A stretch of 64,000 nucleotides of DNA from an uncultured Clostridia bacterium (GTDB lineage: Bacteria > Bacillota > Clostridia > Oscillospirales > Acutalibacteraceae), in contig CANPWP010000001.1 of NCBI GenBank assembly GCA_947584595.1, forward strand, positions 1 to 64,000, given 5' to 3'. A model generated the notes under the pieces. That model was not told the DNA's origin. It searched no databases and saw only the letters and a program-made list of their open reading frames with translations. The position numbers and the translations under genes are program-made. Each line of letters opens with the position of its first letter. Within the stretch, counting starts at the first letter, position 1. Of the stretch, positions 1 to 64,000 are shown one piece after another.

Positions 1-186
1 CATTCGCTCTCTCCTCCAACCCTTTCAATATATAAAAATTTTACCTTATTTTAAAATAATATTGGCTATTTTGAAATAAGGCAAAATTCAATATTAGATT
101 TTATTTTGGTTATTATATTAATAAGTATAGATTTATTCTAAAAAATATGTTATTATATTGGTAAATTAATATACGGAGGTATTATC

Positions 187-384
187 ATGGCAGAAATTAC
201 AAAAAAATCTATTATAGGCGATATTCTTGACGAATATCCCGATACAGCAGAATATTTCTTTGAAATAGGTATGCATTGTCTTGGTTGTCCTGCATCAAGA
301 GGAGAAACTATTGAAGAGGCTTGTATGGTTCACGGAACAGACCCTGACGCTTTAGTTGAAAAACTTCAGGCTGCTGTAAAATAA
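187..384 (+). CDS. DUF1858 domain protein (hybrid-cluster-associated redox disulfide domain)
   Basis: 65 aa ORF with ggaggt RBS; GMHCLGCPASRGETIEEAC motif typical of DUF1858. Confidence 0.85.
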   Translation: MAEITKKSIIGDILDEYPDTAEYFFEIGMHCLGCPASRGETIEEACMVHGTDPDALVEKLQAAVK

Positions 385-1037
385 TGAAACGACCTTTTAA
401 ACTTGATTCAAGACTTAACCTTTGTGCCTCTTTTGTAAGAAAAGGCGTAAAGGTTGCTGACATCGGAACTGACCACGCATATTTGCCTGTGTGGTTATGT
501 AAAAAAGGAATTGCAATTTCGGCTCTTGCCTGTGATATCGGGCAAGAGCCTTTGCAAAACGCTTTGAACACCATTTATAAATATAATGCCGAAAACCTGG
601 TTGAAACCCGCTTATGCAACGGTCTTGCAAAGGTGAATGATAATGAAGCTCAGGACATTATAATTGCCGGTATGGGCGGAGAAACCATTGCTGAAATTAT
701 TGATGCTTGGCAATTTGCAAAAAATAAGGACAAACATTTTATTTTACAGCCGATGACAAAATCAGATGAGCTCGTTAATTTTTTATATAAAAGCGGATTC
801 GAAATTATAGAACAACGCTGTTGTAAAGAAAGAAAAATCTACACAGTAATGCTTGTTACTTATACAGGAAACATTCAGAATGTTTCTAAAGAATTTACAT
901 ATTTAGGAAAGCTTTCCCCAAAAGAAAATCCTCTTGACAGAGAATTTTTACAAATGGAAATAAGAAATCTTGAAAACAAAGCAAAAGGCAACAAAGAATA
1001 TGAAATCGTTGCAGAAAATTTGAAAAAGGAGTTATGA
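384..1037 (+). CDS. trmK: tRNA (adenine(22)-N(1))-methyltransferase, TrmK family
   Basis: SAM-binding VADIGTDHAYLPVWL and IIAGMGGETIAEII motifs; adjacent to a Nif3-family gene as usual in Firmicutes. Confidence 0.88.
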   Translation: MKRPFKLDSRLNLCASFVRKGVKVADIGTDHAYLPVWLCKKGIAISALACDIGQEPLQNALNTIYKYNAENLVETRLCNGLAKVNDNEAQDIIIAGMGGETIAEIIDAWQFAKNKDKHFILQPMTKSDELVNFLYKSGFEIIEQRCCKERKIYTVMLVTYTGNIQNVSKEFTYLGKLSPKENPLDREFLQMEIRNLENKAKGNKEYEIVAENLKKEL

Positions 1038-1807
1038 TTATGAACACAATCAAAGAAATTTTGGATTTTACGGAAACTTTTGCTCCTTTAAATACTGCTA
1101 TGGACTTTGACAATGCAGGACTTCTTATTGGAAATGAAAACACAAGCGTTTCAAAGGTTATTGTATGTCTTGACATTACAAAACAGGTAGTTGAAGAAGC
1201 GTCTGAAAAAAATGCTCAGCTTATTATAAGCCATCATCCTGTTATTTTTAATGGGTTAAAGCATATCTCACAAAATGATATTCCTTATTTGTTGATCCAA
1301 AACAGCCTTTCTGCACTTTGCCTTCATACAAACCTTGATTTATCAACAGAGTTTGGTGTAAACACCTGTCTTGCAAATGCTTTAGAACTCGAAAATATTC
1401 AATATTTTATGGATAAGGACAAGGAAATCTGCCTTGCTTTAGGTGAGCTTAAAAAACCTTTAAGTGAAGTTGATTTTGCAAACCTTGTAAAAGACAAGCT
1501 TAAATGCAAAGGCTTAAGATATACTGAGCTTAAAAAAACCGTTAAAAATGTTGCCGTTTCTTCAGGTGCAGGCGGCAGCGAAATTTACTTTGCAAAATCA
1601 AAGGGTGCTGACGTTCTTGTTACAGGAGAAATTAAACATAATCAAATTCTTGATGCAAACAATATGAAGCTGTCTATAGTTGACGCAGGCCACTTTAAAA
1701 CAGAAAATGTGGTAATTTCTCCTCTTGTTAAAAAGCTTTCCGAAAAATTTTCAGAAACTGATTTTGAAGTTTCCGATACATGCAGTGATTTTATAAATTA
1801 TTTGTAA
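1034..1807 (+). CDS. Nif3-like dinuclear metal center protein (YqfO family)
   Basis: AQLIISHHPVIFNGLK and LCLHTNLD motifs; overlaps the trmK stop. Confidence 0.88.
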   Translation: MIMNTIKEILDFTETFAPLNTAMDFDNAGLLIGNENTSVSKVIVCLDITKQVVEEASEKNAQLIISHHPVIFNGLKHISQNDIPYLLIQNSLSALCLHTNLDLSTEFGVNTCLANALELENIQYFMDKDKEICLALGELKKPLSEVDFANLVKDKLKCKGLRYTELKKTVKNVAVSSGAGGSEIYFAKSKGADVLVTGEIKHNQILDANNMKLSIVDAGHFKTENVVISPLVKKLSEKFSETDFEVSDTCSDFINYL

Positions 1808-1942
1808 CTGTAACAAATAGTTATAATGACATATGGCAAAAGATTTTTTCTTTTGACATTTTGAGCTTTTAAAAAAACTAAACAAACTTTTGATTTACTA
1901 ACTAAAAATTATAAAAATTTTATATACTTTATTCAGATAATT

Positions 1943-1975
1943 AGGTGCATATTACAAATCATGCACCTATTTTTT
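1943..1975 (+). terminator. Rho-independent terminator downstream of the trmK/nif3 operon
   Basis: aggtgcat...atgcacct hairpin followed by attttttacc. Confidence 0.65.
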
Positions 1976-2191
1976 ACCTTATAGGAAACTGCTCGGATAG
2001 GTATGGCCACCGGCTGCTTTTTTATTGATTTGTAACAGAATTAAATTTCTTTTAAGCAATATTAACTTTTCGTGTCAAAATTATTAAAAAATAATTGCAA
2101 ATTCCGTAATAATTTGGTATAATATTTTAATGAATAACTATATGTAGTATTATGTAACATTTTTATCATATTTTGAATTGAGTGAAACAGC

Positions 2192-2854
2192 TTGAGAATC
2201 AGAAAAAAAACTTGGGCAGAACCTGAGCTTGCAGTTTGTCCGTTTTTTATTAAAGAGCCTGAAACTTTTAGGGGCGAATGGAAAAATCACTTTAAAAAAG
2301 AACAGCCCCTATACCTTGAAGTCGGCTGCGGAAAGGGCGGTTTTGTAGGACAAACAGCACTTAACAAGCCTGATATAAACTTTATTGCAGTAGATATAAA
2401 AAACGATATGTTGGGGGTTGCAAGGCGGAATATTGTGAAACTTTTTGAATCGCAAGAAAAAGAAATAGATAACATCCTTATGACTGCATATAATGTTGAA
2501 CAAATTAATAAAATACTTTCCCCTGACGATAAAATAGAAAGAATTTACATAAATTTCTGCAACCCATGGCCCAGAAATAAACACAAAAAACGCCGTTTAA
2601 CATATCCAAATAAATTAAAAATGTACAGGGAGTTTCTTGTTGAAAACGGTGAAATACATTTTAAAACAGATGATGACGAGCTTTTCTTTGACAGTCTTGA
2701 ATATTTCAAAGAAAACGGTTACGAAATTATTTATAAAACACTTGATTTGCACCAAAGCGGATATGAGGATAATGTTGTAACAGAACATGAAAAAATGTTT
2801 TCCGATGAGGGAACCAAAATTAAATTTTGCATTGTAAAAGTTAAGCCTGTATAA
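2192..2854 (+). CDS. trmB: tRNA (guanine-N(7)-)-methyltransferase
   Basis: LEVGCGKGGFV, INFCNPWPRNKHKKRRL and HFKTDDDELF motifs; TTG start. Confidence 0.9.
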   Translation: MRIRKKTWAEPELAVCPFFIKEPETFRGEWKNHFKKEQPLYLEVGCGKGGFVGQTALNKPDINFIAVDIKNDMLGVARRNIVKLFESQEKEIDNILMTAYNVEQINKILSPDDKIERIYINFCNPWPRNKHKKRRLTYPNKLKMYREFLVENGEIHFKTDDDELFFDSLEYFKENGYEIIYKTLDLHQSGYEDNVVTEHEKMFSDEGTKIKFCIVKVKPV

Positions 2855-2877
2855 TTTCCGGCAAAGGAGGACTACCC

Positions 2878-4221
2878 TTGAAAAGTAAATTAAAATTAAC
2901 TTTAATTGCTTTTGCACTTGTATTTTCAATGGGCGGCTGCTCCCCTATTACTGTTGACAGCGCAAACCTTATGCGTCCCCCGAAAGCAACAGGCGACGAA
3001 GAGAAAATTATTGAACTGATTGAACAAAACTCAGGCGATAATTACAAACTTAAATACCCTGAAAACGGCAGTGTTCGTTCAGCTATTGCAATGTATGACC
3101 TTGACGGCGATTCCCAAAATGAAGCAATTGCTTTTTATGAGACTTCAGAACCCGATAATACTACAACCCATATGCTTGTCATGTATGAAAATTCAGAGGG
3201 TTGGAATTTAGCAGGAGACGCCCAAACTCAAAACACAAATATTGACAGAGTTGAGTTTGCCGATGTTACAGGAGATAAAAACCTTGACATTATAATAGGT
3301 TACAAAACCTTTAACTCCAATGTAAATCAGCTTAATGTTTATAGATATAAAAACGGCGCATCAACTCCAATAGAAATTTCTCAAACCTACACAAGCTTTG
3401 TTATTAACGACTTTAACGAAGACTTAAAAAATGATATTTTAACATTATCAATTAATGCAGAAAAAAATTCAGAAGCCGCTCTTTTAAACTATAATGAAAG
3501 CGATAAGGCAATTTCTTTGTTATCAAGTACCGAAATTGATAATAACATCACAAGCTTTGAAAATATTGTAAGCGGAAAATTAAATGAAACTCAAACTGCC
3601 GCTTTTATTGACGGAACCGTTGGCACAGATAAAATCTGCACACAGTTGATTTATTATGATTTGCAAAAAAACATTCTGGAAAACGGTCTGTATTCATATT
3701 CAAATGATTACATAAATCCCACAATTCGTGACGGCAAAACTTACTGTACCGATATTAATAAAGACGAAATTATAGAAATTCCTGTTCTTGCAAAAATGCC
3801 CCATACAGACGATGAAAACGAAGAGTATGTTGCAACAAAAGCAGTCTGGAACACATTTGACACAACATCAGAAAACCTTGATGAAGTTTCATCTATGATA
3901 GTAAATTACAGCTTAGGTTATTATTTTCAGCTTTCTGAAAATTTAAAGGATGTAACAAGCGCACGAATAGATACTCAGGAAAACTCAATGACAATTTATG
4001 AGTGGGACGGCGAGGAAGTTAAAAACAAGCTGTTGACAATTAAGGTTTATAACTCAGAGGAATGGGCCACAACAGGCAAAAACGACGGATATACCCTTAT
4101 TAAAGAAGACGCTTCCAATTCATATTGCTGTAAGATTTATGAAAATGAAGGGTCATATAAATTTACAGATACCGAAGTTCAAACATCATTCAGTCTTTTT
4201 TCTGACTATACAGATAGTTAA
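2878..4221 (+). CDS. Lipoprotein with VCBS/FG-GAP-like repeat segments
   Basis: N-terminal lipobox FSMGGCS; repeated DLDGDSQNEAIAF / DVTGDKNLDIIIG / DFNEDLKNDILTL motifs; TTG start with aaaggagg RBS; upstream of RR-HK pair. Confidence 0.7.
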   Translation: MKSKLKLTLIAFALVFSMGGCSPITVDSANLMRPPKATGDEEKIIELIEQNSGDNYKLKYPENGSVRSAIAMYDLDGDSQNEAIAFYETSEPDNTTTHMLVMYENSEGWNLAGDAQTQNTNIDRVEFADVTGDKNLDIIIGYKTFNSNVNQLNVYRYKNGASTPIEISQTYTSFVINDFNEDLKNDILTLSINAEKNSEAALLNYNESDKAISLLSSTEIDNNITSFENIVSGKLNETQTAAFIDGTVGTDKICTQLIYYDLQKNILENGLYSYSNDYINPTIRDGKTYCTDINKDEIIEIPVLAKMPHTDDENEEYVATKAVWNTFDTTSENLDEVSSMIVNYSLGYYFQLSENLKDVTSARIDTQENSMTIYEWDGEEVKNKLLTIKVYNSEEWATTGKNDGYTLIKEDASNSYCCKIYENEGSYKFTDTEVQTSFSLFSDYTDS

Positions 4222-4277
4222 ATATTATAATTAATTATTATAAAGATAAAAGCGTAATTAAAACGGAGGTTATAATT

Positions 4278-4979
4278 ATGAAAAAAATACTTGTTTGTGA
4301 AGATGAAGCCGCTATCCGTGATTTTGTGGTTATAAATTTGCAAAGAGCGGGATATGAGGTAGTAGAAGCCGACTGCGGAGAAACTGCTTTAAAAAAATAT
4401 GATGAATGCGACGGAGATTTTGATGTTGCGATTCTCGATGTTATGATGCCCGGAATAGACGGCTTTCAGGTTTGCAAAGAATTAAGAAACCGCAACGGCG
4501 GAATAGGCATTATTATGCTTTCTGCAAAAACTCAGGAAATGGATAAAGTAACAGGTCTTATGCTGGGAGCAGACGACTATGTTGCAAAACCGTTTTCGCC
4601 AAGCGAACTTCTTGCAAGAGTAGATTCTCTTTACAGAAGGGTTTCGCTTGCACAGTCACACTCTGAAAGCAACTTTAAAGAGGAGCTTAAATCAGGGGAG
4701 TTTACTTTAAATTTAAGAAACCGTACTTTGCTTAAAAACGAAAAGGTTATTGAGCTTACTCAGGTTGAGTTCCAAATTATGGAGTATTTTTTCTCAAATC
4801 CCGGCGTTGCCCTTGACAGAACAGACATCTTGAGCCATGTTTGGGGAGACGCTTACGTTGGAGAAGAAAAAATTGTTGATGTAAATATAAGAAGATTAAG
4901 AATGAAGGTTGAAGACGAACCTTCCAATCCGAAATATATTATTACGGTTTGGGGATTGGGCTATAAATGGGACGCTTAA
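4278..4979 (+). CDS. Response regulator, OmpR/PhoB family
   Basis: Receiver domain (VCEDE..AILDVMMPG..GADDYVAKPF) plus winged-helix C-terminus (VDVNIRRLRMKVE). Confidence 0.92.
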   Translation: MKKILVCEDEAAIRDFVVINLQRAGYEVVEADCGETALKKYDECDGDFDVAILDVMMPGIDGFQVCKELRNRNGGIGIIMLSAKTQEMDKVTGLMLGADDYVAKPFSPSELLARVDSLYRRVSLAQSHSESNFKEELKSGEFTLNLRNRTLLKNEKVIELTQVEFQIMEYFFSNPGVALDRTDILSHVWGDAYVGEEKIVDVNIRRLRMKVEDEPSNPKYIITVWGLGYKWDA

Positions 4980-5021
4980 TCTGATAATACAATCTTATTT
5001 ATAAAAAGGAGGCGGCAAAAT

Positions 5022-6503
5022 TTGTTTCGTGACTTTTCAAAAGGTATTACAAAACGTTGGATGCTTAACAATTTAAGTGTTATTTTAACAATAGTAATAC
5101 TGATTGTAGTAAGCCTTATTTTTGCCGTTTCTTATATTTATAACAACAGCGTTCAGCAGGTTTTATCATCCGCTTGCAACGAACTTTCTGCGGTATTTCC
5201 GAACTATCAGACGGATAATTCAAACACATTTATTTCCACATCTCGCAATTATGTAGAAAATTTTAACTACAAAGAGAAAATGGAAGTTATGGTACTAAAC
5301 TCAACAGGCAGGGTTATGATGACCTCAACAGGCTTTAACCCTGACGAAAATCAGGAAATGCCTGATTTTGAGCTTGCAAATACAAGTCAGGACGGTATGG
5401 GAAATTACAGCGGAAACTTAAATTCGGGAGAAAGCGTTTCTGCCCAAACGCATATTATAACAAATCAGAATGGGACTTGTGTAGGTGCTATAAGGTATGT
5501 TTCTTCAACGGAAATTGTAAACAGTACTGTCCTCACTATATCGATAATCATTATATTATCGGGACTTCTGATTATTATACTTGTTGTAATTTCAGGCAGT
5601 TACTTTATCCGTTCTATTGTAAGACCCGTTCGGGATTTATCCGATACTGCAAAAAAAATTGCACAGGGCGATTTTTCCGTTACAATAAATAAAAAATATG
5701 ATGACGAAATCGGCGAGCTTTGTGATGCTGTAAAGGATATGTCTAAGGATTTACAAACAGCAGACCAAATGAAAAACGATTTTATATCCCGAGTATCTCA
5801 TGAGCTGAGGACTCCCCTGACCGCTATTAAGGGCTGGGCGGAAACAATGCAGCTTAACGATGAGGGTAAAATTGAAAGAAGCACCTTTGAAAAAGGTATG
5901 AATGTCATTATTAAAGAGTCCTCAAGACTGACAAGCATTGTTGAAGAACTTCTTGATTTCAGCCGTCTGCAAAGCGGCAGAATGGTTCTTATGTGTGAAA
6001 AGCTTGACATTCTTGCAGAGCTTGACGAAACAGTATATATGCTTAAAGAAAGAGCCTTGTCAGAAAGCAAGCACCTTCTTTATGATGAGCCTGAAACAGT
6101 ATTTCCCCCTGTTTACGGCGACAGAAACAGATTAAAACAAGTCTTTTTAAATATAATAGACAACGCTTTAAAATACACCCCTGAAGGAGGAGTTGTTGCA
6201 ATTCAGGTTATTTATGATGAAGATAAGGAACCTGACATAATTAAGATTGTAGTAACAGATACAGGCTGCGGAATTGCTCCTGAGGATTTACCTAAAGTAA
6301 AGGAAAAGTTTTACAAAGCAAATCAAAAGGTAAGCGGTTCAGGTATAGGACTTGCAGTTGCCGATGAAATTATGACGCTGCATCATGGTTCTCTCGATAT
6401 AGAAAGCGGAGAGGGCGTCGGAACAACAGTAACCCTTACCTTCCCCATTTATAAAGAAGGACAACAGCCCGACATTCCACAGCAGGAAATTATTAAAATT
6501 TAG
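5022..6503 (+). CDS. Sensor histidine kinase with HAMP domain
   Basis: TM segments, HAMP, H-box FISRVSHELRTPLTAIKGW, N/G boxes; pairs with upstream response regulator. Confidence 0.92.
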   Translation: MFRDFSKGITKRWMLNNLSVILTIVILIVVSLIFAVSYIYNNSVQQVLSSACNELSAVFPNYQTDNSNTFISTSRNYVENFNYKEKMEVMVLNSTGRVMMTSTGFNPDENQEMPDFELANTSQDGMGNYSGNLNSGESVSAQTHIITNQNGTCVGAIRYVSSTEIVNSTVLTISIIIILSGLLIIILVVISGSYFIRSIVRPVRDLSDTAKKIAQGDFSVTINKKYDDEIGELCDAVKDMSKDLQTADQMKNDFISRVSHELRTPLTAIKGWAETMQLNDEGKIERSTFEKGMNVIIKESSRLTSIVEELLDFSRLQSGRMVLMCEKLDILAELDETVYMLKERALSESKHLLYDEPETVFPPVYGDRNRLKQVFLNIIDNALKYTPEGGVVAIQVIYDEDKEPDIIKIVVTDTGCGIAPEDLPKVKEKFYKANQKVSGSGIGLAVADEIMTLHHGSLDIESGEGVGTTVTLTFPIYKEGQQPDIPQQEIIKI

Positions 6504-6565
6504 GTATAGATATGGATAGTGAAAATAAAGAAAGGAATTTGTCAAGAAAATTAAAAGTTTTTTGC

Positions 6566-6589
6566 TCAGCTTTTTTACAAAAAAGCTGA
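6566..6589 (+). terminator. Hairpin between histidine kinase gene and yqhQ-like gene
   Basis: tcagcttttttacaaaaaagctga near-perfect inverted repeat. Confidence 0.4.
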
Positions 6590-6642
6590 CGGCGAAACCC
6601 ATTAAAATAATTATAAAATAAAATTGCGGAGGGTATGAATAT

Positions 6643-7626
6643 ATGGCAAAAATTAACACAAAAAAAATTACATCTATCGGCGGAAGTGCTTTAATTGAGG
6701 GCATTATGATGAGAGGTCCAAAAAGGACTACTGTTGCGGTAAGAACAGGTGAAAATGAAATTTATACGGAAGATATCGGCATTACAACACTCGCCCAAAA
6801 ATTCAAGGTGTTTAAGGTGCCTTTTATTAGAGGAATAGCCGGGCTTGTGGACTCAATGCGTTTAAGCTATAAGGCTCTTATGTTGTCTGCCAATAAAGCT
6901 ATTGAAGCAGGCGAAGTTGAGGAAGAAGAACCAAGTAAATTTGAAAAATGGATAGATGAAAAATTCGGAGATAAATTCCTTAAAGTTCTTATGGTTTTCT
7001 CTGCCGTTTTAGGCGTTTTGCTTGCAGTATTCCTATTCTTCTTTTTACCCACATTCTTATTTGATTTAACATCATACATTGTTCCTGCATTCAGGGGAAG
7101 ATCAGCAGAGGTTGTATTTTATAAATCCGTTTTTGAGGGTATTTTAAAAATAGCATTATTTCTTCTTTACATAGTTGTATGCTCAAGAATGACAGAAATG
7201 AAACGTGTATTTATGTATCACGGAGCAGAACATAAAACAATTTTCTGCTATGAAAATGAAGAAGAGCTTACAGTTGAAAACGTTAAAAAACAATCAAGAT
7301 TTCATCCCAGATGCGGTACAAGCTTTATGATTTTAATGCTTATTGTTGGAATTGTTATCGGTCTTTTTGTTCCTGTTGCACCATTCGGAATTTCCGCATT
7401 AAGACCTGTAATTAAAATCCTTCTCCTCCCCCTTTCCTGCGGAGTGGGATATGAGCTTATTAAAATCTGCGGAAAACACGATAATATGCTAACAAGAATT
7501 ATAGCCGCACCCGGACTTTGGGCCCAGAGAATCACAACAAAAGAGCCTGATGAAAAAATGTGTGAGGTTGCAATAAAGGCTATGAAAGAAGTTATTCCCG
7601 ATGACGGAACAGATATTGTTAAATAA
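6643..7626 (+). CDS. DUF1385 membrane protein (YqhQ-like)
   Basis: SIGGSALIEGIMMRGPK and YHGAEHKTIFCYE..RFHPRCGTSF motifs characteristic of DUF1385. Confidence 0.88.
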   Translation: MAKINTKKITSIGGSALIEGIMMRGPKRTTVAVRTGENEIYTEDIGITTLAQKFKVFKVPFIRGIAGLVDSMRLSYKALMLSANKAIEAGEVEEEEPSKFEKWIDEKFGDKFLKVLMVFSAVLGVLLAVFLFFFLPTFLFDLTSYIVPAFRGRSAEVVFYKSVFEGILKIALFLLYIVVCSRMTEMKRVFMYHGAEHKTIFCYENEEELTVENVKKQSRFHPRCGTSFMILMLIVGIVIGLFVPVAPFGISALRPVIKILLLPLSCGVGYELIKICGKHDNMLTRIIAAPGLWAQRITTKEPDEKMCEVAIKAMKEVIPDDGTDIVK

Positions 7627-7659
7627 TTATCCAACAAATATCCGAAAGGAAAGAACAAC

Positions 7660-8505
7660 TTGACCATTGAAAATCTTTATAAAGAAGCTAAATATAAACT
7701 ACAAAAGGCGGGAATTGAAGATCCCGCCTTTGATGCATTATGCTTAATAGAAAAGGTATTCGGTTTTAACAGGGCAATGCTTATATCAAATGGCAATAAA
7801 GAGGCGGCCGCAAAAGAAATTCAGGAATTTAACGCTTTTGTTGATATGAGAACAAATTTTGAGCCCTTGCAATATATTTTAGGCAGCTGGAACTTTATGG
7901 GATATAATTTTAAAGTAGGCAGGGGCGTTTTAATTCCAAGAGAAGACACCTGCGAGGTAGTAAGCCTTTGTCTTGAAAAAGCCAAAAACATTGAAACCCC
8001 TAAAATTTTAGACCTTTGTGCGGGAAGCGGCGCAATCAGTGTTGTATTGTCAAAAGAACTTAAAAATGCAGATGTAACTGCTGTTGAAAAATCAGAATAT
8101 GCTTTCCCCTATCTTTCAGAAAACATACGGCAAAACAACTGTAACGTTAAGGCTGTAAAGGGCGATATTTTTATTTGTTTCGACAAATTTCCTAATAATT
8201 CATTTGATATAATTATATCAAATCCTCCTTATATAAAAACCGAAGAAATTAAAACTCTGCAACCCGAAGTAAAAAAAGAACCCCGACTTGCTCTTGACGG
8301 CGGAATTGACGGCTATGATTTTTACCGATCCATAATCAAAAACTGGACAAAAAAATTAAAGCACGGCGGACATATGGCCTTTGAGCTTGGAGAAAATCAG
8401 TTTGAAACCGTAAAAGCCTTAATGATTGACGAAAATTTTATAAATATTAAAGAAAAATTAGATTTAGGAGGTATTCAAAGGGCTATAATTGGGACTTTAC
8501 TCTAA
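7660..8505 (+). CDS. prmC: Peptide chain release factor N(5)-glutamine methyltransferase
   Basis: VLIPREDTCEVV, DLCAGSGAISVVL, IISNPPYI motifs. Confidence 0.92.
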   Translation: MTIENLYKEAKYKLQKAGIEDPAFDALCLIEKVFGFNRAMLISNGNKEAAAKEIQEFNAFVDMRTNFEPLQYILGSWNFMGYNFKVGRGVLIPREDTCEVVSLCLEKAKNIETPKILDLCAGSGAISVVLSKELKNADVTAVEKSEYAFPYLSENIRQNNCNVKAVKGDIFICFDKFPNNSFDIIISNPPYIKTEEIKTLQPEVKKEPRLALDGGIDGYDFYRSIIKNWTKKLKHGGHMAFELGENQFETVKALMIDENFINIKEKLDLGGIQRAIIGTLL

Positions 8506-8615
8506 AAATAGAATTTTTGTTCGATTTTTTTCATTATAAATTATTGCTTTTTTTTAGACGATAATTTATAATATTATTATAAGATTTTAAAGGCAAAACG
8601 GAGGATTAAAGTAAA

Positions 8616-9728
8616 ATGGCAGTAGATAAAAACAAGGCTCTTGAAACAGCATTAAGTCAAATTGAAAAACAGTTCGGCAAAGGTGCCGTTATGCGTTTAG
8701 GTCAGAATACTTCTATGAATGTAAGCCATATTTCAACAGGCTCACTTTCTCTTGATATTGCTCTGGGAATCGGCGGCTTACCCAGAGGAAGAATCGTAGA
8801 AATTTTCGGACCTGAATCTTCAGGTAAAACAACTCTTTCACTTCACTGTATTGCAGAAGGTCAGAAAAACGGCGGAAATGTTGCATTTATTGATGTTGAA
8901 CATGCCCTTGACCCTACATATGCCGCCGCTTTAGGAGTAGATGTTGATTCACTCTTGGTCTCACAGCCCGATACAGGTGAAGACGCTTTGGAAATTGCCG
9001 AAGCTCTTATTCGCAGCGGAGCTATTGATGTAATTGTTATCGACTCTGTTGCGGCTCTTGTTCCAAAAGCAGAAATTGAGGGCGAAATGGGCGACAGCCA
9101 TGTTGGTCTGCACGCAAGACTTATGTCACAGGCCTTAAGAAAACTTGCAGGCGCTATATCTAAATCTAACTGCGTAGCTATATTTATTAACCAGCTTCGT
9201 GAAAAGGTTGGCGTTGTTTACGGTAATCCTGAGGTCACAACAGGCGGACGTGCTTTAAAGTTTTACAGTTCCGTTAGAATTGATATAAGAAGAAGCGAAA
9301 CTATTAAGGTAAACGGTGAAATGATCGGTTCCCGTACAAGAGCAAAGGTCGTTAAAAATAAAATGGCTCCTCCTTTCAGAGAAGCAGAGTTTGATATTAT
9401 GTACGGAGAGGGCATTTCAAGAATCGGCGAATTGTTAGACCTTGCAGTAAGCGCTGATGTTGTACAGAAATCAGGCGCATGGTTCAGCTATAACGGTACA
9501 AGACTTGGACAAGGCAGAGACAAAGTTAAAGAATTATTAAAAGAAAACACCGAGCTTGCAAAAGAAATTGAAGATGCACTTATGGCCAATCTTGATAAAA
9601 TCCAGAAATCTCCAAAAGCTAAAAAGAGTACATCAGTTAAAGCTGCCGCTGTAGCCGACGCTGAGAAACAAATGGAATCCGAAAAAAGTACTGCGTCTAA
9701 AAAAATAGATGTTCTGGTTGAAGATTAA
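8616..9728 (+). CDS. recA: Recombinase RecA
   Basis: [10 protein letters not shown] Walker [33 protein letters not shown]. Confidence 0.98.
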
Positions 9729-10351
9729 TGATAATAACAGATATAAAAAAGGGCAGAAAATATCTTTCTGCCGTTTATATTGACGGAGAGCTTGCCGTAA
9801 GGCTCGATACCCGAGTTATTGTAGAAAACGGTATCAGACCGGGACTTGAAATTGACGATGAAAAGCTCAAAGAATACATTGATTTATCAAATACACGCAG
9901 AGCAAAAGAGAAGGCTCTTTGGCTTATTGCAAACAGAGATCACTCAAAAAAGGAGCTGATTGATAAAATTGCTAAAACTGCCGATAAAGAGTCTGCTCGA
10001 ATTGCCGCTGAAAGAATGGAAGAATTAGGTCTTGTTAATGATGAAAAGTTTGCAAGAAGATACCTTAACGAACTTATAAATATTAAACATTTCTCTATAA
10101 AAGGTGCAAAATACAAGCTTATTCAAAAAGGCATTGACAAAGATTTAATTGATGAAATTCTTGAAGATATGGAAGTTGACTCAAGAAAAAATATAAAAGC
10201 TTTAATAGAAAAAAAATATCTTAGAAACCTTTCCGATGAAAAGGGAAAAAGGCGCTGTATTGCCGCTTTGCAAAGAATGGGTTACGGATATTCAGACATA
10301 AACAGCGTTTTAAAAGAATATATTGAGGATGAGTACTATAATGAATTTTAA
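9728..10351 (+). CDS. recX: Regulatory protein RecX
   Basis: RecX-type helical repeats (LGLVNDEKFARRYLNE), immediately downstream of recA. Confidence 0.85.
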   Translation: MIITDIKKGRKYLSAVYIDGELAVRLDTRVIVENGIRPGLEIDDEKLKEYIDLSNTRRAKEKALWLIANRDHSKKELIDKIAKTADKESARIAAERMEELGLVNDEKFARRYLNELINIKHFSIKGAKYKLIQKGIDKDLIDEILEDMEVDSRKNIKALIEKKYLRNLSDEKGKRRCIAALQRMGYGYSDINSVLKEYIEDEYYNEF

Positions 10352-11672
10352 AGTGGGAATGGTTTCCTTAGGCTGTGAAAAAAACAGAGTTGACGCAGAA
10401 ATGCTGATGTATTCTTTAAGAGAACACGGCTATCAGCTTGTTGAAGACGTTGCAGATGCAGATGTTGCAATAGTAAATACCTGCGGTTTTATTGAATCTG
10501 CAAAGCAGGAAAGTATTGATGAAATCATTGAGCTTGGCAAATTAAAAGCTGAGGGAAAAATCAAGAAAATTATCGTTACGGGATGTCTTGCACAACGTTA
10601 TAAACAAGATATTATGGAAAATCTTTACGAGGTTGACGCAGTTGCAGGAATCGGTGCAAACAAGAATATTGCAGAAATTGTAGAGCAAACCCTTAAAGAT
10701 GAAAAGCCCGAGGTGTTCCCTGATAAGCTTCTTCTTCCGCTTGACGGAAAAAGAATTCAAAGTACTCCCTTTTATTATTCATACATAAAAATTGCTGAAG
10801 GCTGTTCCAACTGTTGTTCCTACTGTGCAATTCCATTAATAAGAGGAAAATTCCGCAGCCGTAAAATGGAGAACATTTTACATGAAGCTAAAGGGTTGGC
10901 TGAAAACGGCGTTAAAGAGCTTATTGTTATTGCTCAGGATACAACGAAATACGGAACAGATATATACGGAGAGCCTTCACTTGCGAGTCTTTTAAAGGAG
11001 CTTTGTAAAATTGACGGTTTAAAGTGGATTAGAGTACTTTACTGTTATCCTGAAAACCTGACAGATGAGCTTATTGACACAATTGCAAACGAACAAAAAA
11101 TAGTTAAATATATAGATTTGCCAATGCAGCATTGCAGTAAGGCAGTTTTGGAAAATATGAACCGCAAGGGAAATATGGAAACCCTGCGAGAAAAGGTAAA
11201 TAAGTTGAGAAGTAAAATCCCTGACATTACTATAAGAACCACCTTTATCACAGGTTTTCCCGGAGAAACAGAGGAAGATTTTAACGAGCTTGCTCTTTTT
11301 GCAAAGGAAATGAAATTTCAAAGATTAGGTTGTTTTTCCTATTCTCAGGAAGAAGGCACAAAAGCCGCTCTTATGTCTGAACAAATTGACGATGAAATTA
11401 AACAAAAGCGTGCTGATATTATTATGGAACAGCAGCAGCTTATTATGGAAGAATACTGTAAGAGCCTTATAGGCAAAACTATTGAAGTTTTGTTTGAGGG
11501 TTATGACCGTTACGCTGAATGTTATTTCGGACGTTCACAGGCAGACGCCCCTGAGGTTGACGGACTGGTATTCTTCACGATAAAAGGTAAAAAGCCGCAG
11601 GTCGGTGATTTTGTAAAGGTTAAAATTAACGACTATCTGGGCTGTGATCCTGTAGGTGAAATGATTTTTTAA
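10341..11672 (+). CDS. rimO: Ribosomal protein S12 methylthiotransferase RimO
   Basis: VSLGCEKNRVDAE N-terminus, radical SAM CSNCCSYCAIPLIRG, TRAM C-terminus; ORF track start 10323 trimmed to ATG at 10341. Confidence 0.93.
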   Translation: MNFKVGMVSLGCEKNRVDAEMLMYSLREHGYQLVEDVADADVAIVNTCGFIESAKQESIDEIIELGKLKAEGKIKKIIVTGCLAQRYKQDIMENLYEVDAVAGIGANKNIAEIVEQTLKDEKPEVFPDKLLLPLDGKRIQSTPFYYSYIKIAEGCSNCCSYCAIPLIRGKFRSRKMENILHEAKGLAENGVKELIVIAQDTTKYGTDIYGEPSLASLLKELCKIDGLKWIRVLYCYPENLTDELIDTIANEQKIVKYIDLPMQHCSKAVLENMNRKGNMETLREKVNKLRSKIPDITIRTTFITGFPGETEEDFNELALFAKEMKFQRLGCFSYSQEEGTKAALMSEQIDDEIKQKRADIIMEQQQLIMEEYCKSLIGKTIEVLFEGYDRYAECYFGRSQADAPEVDGLVFFTIKGKKPQVGDFVKVKINDYLGCDPVGEMIF

Positions 11673-12278
11673 ATGAGGAATGATATGAATTTACCCAATA
11701 AACTTACATTAATCAGAATAATTCTTGTTCCGTTTTTTATTGCTTCTTTGCTTATTAATTTTCCGCATCATTTTATTGTCGCTTTAATTTTATTTTCCGC
11801 CGCTTCAATTACAGACTGTCTTGACGGAAAAATTGCAAGAAAAAACAATTTGGTAACGGATTTCGGTAAGTTTCTTGACCCTCTTGCCGATAAAATTTTA
11901 GTTATATCTGCACTTGTCTGCTTTGTAGCCTTAGGAATAAGCGACTGCATAATCGTTATAATCGTTGTTTTCAGGGAGTTTACCGTAACCTCTGTAAGAC
12001 TTATGGCGGCAAGTAAAGGCAAGGTAGTCGCTGCAAATATTTTCGGAAAAATTAAAACTGTAACTCAAATGATTGCCGTAATTGCAATTTTTGTATTGCA
12101 ATATGCTTTAGAGCTTATAAATATGGGAACTATCCCCCTCTCAACCGATATTTACGACTTTTTATCTTTGCTGTTTTTTATTATCGGAGAAGTTCTTCTA
12201 TGGGTTTCAACAATTTTTGTAATTTTATCCGGAATAATTTATGTTTTTGAAAACAAAAAATTTATAATTGAAAAATAA
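11673..12278 (+). CDS. pgsA: CDP-diacylglycerol--glycerol-3-phosphate 3-phosphatidyltransferase
   Basis: CDP-alcohol phosphatidyltransferase motif DCLDGKIARKNNLVTDFGKFLDPLADK; starts MNLPNKLTLIRI. Confidence 0.92.
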   Translation: MRNDMNLPNKLTLIRIILVPFFIASLLINFPHHFIVALILFSAASITDCLDGKIARKNNLVTDFGKFLDPLADKILVISALVCFVALGISDCIIVIIVVFREFTVTSVRLMAASKGKVVAANIFGKIKTVTQMIAVIAIFVLQYALELINMGTIPLSTDIYDFLSLLFFIIGEVLLWVSTIFVILSGIIYVFENKKFIIEK

Positions 12279-12331
12279 TGTTTGCTTTTTTCAGTAAATT
12301 GTATATAATGAATATGTAAACCATTTAAATG

Positions 12332-12625
12332 CGATGAAAAGGAAAAGTAGCAGAGTTTCTGCCATCAGAGAGGAACACATTTGCTGTGAGTGTTCTTGGT
12401 AAGTATTCTGTGAAATGCACCTTGGAGCTTGCAGGGGGAATTTTACACCAGGTTCTGATTGAATAGGTATAAGATTTAAAGTTTATTTTTCCTGTTTAAT
12501 CAGAAAAATATCAGTATCTCTGTACGTATTACCTGCGTTAAAGGTATTAAAGAGCAGTAAAATTTTACTGCTGAATTTGGGTGGAACCACGACTGCGTCG
12601 TCCCTTTCGGGATGGCGCTTTTTAT
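12332..12625 (+). promoter_or_regulatory. T-box leader (predicted tRNA-Cys specific) upstream of cysE-cysS
   Basis: Stem I-like region with candidate TGC specifier at 12416-12418 (gaaatgcacc), T-box motif gggtggaaccacg at ~12579-12591, terminator gcgtcgtccctttcgggatggcgcttttt; upstream tataat at ~12304. Confidence 0.88.
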
Positions 12626-12646
12626 TTTAAAACGGAGGTGATTAAA

Positions 12647-13288
12647 TTGTTTAAAACTTTAAAGGCAGATATTAACGCTGTTTTAGAACGTGACCCTGCC
12701 GCAAGATCAAAAATTGAAGTTTATTTTTTGTATTCGGGCTTTAAAGCTGTGAGATCACACAGAAGAGCCAACTGGTGTTTCAGACATAATCTTAAGTTTT
12801 TAGCAAGATTTATTTCGCAAAGAAGCAGGCATAAAACAGGAATTGAAATTCACCCCGGAGCAACTATCGGAAAGGGACTTTTTATAGACCACGGAATGGG
12901 AGTTGTAATAGGAGAAACTACCGTTATAGGCGATAACTGCACAATTTATCAGAATGTTACCCTTGGCGGTACAGGAAAAGAAACGGGCAAACGTCATCCG
13001 ACACTGGGCAATAATGTACTTGTAGGTTCGGGAGCAAAGGTACTGGGCCCCTTTACTGTCGGAGATAATGCCCGAATTGCCGCCGGTGCCGTTGTGCTTA
13101 ATGAAGTACCTGCAAATTCAACGGCAGTTGGTGTTCCTGCAAGAATTGTTAAGATAAACGGCGTTAAAAGGGATCCTCTTGACCAAATTCATTATTCTGA
13201 CCCTGTATCCCTTGCAATTTGCAGTCTTGAAACAAAAATTGCATCTCTTGAGAGAAAAATCCAAAATATGGAGGAAGGCAAAAAATGA
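12647..13288 (+). CDS. cysE: Serine O-acetyltransferase
   Basis: Left-handed beta-helix hexapeptide repeats, GIEIHPGATIGKGLFIDHGMGVVIGET; TTG start at 12647 with ggaggtg RBS preferred over the ORF-track start 12581, which lies inside the T-box. Confidence 0.92.
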   Translation: MFKTLKADINAVLERDPAARSKIEVYFLYSGFKAVRSHRRANWCFRHNLKFLARFISQRSRHKTGIEIHPGATIGKGLFIDHGMGVVIGETTVIGDNCTIYQNVTLGGTGKETGKRHPTLGNNVLVGSGAKVLGPFTVGDNARIAAGAVVLNEVPANSTAVGVPARIVKINGVKRDPLDQIHYSDPVSLAICSLETKIASLERKIQNMEEGKK

Positions 13289-14703
13289 TTTTGTATAACA
13301 CATTAGGACAGACTAAACAGGAGTTTATCCCTTATGAGGATAAAAAAGTTAATATGTACACCTGCGGTCCTACAGTTTATCACTTTGCACATATAGGAAA
13401 CTTGAGAACTTATATTATGGAAGATGTTCTTGAAAAGTATCTGCGTTACAGCGGATATGATGTTACAAGAGTTATGAATATTACCGATGTGGGACACCTT
13501 TCAAGCGACGCCGATACAGGTGAGGACAAAATGCTTGCAGGAGCAAAAAGAGAGCATAAAACCGTAATGGAGATTGCAAAATTTTACACAGACGCTTTCT
13601 TTGACGACTGTAAAAAGCTAAACATTAAAACTCCCGATATTGTAGAGCCTGCCACTAACTGTATTGACGATTTTATTAATATGGTATCTGTATTACTTGA
13701 AAAGGGTTACGCTTATATTGCAGGCGGAAATGTATATTTTGATACCTCAAAACTTGATAATTACTATGTATTCGGCAATTTTAAAGAAGAAGACCTTGCA
13801 GTTGGCGTTCGTGACAGCGTTGACGCTGACGAAAATAAAAAGAATAAAAGCGACTTTGTGCTGTGGTTTACAAAATCAAAGTTTGAAGATCAGGAATTAA
13901 AATGGGATAGCCCTTGGGGTTTAGGTTATCCGGGCTGGCATATTGAGTGTTCTGCAATAAGCATTAAGCATTCAGGAGAACATCTTGATATTCACTGCGG
14001 CGGCATAGACAACGCTTTCCCCCACCATACAAATGAAATTGCTCAAAGTGAAGCGTTTTTAGGTCACCCATGGTGTAAATATTGGTTTCACGTTCTTCAT
14101 CTTAATGATGCAAGAGGTAAAATGAGCAAATCAAAAGGAGGATTTTTAACTGTTTCATTGCTTGAAGAAAACGGTTACGACCCGCTTGCATACAGAATGT
14201 TCTGCCTTCAGTCACATTACAGGAAACCTCTTACATTTAGCTATGACAGCCTTGATAATGTTCAAAAAGCGTATAATAAACTTATTAACAGAATTGCTAA
14301 TCTTATAGACGGTGAAGCAGTAAATGACGAAAATCTTGTACCCTACCGCAGGAGCTTTAAAGAAGCTATGGATAACGACCTTAACACCTCGTTGGGCTTA
14401 ACCTGTGTTTACGATGTACTGAAAGCAAACGATTTATCAGACAGCGAAAAGAGAAATCTAATTGAAGAATTCGATTATGTTCTGTCTCTTGATTTATTAA
14501 AGGGAAATTCCGCCTCTGAAAGTGCTGAAAATTCAGTTTCTGACGATTTTAGTAAAGAAATTGAAGAATTAATCGCAAAAAGAAATGAAGCCAGAAAAAA
14601 CAAAGATTGGGCAACGGCGGACGCTATCAGAGATGAGCTTAAATTAAAGAAAATAGTTCTAATCGATACCCCGCAGGGCGTTAAGTGGGAATTTGAAAAA
14701 TAA
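13285..14703 (+). CDS. cysS: Cysteinyl-tRNA synthetase
   Basis: YTCGPTVYHFAHIGNLRTY HIGH-like motif, KMSKSKG motif, WHIECSAIS. Confidence 0.97.
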   Translation: MILYNTLGQTKQEFIPYEDKKVNMYTCGPTVYHFAHIGNLRTYIMEDVLEKYLRYSGYDVTRVMNITDVGHLSSDADTGEDKMLAGAKREHKTVMEIAKFYTDAFFDDCKKLNIKTPDIVEPATNCIDDFINMVSVLLEKGYAYIAGGNVYFDTSKLDNYYVFGNFKEEDLAVGVRDSVDADENKKNKSDFVLWFTKSKFEDQELKWDSPWGLGYPGWHIECSAISIKHSGEHLDIHCGGIDNAFPHHTNEIAQSEAFLGHPWCKYWFHVLHLNDARGKMSKSKGGFLTVSLLEENGYDPLAYRMFCLQSHYRKPLTFSYDSLDNVQKAYNKLINRIANLIDGEAVNDENLVPYRRSFKEAMDNDLNTSLGLTCVYDVLKANDLSDSEKRNLIEEFDYVLSLDLLKGNSASESAENSVSDDFSKEIEELIAKRNEARKNKDWATADAIRDELKLKKIVLIDTPQGVKWEFEK

Positions 14704-14884
14704 TTCTAAGTTTTTAAAAAAGTTTAGCCAAAACTTTTTCTTTTCTTGACTATTACTTTTATTTTTTAAGTACTCCATTTGCATTATCCGGTTATCTTAA
14801 TAGGGAAAGATTTTTTGTTTTAAGCTTAATAATATTAGTATAAAATAATGTTAACCCCTCATATATCTTTATGGGGGGATTTTT

Positions 14885-15700
14885 ATGAAACTTTTTATAA
14901 TAACCAAACGTACTATTATTTGCTTAACAATTTGCCTTTTTGCTGCGGTGCTTGCAGGAGTTATATCCTTAGGAGCAGTTGCGCAAACGACAGAAACTGC
15001 CGCCGAAACAAGAGAAATTCCTATTTACTGCGTTGATACTCAGGAAAAGAAGGTCGCTATATCTTTTGACGCCGCTTGGGGCAACGAACAAACAGAACAG
15101 CTTTTAGATATCTTAGATAAATATAATGTTAAAGCCACATTCTTTTTAGTAGGACAATGGGTTGATAAATATCCCGACTCTGTAAAAGAAATTGCCAAAA
15201 GAGGTCATGATGTAGAAAATCATAGTAATACCCACGCATATATGACGCAGCTTTCGGAGTCTGAAATGAATACTGAAATTACCGAATGCAACAAGAAAAT
15301 TGAAACATTAACAGGTAAATGTCCTACTTTGTTTAGAGCTCCTTACGGAGATTACAATAATCCTGTTGTAAAATCAGTTAAAGAGAATAATATGTACTGT
15401 ATTCAATGGGACGTTGATTCTCTTGACTGGAAAGACCCCAGCCCTCAGCAAATAGTTAAGAATATTACAGATAAAATAGATTGCGGAAGTATTATACTTA
15501 TGCACAACGGAGCAACAAACACACCTGAGGCACTGCCCACTGTTATTGAATCAATACAGGCTGCGGGATATAAAATTGTACCAATTTCAAAAATCATACC
15601 GCAGGGAGAATATACAATTGATGCAAACGGTATGATGCATATTACATCAGGAGAAAGTTCTGAAAGCACAAAACAAACAGAACCAACAACCAATAACTAA
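14885..15700 (+). CDS. Polysaccharide deacetylase (CE4/NodB-like, PdaB-like)
   Basis: VAISFDAAWGNEQTEQLLDIL, HDVENHSNTHAYMT, FRAPYGDYN motifs; signal-anchor N-terminus. Confidence 0.9.
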   Translation: MKLFIITKRTIICLTICLFAAVLAGVISLGAVAQTTETAAETREIPIYCVDTQEKKVAISFDAAWGNEQTEQLLDILDKYNVKATFFLVGQWVDKYPDSVKEIAKRGHDVENHSNTHAYMTQLSESEMNTEITECNKKIETLTGKCPTLFRAPYGDYNNPVVKSVKENNMYCIQWDVDSLDWKDPSPQQIVKNITDKIDCGSIILMHNGATNTPEALPTVIESIQAAGYKIVPISKIIPQGEYTIDANGMMHITSGESSESTKQTEPTTNN

Positions 15701-15820
15701 TATTAATTTAGCTAAGAGAGACAATTTATTTTAACTTTTTTATTCAATTTAAATATATACATAGGTGTAATTACCAAAAAAAGTTTAATTTATTTGTATA
15801 TTAATTTCTTAACAAAACTG

Positions 15821-15849
15821 TTGACAAATGTTAAGTAATTTAATATAAT
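15821..15849 (+). promoter_or_regulatory. Consensus housekeeping sigma promoter
   Basis: ttgaca (15821-15826), 17-nt spacer, tataat (15844-15849): exact consensus in both boxes. Confidence 0.85.
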
Positions 15850-15855
15850 ATTAAC

Positions 15856-16427
15856 AAAGAAAGGAGAAATCCTCCTAAATTAATTAAGCAGGTGAGTCCA
15901 ATGAGATAATAACTTAAACGGTTATTTTTTCGGAAAGATTTTAAGCATAATTGTTGATACTTAATTCACGGCACATAATGTGCAAATATAAATATTAAAA
16001 AGAAATGTAAGTAATACAAGCTAAAAATATTCTTTCCATCTCTCCGAGAATGTCCCTTTAAAATTATAAGCTAAAATGTAATTTTAATTGTATGCGTATA
16101 ATTTATTCCTTACAACTTCGGTGCTTAGCACTTATTACTTTTTATTCTGACAATAAATTTTAAATTTATAACAAAATTGATTTTTCTTATATTTGTAATG
16201 TTTTTACATTGGAATAAATTACTATTCAAAATCTTATATTGATGAGCAAATACGGCATTACGGATCTCTCTAATAATGCTAATAAAAACAACTTAATAAA
16301 TATATAAAAATTTAATATAAGTAATATAAATTATAATTGTATTTTATTTAAAGCAACCGATTTAAAAACGATTCCATATATTACCTAACCAAAAGAGCGT
16401 ATATCATAAGATATGCGCTCTTTGCTT
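15856..16427 (+). ncRNA. Putative structured non-coding transcript between convergent genes
   Basis: Consensus promoter, no long ORF, long-range complementary arms ttttcggaaagat (15927-15939) / atctctccgagaa (16038-16050), ends at a strong terminator hairpin; family not identified. Confidence 0.45.
16391..16427 (+). terminator. Strong hairpin terminator
   Basis: aaagagcgtatatc-ataa-gatatgcgctcttt followed by gctttt. Confidence 0.75.
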
Positions 16428-16588
16428 TTGAAAAAGTATTTTGCTATCAATTTATTTCTTCCTGAATTTTTCTTATGTTTTCTTCAACATTAGCTTTAAA
16501 TTTTATTCCGCCGCATTTTGCAGGTAAGGGGATGTTTAGTAGCTTTTTGAAAAGCAACCGGTCATTAGCATATATTATTAGATGGGTT

Positions 16589-16659
16589 TCGCAGTCACTG
16601 ACTGCGACAAAGGGCTGCTCGCCCTTTGATCCTCGGTCGCTTTTTTGAAAAAAAGCGAC
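16589..16659. repeat. Cluster of three adjacent near-perfect inverted repeats
   Basis: tcgcagtcactgactgcga, caaagggctgctcgccctttg, gtcgcttttttgaaaaaaagcgac in 71 nt. Confidence 0.6.
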
Positions 16660-16700
16660 TCAAAAAACTTTTGCTTTTTAAGTGCGACACAAATAAAAAT

Positions 16701-16724
16701 AAGGCGATGCCTATACATCGCCTT
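16701..16724 (-). terminator. Terminator after gpmI
   Basis: aaggcgatg-cctata-catcgcctt with U-rich tail on the - strand. Confidence 0.7.
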
Positions 16725-16728
16725 TAAA

Positions 16729-18243
16729 CTATTTAACTATAAGTGATTTACCTGTCATTTCATCAGGCTGTTCAAGATTTAAAATTTCAAGCATTGTCGG
16801 CGCAATATCAGCAAGTCTGCCGCCTTCCCTCAATTTGCACGGATAACCTACAACACAGAAAGGAACAGGATTTGTTGTATGAGCAGTGAATGGTTCGCCG
16901 TCTTCATCAACCATTTTATCTGCATTACCGTGGTCTGCTGTAATCAGTGCGACGCCGTCCATTTTTGCAATTGCCTCCGTTACCTTACCAACACAGGTAT
17001 CAACAGCCTCAACAGCTTTAACTGCCGCTTCAAAAACGCCTGTATGACCAACCATATCGCAGTTTGCAAAGTTAAGAATTATAACATCGTACTTGCCTGA
17101 TTCAATTGCAGCTACAAGCTTATCGGTAACTTCATAAGCACTCATTTCAGGCTGTAAATCATAGGTTGCAACTGCCGGTGATTTAACAAGAATTCTGTCC
17201 TCGTTGGGATATTGTTTTTCTACACCGCCGTTAAAGAAGAATGTTACATGGGCATACTTTTCGGTTTCAGCAATTCTAAGCTGATTCATACCCTTATCTG
17301 ATATATACTCCCCTAAAGTATTCTTTAAGCTTTGAGGCTTAAACGCAACCTCAACATTCGGCATCGTTGCATCGTACTGAGTCATACAAACATAAGTCAG
17401 CGGGAAAAATCCTTTTCTGCGTTCAAAGCCGTTAAAGTCAGGATCAACCAATGTTCTTGTAATTTCTCTTGCTCTGTCCGGGCGGAAGTTATAGAAAATA
17501 ACGCTGTCATCAGCTTTTATTGTATCGCCGCCATCGATAACTGTGGGAACTACGAATTCATCTGTAACATCTTCATCATAAGAATTTTCAACAGCTTTAA
17601 CAGGGTCATCTGACTGATTGCCTTCACCGTAAACCATTGCGGCGTATGCTTTTTCAACACGCTCCCAGCGGTTATCTCTGTCCATAGCATAATATCTGCC
17701 CATTACGGTTGCAATTCTGCCTACGCCGATCTCCTTCATTTTTTCACAGCATTCTTTAACGAAGCCTGCACCGCTTGAGGGAGGAACATCTCTGCCGTCC
17801 AAAAAAGCGTGAACATAGACTTTAGAAAGCCCTTTTCTCTTTGCCATTTCAAGAATACCGTACAAATGAGTATTGTGGCTGTGAACACCGCCGTTTGAAA
17901 GCAAACCCATTATATGAAGCGAAGAATCATTTGTTAAAGCATTATCCATAGCTTTGCAAAGAGCTTCATTTTCAAAGAATTCGCCGTCTTCAATGGATTT
18001 TGTAATTCTTGTAAGCTCCTGATAAACTACTCTGCCTGCACCTATGTTAGTATGACCTACTTCGCTGTTGCCCATCTGTCCGTTTGGAAGACCGACATCC
18101 ATACCTGATGCACCAATCTGAGTAACAGGATTTGAAGAAAACAATCTGTCAAGATTAGGTCTATTTGCGGCTTTGATAGCATTTCCTTTGTCGGGAGCAA
18201 TTCCAAAGCCGTCAAGAATCATAAGAATTAAAGGTTTTTTCAT
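16729..18243 (-). CDS. gpmI: 2,3-bisphosphoglycerate-independent phosphoglycerate mutase
   Basis: [40 protein letters not shown]; start trimmed to MKKPLIL. Confidence 0.96.
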
Positions 18244-18278
18244 ATACGTTCTCCTATAAATGCACAAATGTAATTTAA

Positions 18279-19046
18279 TTATTTAGATGCAGCCTTTACA
18301 ATTGCAGCAAATTTTTCTGCAACAAGTGATGCTCCTCCTATAAGACCGCCGTCCACGTTAGTTTTTGATACAAGCTCGTCAGCGTTTGCATCGTTCATTG
18401 AACCACCGTACTGAATTGTAACAGCGTCAGCTGTTTCCTGATTGTAAAGCTTAGCAAGAGTTTTACGGATAAATGCACAAACCTCTTCTGCTTGGTCGGC
18501 AGTTGCGGTCTTACCTGTTCCGATAGCCCAAACCGGCTCATATGCTATAACTGTTTTCTTAACATCTTCTTCTGATACATCAAACAAATCAAGCTTGATT
18601 TGTCTTGCAATTACTTCCTCAGTAATATCGCATTCACGTTCCCAAAGAAGCTCACCAACGCAAACGATTGGCTTTAAGCCTGCTGCAAGAGCTGCCTTTG
18701 TTCTCTTATTAACGGTTTCGTCTGTTTCACCGAAATACTGTCTTCTTTCGCTATGACCGATAACTACATACTCGACGCCCATTGAAGTAAGCATTTTGGC
18801 GGAAATTTCACCTGTGTAAGCACCTTTTTCTTCCCAATGGCAGTTTTCTGCACCGATTTTAATATTTGTACCTTCAGTAACTTCAAGCGCAGTCTGTAAA
18901 TCTACAAACGGCACGCAGGCAATAACTTCGCAGTCTGCATCTTTAACTAAAGGAGCAATTGCCGTTAAAAGTTCTTTTGCCTCAGCAGGCGTTTTATTCA
19001 TTTTCCAGTTACCAGCAATGATTGCTTTTCTTTTTGATTTATCCAT
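18279..19046 (-). CDS. tpiA: Triosephosphate isomerase
   Basis: [43 protein letters not shown]. Confidence 0.97.
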
Positions 19047-19107
19047 AATTTTTCACCTTTCTCTATGCAAAATTAAGGGCGAACATTTGCCCGCCCTTTA
19101 GTATTAA

Positions 19108-20316
19108 TTATTTGTCTGCAATTGCAGCAATACCGGGAAGCTCTTTACCCTCAAGATATTCAAGAGAAGCACCGCCGCCGGTAGAAATGTGGCTCATTTT
19201 ATCAGCAAATCCTAAATTAATTACAGCTGCTGCACTGTCGCCTCCGCCGATAATTGTTGTAGCGTCAGTTTCGGCAAGCGCTTTAGCAACGGAAATTGTA
19301 CCGCCTGCAAAAGTTTCGTTTTCAAATACGCCCATAGGTCCGTTCCATACAACCGTTTTAGCTGATTTAACGGCATCAGCATATAACTTGGCAGTTTCAG
19401 GGCCGATATCAAGACCCATTTTATCGGAAGGAATAGCGTCAACCGAAACCGGATATGCATCTACAGGCTTATCGATTGGGTCAGGGAATGATTCTGTTAC
19501 AAGTGTATCTACAGGAAGTAAAAGCTTTTTTCCGAGCTTTTCTGCCTTTTCAATCATTTCCTTGCAGTAATCAAGCTTAGTATCATCAACAAGTGATGTA
19601 CCTACTTCTTTGCCCATTGCCTTTAAGAATGTATATGACATACCGCCGCCGATTATAAGTGTGTCGCATTTTTCAAGAAGATTAGCGATAACATTTAATT
19701 TATCTGCGACCTTGGCGCCGCCTAAAATAGCAACAAAAGGTCTCACGGGATCTTCTACTGCATTACCTAAATAGTCGATTTCTTTCTGCATTAAATAACC
19801 AACAGCTGTTTCTTTAATATGAGCAGTCACGCCGACTGTTGAGCAATGTGCTCTGTGTGCGCTTCCGAAAGCATCCATAACAAATACTTCTGCAAGAGAA
19901 GCAAGCTCAGAAGAGAACGGTTCTTCATTTTTTGTTTCTTCTTTTCTGAAACGTGTGTTTTGAAGGAGAACAACATCGCCGTCTTTCATATCAGCTACTG
20001 CATTTTTAGCATTTTCTCCGACAACATTATCGTCGTTTGCAAATACAACATCCTGACCTAAAAGCTCAGAAAGTCTTACAGCAACAGGAGCAAGAGAGAA
20101 TTTCTCTTCAGGACCGTTCTTCGGTTTACCTAAATGTGAACAGAGGATAACCTTTCCGCCGTCACTGATTAATTTTTTAATTGTCGGCAAAGCGGCTGTA
20201 ATTCTGTTATCGTTTGTAATTACGCCGTCTTTAAGAGGTACATTGAAGTCACAACGAACAAGAACTTTTTTGCCCTTTACATTGATGTCATCAACTGAAA
20301 CTTTGTTTAATTTCAT
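19108..20316 (-). CDS. pgk: Phosphoglycerate kinase
   Basis: [50 protein letters not shown]. Confidence 0.97.
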
Positions 20317-20461
20317 AAGTTTAGCTTCCTTTCTCTTTTATGATTTTAACATTCACAGTTACAATTAATTATATAATAAATTGTAAATATTATCAATAGT
20401 TTGCCCTAAATTTTTCAATATATAAAAACAATATTTTCCAAAAAAATTTTATTTAAAACAA

Positions 20462-20488
20462 AAGGCACTATACAAAGTACAGTGCCTT
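20462..20488 (-). terminator. Terminator downstream of the alpha-amylase gene
   Basis: aaggcact...agtgcctt hairpin with U-rich tail on the - strand. Confidence 0.65.
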
Positions 20489-20512
20489 GAGAAAATTTTA
20501 CAAATTTAATTT

Positions 20513-22777
20513 TTACAGCAGATTTGCAATTAAAAGCTGAATTTTTGTTACGTCTCTTACATTAATATTATTATCGGAATCAAAATCAGCTGCATTCACC
20601 TGTTCGGAATCATTAACATCAATATACGGTTGATTATTGCTGTCAATAAAATTAGCTAAGAACATCTGTATATTCGTTGCATCCTTTATGGTTACTTCGC
20701 CGTCGTTATCAACATCGCCTTTTAGTCTTGGAGTAGGAGGGTCAGGCTGTTCCACTATATAATCTGACAATCCGCTGCCGTTAAATATTTTTTTCTCGCC
20801 TTTTTTAATAGTATATCCTGCATCCGTCGGATATTGAATTCCGTTGTTTCCGTTATTAAAAATAACATAGGCTGTATCATAATCCCAGCTTTCATTGAAA
20901 ACATATCCGTACATATCGCCGCCTAAGTCCGTCATTGCAATACCGGGCCATGTAGCGTTTTCAACTACTTTATTATCAGCATCCATATAATAAGAATAAA
21001 GATATAAACTATCCCAATTGTATTGGCTGTTATCAAAATAAACAACCGTTTCACCATCTATGGTAGGAGTAGAGAGCTTTGTAAAGGTAAATTTCTCAGT
21101 AACATTGTCACGTTCATTCTCACCGTAAAGAGTAATGGTTACTGAAGAGTTTTCTGCCATATTCTGTCCGATTGTGATTGTATCGCCTGTAACAAAATCA
21201 ACAGGAGCACCGTTATCAATCGTATATGTTGCCTTTGTTGTATTACGGGCTGTGAGAGTAAGTGTTAAAGTACCTCTAAAGTTTCCTCCGTTTTGAGAAA
21301 TTGAAACAGAAGGCTTTTTTACAAGATCACTGCTATATATAACAGAAATTGCGCCTGCTTTTACTGTACCCTGAAGCTTTCCGTCTGAAACGGTAAATTC
21401 TGCACCTGTTACCTGATCGTTATAAGTTCCGTTTTCAACATCTGATTGGCAATCTAAAGTAACATCTAAATCAGATGCATTAATAATTACCGCACCTGCA
21501 CTGCCACGCTCGATCATAAGTACCTTGTTATCTCCTGTGGGGTTAGAAAGTTTATTAGGCAAGCCTACCATAGCATTTCTAAACTGATTTACAGCAGCAA
21601 CCTCAGGATGGCAGAAGTTATCGTCGCCTTTAGCACCGATTTTGTTGTTGCCCCACTGGCTTTGTTTACTGCTGCCGTCAGGTCTGCTAAAGAACAGAGG
21701 TGTTGTATCCCCTCTTGCAGATATAACTGCCCAAGCATGTCTGATCTGCTGATTATCAAGCTGTGACCAGCTTCCATCATTACAGTAATTGTCGTGTGAT
21801 TCAACCCATGTTACCAATTTTTCGGTAGGTGCGCCATCTGACCTGTAATTTCCGAGATTGGAAGCACTAAAGTTGTTGCTTGATGCAGCACTTCTTATTG
21901 TACCACCATAACTTGAAGCTGTAACGCTCATAATTTTTGCGTAATCTCTTGTTCTGCTGCCTGAACCCTGCAAAATTTCACCATATTGAAATTCAGATCC
22001 GTTGTCTAAAACTACAGGCCAGAAATTGCTGGCAAAATCATATCCGTCAACAGGTTCGTCGTCCGGAAGTTCAATGTGTTTTGCAGCGTCATAACGGAAG
22101 CCGTCTGCACCGGCGGCTACACAGCTTTTAAGATAATTTAAAACCATCTGCTGAACATTTTCATTCTGAGTGTTTAAATCCTTAAGTCCTAAAAGATCAC
22201 CCTGTGTGCATTGATAGCGGTTGCCGTAATTATCAATGCCGAATCCATCATGGAAAGCTCCGCCGTCGATACTTGTAATTTCAGGGTCAATTGCACTTGT
22301 TGTACCGGTCATGTGGTTTACTACAGCATCAACAATAATTTTAATTCCGTATTTATCAGCTTCTGAGCACATAGCTTCAAATTCTTCTTTTGTTCCAAGC
22401 TGATAGTTCCCTATTACATAACGTGTGGGCTGATAATGATAATACCATTTACCATCGCCAAATAACTGCATTCCGCCGCCCTCACCTACAAGACATTCGT
22501 TAATGGGAGATGTTTGAACTGATGTAAAGCCTGCCTCTGCAATTTTGGGGAGATTTTCTTTAATGGTATTAAATGACCAACTCCACGCATGCAATATAGC
22601 ACCGTCTTTAATATTTTCCGTTAATCCGTAAGAATTATCGGCATCTGTACTCTGGGTATTATTAGTTTCATACGCTTTAGCATTAATTTCCGTATTAAAT
22701 AAGGAAACAGAAAATGCAGAAAGTATCATTAAAACAGATAATACAAGTGATAAAGGTTTTTTCAATGTTTTTTTCAT
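20513..22777 (-). CDS. Secreted GH13 alpha-amylase with CBM26-like starch-binding module and C-terminal type I dockerin
   Basis: Signal peptide; GH13 motifs DAVVNHM, DGFRYDAAKHIE, WVESHDNY; CBM26-like VVYFDNSQYNWDSLYLYSYY..WPGIAM; dockerin GDVDNDGEVTIKDATNIQMFLA..ADFDSDNNINVRDVTKIQLLIANLL. Confidence 0.9.
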   Translation of the reverse strand: MKKTLKKPLSLVLSVLMILSAFSVSLFNTEINAKAYETNNTQSTDADNSYGLTENIKDGAILHAWSWSFNTIKENLPKIAEAGFTSVQTSPINECLVGEGGGMQLFGDGKWYYHYQPTRYVIGNYQLGTKEEFEAMCSEADKYGIKIIVDAVVNHMTGTTSAIDPEITSIDGGAFHDGFGIDNYGNRYQCTQGDLLGLKDLNTQNENVQQMVLNYLKSCVAAGADGFRYDAAKHIELPDDEPVDGYDFASNFWPVVLDNGSEFQYGEILQGSGSRTRDYAKIMSVTASSYGGTIRSAASSNNFSASNLGNYRSDGAPTEKLVTWVESHDNYCNDGSWSQLDNQQIRHAWAVISARGDTTPLFFSRPDGSSKQSQWGNNKIGAKGDDNFCHPEVAAVNQFRNAMVGLPNKLSNPTGDNKVLMIERGSAGAVIINASDLDVTLDCQSDVENGTYNDQVTGAEFTVSDGKLQGTVKAGAISVIYSSDLVKKPSVSISQNGGNFRGTLTLTLTARNTTKATYTIDNGAPVDFVTGDTITIGQNMAENSSVTITLYGENERDNVTEKFTFTKLSTPTIDGETVVYFDNSQYNWDSLYLYSYYMDADNKVVENATWPGIAMTDLGGDMYGYVFNESWDYDTAYVIFNNGNNGIQYPTDAGYTIKKGEKKIFNGSGLSDYIVEQPDPPTPRLKGDVDNDGEVTIKDATNIQMFLANFIDSNNQPYIDVNDSEQVNAADFDSDNNINVRDVTKIQLLIANLL

Positions 22778-23004
22778 GTTAATTTCTCCTCCTTTTCACT
22801 TTAAGTATAAAATTAATTTAACTTAAAGTCAAGAGCAAAATAGCCATAAAATATAAATAATTTAAATAATGATTGGTAAAAAAGTACTTTTCTGACAAAA
22901 AACTTAAAAATTTTAAAAGGAGATATTGAAAATTTTGCATATCTTTTTAAAAATCTATTAAGTACTAAAATACCGACATATAACAAATCTCATTTACAAA
23001 AATG

Positions 23005-23030
23005 CGGGGAAACTACTCTTAGTTTCCCCG
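23005..23030 (-). terminator. Terminator of the sugar ABC transporter operon
   Basis: cggggaaact-actctt-agtttccccg, then gcattttt on the - strand. Confidence 0.75.
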
Positions 23031-23077
23031 TCAAATAAAAACAATTAATTAAGTTTATAAATTTTGTCACTAAAAAA

Positions 23078-23935
23078 TTATCCTTTTACAGCACCTGAAA
23101 CAATACCTTTAATAATATGCTTTTGACAAGCAAAGTAGAAAATTATAATCGGAATAATACTCAATATGATAAGCGCCATAATAGCACCAATATCGGTTTG
23201 ACCGTAGCTTCCGTTAAGGTATTGAATATGAATTGGAATTGTTCTGTAAAGTTTAATATCAAGAACAAGATACGGAAGGAGATAGTCGTTCCATATCCAC
23301 ATTGTTTCAAGAATACCTACTGAAATAAATGTAGGTTTCATTATAGGCAATACAACGCCAAAGAAAGTTCTAAGCGGACCTGCACCGTCAATACTTGCAG
23401 CCTCTTCAATTTCAATGGGGATTGATTTAACAAATCCCGTAAACATAAATATTGCAAGTCCGGCACCGAAGCCAAGATAAACAATAACAATACCCCAAGG
23501 AGTATTAAGTTTTAAGTTATCGGCAGTCTTTGAAAGTGTGTACATAACCATTTGGAAAGGTACGATCATAGAGAAAACGCAGAAATAATAAATTATTTTA
23601 CAAACAATACTGTTAACTCTTGAAATATACCAGGCACTCATTGCAGTACATATTAAAATTACAAAGACGGTTGCTATTGTAATAAATAAGCTTATTGCTA
23701 TTGATTTGTAAAAAGGATAGTTGCCGTAAAAGATACCGTTTATATAGTTATCGAAGCCCACGAAATTCTGAGCATTTGGCAGAGTAAACGGTTCAGCACT
23801 AATTCCTGTTTTAAGCTTAAATGAGTTCATTAATACAATAAAAATAGGAGAAACATAAAATACAGCAATAATACTGAAAACAACAGTTAAAATGGTTTTA
23901 GATATTTTACTTTTTTTCTTAACATTTGCATCCAT
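23078..23935 (-). CDS. Carbohydrate ABC transporter permease (MalG-like)
   Basis: Binding-protein-dependent permease EAASIDGAGPLRTFFGVVLPIMKP motif. Confidence 0.9.
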   Translation of the reverse strand: MDANVKKKSKISKTILTVVFSIIAVFYVSPIFIVLMNSFKLKTGISAEPFTLPNAQNFVGFDNYINGIFYGNYPFYKSIAISLFITIATVFVILICTAMSAWYISRVNSIVCKIIYYFCVFSMIVPFQMVMYTLSKTADNLKLNTPWGIVIVYLGFGAGLAIFMFTGFVKSIPIEIEEAASIDGAGPLRTFFGVVLPIMKPTFISVGILETMWIWNDYLLPYLVLDIKLYRTIPIHIQYLNGSYGQTDIGAIMALIILSIIPIIIFYFACQKHIIKGIVSGAVKG

Positions 23936-24804
23936 TATTGCTGCACCTCCCTCTTTCTTGTAAAGTAAAGCTGAATCAAACCAATAAATGCAACTATTAT
24001 AAAGAAAATAACAGCCTTAGCCTGACCGACGCCACGAGTATTTGCATTTTGATAAAATGTATCATAAATGTTTAGTGCAAGCATTTGTGTTTCATAAACC
24101 GTAGTACCTGAGGCTTGTACAACACCAGGCAGACCATTTGTTAAAGCTAAGTTTTGGTCAAACAATTTAAATGAGTTTGTAAGTGTTAAAAAAGTACATA
24201 TTGTAATTGATGGCGCCATCATAGGAATTGTAATTCTTCTCATAAGCTGAGATTTGTTTGCACCGTCAATTCTTGCAGCTTCATATAAATCTCCGGGAAT
24301 GCTTTGGAACCCCGAAATATAAATAATCATCATGTAACCGATTTGCTGCCAGCACATAAGGATTACCAATCCCCAAAAACCGAATGTTGCATCTGCTACG
24401 ATTGTTTTACCGTAATTCAAAAGAATACCGTTAAAAATCAACTGCCAGATATATCCCAAAACAATGCCGCCGATAAGATTCGGCATAAAAAAGGTCGTTC
24501 TGAATATATTTGAGCCCCTGATTCCCATTGTTAAAACATAACCAACAATGAAAGCTAAAACATTTATAAATACAACAGATACTATAACAAATGCAACCGT
24601 AAACCAAAATGCACTTGAAAATGTTTCATCCTGAAAGGCCTGAATATAGTTATCAAAACCTACAAATGTCGCATTACTTGTGGTTACAAATTTACAAAAG
24701 GAAAGGTAAATTCCCTGAAAAAATGGCCATACAAATGCCATAATAAAAGCTGCCAAGGTAGGCAAAACAAATATGACAAAATATTTTTTATTTTTTTGAA
24801 TCAA
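23935..24804 (-). CDS. Carbohydrate ABC transporter permease (MalF-like)
   Basis: YEAARIDGANKSQLMRRITIPMMAP EAA loop; overlaps the downstream permease. Confidence 0.9.
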   Translation of the reverse strand: MIQKNKKYFVIFVLPTLAAFIMAFVWPFFQGIYLSFCKFVTTSNATFVGFDNYIQAFQDETFSSAFWFTVAFVIVSVVFINVLAFIVGYVLTMGIRGSNIFRTTFFMPNLIGGIVLGYIWQLIFNGILLNYGKTIVADATFGFWGLVILMCWQQIGYMMIIYISGFQSIPGDLYEAARIDGANKSQLMRRITIPMMAPSITICTFLTLTNSFKLFDQNLALTNGLPGVVQASGTTVYETQMLALNIYDTFYQNANTRGVGQAKAVIFFIIVAFIGLIQLYFTRKREVQQ

Positions 24805-24837
24805 AAGGATTACCTCCCTTAGTAGTTTGTTTAAAAA

Positions 24838-24860
24838 AGAGGAGCGCTGAACGCTCCTCT
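24838..24860 (-). terminator. Intercistronic hairpin/terminator between solute-binding protein and permease genes
   Basis: agaggagcg-ttcag-cgctcctct followed by tttttt on the - strand. Confidence 0.65.
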
Positions 24861-24876
24861 TTCATGAGCTTATTGA

Positions 24877-26238
24877 TTATTTATTAGCTGCTGCGTACTC
24901 TGTTTTCCAGCCTTGTACGAATGCTGTTACTACATCATCCCATGAGCCTGTGCCTGCTGCATACTGTGTAAGAGCTGCACCGACGCCGTCTTTCCATTTT
25001 TCTGACGGAATTGTAGAGAAGTTCCAAGAAACTGGGGTATTGCCTGCTGCTACATCCTCATTAGCAATAGCAACTAACGGGTTAGCGGCTTTTTTAGCAT
25101 TTTTGAAAGGAATTACAAAGCCCATATCATCTGCAAGAGCTTTTGTACCTTTATCACTTGTAACGCACCAATTAAGGAATTCAAGCGTAGCCTTAACGTC
25201 TTCTTCAGAAGCATTTTTGTTTACGCACCAATAGTTCTCTGAACCTGTGCAAAGGCCCTGTTTTTCTTCGCCGTCAACACCGATATAAATCGGGAGCATA
25301 CCGTATTCTTCGTCCTTTAAGCCTTCGCCTGATTTTTCATCATAAGCTGTGTCGCCGTATGCCCAAGTACCGTTCTGGTAGAATACAGCCTTACCTGTTT
25401 TAAACTCTGTTGTAGCATCAGTAGCTGTTTTACTTGCAAGAGCGGTCTTATCGCAAGTAGAATTGTTGATATAAAGGTCCCAAATCTGTTTGTAGTTATC
25501 TAAATATTTCCCTTCAATAGCGTCTGTTGATGTGATACCTTTATCTTTATACTCATAATAGATAGGCATATTAGCAAGATGAGTTTTAAATCTCCAGTCA
25601 TCTGAGCTATCCATACCTGCTGAAGTGAACGCACCGTCAACACCTAAAGCGTCTTTATTAGCCTGGATTTCTTCTGCAACTGTCTTTAATTTATCAAAGC
25701 TTTTGATTTCATCAACACTCTTAACTGTTGCAAAATCGGATTCAAAGTATTTATTAAGCAATGTTTTGTTGTAAATAATACCGTATGTCTCAACAACATA
25801 AGCAACACCATAAACAGCATTGTCATCTTTAAGAAGAAATTCATCATTTGTAACTTCATTGATAATATCTGCACCGGAAAGGTCATAACAATAATCTTTC
25901 CAGTTTGCAAGACCTACGGGTCCGTTTACCTGGAACAATGTAGGAGCGTCAGTCTTATCCATTTCAGATGTCAATGTCTGCTCGTATGTTCCCTCGGCAG
26001 CTGTTACAACTGTAACCTTAACACCTGTTTCATCAGTATAAGCTTTTGCAAGATTCTGCCACTGCTTATCCTGCTCCGGCTTAAATTGCAAATAATAAAC
26101 TTTTCCGCTTGCTGCTGTGCCGCCGTTGTTACCATCTGTTGCTGATGTTCCGCCATTATTTCCGCCGCAGCCTGCGAATACGGATGCCATCATACAGCCT
26201 GCTAAACCAACAGCCAATAATTTTGATAGTTTTTTCAC
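24877..26238 (-). CDS. Carbohydrate ABC transporter solute-binding lipoprotein
   Basis: Lipobox SVFAGCGG; MalE-like architecture; upstream of two permeases. Confidence 0.9.
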   Translation of the reverse strand: MKKLSKLLAVGLAGCMMASVFAGCGGNNGGTSATDGNNGGTAASGKVYYLQFKPEQDKQWQNLAKAYTDETGVKVTVVTAAEGTYEQTLTSEMDKTDAPTLFQVNGPVGLANWKDYCYDLSGADIINEVTNDEFLLKDDNAVYGVAYVVETYGIIYNKTLLNKYFESDFATVKSVDEIKSFDKLKTVAEEIQANKDALGVDGAFTSAGMDSSDDWRFKTHLANMPIYYEYKDKGITSTDAIEGKYLDNYKQIWDLYINNSTCDKTALASKTATDATTEFKTGKAVFYQNGTWAYGDTAYDEKSGEGLKDEEYGMLPIYIGVDGEEKQGLCTGSENYWCVNKNASEEDVKATLEFLNWCVTSDKGTKALADDMGFVIPFKNAKKAANPLVAIANEDVAAGNTPVSWNFSTIPSEKWKDGVGAALTQYAAGTGSWDDVVTAFVQGWKTEYAAANK

Positions 26239-26462
26239 TTTTTTAGTCTCCTTTATTATTTATTAGTAATAACAACCGATAGTAAAATATACCAAATTAT
26301 TACTTCGAGTGTATAATAACATTTTTGATTTAAATTTTCAATAGTTTTTTGGATATTTTTATAATTTTTTTTAATAAAGTGCAAAAGTATTAGAAAAAAT
26401 AATGAATTTATTTAATATATTTATTTAATAGGCTAAATTTATTATTTCATTTTATCTTATGA

Positions 26463-26966
26463 TTATTCTCCCCATTTATGATTATGAAGCTGTCCCTTAC
26501 ATAAAAGGTGAGGATAATCCCATTGACGCAGCACCTCATAAACTGCAATTGCAACTGAGTTTGAAAGATTTAAACTTCTTGCCTCGCTAATCATAGGAAT
26601 TCTCAGGGTACTTTCCTGATTTTTTAAAAGCAATTCTTCCGGCAGACCTTTTGTTTCTTTGCCGAAAAGCAAATATGCTTTATCAGGATACTCAGCGTCC
26701 GAATGTCTGCGGGTGCCTTTTGTTGAAAAATAAAAATATTTTCCGCCTTTCGTTTTTTCAAAAAAGTCATCTAAGTTTTCATAATAAGTTATATCGAGCA
26801 AATTCCAATAATCAAGTCCTGCTCGTTTTAAATACTTATCGTTAATCTTAAATCCCAGTGGTTTCACAAGATGCAGCTTTGCACCTGTCGCTGCACAGGT
26901 TCTTGCAATATTACCTGTGTTTTGTGGAATTTCAGGCTCAACCATTACAATATTTAACTCTGCCAT
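26463..26966 (-). CDS. trmL: tRNA (cytidine(34)-2'-O)-methyltransferase, TrmL family
   Basis: SPOUT motifs PEIPQNTGNIARTCAATG, LLFGKETKGLPEE, RSLNLSNSVAIAVYE. Confidence 0.92.
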   Translation of the reverse strand: MAELNIVMVEPEIPQNTGNIARTCAATGAKLHLVKPLGFKINDKYLKRAGLDYWNLLDITYYENLDDFFEKTKGGKYFYFSTKGTRRHSDAEYPDKAYLLFGKETKGLPEELLLKNQESTLRIPMISEARSLNLSNSVAIAVYEVLRQWDYPHLLCKGQLHNHKWGE

Positions 26967-27421
26967 ATTAATCACCTCGTAAAATTTTCAAGGTATATTA
27001 TAGCAGTTTTTCAAAAAAATGAATACAGGTTTATTGAAAGCCTAAAAATATTTTTGCTTTAACATAAAGAAAATTTCGTAAAATATACTATTTTACAGAA
27101 TAACTGTTAAAGACAAGTAAAAAAACTTGAAATATATATCCGCTTTTTTATTATCTGTGCATTTTTTATCTTTATTCTGATTTTGAAAATATAATTTTCA
27201 TATTCTAAAAGACTTTTTTGTACAGCTATGAATTAACTATTTTTCATATAAGTAATTATTTAACATCTCTTTTATAAAAATATACATTACAATCAGAATA
27301 AATCTTGTCGTAAATAAGACGCTTGCTGATATTTAATACCAAAAGTTATCATTTTTATATAAGTTGAAAATGTAAACAATATTAATGCAGAAAAACTGCA
27401 TAAAAAATATGGAGGTAGAAT

Positions 27422-27601
27422 ATGAGCAACAATATTTCAAATATGGTTAAAGGTGTATCTTTAGGACTTATGGCAGGAGTTGCCGTTGGATTTGCAAGTA
27501 AAAAAATGATTGACGAAAACCCAAAAATGCGTAAAAAGGCAAATAAAGCTATGCAGACTGTAAGCTCAATTATAGATACAGCCCAGTATATGCTTAAATA
27601 A
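27422..27601 (+). CDS. Small (59 aa) YtxH-like protein
   Basis: ATG with ggaggt RBS; translates MSNNISNMVKGVSLGLMAGVAVGFASKKMIDENPKMRKKANKAMQTVSSIIDTAQYMLK; followed by terminator; below the ORF-track cutoff. Confidence 0.75.
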   Translation: MSNNISNMVKGVSLGLMAGVAVGFASKKMIDENPKMRKKANKAMQTVSSIIDTAQYMLK

Positions 27602-27637
27602 TTTTTTTAATTTTATAAAAAATTTTATAAAATAAAA

Positions 27638-27659
27638 TGCCAACCCAAATGGGTTGGCA
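27638..27659. terminator. Bidirectional terminator between convergent genes
   Basis: tgccaaccc-aaat-gggttggca flanked by A/T-rich tails on both sides. Confidence 0.75.
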
Positions 27660-27681
27660 AAAATTTTTACTTAATAATTAA

Positions 27682-29178
27682 TTATGAAACAAAACCTGAA
27701 GGGTCAAGTCTTGATGAACCAAGTCTTATCTCAAAATGAAGGTGTGTACCTGTTGAATCACCTGTTGTTCCCATACCTGCAATTGTCTGTCCCTGTGATA
27801 CATAATCACCTATTGATACATATATACTGTTGCAGTGACCGTAAAGCGTCTGATAACCGTTGCCGTGGTCAATGATTACATAGTTTCCGTAACCACTGTC
27901 ATCATATCCTGCCCAGATAACTGTACCGCCGTCAGAAGCTACGATTGCTTCATCAGTCACACCGTTTGAAATATCAAGACCAGTATGGGTTGTACCCCAA
28001 CGATAACCGTAACCGCTTGTAATGTTATGGGTATTTGGAACAGGCCAGATAAAATTACCTGTTGCAATACCTGATACTCCTGAAACCGTTGCTAAAGCCT
28101 CGGCTGTTTCCTGTGAACCGACTGACACGATTTCAGTAACAGGCTCCTCAATTACCTCGCTTGCGATTTCTACTGAATCTGTCTGTACGCCGTCTGTAAA
28201 TGTTACATTATAGGTCACCTTTTCAAGTCCCGGTTTTCCTTCTTGTTTAACCTCTTCATAGCTTGTTTCCTGTGATTCATCATATTCAAATTTTGTTTCA
28301 TAGGCAATTTCTCTTTCAGAATACATTTCTGTTGTAAGAGAAATTTGAACCAAGGAACTTACCTTTTTAATTAATTTACTTATTGGAATAATTTCGGATG
28401 ATTTATATTCGCCCGGTTTAACTTCAATATCGTTTACATACTCTGTTTTAGTTGTGTCATCATAGTCTTTTTTTGCGTCTTCAAGCAAATCTTCAAGAGA
28501 TTTATAAAGCTCATTTTCATCACTTACCGCACCAACAAACTTGCCGTCTATATAAAGACCTGACGTTTGGGATAACTCATTTGTAATTATTGACGCCACT
28601 TCATCAAGTATGCCATTATCAATAGGAGCAACGCTGTCGTCGGTGGCAATTTCCACATAATTGTCCGAATATTCTGAATTATTACTGCTTAACGACTGTG
28701 GAAGTAAAGTCGTTTTTGTTGATAAAACACTTTCATCCGGAATTGATAAATTAGCACCCGCCGCACTAAATACGGCTAAAACTGAAAATACACCGGCAAC
28801 ACAGGCAGTCATTGTACCTAAAACGGCTTTATGCTTAATAAAGTTAGTTGATATAGGCTGAAAGCCTCTTGTATATCTAACTGAATATGTTTTCTTTTTA
28901 AGCGGTTTTTTTGCACTTTTCAATGAAAAATTTAAAGCTTTAACTGAAAACTCATTATTTCCCATTCTTGCATTTTTGTAACAAGCGTCAAGAGTGGGGG
29001 TTTGTTTTCTTTCTCTTTGTTTTGGTTTTTCAAAACTTTTTTTAAGGCAATATGTTACCTGCACTGTTTGTTTTAAAAAACGAACTGTACGTTTAGCATA
29101 ATGCCTTTTTATTTTTCTTGTGGTTTTTAAAGTTTCTATTTCGCCGAAACCGTCTAAACCAATAAACTTAGTTTTCAA
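27682..29178 (-). CDS. M23 family metallopeptidase with G5-like domain
   Basis: GYRWGTTHTGLDISNG..VIIDHGNGYQTLYGHC..GDSTGTHLHFEIR; G5-like segment EVKQEGKPGLEKVTYNVTFTDGV. Confidence 0.88.
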   Translation of the reverse strand: MKTKFIGLDGFGEIETLKTTRKIKRHYAKRTVRFLKQTVQVTYCLKKSFEKPKQRERKQTPTLDACYKNARMGNNEFSVKALNFSLKSAKKPLKKKTYSVRYTRGFQPISTNFIKHKAVLGTMTACVAGVFSVLAVFSAAGANLSIPDESVLSTKTTLLPQSLSSNNSEYSDNYVEIATDDSVAPIDNGILDEVASIITNELSQTSGLYIDGKFVGAVSDENELYKSLEDLLEDAKKDYDDTTKTEYVNDIEVKPGEYKSSEIIPISKLIKKVSSLVQISLTTEMYSEREIAYETKFEYDESQETSYEEVKQEGKPGLEKVTYNVTFTDGVQTDSVEIASEVIEEPVTEIVSVGSQETAEALATVSGVSGIATGNFIWPVPNTHNITSGYGYRWGTTHTGLDISNGVTDEAIVASDGGTVIWAGYDDSGYGNYVIIDHGNGYQTLYGHCNSIYVSIGDYVSQGQTIAGMGTTGDSTGTHLHFEIRLGSSRLDPSGFVS

Positions 29179-29348
29179 AATAAATTTCTCCTAACCAAAT
29201 ATTTTGTTACAAGTTTGTAACAAAAGTACTATCTTATTATAACAAGTTATTACAAAAATGCAACCTTTTTAGAACAGCTTTGTAATACCTATACAATAAA
29301 CCAGAGGATATTTATTTATTTTTTATATTAGATTTAGGTATTTTGTGA

Positions 29349-29813
29349 TTATATATCACAATTATACTTTAAATCATCGACTGTTTTATCCTTTACCAAA
29401 TTATAATATTTTACAAGTGCCTTATTTGCTCCCTCTGCATCATGCTCTAAATAGTTGCCGCATTCCTCTTTTTTATTGCCGGGAATTTCCCCCTTGTGCA
29501 GACTGCATTTTAAAATCGTATCTTTAATAAATTGTAATGCAGTTTCGCTATCCATATCTCTTAAAAGAAAGTAAAATCCAGTTCTGCACCCCATTGGTCC
29601 GAAGTAAATCACCTTATCTGCATACTCGCTGTTTCTTGAATATGTTGCAAATAAATGCTCTATTGTATGCATCACAGGGTTCGACAAAAAAGGCGGAGTG
29701 TTTGGTTTAATAAAACGCAAATCGTATGTTGTTATATCTCCGTCTATTCTTGAAATATAAATTCCCGGTTCCAATAAATTGTGATCAACCTTAAAGCTTT
29801 CAATTTTTTTCAT
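29349..29813 (-). CDS. luxS: S-ribosylhomocysteine lyase
   Basis: PVMHTIEHLFATYSRN, YFGPMGCRTGFYF zinc-site motifs. Confidence 0.92.
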   Translation of the reverse strand: MKKIESFKVDHNLLEPGIYISRIDGDITTYDLRFIKPNTPPFLSNPVMHTIEHLFATYSRNSEYADKVIYFGPMGCRTGFYFLLRDMDSETALQFIKDTILKCSLHKGEIPGNKKEECGNYLEHDAEGANKALVKYYNLVKDKTVDDLKYNCDI

Positions 29814-29828
29814 AAGAACCAATCCTTT

Positions 29829-30668
29829 TCAATAATTTTTATAATAAACATTTAAATCTGTTGTGCCTTCAATTCCGTTTATTTCTCCGTTCTCCGAATA
29901 CTGCCACATTGTATATCCAGCCGTTATGGACGGTGTATCCGTATATTCTGAATACCAAAAATCATATTCCGAAAGCACGGTATGATTATATCTGTTATAA
30001 ACATTTTCTTTGGCATAAATCATAAATTTATAACCTTTTTCATTTATTCTGTCACAAAATGCTTTTGCACAAACCGTAAGAACAGTGTCGCTTAAATTAT
30101 CTGTTCTTGCGGTATCATCTTCAATCTTTTCCCAGTCAAATGCAATGGGAAAGTCAAGAGTCTCACCGTTTAAAATTTCTGCTGAATAATCAGCTTCTTC
30201 TGCGGCCTCTTCTTCATTTACCGCCTGAGAGAAAAAATATCCCCCTACTTTAAGTCCTGCGTCTTTTGCATTTTGAATATACTCAAGAGCTTTTTCATCA
30301 GTATAAAGTGTTCCTGCTGCGCCATAGCCTCTGCCGCCTAAACGAACCATTACAAAGCTTATCCCATCATCTTTTACCTTTTCAAAATCCACTTTTCCGC
30401 TGAATTCGGAAATGTCAATTCCTTTTAATAAATTATCATTTAAATAAGACGGAATTGTTTTTGGGTTTCTTTCTTTAAGGGGTACTGTAGTTTCTACAGT
30501 TGTATTTTTTAATAAAGCATCTGCATTTTTTGTTGTTTCAGTTTCAGAAAATGTTGTTTTTTCTGTTTGACTTGAGGGTTTTGTTTCTTTTCCATTGCAA
30601 GAAGAAAAAAACAGTACTAATATTAAAAAGCAAAATAGGTTCATAGTATTTAAAATTTTTCTTTTCAT
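29829..30668 (-). CDS. GH25 lysozyme-like lipoprotein
   Basis: Lipobox LFFSSCNG; GIDISEFSGKVDFEKVK, AFDWEKIEDD, MWQYSENGEINGIEGTTDLNVYY. Confidence 0.88.
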   Translation of the reverse strand: MKRKILNTMNLFCFLILVLFFSSCNGKETKPSSQTEKTTFSETETTKNADALLKNTTVETTVPLKERNPKTIPSYLNDNLLKGIDISEFSGKVDFEKVKDDGISFVMVRLGGRGYGAAGTLYTDEKALEYIQNAKDAGLKVGGYFFSQAVNEEEAAEEADYSAEILNGETLDFPIAFDWEKIEDDTARTDNLSDTVLTVCAKAFCDRINEKGYKFMIYAKENVYNRYNHTVLSEYDFWYSEYTDTPSITAGYTMWQYSENGEINGIEGTTDLNVYYKNY

Positions 30669-30801
30669 ATAATATCCTCCTGCATTTTATAAAAAGAGAA
30701 TAGCACAAAATAAAAATTCTGTAAATATTAATTTTATCTTGAATAAAGCAAAAAAGGATTGTATAATTATCATGTTAGAGCAGTAATGTGGAGAAATATG
30801 T

Positions 30802-31050
30802 ATGAAAGTATACGGTTATAAAAAGAAAAAGACCAAAAAAGCACTTTTAAAGGCAATAGATGACTGTAAATCTGTTGACCAGCTTTTCGCTCTTGTTCAA
30901 CATGAAGAAATAAATATGAGAATGCACACCTTGCCGGGGGCTTCAAATATTCCGCCTAAAAGGCTGGAAATACGAACTATTGACCCGAAATCTACTCCCC
31001 TTGACCGTCTAAAAGCTGCCGTAAGGCTTACGGTTGAATTAACAAAATAA
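30802..31050 (+). CDS. Hypothetical protein
   Basis: 82 aa ORF with RBS-like ggagaaat; strong terminator downstream. Confidence 0.6.
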   Translation: MKVYGYKKKKTKKALLKAIDDCKSVDQLFALVQHEEINMRMHTLPGASNIPPKRLEIRTIDPKSTPLDRLKAAVRLTVELTK

Positions 31051-31088
31051 ACGACTGACAGAAGAAAATTCAATGTCAGTCGTTTTTC
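31051..31088 (+). terminator. Rho-independent terminator
   Basis: acgactgaca...tgtcagtcgt followed by tttttc. Confidence 0.75.
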
Positions 31089-31118
31089 TTTCTTTATTTA
31101 ACTTTATTTTTTTATTAT

Positions 31119-31934
31119 TTACGGTTTAATTTTTAAAATTTCCTGTGCGTTTCTGTACATAAGGTCATCATATGCATTATCGCCGATAATATCTCTCAGC
31201 TTTTCAAAATAATCAACATACATTGACCTTTCTCCCCAAGGGTTACATTTATATGTATCAACGCCGTCAATAGGAGAATCCGTACCGAACATCATTCTAT
31301 GCGTTCCGTACTTTTGTATAGCCTTTATTGTTGAGTTCATCGGAACCCATGCAGTATCACCAAAAAGATTATCTGCTTTTCCCAATAATTCTATAGCCTC
31401 ACTGTTATCACTCTCCAAACCCATATGAGCCATGATAAAAGGAACAGATGGAAACATTTTTGCGGCTTTATATAAATTCGTGGGAGAAGCGTCCTCACAG
31501 CCGCCAGTATGGGAAATTACTGCAAGGTTATACTGTTTTGCAAATTCAAGATAAGGTATAACTCTTTTATCGGTAGGAGAAATTGCAGAATGATAGGGGT
31601 GTAATTTTATAGCTTTTATAATATCAATATTATCTTCAATCAACTTACATAGTTCATAGGTAAGTCCCTGAAATCTGGGTTTAACCCATACTGCAAGAAA
31701 AATTTTGCCTTTGTTTGCTCTTGCAAAATTAATATTCTCCTGTAACGCTTTTTCCTGAGTAACCTGCAATTCAACAGGTAAGGGATTTTGTTGATGGTCA
31801 CATTCACCGGCGTCGCCGTTTGAAACCATTGCACAGTTTACCCTGTACTTTTCCATAAGCTGTATAATCATTTCAGGAGTCATATGAAAACCTACGGCTT
31901 CTCCTCCTGTGTGCATATGCATATCAATAAGCAT
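31119..31934 (-). CDS. Amidohydrolase family / metal-dependent hydrolase
   Basis: MLIDMHMHTGG, KLHPYHSAISP, VISHTGG, MFGTDSPIDG. Confidence 0.85.
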   Translation of the reverse strand: MLIDMHMHTGGEAVGFHMTPEMIIQLMEKYRVNCAMVSNGDAGECDHQQNPLPVELQVTQEKALQENINFARANKGKIFLAVWVKPRFQGLTYELCKLIEDNIDIIKAIKLHPYHSAISPTDKRVIPYLEFAKQYNLAVISHTGGCEDASPTNLYKAAKMFPSVPFIMAHMGLESDNSEAIELLGKADNLFGDTAWVPMNSTIKAIQKYGTHRMMFGTDSPIDGVDTYKCNPWGERSMYVDYFEKLRDIIGDNAYDDLMYRNAQEILKIKP

Positions 31935-32166
31935 AAACTCACTCTTTTCTGATTAATGTTTCTATTATTGTATTGTAAATTTCATTAAATAAGGGGTTTA
32001 CCCAGTTTTTAACATTGCATGGGCGGCTGAAAGCCGCCTGAATTCAGTGGAAAATTGTACTTCCACTTAATGTATAATGTTTCACGCCGCCTTAGAGGCA
32101 GAGACATCTTGCAAAAGTTATAGCCATAAGCTTTTACACCTATGACTATACTATATAAATTTAAAC

Positions 32167-34236
32167 TTATTCTTCTTTTTCACTCTTGCATTTTTCAATT
32201 ACTTTTTGAGCTACATTTGCAGGAGCTTCTTCATAACGGACAAATTCAAATGTATAAGATCCTCTGCCTTGTGTTATCTGCCTAATATAAGTTGCAAAAT
32301 TACTCATTTCAGCTTCAGGTACTTCTGCTTCAACAACCTGCATTCCGTCTTCACCGGGGTTCATACCTAAAACTCTGCCGCGTCTTTTGTTCACTTCGCC
32401 CATAACATCGCCCATATTAGCATCGGGAACAATTGCCCTTAATGAGCCTATTGGTTCAAGGAGCGTAGGAGATGCCTGGGGCATACCGTTTTTATAAGCA
32501 ATATTTGCCGCCATTTTAAAAGACATTTCAGATGAATCAACAGGATGATATGAGCCGTCATATAATGTTGCTCTTATACCAACCATTGGATAACCAGCAA
32601 GAGGTCCTTTCTGAATAGACTCCCTCAAGCCTTTTTCAACAGCAGGGAAAAATCCCTTAGGTACAGCACCGCCCACGATTCTTTCCTGAAATTCCAGATC
32701 CTCGCTGTCGCAAGGTTCAAATTCTACCCAGATATCGCCAAATTGACCGTGTCCGCCTGACTGCTTTTTATGTCTGCCCTGTACTTTAACGCTCTTGCGT
32801 ATCGTTTCTCTGTATGCGATTTTAGCAGGCTGTAAAACGGCGTCAACATTATATTTTGATTTAAGTTTTGAAATAACAACATCAAGGTGCTGTTCGCCCA
32901 TTCCCGACAAAATCATTTCATGGGTCTCGTGGTTGGTAACAAGCTTGATTGTAGGGTCTTCTTCTGAAATTTTAGCTACACCCTGAGCAACCTTATCTTC
33001 GTCGCCTTTTTTAGCAGGATAAATAGCCATAGAATATGAAGATGAGGGATAATCTATACCGTCAAGGGTAACCTTTCTAAGCGGTGAACAGAGAGTATCA
33101 CCTGTTTTTGTAGCCGCAAGCTTTGGAATTGCACCGATATCACCTGCACCTATATACTGACAGTCCTCTTGTTTTTTGCCTCTTACGGTAATAACCTTTG
33201 TAATTCTCTCCTGATTACCTGTTCTCATATTGATTAACGGAGTATCAACAGAAACTTTGCCTGATACAACCTTAACATATGAAAGCTTTCCTACAAATGG
33301 GTCAGCAACGGTTTTGAATACAATTGCGGCGGTAGCGGCATCTTCATTAACGCTAAGCTCAACAGGTTCGCCGTTAGGGTCAACACCGATTTCTTCGCTT
33401 TTATCCGCAGATTTCGGAGCAAGCCAAACAAGACTGTTTAACAGTTGGTCAATTGCAAATGTATTATGAGCGTCACCACAGAATACAGGGCATATAGTAC
33501 CTTCTCTTACACCCTGGCTTACACCCATAACAATTTCTTCAGGAGTAAATTCCTCACCCATAATAAATTTATCAAGAAGCTCCTCTGATGTTTCGGCAAC
33601 GGCTTCTTTAATTGCTTCACGCAAGCCCTCAAGTCTGTCGCCCATATCAGGCATATCGGTAGGAGTTGATTTTCCGTTTTCATATTTATATGCCTTATAT
33701 TCAAATAAATTCACATAAATATTTGCCTGACCGTCAACTATATAAGGTACAACTACAGGGCAGACGGATGGACCGAATGTAGATTTAAGACTTTCAAATA
33801 CACGATAAAATCTTGCGCTTTCATCGCAAAGACCGTTGACAAAGAATATTTTTGTTAAGCCTTGCTTCGCAGCAATTTTTACTGCCTTTTCAGTACCTAC
33901 ATTTATACCGTCTTTACCTGAAACTACAATAAGTGCTGAATCAGCCGCACGCATACCCTCGTAAACGCCGCCCTCAAAATCAAAAAGACCTGGAGTATCA
34001 ATTAAATTTATTTTTGTGTTTTTCCATTCAACAGGAGCAACAGCAGTTAAAATAGAACTTTTCCTTTTTATTTCTTCACTGTCGAAATCAAGAACGGTGT
34101 TGCCGTCATCAATTTTACCCAACCTGTCACTTGCACCTGTTAAATACAAAATAGATTCAGCTACTGATGTTTTACCTGAGCCGCTGTGACCTGCCAAAGC
34201 TATATTTAATATTTTTTTCGCATCATATTGTTTCAA
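32167..34236 (-). CDS. Elongation factor G-like translation GTPase (second-type EF-G)
   Basis: GTPase G1 GHSGSGKTSVAE, NLIDTPGLFDFEG; EF-G domains IV/V. Confidence 0.9.
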   Translation of the reverse strand: MKQYDAKKILNIALAGHSGSGKTSVAESILYLTGASDRLGKIDDGNTVLDFDSEEIKRKSSILTAVAPVEWKNTKINLIDTPGLFDFEGGVYEGMRAADSALIVVSGKDGINVGTEKAVKIAAKQGLTKIFFVNGLCDESARFYRVFESLKSTFGPSVCPVVVPYIVDGQANIYVNLFEYKAYKYENGKSTPTDMPDMGDRLEGLREAIKEAVAETSEELLDKFIMGEEFTPEEIVMGVSQGVREGTICPVFCGDAHNTFAIDQLLNSLVWLAPKSADKSEEIGVDPNGEPVELSVNEDAATAAIVFKTVADPFVGKLSYVKVVSGKVSVDTPLINMRTGNQERITKVITVRGKKQEDCQYIGAGDIGAIPKLAATKTGDTLCSPLRKVTLDGIDYPSSSYSMAIYPAKKGDEDKVAQGVAKISEEDPTIKLVTNHETHEMILSGMGEQHLDVVISKLKSKYNVDAVLQPAKIAYRETIRKSVKVQGRHKKQSGGHGQFGDIWVEFEPCDSEDLEFQERIVGGAVPKGFFPAVEKGLRESIQKGPLAGYPMVGIRATLYDGSYHPVDSSEMSFKMAANIAYKNGMPQASPTLLEPIGSLRAIVPDANMGDVMGEVNKRRGRVLGMNPGEDGMQVVEAEVPEAEMSNFATYIRQITQGRGSYTFEFVRYEEAPANVAQKVIEKCKSEKEE

Positions 34237-34385
34237 TTTAGGTATCTCCTTTCGATGTTATCTAACATAATATGATATAATATTATAATATGTAGTCGTT
34301 TTTGACAATTGCATTAATAATTATGAACTTATTATATCACTTTTGTATAACTTTTACAATAGAATTATGCAAAAAGCTAAAAAAA

Positions 34386-34415
34386 CTCACTCCTTGAACA
34401 ATAATTCAAGGAGTG
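34386..34415 (-). terminator. Terminator downstream of ilvD
   Basis: actccttgaa-caataa-ttcaaggagt with U-tract on the - strand. Confidence 0.7.
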
Positions 34416-34541
34416 AATTGTGCAATTTGTATATTTATTTTTTTATTTATATCTAATTTAACAAAAAGCCAATTTATAAATTGTTAAAAATTACAAGTCT
34501 AAATTTAATATTATAATTAAACAAACAAGCTGTTTATAAAA

Positions 34542-36200
34542 TTAATCCAATACTGCACCCGATGCACCTGATGATACAAGCTTTGCATAACGGGACAGGT
34601 AGCCTGTTGTAATTTTCGGCTGTCTGGGGTTCCACTGTTCACGGCGTTTTTCAAGTTCTTCATCGGAAATAAGAATGTTGATCGTATTGTCGGGAATGTT
34701 GATTTCAATTGTATCGCCCTCTTCAATAAGAGCAATGTTTCCGCCAACTGCCGCCTCAGGAGAAACATGACCTATAGCAGCTCCTCTTGTTGCTCCTGAG
34801 AAACGACCGTCTGTAATAAGTGCAACGCAATTGCCCAAACCGCTTCCCATAATTGCAGATGTAGGGTTAAGCATTTCTCTCATGCCCGGACCGCCCTTAG
34901 GTCCTTCATAACGGATAACAACAACATCACCTGGATTGATTTTTCCGTCATAAATTGCATTCAGAGCGTCCTCTTCACAGTCAAAAACTCTTGCGTTGCC
35001 AGTGTGGCACATCATTTCTTCTGCAACGGCACTTCGCTTAACTACACAGCCGTCGGGAGCTAAGTTTCCTTTAAGAACTGCGATTCCGCCTGTTTTGCTG
35101 TACGGATTATCGTAGGTTCTGATAATCTCAGTATCTTTAATTTCACAGCCTGAAATGTTCTCTCCAACTGTTTTTCCTGTACAGGTCTTAATATCTGTAT
35201 GTAATAAACCGTGTTTTGCAAGCTCATTCATAACTGCATAAACTCCGCCCGCTTCATTAAGCTGTTCAATAAAGTGGTCGCCTGCAGGTGCAAGGTGGCA
35301 AAGGTTTGGTGTTTTTGCAGAAATGTTGTTTGCTATATCAAGATGTAAGTTAATACCGCATTCGTGAGCAATTGCAGGAAGATGAAGCATACTGTTTGTA
35401 CTGCATCCAAGCGCCATATCAACAGTAAGAGCATTCTCAAATGCCTCCTGAGTCATAATATCACGTGGACGGATATCGTTATTAACAAGCTCCATAATCT
35501 TCATACCTGCATGCTTTGCAAGCTGTAAACGCTGAGAATAAACGGCAGGAATTGTGCCGTTGCCTTTTAGCGCCATTCCAAGAACTTCACATAAGCAGTT
35601 CATCGAATTGGCTGTAAACATTCCTGAACAACTTCCGCAGCTGGGGCAGGCATTGTTTTCATATTCATTCAATTTTTCTTCGTCAATTTCTCCTACCTTA
35701 AATCGGGAAACTGCTTCCGAAACTGTTGAATAGCTGATTTTCTTTCCGTCAACCGTTCCTGCAAGCATAGGACCTCCGCTAACAAATATTGAGGGAATGT
35801 TAAGTCTTGCAGCAGCCATTAAAAGTCCGGGAACATTTTTGTCACAGTTAGGAACCATAACAAGACCGTCAAAAGCGTGAGCCTTTGTCATAGCTTCTGT
35901 TGAATCTGCAATAAGCTCACGGGTCACAAGAGAATATTTCATACCTTCGTGTCCCATTGCTATGCCGTCGCAAACTGCAATGGCAGGAAATACAATTGGT
36001 ACACCGCCTGCAAGAGATACACCCATTTTTACAGCTTCAACAACCTTATCAATATTCATATGACCTGGAACAATGTCGTTTTTTGAGCTGACAATGCCGA
36101 TTAAAGGCTTTTTTATTTCTTCATCTGTAAGTCCCAAAGCGTGAAGCAAAGTACGCTGAGGAGCAGCGTTTATACCCTTTTTAATTTTATCACTGTTCAT
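34542..36200 (-). CDS. ilvD: Dihydroxy-acid dehydratase
   Basis: [61 protein letters not shown]. Confidence 0.96.
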
Positions 36201-36332
36201 TGTAAGACACCCTTTAATATAATAAATTTACATATAGTAATTATATAACCGTATAAAAAAATCGTCAAGTGCTATTTGTTTTCCAAACGACACAAAAATC
36301 TGTATAAAATTTTATTGATAAAATAAACAAAA

Positions 36333-36362
36333 CCGCTGTAAAACTATAAAGCTATACAGCGG
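36333..36362 (-). terminator. Terminator-like hairpin
   Basis: ccgctgta...tacagcgg with U-rich tail on the - strand. Confidence 0.5.
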
Positions 36363-36709
36363 AAATTATTTTTAATTATGTCAAATTATTATCTAATGAT
36401 ATAAAATCACATATACAAAATCAAAAAGGCTTAAATCTTTCTCTATTTATAACAATTTTATTTATCCTGTGTTTTCATCGTCGGGAGCTATTATAAAATA
36501 ATTTTTTATTTATTTAAGCCACTTTTTGTTTCTAAATATCTAATTAATACTGATTCATACGAATAATCTGGGGCTAAAATTTACAAAAATAGGTTGCACT
36601 TTATTTCGTATACCCATTTCCACACCTTTATGAAAAAGACTCCCAATATAATGAGATTATTCACCTTAAATTTAATCTCCATTTATTAACATATAAAAAC
36701 ATATTTTCA

Positions 36710-37818
36710 TTAACTAATTAATCGTCTTATGAAAGAAATTCTTCTCATTATTAGAGAAATAATTAAACATATCAACAAAATGCCAATTGCATAAACAATA
36801 TTGAACGGAATATTACAAAAGAATGGATATTTTTCTATAGTACTTTTAGTAAGAAAAATAAATATTTCATGCATAAAATATATTCCAAGTGTATTACATG
36901 ATATTGTACGTATAATAGTAATATCTTTTTTTAGATTCAAGCAAAGTACAAATATACAAATTACATTTGTAAATGTAAAAATAGTATCATATCCATTCCA
37001 TACAACATCCCAAATTTCGCCAGAGTATTTTGAATAACAAATTCCAATTCCCCATAAGCATAAACAACTTGCAGCCATAATGAGAACTGCCATTATATTT
37101 CGTTTTAAAGGTTTAAAACTTAATATTTTATCCTTTATTTGATAGAAAAATCCACCAACACAAAAATACACAAAAGCATATCCATAAGTTCCACGAAATG
37201 GATTAAATATATTAAAAAAGTTAGCACCTTGCAAAGTAGTGCTTTTATGTAAGATAGTAGTTAAGAAAATAGTAGCACCTTCATTAAGTAAAGCATTGCC
37301 AAATGTAAGAATTGCACATACTATGATAAAATAAAAAAATATTTTTTTACTATGATCATATACCACCTTTAAAAGTGGAAATAATATGTATAAGCAAACC
37401 AAAGCGCCTAAAAACCATAAAGAATTTATCCAACCAACTTCCTGTCTCCATAAAATTTTGATAATCTCTTTTAGGGATAAAAACTCGTTTTTAATAGGCA
37501 TTAAAATACTAATTTTTGCAATACCCATACTACATAAAGAATAATTATATGTATTATTTTATATATGTGTTTTTTTAGATTGAATTCTTTATTAAATAAT
37601 AAATATCCATTTGCAAAGAAAAACAAAGGCACACATGGTGATAAAATTGTTCTAAATAAGTATCTAGCATAATACAAATAAGTAGGCTCGTTTACTATAT
37701 CATTTAAATACAAAGTACTATGATATATTAAAACTAATAATATTGCTATACATTCCAATAAATCTATACTTACTTCTCTATATTTCTTACTTGTTAAAGT
37801 TAGTGCCTTGCACTTCAT
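36710..37818 (-). pseudogene. Acyltransferase 3 family membrane protein, split by a single-base frameshift
   Basis: N-terminal part 37501-37818 (REVSIDLLECIAILLVLIYHS) and C-terminal part 36710-37528 join in frame if one G is added to the GGG at 37524-37526. Confidence 0.8.
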
Positions 37819-38475
37819 TTTGTAACCCCCTTTTACAATAAAACTTGTTGCCTATCAGATAATAACGACATGTATTTGGATATAATTTCAACAATCAATT
37901 ATTAATCTTGATTGATTTCGCTGTTTTGCTTTTTCATCTACGTATCTTGTAGCGCTCTCTATCATAGTCTTATTAAAGCAGATGAATTTATAATTTGTAT
38001 TTTTCCTCAATGCTTTTTACCATAAAAAGCCCTTTTATACTAACATTTTTTAATTATAATACGTAAAAACTATAATATACGAATCAAGATATAAACAGGA
38101 ATGCAAAGTGTCGTTTCGCAGTCATTTTTAAATATTATTTTTCTAATAATAAATAACTAACTTATTTATCATAAGATTTTATCGTCGTAAAGCACAACAA
38201 GATCATTTTCCCTTATATCCGTATTTTATTTCTTTTCCTATCTGATTTATACGCTAACACACCGATTTTCGCAGAATTATTTTTAATTTCAATTAAAACA
38301 CAACGCCAATTAAAGCAAAATAGAAACAATTCAGCCGTATTTTGGGTGATGTTTCTTAGTTAATTATTTACTACATTTCTCCCCAAAAAATGACGTTTCA
38401 AAAACGGTGTTTAGTAACTATCATTTAAATAAGCGGGAATTTGTATTACTCTTATAAATAAATTTTTTTAATATG

Positions 38476-38988
38476 TTACTTTTCTTCTGATACACATTTT
38501 GCTTTTAACACTAATCTATGAAAATTAATTAATTTGTGATTTTGTAAAACATCTTGATTTTTAGGTGCATTACTAAAATGTAATTTCTGACCATTAATTC
38601 CTGTAGTAGTTATTCCTTTAACGCCACTAGCTGCTAATTTAACAAAATCATCTAATTCAATAATATATATATCAATATTAATATCACTGTCTCGGCAAAT
38701 TTTATCAATAAAAACAAAAGCAACTGTAGGTATCAATCCAAAACTTTTTGCAAAGTCTCTTAATTTATTTTGTTGATTTTCGTCAAATGGTTGTTGTGGT
38801 CCATCAGTTGTAAAAATCCTTGATTTAACTGAGATTGCATATTTTTTTTCTCCGTCTGTAGCAATTAAGTCAGCGCCTACATGATCAACATATGCAACTC
38901 TATGTTTATATAACCGCCCAATTATAAACATAACTAATTGTTCTCCAAAATCTCCTAATTGTTTTGGTAATCTATCATTATTTTTCAT
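38476..38988 (-). CDS. Hypothetical protein with PD-(D/E)XK nuclease-like signature
   Basis: GADLIATDGEKKYAISVKSR resembles D-x(n)-(E/S)xK nuclease core; motif-level evidence only. Confidence 0.5.
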   Translation of the reverse strand: MKNNDRLPKQLGDFGEQLVMFIIGRLYKHRVAYVDHVGADLIATDGEKKYAISVKSRIFTTDGPQQPFDENQQNKLRDFAKSFGLIPTVAFVFIDKICRDSDINIDIYIIELDDFVKLAASGVKGITTTGINGQKLHFSNAPKNQDVLQNHKLINFHRLVLKAKCVSEEK

Positions 38989-39106
38989 AGTTAGCCTCTT
39001 TCTATAATATTCCGTTTTTCATTATTTTGTCAAATCTCGATTTTCTTTTTCTGTTATAAAAATGGGCAACCCCTATAGGATTTACCATTTTCCGTCAAAT
39101 ATAGAC

Positions 39107-39433
39107 TTAGAAAACTCCTTTGTTGTATTTGTTTTGCACTGCAACAATAAAACCTATTCCTATACCTAAACCTATAATTAGTACCGCATCGGCAACTATT
39201 GCAATTGTTTTATCATTATCAGAAGCTCCGAATAATCCGATAATGCATCTGAGTAGCGACGCCATTGCGACGACAAGAAGTGCTTTCCCAAAGGCTTTTC
39301 CGTTAGCTGCTTTATCGGTGACTTTTATTTGATGATAAGAATGTATTAAATTTGTTTTGTCCCTGTAAATCGCTATGCTGAATGCCAACAAAAGCGATGC
39401 CGCTAAAAACATTATCACAGAATATACCAACAT
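39107..39433 (-). CDS. Small membrane protein (DUF3784-like)
   Basis: Three predicted hydrophobic helices; length and organisation resemble DUF3784. Confidence 0.5.
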   Translation of the reverse strand: MLVYSVIMFLAASLLLAFSIAIYRDKTNLIHSYHQIKVTDKAANGKAFGKALLVVAMASLLRCIIGLFGASDNDKTIAIVADAVLIIGLGIGIGFIVAVQNKYNKGVF

Positions 39434-39623
39434 AATAAATACTACCTATATTTCTCTTTATGAAAATAGGCAATCTCGATATTGGATTACTCATTCACAC
39501 TTTAAAATTTTGCAATTTTTTTGCCTTTGCACGTTTTCCTACATCAATTGGTGTAAGGTGTAAGGTTTTCCGCTCTCTCCGTGTCCGAAAAACCTTAATT
39601 TTACGGGCTTTTTCGCACTTCGG

Positions 39624-41105
39624 TCAATCTAAGGGCTTCATTGTCGGGAACAATAAAACATCACGGATAGCGGCGGAATCGGTTAGGAGCATTACCATTC
39701 TATCTATACCGAAGCCGATACCTCCTGTGGGAGGCATTCCGATTTCAAGAGCATTTAAAAAGTCCTCATCAGTTGTATTTGCTTCTTCGTCACCCTGCGC
39801 AAGCAAAGCCTCCTGAGCTTTAAAACGCTCTCTCTGGTCGATTGGGTCGTTAAGCTCTGAATAAGCGTTAGCCATTTCCCAACCATTCATAAAGAATTCA
39901 AAGCGTTCTACATAATCAGGATTGTCCGGTTTCTTCTTTGTAAGAGGTGAAATTTCAACAGGGTGATCCATTACAAATGTAGGCTGAATCATATGTTCCT
40001 CCGCATATTCTTCAAAAAACAGGTTAAGAATATCTCCCTTTTTATGTCTTTCTTCAAATTCAATACCTTTTTCTTTTGCAAGAGCTTTTGCCTCTTCATC
40101 AGTATGAATTTCAGAAAAATCTACACCTGCATATTTTTTAACAGCGTCAACCATTGTAATTCTTTCAAATGGCTTGCCTAAATCCATTTCAATGCCATTA
40201 TAGGTAATTTTTGTTGTTCCTAAAACATCCTGTGCAACGTGACGATAGAGTTTTTCTGTTAAATCCATCATACCGTTATAATCCGTATAAGCCTGATAAA
40301 GCTCCATAAGGGTAAATTCGGGATTATGTCTTGTATCAAGACCTTCATTTCTGAAAACTCTTCCTATTTCATAAACCCGTTCCATACCGCCTACTATTAA
40401 TCTTTTTAAATAAAGTTCAAGGGAAATTCTAAGCTTTAAATCTTCATTTAATGCATTAAAATGAGTTTCAAAGGGACGTGCGGAAGCACCGCCTGCATTT
40501 GAAACAAGCATAGGAGTTTCAACCTCCATAAAGCCCTGATCATCAAGGTATCTTCGGATACTGCTGATAATTTGTGAACGCTTAATAAAGGTATCTTTAA
40601 CCTCAGGGTTCATAATAAGGTCAACATAACGCTGGCGGTATCTTAAATCCGTATCCTTTAAGCCGTGGAATTTTTCAGGCAATGGTCTGAGTGATTTTGA
40701 GAGAAGTTTTGCCTCTTTAGCGTGAACACTGATTTCTCCTACCTGTGTTTTGAAAACGAAGCCCTTGACTTCAACAATATCGCCTATATCCCATTTTTTT
40801 AAAAGGTTATAGGATTCCTCGCCCAAATCATCAAATTTTGCAAAAATCTGCATTTTTCCTGTTTTGTCGTAAATATCAAGGAAAGACACCTTGCCCTTTC
40901 CTCTTTTAGACATAACTCGGCCTGCAATACAAACGTCTTTATTTTCAAGTTCGTCAAATCTTTCCGATATTTCAGAATTAAAAATATTTCTGTCGCTTGT
41001 TGTTTCTGCAAAAGGGTCTTTGCCCATTTCCTGTAAACTTTTTAATTTATCTCTGCGAACCTGCAAAAGGTCGCCTGAATTATTCTGCTGTGGATTCTGA
41101 CTCAT
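39624..41105 (-). CDS. lysS: Lysyl-tRNA synthetase (class II)
   Basis: RYRQRYVDLIMNPEV, FMEVETPML, RVYEIGRVFRNEG, GIGFGIDRMVML. Confidence 0.97.
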   Translation of the reverse strand: MSQNPQQNNSGDLLQVRRDKLKSLQEMGKDPFAETTSDRNIFNSEISERFDELENKDVCIAGRVMSKRGKGKVSFLDIYDKTGKMQIFAKFDDLGEESYNLLKKWDIGDIVEVKGFVFKTQVGEISVHAKEAKLLSKSLRPLPEKFHGLKDTDLRYRQRYVDLIMNPEVKDTFIKRSQIISSIRRYLDDQGFMEVETPMLVSNAGGASARPFETHFNALNEDLKLRISLELYLKRLIVGGMERVYEIGRVFRNEGLDTRHNPEFTLMELYQAYTDYNGMMDLTEKLYRHVAQDVLGTTKITYNGIEMDLGKPFERITMVDAVKKYAGVDFSEIHTDEEAKALAKEKGIEFEERHKKGDILNLFFEEYAEEHMIQPTFVMDHPVEISPLTKKKPDNPDYVERFEFFMNGWEMANAYSELNDPIDQRERFKAQEALLAQGDEEANTTDEDFLNALEIGMPPTGGIGFGIDRMVMLLTDSAAIRDVLLFPTMKPLD

Positions 41106-41144
41106 TAAACAAACTCCTTTAACTTTCCCTGCTTATAAACTATA

Positions 41145-41618
41145 TTATTTTGAAATTGTAAGAATTTTAACTCCCATAACGCCTGACGGAGTTTCAACCT
41201 CAACGACATCGCCCTCTTTATGACCTAAAATTGCCTTGCCAATTGGAGATTCGTCTGAAATTTTTCCGTTTTTGGGGTCTGTATCGTTAGAGCCGACGAT
41301 TTTGTACTCAACTACTTTACCGCTTGCAACCATTTCCAATGTAACCTTAGATGCAAGATGAACATATTCGTTTGAAATTTCATTTTCATTAATTATCTGT
41401 GCGTTTTTAAGAGTAGCTTCAATGGTAACGATTCTTGCTTCCATAATTGCCTGTTCATTTTTAGCGTCGTCATATTCACTGTTCTCGGAAAGGTCTCCGT
41501 AAGAACGGGCAACTTTAATTTTTTCTGCAATTTCGGTACGTTTTTCGGTTTTCAGAAATTCAAGTTCCTCTTCTAATTTTTTATATCCTTCTTCAGTAAG
41601 CATTATTGTTTTAGCCAT
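41145..41618 (-). CDS. greA: Transcription elongation factor GreA
   Basis: [41 protein letters not shown]. Confidence 0.95.
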
Positions 41619-41690
41619 TATCTTTATACATTCCTTTCATCAAGAATTTTTCTGCATATAATAGTATTATAGGTATTTTAAATAATTATG

Positions 41691-42518
41691 TCAAGCACGG
41701 GACTCAAAATAAGCACAGATTGATTCTATCCTTGTTCCCCCGGAATAATTACTGCATATCATCGGTACTATTGAGCCAAATTGATGTTGTCTTGCCTTTG
41801 TATATAGTGCGGACGCAAAATATATATCAGACAGCTCCGCAGGTTTTATCGTTTCAAATTTATTTGGCATTTTAAAGTGATACCTAAAATAAATTGCTCC
41901 GTTTTGTGCGGTTTTGGGGCATGATGATGTTAAAGTAATTGCCTGATTTTTGATAGGCAGTCTTTCATTAATAGTACAAGGTGCAATTAAAAAATCACAA
42001 TTTTCAATACAGTCAACAGTATTACAAATTATAGGTGAAATACCTGTTTCCTCTAAAATCAGTTCCGAAACCTTTGCGTACAGTTCTTTGTTATTAGAAA
42101 TGACCTTAGCCTCAGGGCAGTATTTTAACAAATGAATAAGATAATCTGAATTTTCTCCGTCAATATCATAAAAGCAAACATTCAAATTCTGCGGGTTTTC
42201 TATCTTACCAAGCACATACAAAGCCATATTTGTGCAAAGTCTTTGATTAAATTCCTGAGATTCAAACCGCTTATATCCCATATTTTCAGGAAGCTCAAGA
42301 TACTCTGAACAAAGGAGATGATTCCTTTGAACTCCTACAATTTTATCTATTTCATTCCAGTTGATTTTACCCGTTCTGTTTATGTACTCAATGTGTCTGA
42401 GGGTAACTCCTCTTACCTGCTTTATATCTGTTTTAATTTTATTTCCTTTAATATGATTAAATAATTTTTTAAACCATAAATTTTCTGTTTTTTGGGTAAC
42501 CGTCAACGCTGTCAACAT
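41691..42518 (-). CDS. Conserved hypothetical protein
   Basis: 275 aa intact ORF; no confident family call. Confidence 0.6.
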   Translation of the reverse strand: MLTALTVTQKTENLWFKKLFNHIKGNKIKTDIKQVRGVTLRHIEYINRTGKINWNEIDKIVGVQRNHLLCSEYLELPENMGYKRFESQEFNQRLCTNMALYVLGKIENPQNLNVCFYDIDGENSDYLIHLLKYCPEAKVISNNKELYAKVSELILEETGISPIICNTVDCIENCDFLIAPCTINERLPIKNQAITLTSSCPKTAQNGAIYFRYHFKMPNKFETIKPAELSDIYFASALYTKARQHQFGSIVPMICSNYSGGTRIESICAYFESRA

Positions 42519-42583
42519 AAAAAAGCCTCCTGCATATATCTATAAAAATTTATATGCAAAAGGCTTTGATTTAATTATTAAAT

Positions 42584-43957
42584 TTAACCCGGAAATTCCG
42601 ACATCGGATTATATCTTTCTCCGTAATATCTGCATTCAAAATGGAGGTGCGGACCTGTTGATTCTCCCGTCGAACCGACTGTGCCAATAACTTGTCCGGC
42701 AGATACATAGTCTCCGATAGATACAGACACAGAGGTAAGATGAGCATAAATTGTAGCTTTACCGTTGCCGTGGTCAATCCAGACATAGTTTCCATATCCG
42801 CCGCCGCAACCGCAACTTCCGCTTTTACCCCAGTTATGTACACATCCCGTATTGGCTGAAATCACCGTTCCAGATGCAGCGGCAATAACATTTGAACCCA
42901 TTATTCCGCCGCCTGCAATATCAATTGCTCCGTGGTTATATGAACCTCTGTCTTCATTCCATTCTGATGTAAGGTAATAATATCCCGGACAAGGCCATAC
43001 ATAACCTCCGCTTGAATCAGGCGTGCTATAATTTAAATCGGTATTGCCGCCGGACGAGTCACCGCCATCTGAATTATTTTTATTTTCATCAGGGTCATCT
43101 GAAGAAACGTTATTTTGCTCATTTTTCTTTTTCTCTTCTTCAGCTTCCTGCTGTTTCTTTTTTTCAGCCTCTTCAGCGGCTTTTTGTGCTTCATAATAAT
43201 CCTGAATCTGTTTTTCAACATCTGACTTTTCAGCAGATGTATTTGAAATATTTGCAATTAAAGATTCGCTTTCTGTATATAAAGTATCAAGCAGCTTTTC
43301 ATTTTCGTCAAGAAGGTCCTGAAGCTCCTGCTGATCGGCAGTCAATTCTTCTTCAACCTTTTTAAGCTCTGCTTTATTGCTCTCCAATTGCTTTTTGTCA
43401 GCAGAAATCTTTTCCAGTTTTCCTTTAATTTCGTTAATTAAATTAGAGTCATAAGCTGATAATGTTTTTACCAGTTCAAGTTTATCAAGGAAATCGGAAA
43501 AATTCTTTGCACCGAAAATAATTTCCAGATCGGAAGCCCCGCCTGACATATAAATAGTTCTGATACGGCTTTTGAGGGTTTCCATCTGAATTTTTATATC
43601 CTCATTGCCTTTATCAATATCCTTTTGCAGCTTTGTAATATTTTTATCGAGCTCATCACTTTTGCTGTGATTAAGAGAAAGTTGTTCGCTTAAAACTCCG
43701 ATTTTTTTTACAAGAGCATCGCTGTAGGCCTCTTTTTCAGATATATTTTCCTTTGTATTATTAAGAATATTCTGATACTCTGCGTCTTGCTCTTCAAGTC
43801 TTGCAAGCTGTTCCTCAAGGGAATCTATATCATCAGCAGCAAAAGTACCAAGAATCGTACCAAAACATATAATGCAGACAAACAAAACTGCGGCAATTAT
43901 CTTTTTTGCCATCCGTCCCCCAATTCCTTTCATTATAATTTCAAAAAGATTTACCAA
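42584..43957 (-). CDS. Coiled-coil M23 peptidase (EnvC/murein hydrolase activator-like)
   Basis: Signal peptide, long coiled coil, GYGNYVWIDHGNGKATIYAHLTSVSVSIGDYVSAGQVIGTVGSTGESTGPHLHFE; adjacent to ftsX. Confidence 0.88.
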   Translation of the reverse strand: MVNLFEIIMKGIGGRMAKKIIAAVLFVCIICFGTILGTFAADDIDSLEEQLARLEEQDAEYQNILNNTKENISEKEAYSDALVKKIGVLSEQLSLNHSKSDELDKNITKLQKDIDKGNEDIKIQMETLKSRIRTIYMSGGASDLEIIFGAKNFSDFLDKLELVKTLSAYDSNLINEIKGKLEKISADKKQLESNKAELKKVEEELTADQQELQDLLDENEKLLDTLYTESESLIANISNTSAEKSDVEKQIQDYYEAQKAAEEAEKKKQQEAEEEKKKNEQNNVSSDDPDENKNNSDGGDSSGGNTDLNYSTPDSSGGYVWPCPGYYYLTSEWNEDRGSYNHGAIDIAGGGIMGSNVIAAASGTVISANTGCVHNWGKSGSCGCGGGYGNYVWIDHGNGKATIYAHLTSVSVSIGDYVSAGQVIGTVGSTGESTGPHLHFECRYYGERYNPMSEFPG

Positions 43958-44856
43958 CCCAAAATTTCATTTCCTTCTTTTTTCAGATATTTACGAATTG
44001 ATATAAATCCTCCTAATGCACCAATCAGCATACCAGCAATTACAAACGCCCCTGCAACAATGGCTATAACATTTTGAATGGGAATCGGGGTAATCGGAAT
44101 AATATTTGTGATTACCTCCATAATTCCGTTATATAAAAAGTATAGCAAACCCGTTGAAAGAACTGCTGAAATCAAACCCATAAGCATACCTTCAATTACA
44201 AAGGGGATCCTGACAAAAGAGTTTGTTGCACCGACAGATTTCATAATACTTATTTCAAATCTGCGTGAATACATTGTCATTCTTATTGTGTTGGAAACAA
44301 TAAACAACGATATTACAGTAAGCGCCAAAATTATCCAAAGGCTTACTGTTGTTACAAGATTATTAATGCTTGTAAGTCTTTCTGCAATTTCGCTTCTGTT
44401 GCTTACAGAGTCTACCCCATCGATAGCGGTAATTTGAGAAACGGTCTGGGCATACTTTGATAAGTCTACCATAGAGATGTGATAAGCGTCAGGTAAGGGG
44501 TTGTCATCTCCCTGAAGATTTGCAAATATCTCTTCACCTAAAACATCTTCATATTCTTTAAATGCGTCTTCCTTTGAATAAAATTCAACTGTTGACACAT
44601 TACTTAACTTTTCTAAATCTCTTCCAATATAAGCTGCCTCTACGTTAGAGACATCATCTTTTAAATATACGGTTGTTTCGTTTGAATCTCCAACTGATTC
44701 CACAACTCTTGCCACGTTCATTGAAAGCAACACGGCAGAACCTGTGAGAACCAGGCACGATATCAACACACAAACAGAAGCGATACTCATAATGCGGTTA
44801 TTCCACACATTTTTTACGCCTTCTTTTATTAAATAGCCGAAGCCGCTTATACCCAT
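43951..44856 (-). CDS. ftsX: Cell division protein FtsX
   Basis: FtsX-type permease topology; adjacent to ftsE; overlaps the M23 gene start. Confidence 0.92.
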   Translation of the reverse strand: MGISGFGYLIKEGVKNVWNNRIMSIASVCVLISCLVLTGSAVLLSMNVARVVESVGDSNETTVYLKDDVSNVEAAYIGRDLEKLSNVSTVEFYSKEDAFKEYEDVLGEEIFANLQGDDNPLPDAYHISMVDLSKYAQTVSQITAIDGVDSVSNRSEIAERLTSINNLVTTVSLWIILALTVISLFIVSNTIRMTMYSRRFEISIMKSVGATNSFVRIPFVIEGMLMGLISAVLSTGLLYFLYNGIMEVITNIIPITPIPIQNVIAIVAGAFVIAGMLIGALGGFISIRKYLKKEGNEILGW

Positions 44857-44875
44857 ATTAATTATCCTTTCGTTA

Positions 44876-45610
44876 CTACTTCAATGATTCGTCCAATAAT
44901 AAATCTTCATGCCTTACAAGAAGATCTTCTTCTGTAACATCATCATCTGCCGCCGAATCACCTACAACTCTTCCTCGGTCGAGTTCTATAACTCTTTTAT
45001 GAAAATGGCGGACAAGGTCGTGTTCGTGTGTTACTACAAGTATAGTAGTTCCCTGACTGTTTATTTCATTTAAAAGTTCAATAATTTCATAAGACATTTC
45101 AGGGTCTATATTACCTGTGGGCTCGTCTGCAATGATAATTTCAGGATTATTTACAAGCGCCCTTGCAAGACTCACCCTCTGCTGTTCCCCGCCGGAAAGC
45201 TCTGATGGTCTGCTTTTTGCTTTATTTTTCAATCCTACAAGATCTAAAATATAGGGAACTCTCTTTTTTATGGTGGATTGCTTTGCGCCGATCGCTCTCA
45301 TGGCAAATGCGACATTATCAAAAACATTCATCTTATCAATAAGGCGGAAATCCTGAAATACTATTCCCATATGACGCCTTAAATACGGCACCTGACGCCT
45401 TTTCATATTAGACAGCTTTTTGCCGTTTACAATAATTTCTCCACTTGTTGCTTCTTCCTCGTGCATAATCAGCTTTAAAAATGTACTCTTACCTGCACCG
45501 GAAGCTCCCACTATAAATACAAATTCACCTTTATCAACAGAAAGGCTGACATTATTTAATGCGTGTGTGCCTGATGAATAGTTTTTGCATACATTGATAA
45601 ATTCTATCAT
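44876..45610 (-). CDS. ftsE: Cell division ATP-binding protein FtsE
   Basis: Walker A GASGAGKST, signature LSGGEQQRVSLARA, IIADEPTGNIDP. Confidence 0.94.
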   Translation of the reverse strand: MIEFINVCKNYSSGTHALNNVSLSVDKGEFVFIVGASGAGKSTFLKLIMHEEEATSGEIIVNGKKLSNMKRRQVPYLRRHMGIVFQDFRLIDKMNVFDNVAFAMRAIGAKQSTIKKRVPYILDLVGLKNKAKSRPSELSGGEQQRVSLARALVNNPEIIIADEPTGNIDPEMSYEIIELLNEINSQGTTILVVTHEHDLVRHFHKRVIELDRGRVVGDSAADDDVTEEDLLVRHEDLLLDESLK

Positions 45611-45911
45611 CGTTTCACCTTCATTTTATAAATTGAAACTAATACTGAACACAGAATGAAAAAGGGATAAAATTTGGGCAAATACTTTGCTACGAATTGA
45701 TGCCGTAACGCAGAAAACCCTGTGTTTTTTCGGAACAGAAGTATAAACAAATTGGAAAAACTGTTTATATATGTTTTTACTTATTGTTCAGTATAAGTGC
45801 TAAATTTTGGAAATAAGCTCTAAATACCATAAATCGCCTTGCACACACATATTCATAAAGAAGATGTATGCAAGGCGAATTATATTTCTAAAACGAACTT
45901 CACCTAAATCT

Positions 45912-46994
45912 TTAGTACTTTGTAGGAGTTGCAGTAAGATACTTTTTAACCATAAGAGCTACCTTGAATACAATAGCATCCTCAAATTCTCTTAAATCAA
46001 GACCTGTTAATTTTTTAATTTTCTCAAGTCTGTAAACTAAAGTATTTCTGTGAACAAAAAGCTTTCTTGATGTCTCGGAAACATTCAGGTTGTTTTCAAA
46101 AAACTTCTGAATTGTAAATAAAGTTTCCTGGTCAAGACTTTCAATAGAGCCCTTTTTGAAAACTTCCCTAAGGAACATTTCACATAATGTTGTAGGAAGC
46201 TGATAAACAAGGCGGGCTATACCTAAGTTATCATAGCTTACAATTGTACGTTCCGTATCAAATACCTTGCCAACCTCAAGGGCAACCTGAGCTTCTTTAA
46301 ATGATTTTGCCAGATCCTTGATACCTGTAACTATAGTACCTATACCAACTACACAGTGTGTGTAAAACTCACTTGACAATGTGTCAACAATTGATGAAGC
46401 AAGCTTTTCAAGGTCTTTACTTTCAATAATAGGTTTAATCTCTTTAACAAGTGCTATTTCAAGTTCATTAATATTAATTACAAAGTCCTTTGTTTTATCA
46501 GGAAAAAGATTCTGAATTATATCATATGCAGAAACTTCTGTCTTAGCAGTTATTTTAATTAAAAAGCAAACCCTTGTTACTTCACTGTTAAAATGAAGTT
46601 CCCTTGCCTTTAAATAGATATCACCCGGCAAAATATTATCAAGAATTACGTTTTTGATAAAATTACTCCTGTCAAATTTTTCGTCATAATACTGTTTAAT
46701 ACTGCTCAGTGAAATAGACAACAGCTGAGCATAACGCTGAGCATAATCATCATTTCCGGATACAAAAACTGCATACTCGGATTTTGAATTACCGAAGGAC
46801 TTGTAAGTATAGCCGTTGATCACAAACGGAACCGATGAACTGAGAGTCTCAGAATTTACGCTTTCGTTCACTTCTCCGATTTTTCCAAGTTCTGAACAAG
46901 CTATAACAACAGATGTTTCGTCTATTACGCCAATTGTTCTATCAATAGCGTCCTTCATTTGATGAATGATACCCTGAAATAATCTGTTAGACAT
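45912..46994 (-). CDS. PucR/CdaR-family transcriptional regulator
   Basis: C-terminal HTH NLNVSETSRKLFVHRNTLVYRLEKIKKLTGLDLREFEDAIVFKVALM. Confidence 0.85.
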   Translation of the reverse strand: MSNRLFQGIIHQMKDAIDRTIGVIDETSVVIACSELGKIGEVNESVNSETLSSSVPFVINGYTYKSFGNSKSEYAVFVSGNDDYAQRYAQLLSISLSSIKQYYDEKFDRSNFIKNVILDNILPGDIYLKARELHFNSEVTRVCFLIKITAKTEVSAYDIIQNLFPDKTKDFVININELEIALVKEIKPIIESKDLEKLASSIVDTLSSEFYTHCVVGIGTIVTGIKDLAKSFKEAQVALEVGKVFDTERTIVSYDNLGIARLVYQLPTTLCEMFLREVFKKGSIESLDQETLFTIQKFFENNLNVSETSRKLFVHRNTLVYRLEKIKKLTGLDLREFEDAIVFKVALMVKKYLTATPTKY

Positions 46995-47213
46995 GATTTT
47001 ACCTCATTCCTAAATAAGCTTAGTTAGCCTTATTTATTTTAATAATTATTTAAATTTGAATATAAAAATACATTATATTTTACATATATTCATTTTACAC
47101 AAAAACAAATAAAAAATCAACCTCTATTTACAAAAATCATTAAATTTTTTTATAGATTATGCCGAATCTTTTTTATTTTCTCCTTTTAAAAACAAAACAT
47201 CTATAAAAAACAA

Positions 47214-47237
47214 CCCCGTAATTTAAAAATTACGGGG
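47214..47237 (-). terminator. Terminator downstream of the ABC ATPase gene
   Basis: ccccgtaattt-ttaaattacgggg with U-tract on the - strand. Confidence 0.75.
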
Positions 47238-47257
47238 AGAAGATTGCTGAATAATTA

Positions 47258-48376
47258 TCAGTTTGTAATTGTCTGTTCTGTTTCTTTATCAAAAATATGA
47301 ATTCTGTTAAGATCAAGACCAACCTTGATATTGTCACCCGGTTTTGCGTTTGAAGCAGGGTCAACACGAGCCGTAAGCGGAACTCCTGAAATATTGAGAT
47401 ACAGATAAATTTCTGCACCCATAAGCTCTGTTACGTCAACATTAGCTGTAATTATACCGTTGCCGTCAGCAAGTTTATCAAGAAATTCGGGTTCATCGTG
47501 AACATGCTCAGGTCGAATGCCGAATACAACTTCTTTGCCGTTGTAAGCGTCAAGAACGTTGTCCTTGTTCTTTGACTGAGGCAGTTTAATTTCATACTGG
47601 TCAAATTTAAGATAGAAGTCGCTATCCTTTTTCACAAGTGTTGCGTCAATAAAGTTCATCTGAGGTGAACCGATGAATCCTGCAACGAATTCATTACAAG
47701 GCATATCATAAAGGTTTTGAGGAGTATCAACCTGCTGAATGAAACCGTCTTTCATTACAACAATTCTTGTACCCATTGTCATAGCTTCTGTCTGGTCATG
47801 AGTTACATAAATGAATGTTGTGCCGAGTCTCTGATAAATTCTTGAAATTTCTGTTCTCATCTGAGCACGGAGTTTTGCGTCAAGGTTTGAGAGAGGTTCG
47901 TCAAGTAAAAACACCTTAGGATCACGAACAATGGCACGGCCTAAAGCAACACGCTGTCTTTGACCGCCAGAAAGAGCCTTTGGCTTTCTGTCAAGATATT
48001 GCTCTATGCCGAGGATTCTTGCAGCTTCTTCTACTCTTCTTTTGATTTCTTCTTTTGGAGTTTTCCTCAGTTTTAAACCAAATGCCATATTGTCATATAC
48101 TGTCATATGAGGATAAAGAGCATAGTTCTGGAATACCATTGCGATATCTCTATCCTTAGGAGCAATATCGTTAGCAAGCTTATCTCCGATATAAAGCTCA
48201 CCCTTTGAAATATCCTCCAAACCGGCAATCATTCTGAGAGTTGTCGATTTACCGCATCCTGACGGTCCTACAAGAATAATAAATTCCTTATCTTGGATTT
48301 CCAAATTGAAATCTGTTACAGCCGTAACACCACCGTCATAGATTTTGTAAATATGTCTTAAAGATACATTTGCCAT
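47258..48376 (-). CDS. Carbohydrate-importer ABC ATPase (MsmX/UgpC family)
   Basis: GPSGCGKSTTLRMIAGLE, LSGGQRQRVALGRAIVRDP, TOBE-like C-terminus FGIRPEHV. Confidence 0.92.
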   Translation of the reverse strand: MANVSLRHIYKIYDGGVTAVTDFNLEIQDKEFIILVGPSGCGKSTTLRMIAGLEDISKGELYIGDKLANDIAPKDRDIAMVFQNYALYPHMTVYDNMAFGLKLRKTPKEEIKRRVEEAARILGIEQYLDRKPKALSGGQRQRVALGRAIVRDPKVFLLDEPLSNLDAKLRAQMRTEISRIYQRLGTTFIYVTHDQTEAMTMGTRIVVMKDGFIQQVDTPQNLYDMPCNEFVAGFIGSPQMNFIDATLVKKDSDFYLKFDQYEIKLPQSKNKDNVLDAYNGKEVVFGIRPEHVHDEPEFLDKLADGNGIITANVDVTELMGAEIYLYLNISGVPLTARVDPASNAKPGDNIKVGLDLNRIHIFDKETEQTITN

Positions 48377-48546
48377 TTACTAAAAACCTCCTATTGTTGC
48401 GCAAAATACATTGCTTCAAATTTTAGTATGTCATTAGTTTACCACATTTTGCTTACGTTTACCACTATTAAATCAACTAAACTTTTGACTAAGATTTTAT
48501 GTATTATTTCTAAGCGAATAAAAACCGTCCCCTATTTTAATGCATT

Positions 48547-49254
48547 TTACACAAAAAACATCTGTTGTTTTTCGCAGTCCTCAAGTTCTCTTGATTGACC
48601 CGGGTCAAGTAAATTATCCAATTCCAATTTACCTATGGAAATTCTTTTTAGGTACTCGACCTTCAGACCGCAGCACAAAAACATTTTTTTCACCTGATGA
48701 AATTTTCCCTCGCAAATACTTACATAAGCAGATTTTCCGTCTTCGCAAATTTCAATCTTTGCAGGCAAACATTCCGTTCCGTCTTTAAACACAATCCCCT
48801 GTTCAAATTTTTTCTTTGTTTCTTCTGTTACAGGCTTGTCCAATTTTGCAAAATATTTTTTATATACTTTTTTATTGGGCGACATTATCCTGTGGGCAAA
48901 ATCGCCGTCATCCGTAATTATCATCAAGCCCTCTGTATCTTTATCAAGCCTGCCTGCAACAAAAAGTCCCTGCCTTTTAAGCATTTCAGGCAACAAATCA
49001 ATAACGGTTTTTTCTTTTTTATCTTTGCTGGCGCTCAAAACTCCAGCAGGCTTATTCATCATTATATATAAATGCTTTTTAAAAACAAGTTTTTCTCCGT
49101 TTATTTCAATAATATCCTTTTCAGGGTCAGCCTTTTGGGAACTGTCAATACAAACAATTCCGTTAATCAAAACCGACTTGCCTTTTAACAACTTGTGCAC
49201 TTGTTTTCTGCTTCCGAAATTTTGAGATGCCAGTATTTTATCTATTCTTTCCAT
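48547..49254 (-). CDS. Pseudouridine synthase, RsuA family
   Basis: S4 domain start, MMNKPAGVLSASKD, GRLDKDTEGLMIITDDG. Confidence 0.92.
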   Translation of the reverse strand: MERIDKILASQNFGSRKQVHKLLKGKSVLINGIVCIDSSQKADPEKDIIEINGEKLVFKKHLYIMMNKPAGVLSASKDKKEKTVIDLLPEMLKRQGLFVAGRLDKDTEGLMIITDDGDFAHRIMSPNKKVYKKYFAKLDKPVTEETKKKFEQGIVFKDGTECLPAKIEICEDGKSAYVSICEGKFHQVKKMFLCCGLKVEYLKRISIGKLELDNLLDPGQSRELEDCEKQQMFFV

Positions 49255-49260
49255 AAAATC

Positions 49261-49749
49261 TTAAATCAGCGGACTATAGTCCACGCCGTACTCCTTTGTT
49301 CCTATATGACCGCCTATTACACATTCTTTATATATAAGCAAGGTAACATAGTATTCATTCCCGTTTTTATCATAATTATTCAATTTATAAATATTTCTTT
49401 TTACCGTTAGACCTTTATAGTTACTTAAGTCAAGCCCGATTTTTTTCTGAAGTTCGTTGTACTTTGTGTATGTTTCATTAAAAAAAGACGGAATAACAAC
49501 CTCATCGCTTACAAGTGATGTTTCGTCTGCTTCGAGTCCGAACTGCTTTAAAAACTCAATTTCCTTAGAGCTGTCCTGCACTTGAAGAGAAAATTCTCCA
49601 AGCTCGTCACAAGTTGCGCTTTGGGGCATTTTTGTTCCGTTTATATATAAAACTATCAGTATTACTGCCATAACGCATAACACTAACAGCCCTATAAGCA
49701 AATATTTTTTCCATTGTTCTTTAATTTCACCGATTGCAAAGATAAACAT
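49261..49749 (-). CDS. Hypothetical membrane-anchored protein (DUF4830-like)
   Basis: N-terminal TM helix; FLKQFGLEADETSLVSDEVVIPSFFNETYTKYNELQKKIGLDLSNYKG. Confidence 0.6.
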   Translation of the reverse strand: MFIFAIGEIKEQWKKYLLIGLLVLCVMAVILIVLYINGTKMPQSATCDELGEFSLQVQDSSKEIEFLKQFGLEADETSLVSDEVVIPSFFNETYTKYNELQKKIGLDLSNYKGLTVKRNIYKLNNYDKNGNEYYVTLLIYKECVIGGHIGTKEYGVDYSPLI

Positions 49750-49804
49750 CCTGTCACCCTTTCATAAATATAAATATGCAAAGGGACAAAGTAAAATGTT
49801 TAAT

Positions 49805-50455
49805 TTACAAAACTATATCAAGAATTTCCAAAGGTTTATTTATAAAAATTTTTGCACCGTGTTTTTCCATTAACGACTTTTCTCCGTAGCCGTAAGACGC
49901 TCCGATAAAATCAATACCTGTCAGCCTTGCTCCCTCCGCGTCAAAATAAGTATCTCCTATCAAAACGATTCTGTCAGTCATTTTGCCGCCTAATCGGTTT
50001 ACGGCATATGGAATTAAATCCTCTTTTTCTTTTCTTGAGCCGTCCTTTGAAGAACCGCAGACAACATTAAAATATTTTGTTATGTTTAAAATATCGCATG
50101 CCTTTTTCGCAAAAACTTCATATTTTGAAGAACATACGCTCATTAAAATATTATTTTTATTGAGAGTTTTTAATACCTCTTCCATTCCCTCATAAAGACG
50201 ATTTTTCTTTATTCCTTCGGTTTTGTAGAACTGCTTATAAATTGCAACACCTTTTTCACATTCATCTTCATCAAGACCGCAGAGATTTTTTAAAGTGTTT
50301 ATAAGCGGAGGTCCTAAGTATTTTGAATAGTCTGATAAATCGGGAACAGGCTTCCCCATTTTCTCAATTGTTTTTTCAAGACTCAGCCTTACACCTTCTG
50401 CACTTTGACTTAATGTTCCGTCAAAATCAAAAAGCACATAATCATATTCAGCCAT
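49805..50455 (-). CDS. HAD-superfamily hydrolase (phosphoglycolate phosphatase-like)
   Basis: VLFDFDGTLSQS, VCSSKYEVFAKK, IGDTYFDAEGA; start trimmed to MAEYDY. Confidence 0.9.
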   Translation of the reverse strand: MAEYDYVLFDFDGTLSQSAEGVRLSLEKTIEKMGKPVPDLSDYSKYLGPPLINTLKNLCGLDEDECEKGVAIYKQFYKTEGIKKNRLYEGMEEVLKTLNKNNILMSVCSSKYEVFAKKACDILNITKYFNVVCGSSKDGSRKEKEDLIPYAVNRLGGKMTDRIVLIGDTYFDAEGARLTGIDFIGASYGYGEKSLMEKHGAKIFINKPLEILDIVL

Positions 50456-50840
50456 TAAATTTTTCCTCCGCTTTTTTACGGAAACTCTCACTTTTTACGC
50501 TGACTCTTGTATGAGTTCCTCTTGCAATTTCACCTTTTTTATCTTCTGCATAAACGCTGAAATAAAACATTCTGCCGTCAATTTTTTCAAGCACAGCCGT
50601 TGCACAAATTTCAGCTCCGATAGGCGTTGGGCTTGTATGCTCAATCGAAATGTTTGTTCCTACTGTTGTAAAAATATTTTCAAGTCCCTTTTGAGCAAGC
50701 TCACACGCTGCATTTTCCATTAAGGCGACAACCAACGGTGTTGCAAGAACTCTCAAACTTCCGCTTCCTATATTGCAGGCAAGCATATCCTCTTTAACTA
50801 CTGCTTTTTTTGTTATTTTGTCTCCGATATTTAATGACAT
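50448..50840 (-). CDS. Hotdog thioesterase (FlK-like)
   Basis: ATPLVVALMENAACELAQKGL, VGTNISIEHTSPTPIGAEI. Confidence 0.85.
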   Translation of the reverse strand: MSLNIGDKITKKAVVKEDMLACNIGSGSLRVLATPLVVALMENAACELAQKGLENIFTTVGTNISIEHTSPTPIGAEICATAVLEKIDGRMFYFSVYAEDKKGEIARGTHTRVSVKSESFRKKAEEKFNG

Positions 50841-50991
50841 ATTGAAATTCCCTTTCAAAATTTATTGTTTATATTTCTTTGATATGTTATAATAAATAAT
50901 AAATTTATCGTTATTTGCTAAACCACATTTATTAATATACAGCAAAAAACATTTTAAGGCAAATAAATTTTTTATGCAAGGAGTTTTTAAA

Positions 50992-52086
50992 TTGAAATTA
51001 GGTATAGTAGGATTGCCAAATGTAGGAAAAAGTACACTTTTTAACGCAATTACTAACGCAGGCGCTCAATCTGCAAACTATCCGTTTTGCACAATTGAGC
51101 CAAATATCGGTGTTGTAGCTGTTCCCGATAAGCGACTTGACAAGCTGGCTGAAATGTATCAGCCTGAAAAAGTCACACCTGCAACTATTGAATTTGTAGA
51201 TATTGCAGGTCTTGTAAAGGGAGCTTCAAAAGGTGAAGGTTTGGGCAACAAATTTTTGTCAAATATCCGTGAATGTGACGCCATTGTTCATGTTGTGAGA
51301 TGTTTTGAAAATGATGATATAATCCATGTTGAAGGCAGTGTTGACCCTGCAAGGGACATTGAAACAATTAATTTTGAGCTTATTCTTTCTGATGTTGAAA
51401 TACTTGAAAGAAAAATTGATAAAACCAAAAAAATGATTAAAGGAGATAAAAAATATCAGAGAGATTTAGATTTTTATAACCGTGTTCTTAATATTTTAAA
51501 CGAAGGTAAATCTGCAAGAAGCGTGGAATGTAGTGAAGAGGAAGAAAAGCTGTTATCAGAAGTTGCTCTGCTTTCAAACAAGCCGATCATTTATGCCGCA
51601 AATATGAGTGATGAAGATTTTTCAAGCGGTATCGATAAAAATGAACATTTCAAAAAGGTTAAAAAAATCGCAAAGGAAGAAAAAGCGGCAGTTTTACCAA
51701 TCTGTGCACAGCTTGAAGCTGAAATTGTTGAAATGGATAAGGAAGAAAAAGAACTCTTCCTTGCTGATATGGGACTTGAACAGTCAGGCCTTGACAGACT
51801 TATTAAAGAATGTTACTCGCTCTTAGGATTAATTTCTTACTTAACCGCCGGTAAGCCTGAAGTAAGAGCTTGGACTATAAAAAAAGGTACAAAAGCTCCT
51901 CAGGCGGCAGGTAAAATCCATACAGACTTTGAGCGTGGCTTTATTAGAGCAGAGGTTATATCCTTTGAGGATTTAATTGCAAACGGAAGTATGTCCTCTG
52001 CAAAAGAAAAAGGTCTTGTCAGAAGCGAAGGCAAAGAGTACGTTATGAAAGACGGCGACATTGTTCTATTTAGATTTAATGTATAA
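50992..52086 (+). CDS. ychF: Ribosome-binding ATPase YchF
   Basis: [53 protein letters not shown] start with aaggag RBS. Confidence 0.95.
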
Positions 52087-52103
52087 CAAATGAGTCAAAA
52101 AAT

Positions 52104-52144
52104 AAAACCGACTGGACATTTCATAAAAATTTCCAGCCGGTTTT
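52104..52144. terminator. Bidirectional terminator
   Basis: aaaaccgactgga...tccagccggtttt. Confidence 0.75.
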
Positions 52145-52145
52145 A

Positions 52146-52813
52146 TTATTTAATGCGATATTTTTCACAATTGTATTTTCCGTTTTCATTATTAAACCAA
52201 GATACATAATCAAAATAACTTTCAAATAACCTTTTATTTAAAAGCTTATTACGCTGTAAAATATTACCTACATAAGGTTTGTTTTTGTATTTATCAATAT
52301 AAAATGTATGTGGTAAATCTTTATATTCTTTTGATGTAAAAATCACAATACCACGATATTTTAATTTACCTATACTTTTCATTTGTTCATAAGTTAATCC
52401 GTCTCTATCACTCATCATAACGAATATATTATCAAAATTGATTCTTTTACTACGCTCAATCCACTTTTTTGTGCTTCTTCATTTGTAGAATAGTGAGTAA
52501 AATGTACTTTTACATCATCAATCATTCCGACAGGTATTTTATCAATATTTAAAAACTTAATTTCTTTTGATGAATACCTTTTTGGATCCAGTATAAATCT
52601 ATACATATCTGTTTGAAACATCATTGTATTTATTGTTGGAGAATAAAATTTAAGTCCAAGATTATGATAAATTATTCCCCCAATACAACTTGAGCAAAGT
52701 ATAGTCATATCTTTATTTTTTAAATTTTTTTGCATTTTTTTAATTCTTTTTTTATATATCGGATTATTATTATAAAGTACTGATAAATTCAAAAATTTTC
52801 CTCCAAAAAGCAA
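52146..52813 (-). pseudogene. DUF1919 family protein, split by a single-base frameshift
   Basis: ORFs 52415-52813 and 52146-52418 join in frame if the A6 run (T6 on +, 52465-52470) is A7, giving ..NEEAQKKWIERSKRINFDNIFVMMSDRDGLTYEQ.. Confidence 0.78.
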
Positions 52814-52942
52814 TTATAAAAACATTATTAATAATAATTATACAACGAAAATAAATAAAAGGAAGAAATAAATTAATTAACCATGAATTATATGCATCTC
52901 AAAATATTTAACCTTTGGAATGTAAATAATATGCTTTTATTT

Positions 52943-54772
52943 TTATTCTACCGTAACAGATTTTGCAAGGTTTCTCGGCTTATCAGGGTCGTTGCCTTTA
53001 TTTATTGCTGTATAGTAAGCAAGCATCTGAAGCGGCAATACAGCTGTTATTGGCATTAAAAGCTCATCAATATGAGGAATTTCAATTACATAATCTGCAA
53101 CTCCGTCTTTTAAACCTCTTGCACAAACATCTGTGCAAACAAGTATAATTTTTGCTCCTCTTGATTTAACTTCAACAATATTGCTTATTGTTTTTGGAAT
53201 AATGTCAGTTTGTGTTGCAACTGCAATAACAGGCATATCATTATCAATAAGAGAAATCGTACCGTGTTTCAATTCGCCTGCAGCATAGCTTTCCGAATGT
53301 ATATATGAAACCTCTTTAAGTTTCAAAGAGCCTTCCATTGAAAGCGCATAGTCAAGTCCTCTTCCTATATAAAGCAGACTTTCTGATGTAATCAGTTTTG
53401 TTGCAATGTATTTACACTTTTCTTCACAGGTTTTAATTACATGAGCAACTGTATCAGGAGTTTTTATGAGAGCCAAAACAAGCCGTTTGCATTCAGGCTC
53501 GCTTAAGGTTCCTTTTGCAAGTGCAAGTTCAAATGCAAACAAATACATAACCGAAAGCTGTGTAATATATGCTTTTGTAGAAGCAACTGCGATTTCGGGA
53601 CCTGCCAAAGTATAAATTAACATATCAGCCTCACGGGCAATAGAACTGCCTTTTGCGTTTACAACAGCCAAGGTTTTTGCGCCCTTTAGCTTTGCAAGCC
53701 TGAGCGCCGCAAGGCTGTCGGCAGTTTCACCCGACTGTGAAATAATAATTACAAGATCTCCTTCACCGACAATAGGGTTTCTGTAACGAAACTCCGAAGC
53801 AATATCAACATTTACGGGAACACGGGCTAAATCTTCAATTACATATTTTCCAACCATACCTGCGTGCATAGCTGTACCGCAGGCAACAATTGTAATATTT
53901 TTAAAATTTTTAATCTTATCAAGCGTTATGCCACATTCTTCAAGGCAAGGTAATCCGTCTTTAATTCTCGGCATAATTGTAGTTCTGATTGCTTCAGGCT
54001 GTTCGTTTATCTCTTTAATCATAAAATGAGGATAGCCGCCTTTTTCTGCTGCCTCCATATCCCAATCTGCCGTTTTTAATTCTTTTTCAATCGAATCTAA
54101 ATGTTCGTCAACAAAGGTTACTCCTTCCTTTGACAATGTTGCAATTTCATCATGTTCAAGAAGATAATAATTTTTTGTATACTTTAAAATTGCAGGAACA
54201 TCAGACGCAATAAAGCATTCTCCCTCTGCTACGCCCACGATTAACGGACTTTCTCTCCTTACGGCAAATATTTTATCGGGAAAATCCTTAAACATAATTC
54301 CCAATGCAAAAGAGCCCTTTAATTCAGCCATTACGCTGTCAATAGTTTCAAGGGGATTTCCATTATATTTATAATCAAGAAGCTGTGCCACAACCTCTGT
54401 ATCAGTTTCACTCAAAAATTCTCTGCCTTTAGATATTAAAAATTCTTTTAATTCATTGTAATTCTCAATTATGCCGTTATGCACTATAGTGACTCTTGCA
54501 CCGCTGTGGGGATGTGAATTTATATCAGATGGTTCGCCGTGTGTCGCCCATCGGGTATGACCTATACCGACATGTCCTTTTGGCTTTCCTACATTTACAA
54601 GCTTATCTTCAAGGTCTTTTAACTTTCCTTGGGTTTTAACTGTTTTAATTACATTATCTTCAAAAACAGCAATACCTGCTGAATCGTATCCTCTGTATTC
54701 AAGCTTTGTCAATGCACTTACAAGAACATCACTGCAATCCTTAGGACCAATATACCCAACTATTCCACACAT
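52943..54772 (-). CDS. glmS: Glutamine--fructose-6-phosphate aminotransferase
   Basis: MCGIVGYIGPKDC, SQSGETADSLAALRLAK, LAKSVTVE C-terminus. Confidence 0.97.
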   Translation of the reverse strand: MCGIVGYIGPKDCSDVLVSALTKLEYRGYDSAGIAVFEDNVIKTVKTQGKLKDLEDKLVNVGKPKGHVGIGHTRWATHGEPSDINSHPHSGARVTIVHNGIIENYNELKEFLISKGREFLSETDTEVVAQLLDYKYNGNPLETIDSVMAELKGSFALGIMFKDFPDKIFAVRRESPLIVGVAEGECFIASDVPAILKYTKNYYLLEHDEIATLSKEGVTFVDEHLDSIEKELKTADWDMEAAEKGGYPHFMIKEINEQPEAIRTTIMPRIKDGLPCLEECGITLDKIKNFKNITIVACGTAMHAGMVGKYVIEDLARVPVNVDIASEFRYRNPIVGEGDLVIIISQSGETADSLAALRLAKLKGAKTLAVVNAKGSSIAREADMLIYTLAGPEIAVASTKAYITQLSVMYLFAFELALAKGTLSEPECKRLVLALIKTPDTVAHVIKTCEEKCKYIATKLITSESLLYIGRGLDYALSMEGSLKLKEVSYIHSESYAAGELKHGTISLIDNDMPVIAVATQTDIIPKTISNIVEVKSRGAKIILVCTDVCARGLKDGVADYVIEIPHIDELLMPITAVLPLQMLAYYTAINKGNDPDKPRNLAKSVTVE

Positions 54773-54795
54773 ACTTTCCTCCCGGTATTAACGAT

Positions 54796-56667
54796 TTAAG
54801 TGTTAGTTTTATGATTAAATGTCGGAACTATTTTTGATAAAAATTCAACAGTTCCATCACTGTCATTTTCTTCTGCATATTTCTTAAGCTTTTCTAAATT
54901 ATTTAAAAGTTCTTCCGGATTTATTTCAATCTGCTTACCTATAAAGATTTTTTTATTTGCAGTAGATTTCAATCCTTCTTCATTCATAAGAAGTTCTTCA
55001 AATAGTTTTTCGCCCGGTCTCAGACCTGTAAATTTAATTTCAACATCTTTATACGGAATTTTGCCGTACATACGAATCAAATTTTCTGCCAATGTAAGTA
55101 TTTTTACAGGCTCTCCCATATCAAGAACAAAAATTTCACCGCCTTTTGCAATTGCCCCCGCTTCAAGAACAAGAGATACTGCTTCAGGTATAGTCATAAA
55201 ATATCTTATAATATCAGGGTGTGTTACAGTTACCTGATTTGTGGTTTCAATTTGTCTTTTAAAAAGCGGAATCACGCTTCCGTTTGAACCTAATACATTT
55301 CCAAAACGGGTTGCTACAAATTCTGTCTTGCTGCTGTTTTGGGCCTTATACTGAATTATCATTTCACAACATCTTTTGGTAGCTCCCATAACATTTGTAG
55401 GATTTACCGCTTTATCTGTTGAAATAAGTACAAATTTGTCTGCACCATATTTTTCTGCAAGATTGGCAACATTGAACGTTCCAAAAATATTGTTTTTAAC
55501 AGCCTCCTCAGGTACGGACTCCATCAAGGGTACATGCTTATGAGCGGCCGCATGAAAAACAAGATTAGGCTTATACTCAGCAAAAATTTTATCCATTTTA
55601 TCATAATCTCTTACAGAAGAAATTAACGTAACAAGATTAAGATCATTTCCGTATTTAATAACTAACTCTTGTTGTATATCATATGCGTTATTTTCATAAA
55701 TATCTACTATAATTATTTGCTTGGGATCATACTTTGCTATTTGTCGTACAAGCTCACTTCCGATTGAGCCCCCGCCTCCGGTTACTAAACAAACCTTATC
55801 CTTAATAAGTGTTTTAATAACAAACTTATCAAATTCAATAGGCTTTCTTCCAAGCAAATCCTCTATTTTTATTTCCTTAGCCTGTGTAATGAGCTGTGTG
55901 TGCTTTTCATCAAATAAAAGCTCGCTTAAATAAGGAATTATCTTTATTTTACATTCAGTATTTGAACAATGATTGAGGATTCTGCGCTTGTCCTCCTCTT
56001 CGCAGGAAGGAACGGCAACAATTATTGTATCTATGTTAAAATCTCTGCAAACCCGCTCTATATCAGCACTTGTTCCTACAACCGGAACTCCGCTGAGCTT
56101 GCTGTTTTGCTTAGACAAATCGTCATCAATAAAACATATCGGCAAAATATTTTTTGTAGGACTGTTTTCATCAAAACGTGAATTTTTGATTTCAGTCAAG
56201 ATCATTTTTCCGGCATTTCCTGCACCTACAATTAAGGTCCTGTCGGCTACTTGTGATCTGCCTGCATAGGTAAGATCAAGGAATGCTCTTTTAAAAACAA
56301 ACCTAAAAAGTAAAACTCCTGTTGTAGATATTAAAAAATAGATTAGAGTAAATACAAAATTTTGGCCTATCGGCAAAATTAACGACGCACAATATCCCAG
56401 TGCAAAACCTATAATCATTGCAATACCGCAATAAAAATAATCGTTGACATTAAAATACCGCCACAATCTTGAATATGCACCAAATACAAAAAGCATAAGA
56501 ATACATAAAATCAGGTCAATTACAATGTCATATAATAATCTTCGGCTGGCGGAAGCAAATGGAGAATTAAAAAGCGACAATATATAATTTGTAATAATAC
56601 CGCTGACTATAATAATAAAGATATCAGAAAGCGCAAGAACAATCTTGCGTAATTTTATAATTTTCAT
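54796..56667 (-). CDS. Membrane nucleoside-diphosphate sugar epimerase/dehydratase (CapD/WbpM-like)
   Basis: Four N-terminal TM helices, VTGGGGSIGSELVRQI, HKHVPLMESVPEEAVKNN. Confidence 0.92.
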   Translation of the reverse strand: MKIIKLRKIVLALSDIFIIIVSGIITNYILSLFNSPFASASRRLLYDIVIDLILCILMLFVFGAYSRLWRYFNVNDYFYCGIAMIIGFALGYCASLILPIGQNFVFTLIYFLISTTGVLLFRFVFKRAFLDLTYAGRSQVADRTLIVGAGNAGKMILTEIKNSRFDENSPTKNILPICFIDDDLSKQNSKLSGVPVVGTSADIERVCRDFNIDTIIVAVPSCEEEDKRRILNHCSNTECKIKIIPYLSELLFDEKHTQLITQAKEIKIEDLLGRKPIEFDKFVIKTLIKDKVCLVTGGGGSIGSELVRQIAKYDPKQIIIVDIYENNAYDIQQELVIKYGNDLNLVTLISSVRDYDKMDKIFAEYKPNLVFHAAAHKHVPLMESVPEEAVKNNIFGTFNVANLAEKYGADKFVLISTDKAVNPTNVMGATKRCCEMIIQYKAQNSSKTEFVATRFGNVLGSNGSVIPLFKRQIETTNQVTVTHPDIIRYFMTIPEAVSLVLEAGAIAKGGEIFVLDMGEPVKILTLAENLIRMYGKIPYKDVEIKFTGLRPGEKLFEELLMNEEGLKSTANKKIFIGKQIEINPEELLNNLEKLKKYAEENDSDGTVEFLSKIVPTFNHKTNT

Positions 56668-57153
56668 TTTCTTTGAACAACTCCTAAATAAAAGTTGCTA
56701 AACTCCTGAAATAAAGGCTACCCAACTTCTAAAAATCCAAATTATTCTTTTCAAATTATACAATAAAGTAAAAATTGTGTCAACAAAGCTTCAAACATAA
56801 AGCAATAACTATTACTGCTGTAAAATACAAACGAACAAAAGCAAAATTTGTTTTATCCGTATTTAATAACTTTATTTTATCTATTTTATCACAAGACTAT
56901 TCAATACTAATTTTAAGATTATTCCACATAATTCCTCTCTTGTCTGCGAGCCGGTAAAAAGCCGTTACTTTATGACAAAATTTTGCAACTTCACTTAATA
57001 AAAGAAAACAATTTGCAAAGACTGCAGGTATATAAAGCTGCTTTTTTATAAGAAAACACATTTGAGTACCATTTACCAAATGAATTGCTTTCTTTTCTTA
57101 GGTCAGTAGCTACATAAAAAAGCTGACCTTATGAAACTTTTAAGTTTTCTTAA

Positions 57154-58267
57154 TTACTTAAAATATCCTTTATATGATAACCGTCGTTCTTTACTAAAAA
57201 ACAGATTAGAAAACGGAATGTATATTAAATTAATTAAAAATGATGTTCCTAAAGACAGTATAACGAGCCATACATAAACAGCTGTCGATATGTATGGTAA
57301 AAATACTATCGGCTGCCAAAAATAATAACACCAAAATGTATGTGTCAACCACATATTGGTTGAATGTTTTCCCATTAATATAAAAAATTTTGATATTGAT
57401 GTATTGTATAGTAGTGTAGTAATTGAAAACACAAATATCGGTACAACAATAAAATCTGCCCTCATTGTAGTTGCACTATTTTGAAAAACAATTCTTAAAA
57501 TTACGGAAATAATTATTGCAATAATTGAAACAAGTTTAATATTAATTTTATCATTAAAAAAGTTTATTAATTTCCCATATACATTATATTTTGCACAAAC
57601 CATCCCTATAAAAAAGACAGATAATATTTCAATATTTCTTAAATACCAAAAATAACTATCCAAAAAAATATTACTTCCTAAAAATTTAATTATAATTCTT
57701 CCTGTTAGGTATATAACAAAATAAATAAGTAATACAATAAATTTTTTATATATTTTATGTTTTGATAACAAATAATTGAAAAACGGAAAGATAAGCAACA
57801 AAACTAAATAACACCTTACAAACCACCACTCCGTATTGTAAGTTGCTGTATTCATTCCAAAAAATGCTGCTATAATGTTACCTATATTAAATTCGTATAC
57901 ACCCATTAAAACACCAATTGGAATAAATATTAAAAAGATGATCCAAAAATTTGTTAAAAAGTGCAGTGCTCTAAAAAGCATACTTTTATACTGAGAAACA
58001 ATATTACTTTGATTTTTTAAATTGGAATAATATAATCCTATACCGCTTACAAATACAAAAATACAAACACAAATTTTCCCAAACTTAGCAAATATTGTTT
58101 GTGCGTCTACCCCCCCCCCCTAACAAAAATACGTTTAATACGGAAAGATATTGACAATGTATACGTTCCGCAAATAGAAATAAATGATGATAAATCATTA
58201 AAAGTATAGCAATACCCTTTGCAATTTGGGTATGTTTAATACTAAAGTTATCCATATATAACCCCAT
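57154..58267 (-). pseudogene. Acyltransferase 3 family membrane protein interrupted at an 11-G tract (putative phase-OFF allele)
   Basis: N-terminal ORF 58085-58267 runs out of frame through poly-G; the other frame is open from the tract to 57154 (VDAQTIFAKFGKICVCIFVFVSGIGLYYSNLKNQSNIVSQYKSMLFRALHF..). Confidence 0.85.
58110..58120 (+). repeat. Homopolymeric C11 tract (G11 on coding strand)
   Basis: gtcta-ccccccccccc-taac; by far the longest G/C homopolymer I saw in this AT-rich window. Confidence 0.97.
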
Positions 58268-58276
58268 TTAATAAAA

Positions 58277-59824
58277 CTAATTTTTTAACTTATTTAAAAC
58301 ATTATTTATGATCCTTATTGCTGTTGCCTTCAAGTAAGCAAATTCCTTTGTTTTACGAAAAGCAAGTAAAAATATTCCATTAGATACAACTGTACAAATA
58401 ACGATTTTCAATATTAAATCAACAAATAAATTTATATTAACTAATGAGCATAAAAACCAACATGTTATACCGCTTACTAAAAGAATCACTAAATACCATA
58501 AGTACTTTTTCAAATAAATTAAAGCACTTTTTTCAAAGCCGAACTTAAATAACGCAAAAGGTTCATACCAAGTATTAGTAACAAGCCTTGCTATTGCGGT
58601 AGCCAAAAAAATTCCAAACACTCCTAAATAATACCCTAAAATTATATCTCCCACTACATTAATAGCGGCTGTTACAAATAATATATATCGTCCGTATTTA
58701 AACATACCCATAGTATTCTTAAACGTCCATACAGCATTTTGCATACCTACCATATACAAATTTACAGCAAGTATTAATGGTATTTCCCAAGACATAACAT
58801 ATTTTCCGCCAAAACATAAATCCACAATGTTAGAGGTTACACAAGTTACTCCAATAGCTGCAAACCCATAAAGCCAGAAATTAGTTAAATTAAGAATCTT
58901 AAAAAAATTATACTGTTTATCTTTACTTTCTACTGCATTTAAATTTCCTACGCTTGCTGTCAATGCATTGAATACATTTTTTATCAAAGTATCAAGCATA
59001 TTAATTAATAATGTATAATTTGAAGCTAAACCGGTAATTCCTAAACCGCTAAAGTATGTAATAACTAAATTATCAGTATTATTAACAAGGATTCCGCTCA
59101 CCTTATATGCAGTAATATCTTTAACATTTTTAAATAATTTTCTTTTTTCCTCTTTCGGTAAAGGCATAATATTTTTCTTATCTATAAAAGGATAATCTTT
59201 TTTAGCCCATAAAGTAATTATAATGTTATATATCCAAGTACATATTGTCTGAACTATTAAATAAGGCAGATATGATCTTAAAGCTAACAATAAAACTATT
59301 TGTACAATACTCTGCAATACAGTGCAAACATAACCAACACCAACTACAATATAATTACGTTGAAAAGCTGTAATTAAAGAACTTCTATAACTAAAGAAAT
59401 AACTGCTTGCAGTGTTAAATAAAAAAATACCATAGATTAAATATATGCTTTCATTAATATCATGTGTATCACCAACTACGAAAGTTAGACATGGTATTAA
59501 TACAATACCTAATACAGCAACAATCATACCGATTAATCTGTAAGCATATTTAAACAAATGCATTAAAGAAGCAATTTTTTCTTCGTCATTTTCTGCAATA
59601 GGTTTATATAATGAAAATATTATTGCACTTCCAATTCCTAATTCCGCTAAAGATAACATACTTAGGAAATTTGTAAGTAATCCTGTTATACCTAAGTACT
59701 CCTCGGATAAAACTCTTACAAATACCATTCTGCATACATAGCCGAACACTGTATTTATAAAATAACCTACAAAACCTGTAAGCATATTTAATAAGGAATA
59801 TTGCGTTCTTGATTTCTTTTCCAT
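58277..59824 (-). CDS. Polysaccharide flippase (Wzx/MATE-like O-antigen transporter)
   Basis: ~12-14 TM helices, EYLGITGLLTNFLSMLSLAELGIGSAI typical of polysaccharide exporters. Confidence 0.88.
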   Translation of the reverse strand: MEKKSRTQYSLLNMLTGFVGYFINTVFGYVCRMVFVRVLSEEYLGITGLLTNFLSMLSLAELGIGSAIIFSLYKPIAENDEEKIASLMHLFKYAYRLIGMIVAVLGIVLIPCLTFVVGDTHDINESIYLIYGIFLFNTASSYFFSYRSSLITAFQRNYIVVGVGYVCTVLQSIVQIVLLLALRSYLPYLIVQTICTWIYNIIITLWAKKDYPFIDKKNIMPLPKEEKRKLFKNVKDITAYKVSGILVNNTDNLVITYFSGLGITGLASNYTLLINMLDTLIKNVFNALTASVGNLNAVESKDKQYNFFKILNLTNFWLYGFAAIGVTCVTSNIVDLCFGGKYVMSWEIPLILAVNLYMVGMQNAVWTFKNTMGMFKYGRYILFVTAAINVVGDIILGYYLGVFGIFLATAIARLVTNTWYEPFALFKFGFEKSALIYLKKYLWYLVILLVSGITCWFLCSLVNINLFVDLILKIVICTVVSNGIFLLAFRKTKEFAYLKATAIRIINNVLNKLKN

Positions 59825-59841
59825 TTTTGCTCCTTTAACAT

Positions 59842-60999
59842 TTACTCTAAAACAGCAAATAGTTTGATTGCCATACCTTGAACAAATGGCATACTGCCAT
59901 ATCTTTGTGAAAACACACCAATATCCTTTGTGTCACCGAGACAACCGTCAATAACACCATTTATTTTTGTGTGTTTCATAATTTTTAATAAACAACGATT
60001 TGCTATATCCGTATATTCTTTCACATCAAACTCTTTACCACAAATTGCATAAAAATATCCTAACATAACTGTGGCAGAACTATCATAATGCTCATGATCC
60101 TGTACAATTGTAGAAAACCCACCGTCTTTTCTTTCAAACCGTTTCCAGTTTTCTGCAGCTTCTTTCATATAAGCCGCCAAAGCTTTCTTATTTAAATTAT
60201 CATCCAGTTCCAGATATAAATCAGTTAATCCTAAAGAGTACCAACCCATGCCTCTGCCCCAACCGTATATTCCTAATGGGATTTTTGAATCAGATTGAAA
60301 GCAATGAACCGGAAGATTTTTATAAAAACCTTTTTCTCTGAAAAGTTTAATCTGTTCAATAGCTAAATCAACATATTCAGTTTTATTATAAATTTTACCG
60401 TATAGAGCAAGAAACGGACATACAAACCCTAAAGTATCCACATATCTTCGACGGGCATTTTTACCTGCCGAATAACTTATCATGCCATCATCACATAAAT
60501 TAAATTTAATACATTCTATCATTTGATCCATAGCTTTATGTATTAATTGTTTGTCTTTTTCACATTTTAATAAAACATATGACAGCATTGCAAAATCAAT
60601 TTTTTTTACCGGAAAATTCCAACCGCCACCTTTATCAAGAAATTGTTCTTTTATTTTTTGAAAATCATTGTCAAAACAATTTTCCTGCAATGCTTTCACG
60701 CCTAATATGCACCCCGCCGTTTGCCAACTTTGAACCATAGGTTTAGAGTATTTGCCCCTTAATCTGTCGATCAACAAATAACGGCAATCGTCTCTTAACT
60801 TTAATTTCGGCGTTTTAACACTCCACTTTTTACAAACCTTTAAAACTGCATTTTTCCACTGCTGTTTATTTTCCCATCTTCCAATATGATAGTGACTAAA
60901 ATTTTCATACAAAGCTGAAATTGCATCATATCCCACAAGTATAGTTAAAACAAGTGCAATAACACTTATAATAATTAATACATATAACATTTTATTCAC
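59842..60999 (-). CDS. Membrane-anchored GH88/GH105-like (unsaturated glucuronyl/rhamnogalacturonyl hydrolase-like) protein
   Basis: N-terminal TM; YGWGRGMGWYSLGLTDL, DSSATVMLGYFYAICG, YGSMPFVQGMAIKLFAVLE. Confidence 0.8.
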   Translation of the reverse strand: MNKMLYVLIIISVIALVLTILVGYDAISALYENFSHYHIGRWENKQQWKNAVLKVCKKWSVKTPKLKLRDDCRYLLIDRLRGKYSKPMVQSWQTAGCILGVKALQENCFDNDFQKIKEQFLDKGGGWNFPVKKIDFAMLSYVLLKCEKDKQLIHKAMDQMIECIKFNLCDDGMISYSAGKNARRRYVDTLGFVCPFLALYGKIYNKTEYVDLAIEQIKLFREKGFYKNLPVHCFQSDSKIPLGIYGWGRGMGWYSLGLTDLYLELDDNLNKKALAAYMKEAAENWKRFERKDGGFSTIVQDHEHYDSSATVMLGYFYAICGKEFDVKEYTDIANRCLLKIMKHTKINGVIDGCLGDTKDIGVFSQRYGSMPFVQGMAIKLFAVLE

Positions 61000-62152
61000 C
61001 CATTATTTTTTTTAAAGCGTCAACCGCAAGCTGAGTTTTCTGTTTGTATTCAGGCATAATTTTCTCTAAATAATTTCGTATGCTATCTTCGTTGTTTTCT
61101 ATCCAGCAATAGGCATTAACTAAATCATTTTTATTTTTTAATGATTGAACAGGAACAACATAGTCATTATATCTTCCAAATAAATCTTTTGCAATTCCTT
61201 TTGCTTTAACGGAATATCCTACAACCAATGTTGGAACACAACTTGAATATGCGGCAATAGTTGCATGAGTTCTCGCTCCAACAAAAATTCTGCATTTTGA
61301 AATAATGTATTTTTGTCTTGTACAATCATGATCATCTACCATAACAACTCTATCATTGCAGGCAAACATATTTTTAAGTTCACTAAGTGGTTTTCTGTCG
61401 TCATTACTTTCCCAAACAACATGCGGAATTAATGCAACTGAATCTTTTGTATTTTCTAATATATATTGAATTAAATTTTTATAATTTTCCATTGTAATGC
61501 CAGACACCTGCTCATGAGCAGCAATCATTGGGCTTACATTAACACCAATATATGTTTTTGCCGGTAATTCTGTTTCCTGTTTTGGCAATACAAAAGCAGG
61601 GTCAACTGTCAGTATTGTATTTGAATTTATTTTTTTAAGAGCTTCATAAGTAATAGTTTCTCTGGCACAAATCAAGTCATAACCTTTTAAATCCTCTGCC
61701 ATAGTCTCGTCAATATAGTCAGGTTCAACAGAACAACCCCATAAAACGGTCTTACAGCCTTGATTTCTTAAATATTTGTTAACTCTATAAAGAAAGTTCG
61801 GAGTATCATAACAGTAGATATCTCCACCGATAGACAAAAGAATGCCACTTTTTTTACAATTATTAAATATCGGAGAAAACGTTTTATTGTAATATGCATC
61901 AGATTGATGAAAAAGATATTTTTTAATTAAACAAGAAATATGTTCTAAAGCAAACCTTTTAATTTCATAATTTGCTTTTTGTATTTCAACATCAATATCA
62001 TTGATATACTTTAAATCCTCTTGTGGATTATCTGATAAAAGAATTATATTTTTATTACTTATTAACTTTTTTGTCGACCTGACAATAGCCTCACAACCAT
62101 GGTTGCCACTTCCTATATGTGGGTATAAAACTATGGTTTTCATTTCATGCAC
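60992..62152 (-). CDS. Polysaccharide pyruvyl transferase family protein
   Basis: GNHGCEAIVRST, LLSIGGDIYCYD, GARTHATIAAYSSCVPTLVVGYSVKAKGIA. Confidence 0.88.
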   Translation of the reverse strand: MHEMKTIVLYPHIGSGNHGCEAIVRSTKKLISNKNIILLSDNPQEDLKYINDIDVEIQKANYEIKRFALEHISCLIKKYLFHQSDAYYNKTFSPIFNNCKKSGILLSIGGDIYCYDTPNFLYRVNKYLRNQGCKTVLWGCSVEPDYIDETMAEDLKGYDLICARETITYEALKKINSNTILTVDPAFVLPKQETELPAKTYIGVNVSPMIAAHEQVSGITMENYKNLIQYILENTKDSVALIPHVVWESNDDRKPLSELKNMFACNDRVVMVDDHDCTRQKYIISKCRIFVGARTHATIAAYSSCVPTLVVGYSVKAKGIAKDLFGRYNDYVVPVQSLKNKNDLVNAYCWIENNEDSIRNYLEKIMPEYKQKTQLAVDALKKIMGE

Positions 62153-63194
62153 TCCTAATTTTATAGATGTAATAAATTAAATTATATCTTTTTAACTGTA
62201 ATAGCCTAAAAATAATTCTAACCTTTTTGTTTTTTATATCCTTATAATTAACCTTTTTTAATATAGATGCCATTTTATATTTATCAGTAATTTCTTTTAA
62301 TTCAGTTATAATTGTCTTCCTATCCGCTTTTCGGGTCTTATCAAAAATCATATTAAAAACAACAATTTCTAAAAGTTTTAAAGTTTCCAATAATAATTTA
62401 TCCTCAAAATCTTTTTTTTGTAAATCTTCATGTTTTGAAAAAAACTGATATCTTTCATTTGTAGTTAACAAATAGGATGTTACCAACTTTTTATCATATT
62501 TTTTTAAAACAGTAGTAATATGGTCTGAAGAATAATTGTATAATGGAATATCCACATACCTGACAACATTAGAATAATAAAATAATATTAAATTAAACAA
62601 ATTATCTTCAAGATGATTTATTCTTTCATCAAATTGTATTCCAACTTTATTGATAAATTTTCTTCGATAAATTTTACCCCAAGGTACACCAATACCTGTA
62701 TAAATGTTTTCTTGAGGTTGCCCATATGCGGTATCAAGCAATTGAAAATATAAATCCCTTTTAGATTCATAAGTATTTTTAAAAATCCTGTTACCGTCAA
62801 AAAAGTGATCAACAACAACCAGATCCTCAATATTAACATTACAACAGCAACAAACTATGTCTGTTTCCGGAGTAAGTTTTTCAAACAAATATTCAACAGC
62901 ATTTTGCTCCAGCCAGTCGTCTGAATCTACAAACATAACATACTCGCCTTTAGACTCTTTAAGTCCATAATTACGGGCAACAGATACTCCTTTATTATCC
63001 TGATGATAAACTATAATATTTTCGTTTGAAACACTCAAGTCCTTACATTTTTTTAAACTATTATCTGTAGAACCATCATCAACAATTATGATTTCTATAT
63101 TTGAATAGGTTTGAGCAATAATACTATTTATACATCTTTTTATTGTTTTTTCTCTATTATATACCGGAACAATAACAGAAATTAACGGTAACAT
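62145..63194 (-). CDS. Glycosyltransferase family 2
   Basis: SVIVPVYNREKTIKRCINSI, IIVDDGSTDNS, FVDSDDWLE. Confidence 0.93.
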   Translation of the reverse strand: MLPLISVIVPVYNREKTIKRCINSIIAQTYSNIEIIIVDDGSTDNSLKKCKDLSVSNENIIVYHQDNKGVSVARNYGLKESKGEYVMFVDSDDWLEQNAVEYLFEKLTPETDIVCCCCNVNIEDLVVVDHFFDGNRIFKNTYESKRDLYFQLLDTAYGQPQENIYTGIGVPWGKIYRRKFINKVGIQFDERINHLEDNLFNLILFYYSNVVRYVDIPLYNYSSDHITTVLKKYDKKLVTSYLLTTNERYQFFSKHEDLQKKDFEDKLLLETLKLLEIVVFNMIFDKTRKADRKTIITELKEITDKYKMASILKKVNYKDIKNKKVRIIFRLLQLKRYNLIYYIYKIRSA

Positions 63195-63198
63195 AATA

Positions 63199-64000
63199 TT
63201 AAGCCTCTCTGAGTTCTGTACGTTTTTTTTGCTGTTTAATAATAAATGAATAACCTAAATAATTTGTCTTGCGTAAAATCATAAGCGGCAAATATCTAAT
63301 TCCTTTATAAATTTCAGGAAATTGCTTTTTTAGCCACAAATCATATTCTATAAACTCTTGTTTTAAAGAATTTTTATCTTCCATTAAAACAAGCATTTCA
63401 AAGTAATAATAACTTAATGCACGCAGTCTTTCATAATATATTTTTTGTAATTGCAAATTTTTTGTTTCGTTCTTTGTTAAACATAAAAGTGTCCGTAATA
63501 CATATTCAAACTCCTTATAATGTTTCTTCATTCCTTCAACACTAACACTTTGACCCGGACGTGATAAACGATAACAATAAATACTATATGGCATTATTGT
63601 AACACTTTTACAACAATTACAACTCCTAAATACATATTCATTATCTGTATAAAAGCAATGCTCTGTTATCGAAATATTATTTTCCTTTAACAAAGCTGTT
63701 TTAAATGTTAACGCATACATTTCAATGCTATAAGGCTGTACAGGTATTTCATCAATCGTACTATTTTTCACTCTGTCTGTTTTGTAATAAGGATTATCTA
63801 TAATAACCACTTTATTGGTAACATCATAAAATTTTGTAAAAGCAGTAACTACCATATCAGATTCACATTTTTCCAGTTCATCTAAAAACGCTGTTAAATC
63901 CTTTTTATTGTAATAATCATCACCATCAAGTTGTTTAAAATATTTTCCTGTAGCATTTCGTATTCCGGACGTAACAGTAGAACCCCAACCACCGTTTTTT
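63199..64000 (-). CDS. Glycosyltransferase family 2, truncated by the window end
   Basis: Frame stays open upstream of the ORF-track Met: KNGGWGSTVTSGIRNATGKYFKQLDGDDYYNKKDLTAFLDELEKCESD.. Confidence 0.85.
   Translation of the reverse strand, partial: KNGGWGSTVTSGIRNATGKYFKQLDGDDYYNKKDLTAFLDELEKCESDMVVTAFTKFYDVTNKVVIIDNPYYKTDRVKNSTIDEIPVQPYSIEMYALTFKTALLKENNISITEHCFYTDNEYVFRSCNCCKSVTIMPYSIYCYRLSRPGQSVSVEGMKKHYKEFEYVLRTLLCLTKNETKNLQLQKIYYERLRALSYYYFEMLVLMEDKNSLKQEFIEYDLWLKKQFPEIYKGIRYLPLMILRKTNYLGYSFIIKQQKKRTELREA

Follow-up and report, generated by a model that had tools for sequence, protein, structure and literature searches.

An uninterrupted run of eleven guanines inside an acyltransferase gene raises the question of whether this gene is turned on and off by changes in the length of the run. 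The gene lies near the end of the window, a term used here for the whole stretch of 64,000 nucleotides that was analyzed, taken from contig CANPWP010000001.1 of an uncultured Clostridia bacterium. A recount of the 11 consecutive cytosines that an earlier note had placed at positions 58110-58120 of the plus strand gave the same length and position; they correspond to G11 on the minus strand, on which the gene is encoded. We consider it very likely that the G11 tract is a slipped-strand mispairing switch between a full-length acyltransferase and a 56-aa stub. The tract, the two parts of the gene and the neighboring genes are as follows.

58110..58120, minus strand: G11 tract (C11 on the plus strand), the candidate switch element
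58085..58255, minus strand: 5' part of the acyltransferase in the OFF frame, a 56-aa stub including the first helix; stop at 58087-58085, start set by alignment with the ortholog L013
57154..58110, minus strand: remaining 3' part of the acyltransferase, read in the other frame (318 codons and a stop) and matching PF01757 Acyl_transf_3; dN/dS against orthologs is about 0.16
58277..59824, minus strand: flippase-like membrane protein directly upstream; weak NCBIfam WZX_like match only
59842..60999, minus strand: glycosyl hydrolase 88-like protein (PF07470)
60992..62152, minus strand: polysaccharide pyruvyl transferase (PF04230)
62145..63194, minus strand: GT2 glycosyltransferase (Pfam match)
63199..64000, minus strand: intact GT2-like gene (334 aa) that extends past the window edge; its C-terminal part corresponds to the 218-aa ORF ending at 63855
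54796..56667, minus strand: PglF/CapD-like nucleotide-sugar dehydratase downstream (profile match), with a consensus promoter at 56783-56755

Translation of the G11 frame from the ATG at 58255 gives MDNFSIKHTQ...NVFLLGGGGRRTNNIC-stop, a product of 56 aa, and the 3' remainder is open from the GTA at 58110 through 318 codons (57157-58110) to the stop at 57154. The two frames and the split ORF described previously were thus reproduced. Stub and remainder are joined at 7, 10 or 13 Gs only, and the G10 product has 366 aa; the single ORF of about 370 aa that had been expected at 10 or 13 Gs is therefore correct, with 7 Gs as a further joining length. In contrast, the start previously set at the ATG at 58267 was moved to the ATG at 58255, which fits the relatives; both ATGs are in frame. 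The tract is therefore an intragenic homopolymer, longer than expected by chance, whose length decides between a full ORF and an early stop.

The proposed acyltransferase 3 (AT3) identity is borne out by the 3' part alone, which matches PF01757 with E 3e-14 and 53.3 bits (gathering score 31) over profile positions 43-325 of 326. A helix-1 motif of AT3 proteins, R-X10-H, is described as absolutely conserved (PMC9833829). Here the His is retained and the Arg is replaced by Lys, giving K-X10-H (AKGIAILLMIYHH), and this Lys is common to relatives with and without the tract. Given this substitution, we claim PF01757 membership rather than catalysis, and the protein is a presumed enzyme. Judged by hydropathy, the few glycines that the tract encodes fall in the stretch linking predicted helices 1 and 2 of the membrane protein, where additional glycines should be tolerated. 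A structure model of an intact ortholog, built from a four-row alignment, also has the tract between two helices, although at a mean pLDDT of 44 it offers a hint only.

The acyltransferase adjoins flippase, pyruvyl transferase and GT2 genes, as had been proposed, and its assignment to a surface-polysaccharide locus is upheld, the flippase being recognized by a weak match. A gap of 22 bp separates the flippase-like gene from the acyltransferase start. On the minus strand, the locus spans from an initiating sugar transferase near G000:C1:78,300 of this genome down to the PglF/CapD-like gene at 54796, and it also encodes an EpsG-like polymerase, GT2, GT4 and Branch glycosyltransferases and a LicD-like protein (annotation by Pfam and NCBIfam matches, with the remainder read from translations). 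From the neighboring flippase, glycosyltransferases and pyruvyl transferase we infer acyl transfer onto a surface glycan. The PglF-like gene has its own consensus promoter, and for this reason the acyltransferase frameshift is probably not polar on it. The GT2-like gene at 63199 was considered as another split gene and rejected, since it is intact past the window edge. A plasmid DNA search with the acyltransferase gene of the window gave no match.

No other G/C run in the 64-kb window exceeds 6, the runner-up being a single G6, and the tract is the longer of two G/C runs of at least 7 found by pattern searches of the whole assembly (1,674,061 bp in 33 contigs). Under a first-order Markov model trained on the window and scaled to the genome, the expected numbers per genome are about 27 runs of at least 7, 1.1 runs of at least 9 and 0.047 runs of at least 11. 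Long G runs are depleted across this genome (2 seen versus about 27 predicted), and a G11 is very unlikely to occur by chance, in line with what the earlier note had assumed from the AT-rich composition. The second run is a G9 on contig 4 (G000:C4:42195-42203, L080) between the convergent 3' ends of an ammonium-transporter-like gene and a pfkA-like gene, and no obvious switch role was found for this intergenic run. The G11 tract is the sole intragenic tract of the genome, a point that speaks against a switch; other noteworthy simple repeats were found neither in the window nor in the rest of the polysaccharide locus.

The acyltransferase has few orthologs: a search of 161 genomes belonging to the genus gave 7 matches in 6 genomes at E <1e-40, the gene itself included. 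The closest one, L013 from another species (G009; 76% identity), carries an in-frame G9 at the identical codon, within an ORF of 368 aa. The tract is absent from four others, L014 (G143), L015 (G118), L007 (G022) and L085 (G132), which at its site are five residues shorter (for instance, NVF-GVD); this points either to a lineage-specific insertion or to a loss in those four. Homologs without a G tract at this position had been named as evidence against a switch; this does not apply to the closest ortholog, but it does to the four others, and across the gene family the switch is thus not conserved. For the out-of-frame half, dN/dS equals 0.16 against L013 and 0.17 against L014, compared to 0.15 between the intact L013 and L014. 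The off half evolves under the same purifying selection as its intact relatives, and the acyltransferase has had a function throughout most of its past, although a fixed loss of very recent date would hardly show in these ratios. A side observation concerns L015 near position 6480 (G118:C21): here a one-base deletion in a T run, unrelated to poly-G, disrupts the ortholog of the acyltransferase, owing either to gene decay or to an error in the assembly.

Of the 120 genomes surveyed in the genus, 99 contain no run of G9 or longer, and eight, seven and two such runs were found in G009, G022 and G143, respectively. (The reversed-pattern control of this survey is uninformative for a homopolymer.) The runs are intragenic in seven of eight cases in G009, nearly all of them in surface-glycan genes, and in seven of seven cases in G022. 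Clustering in surface loci has P ~3e-6 in G009 and ~2e-9 in G022, values that treat the tracts as independent, which is not fully true. The leftover runs of the survey occur in prophage-like DNA, near contig ends or between short ORFs.

Clear cases of tracts in surface genes number 23 in seven genomes (G009, G022, G143, G137, G100, G047 and the window genome). This set was chosen for long flanking ORFs and includes a few G8 runs. With all frames read, 14 of the genes are ON and 9 are OFF, and the OFF genes retain long open downstream halves; the coding strand carries G in 22 of the 23 tracts. The tract-bearing genes encode seven AT3 proteins (two of which, G009i and G009c, were assigned via similarity to matched relatives), hexapeptide acyltransferases, GT2, GT4, GT14-like (Branch) and fucosyltransferase-like proteins, an epimerase, an AsnB-like protein and one large membrane protein without a Pfam match. 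Within the seven AT3 genes the tracts lie at about residues 45, 46, 80, 80, 123, 205 and 244, and these different positions argue for several gains within one family. Relatives of the GT2, Branch and AT3 genes that have no tract show ordinary codons at the tract sites, with no G runs. Tract length differs among relatives in both states, in comparisons between species only: the AT3 gene has G11 off in the window genome versus G9 on in L013, and a GT2 ortholog pair has G11 in frame in L014 (G143) versus G10 out of frame in L013 (G009). We think it likely that a subgroup of this genus possesses a multi-gene poly-G "phasome", with independent gains in many surface-glycan genes and combinatorial capsule diversity within single strains as in Campylobacter and Neisseria, and that the window gene is one of its switches.

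Two tract-bearing loci have features of their own. L072 (G009:C2) contains tandem AT3 paralogs at 2552 and 3783, each with a G9 at residue 80; their N-terminal halves are near-identical and their middles have diverged, and the paralogs are perhaps kept alike through gene conversion. In L078 (G022:C36), around its positions 4626 and 5139, a hexapeptide acyltransferase gene has a G9 close to its 3' end, and this G9 is followed by a decayed copy of a GT2 stretch, which reads KCIALCKCDDF versus RYIAFCEGDDF in the stretch after the G11 of the next GT2 gene. This copy suggests recombination or duplication at G tracts.

In the proposed mechanism, slipped-strand mispairing of the G11 at the replication fork would add or remove a G, presumably at high frequency and reversibly. 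Lengths of 7, 10 or 13 Gs would give an in-frame AT3, a membrane enzyme of about 366 aa predicted to acylate the capsule-like surface glycan built by the locus, with a presumed acyl donor and substrate. Every other length, including 11, would lead to an early stop, which at G11 falls after 56 aa. On/off slippage of this kind would make the population a mixture of acylated and non-acylated cells, and such a mixture could be relevant to encounters with phages, host lectins, antibodies or competing microbes, any of which might be the selective agent. Comparison with relatives leaves the switch strongly supported but not proven: the evidence comprises a tract of different length, in frame, at the same site in another species (L013), the mix of on and off tracts across surface genes of sister genomes, and purifying selection on the off half. 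The candidate put forward in the earlier note therefore stands as a candidate; length variation within one population is a prediction, and the exact assembled length is provisional.

That exact length is the subject of the alternative that survives best, in which the tract was misassembled and truly has 10 or 13 Gs; the gene would then be ON here and its OFF state an artefact, though phase variation of the gene would still be possible. No feature of an assembly is less reliable than the length of a homopolymer, and a published Bifidobacterium breve reference differed in tract length from the majority of cultured cells (PMC9187656). Each species is represented by one genome with one assembled consensus length, which leaves the OFF state uncertain. 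However, no direct sign of error was seen, and OFF lengths occur at other tracts too, in relatives that were assembled separately, so we regard misassembly as unlikely. The named records of the relatives are rabbit-gut MAGs, with the host read from the isolate name Lapin; the named ortholog MAGs apparently all belong to one rabbit project and have the assembly method in common, but not the tract positions across gene families.

The sole assembled allele is out of frame, as would also be seen in a recently fixed pseudogene created by one poly-G frameshift and never restored. The ortholog in G118, frameshifted by the unrelated T deletion, fits this explanation as well and indicates that the gene may simply be dispensable. 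Nevertheless, all 318 downstream codons are open despite the AT-rich genome, dN/dS is the same as in the comparison of intact orthologs, the same-site tract of another species is in frame, and many surface genes of sister genomes have tracts in both states. Against this background a fixed pseudogene is improbable.

Long homopolymers can cause transcriptional slippage or ribosomal frameshifting. Such recoding on the G run is compatible with the reading frames and would supply every cell with some full-length enzyme, thus setting a dose rather than a heritable on/off state. However, ortholog tracts vary in length and are both in frame and out of frame, variation that a fixed recoding signal would not need, and we find this explanation very improbable. 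A chance homopolymer without function, for which one could cite the G9 between convergent genes as a long run outside genes, is hardly credible in view of the ~0.05 runs of 11 or more expected per genome, the same-site tract in L013 and the concentration of tracts in the surface loci of G009 and G022.

Slipped-strand switching at poly-G tracts, a kind of phase variation familiar chiefly from pathogens, is well known from Campylobacter, Neisseria and Helicobacter. In Streptococcus pneumoniae serotype 15B/15C, slippage in a repeat frameshifts the capsule O-acetyltransferase gene wciZ. As proposed for the window gene, repeat slippage there switches acylation of a Gram-positive capsule; in contrast, the wciZ repeat is TA rather than poly-G, and S. 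pneumoniae is unrelated to the window organism. The sortase-dependent pilus genes of B. breve UCC2003 also contain intragenic G tracts (~11-12) that separate two ORFs and affect a surface function in a Gram-positive gut commensal, and slippage was measured by deep sequencing: for a reference G11, cultures had ~37% G11 and ~60% G12 (PMC9187656). Unlike the window gene, this experimentally shown system involves a pilus protein rather than a glycan enzyme and belongs to high-GC Actinobacteria (PMC9187656). The capsule and lipooligosaccharide contingency genes of Campylobacter jejuni similarly combine several surface-glycan G tracts in one AT-rich genome with frame switching; however, C. jejuni is a Gram-negative pathogen with measured rates, whereas the window's own genome has one intragenic tract only (PMC8437040, PMC8355987). 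The invertible promoters of Clostridioides difficile represent phase variation in gut clostridia as well, but by site-specific DNA inversion, which is the clostridial mechanism described in a phase-variation review (PMC11868660).

The same 2025 review asks whether multi-locus phase variation is truly confined to pathogens or whether this impression reflects database bias (PMC11868660). The gut Clostridia described here, which are uncultured and presumably commensal, bear directly on this question: their genomes contain up to seven intragenic tracts of G9 or longer each, nearly all of which lie in surface-glycan genes. In the open-access literature subset, we found no report of glycan genes switched by poly-G tracts, or of slippage-based phase variation, in this group of Clostridia. 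The kind of switch is already known, and the interest here lies in a poly-G repertoire that extends over several genes in uncultured gut Clostridia. If the proposed switching is real, strain-level glycan typing from assemblies could not be relied on in these bacteria, and their recognition by phages or the immune system may vary inside one host.

Across the class, 141 of 293 genomes have a run of G9 or longer, and several have 10-22. Two genomes of other lineages were looked at for the surface-gene pattern and did not clearly repeat it (the tracts of G304 are located between short ORFs, and the sequence of G394 is rich in GC); we make no claim for a class-wide extension. G304 and G440, both of the same class, have small AT-rich genomes of 1.1-1.2 Mb with 10-15 such tracts. 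Those of G304, up to G14 in length, are possible promoter-spacing switches, and several of those in G440 lie inside long ORFs. Within a prophage-like region of ~52% GC (L051, G026:C20:75500-89500), five tracts of G9 or longer along with G8/C8 runs occur within 9 kb, several of them at DNA-methylase genes, and two other methylase genes of the same genus (G001 and G153) have tracts as well. The prophage-like methylase tracts resemble the poly-G tracts reported in use by Campylobacter phages (cited in PMC11868660).
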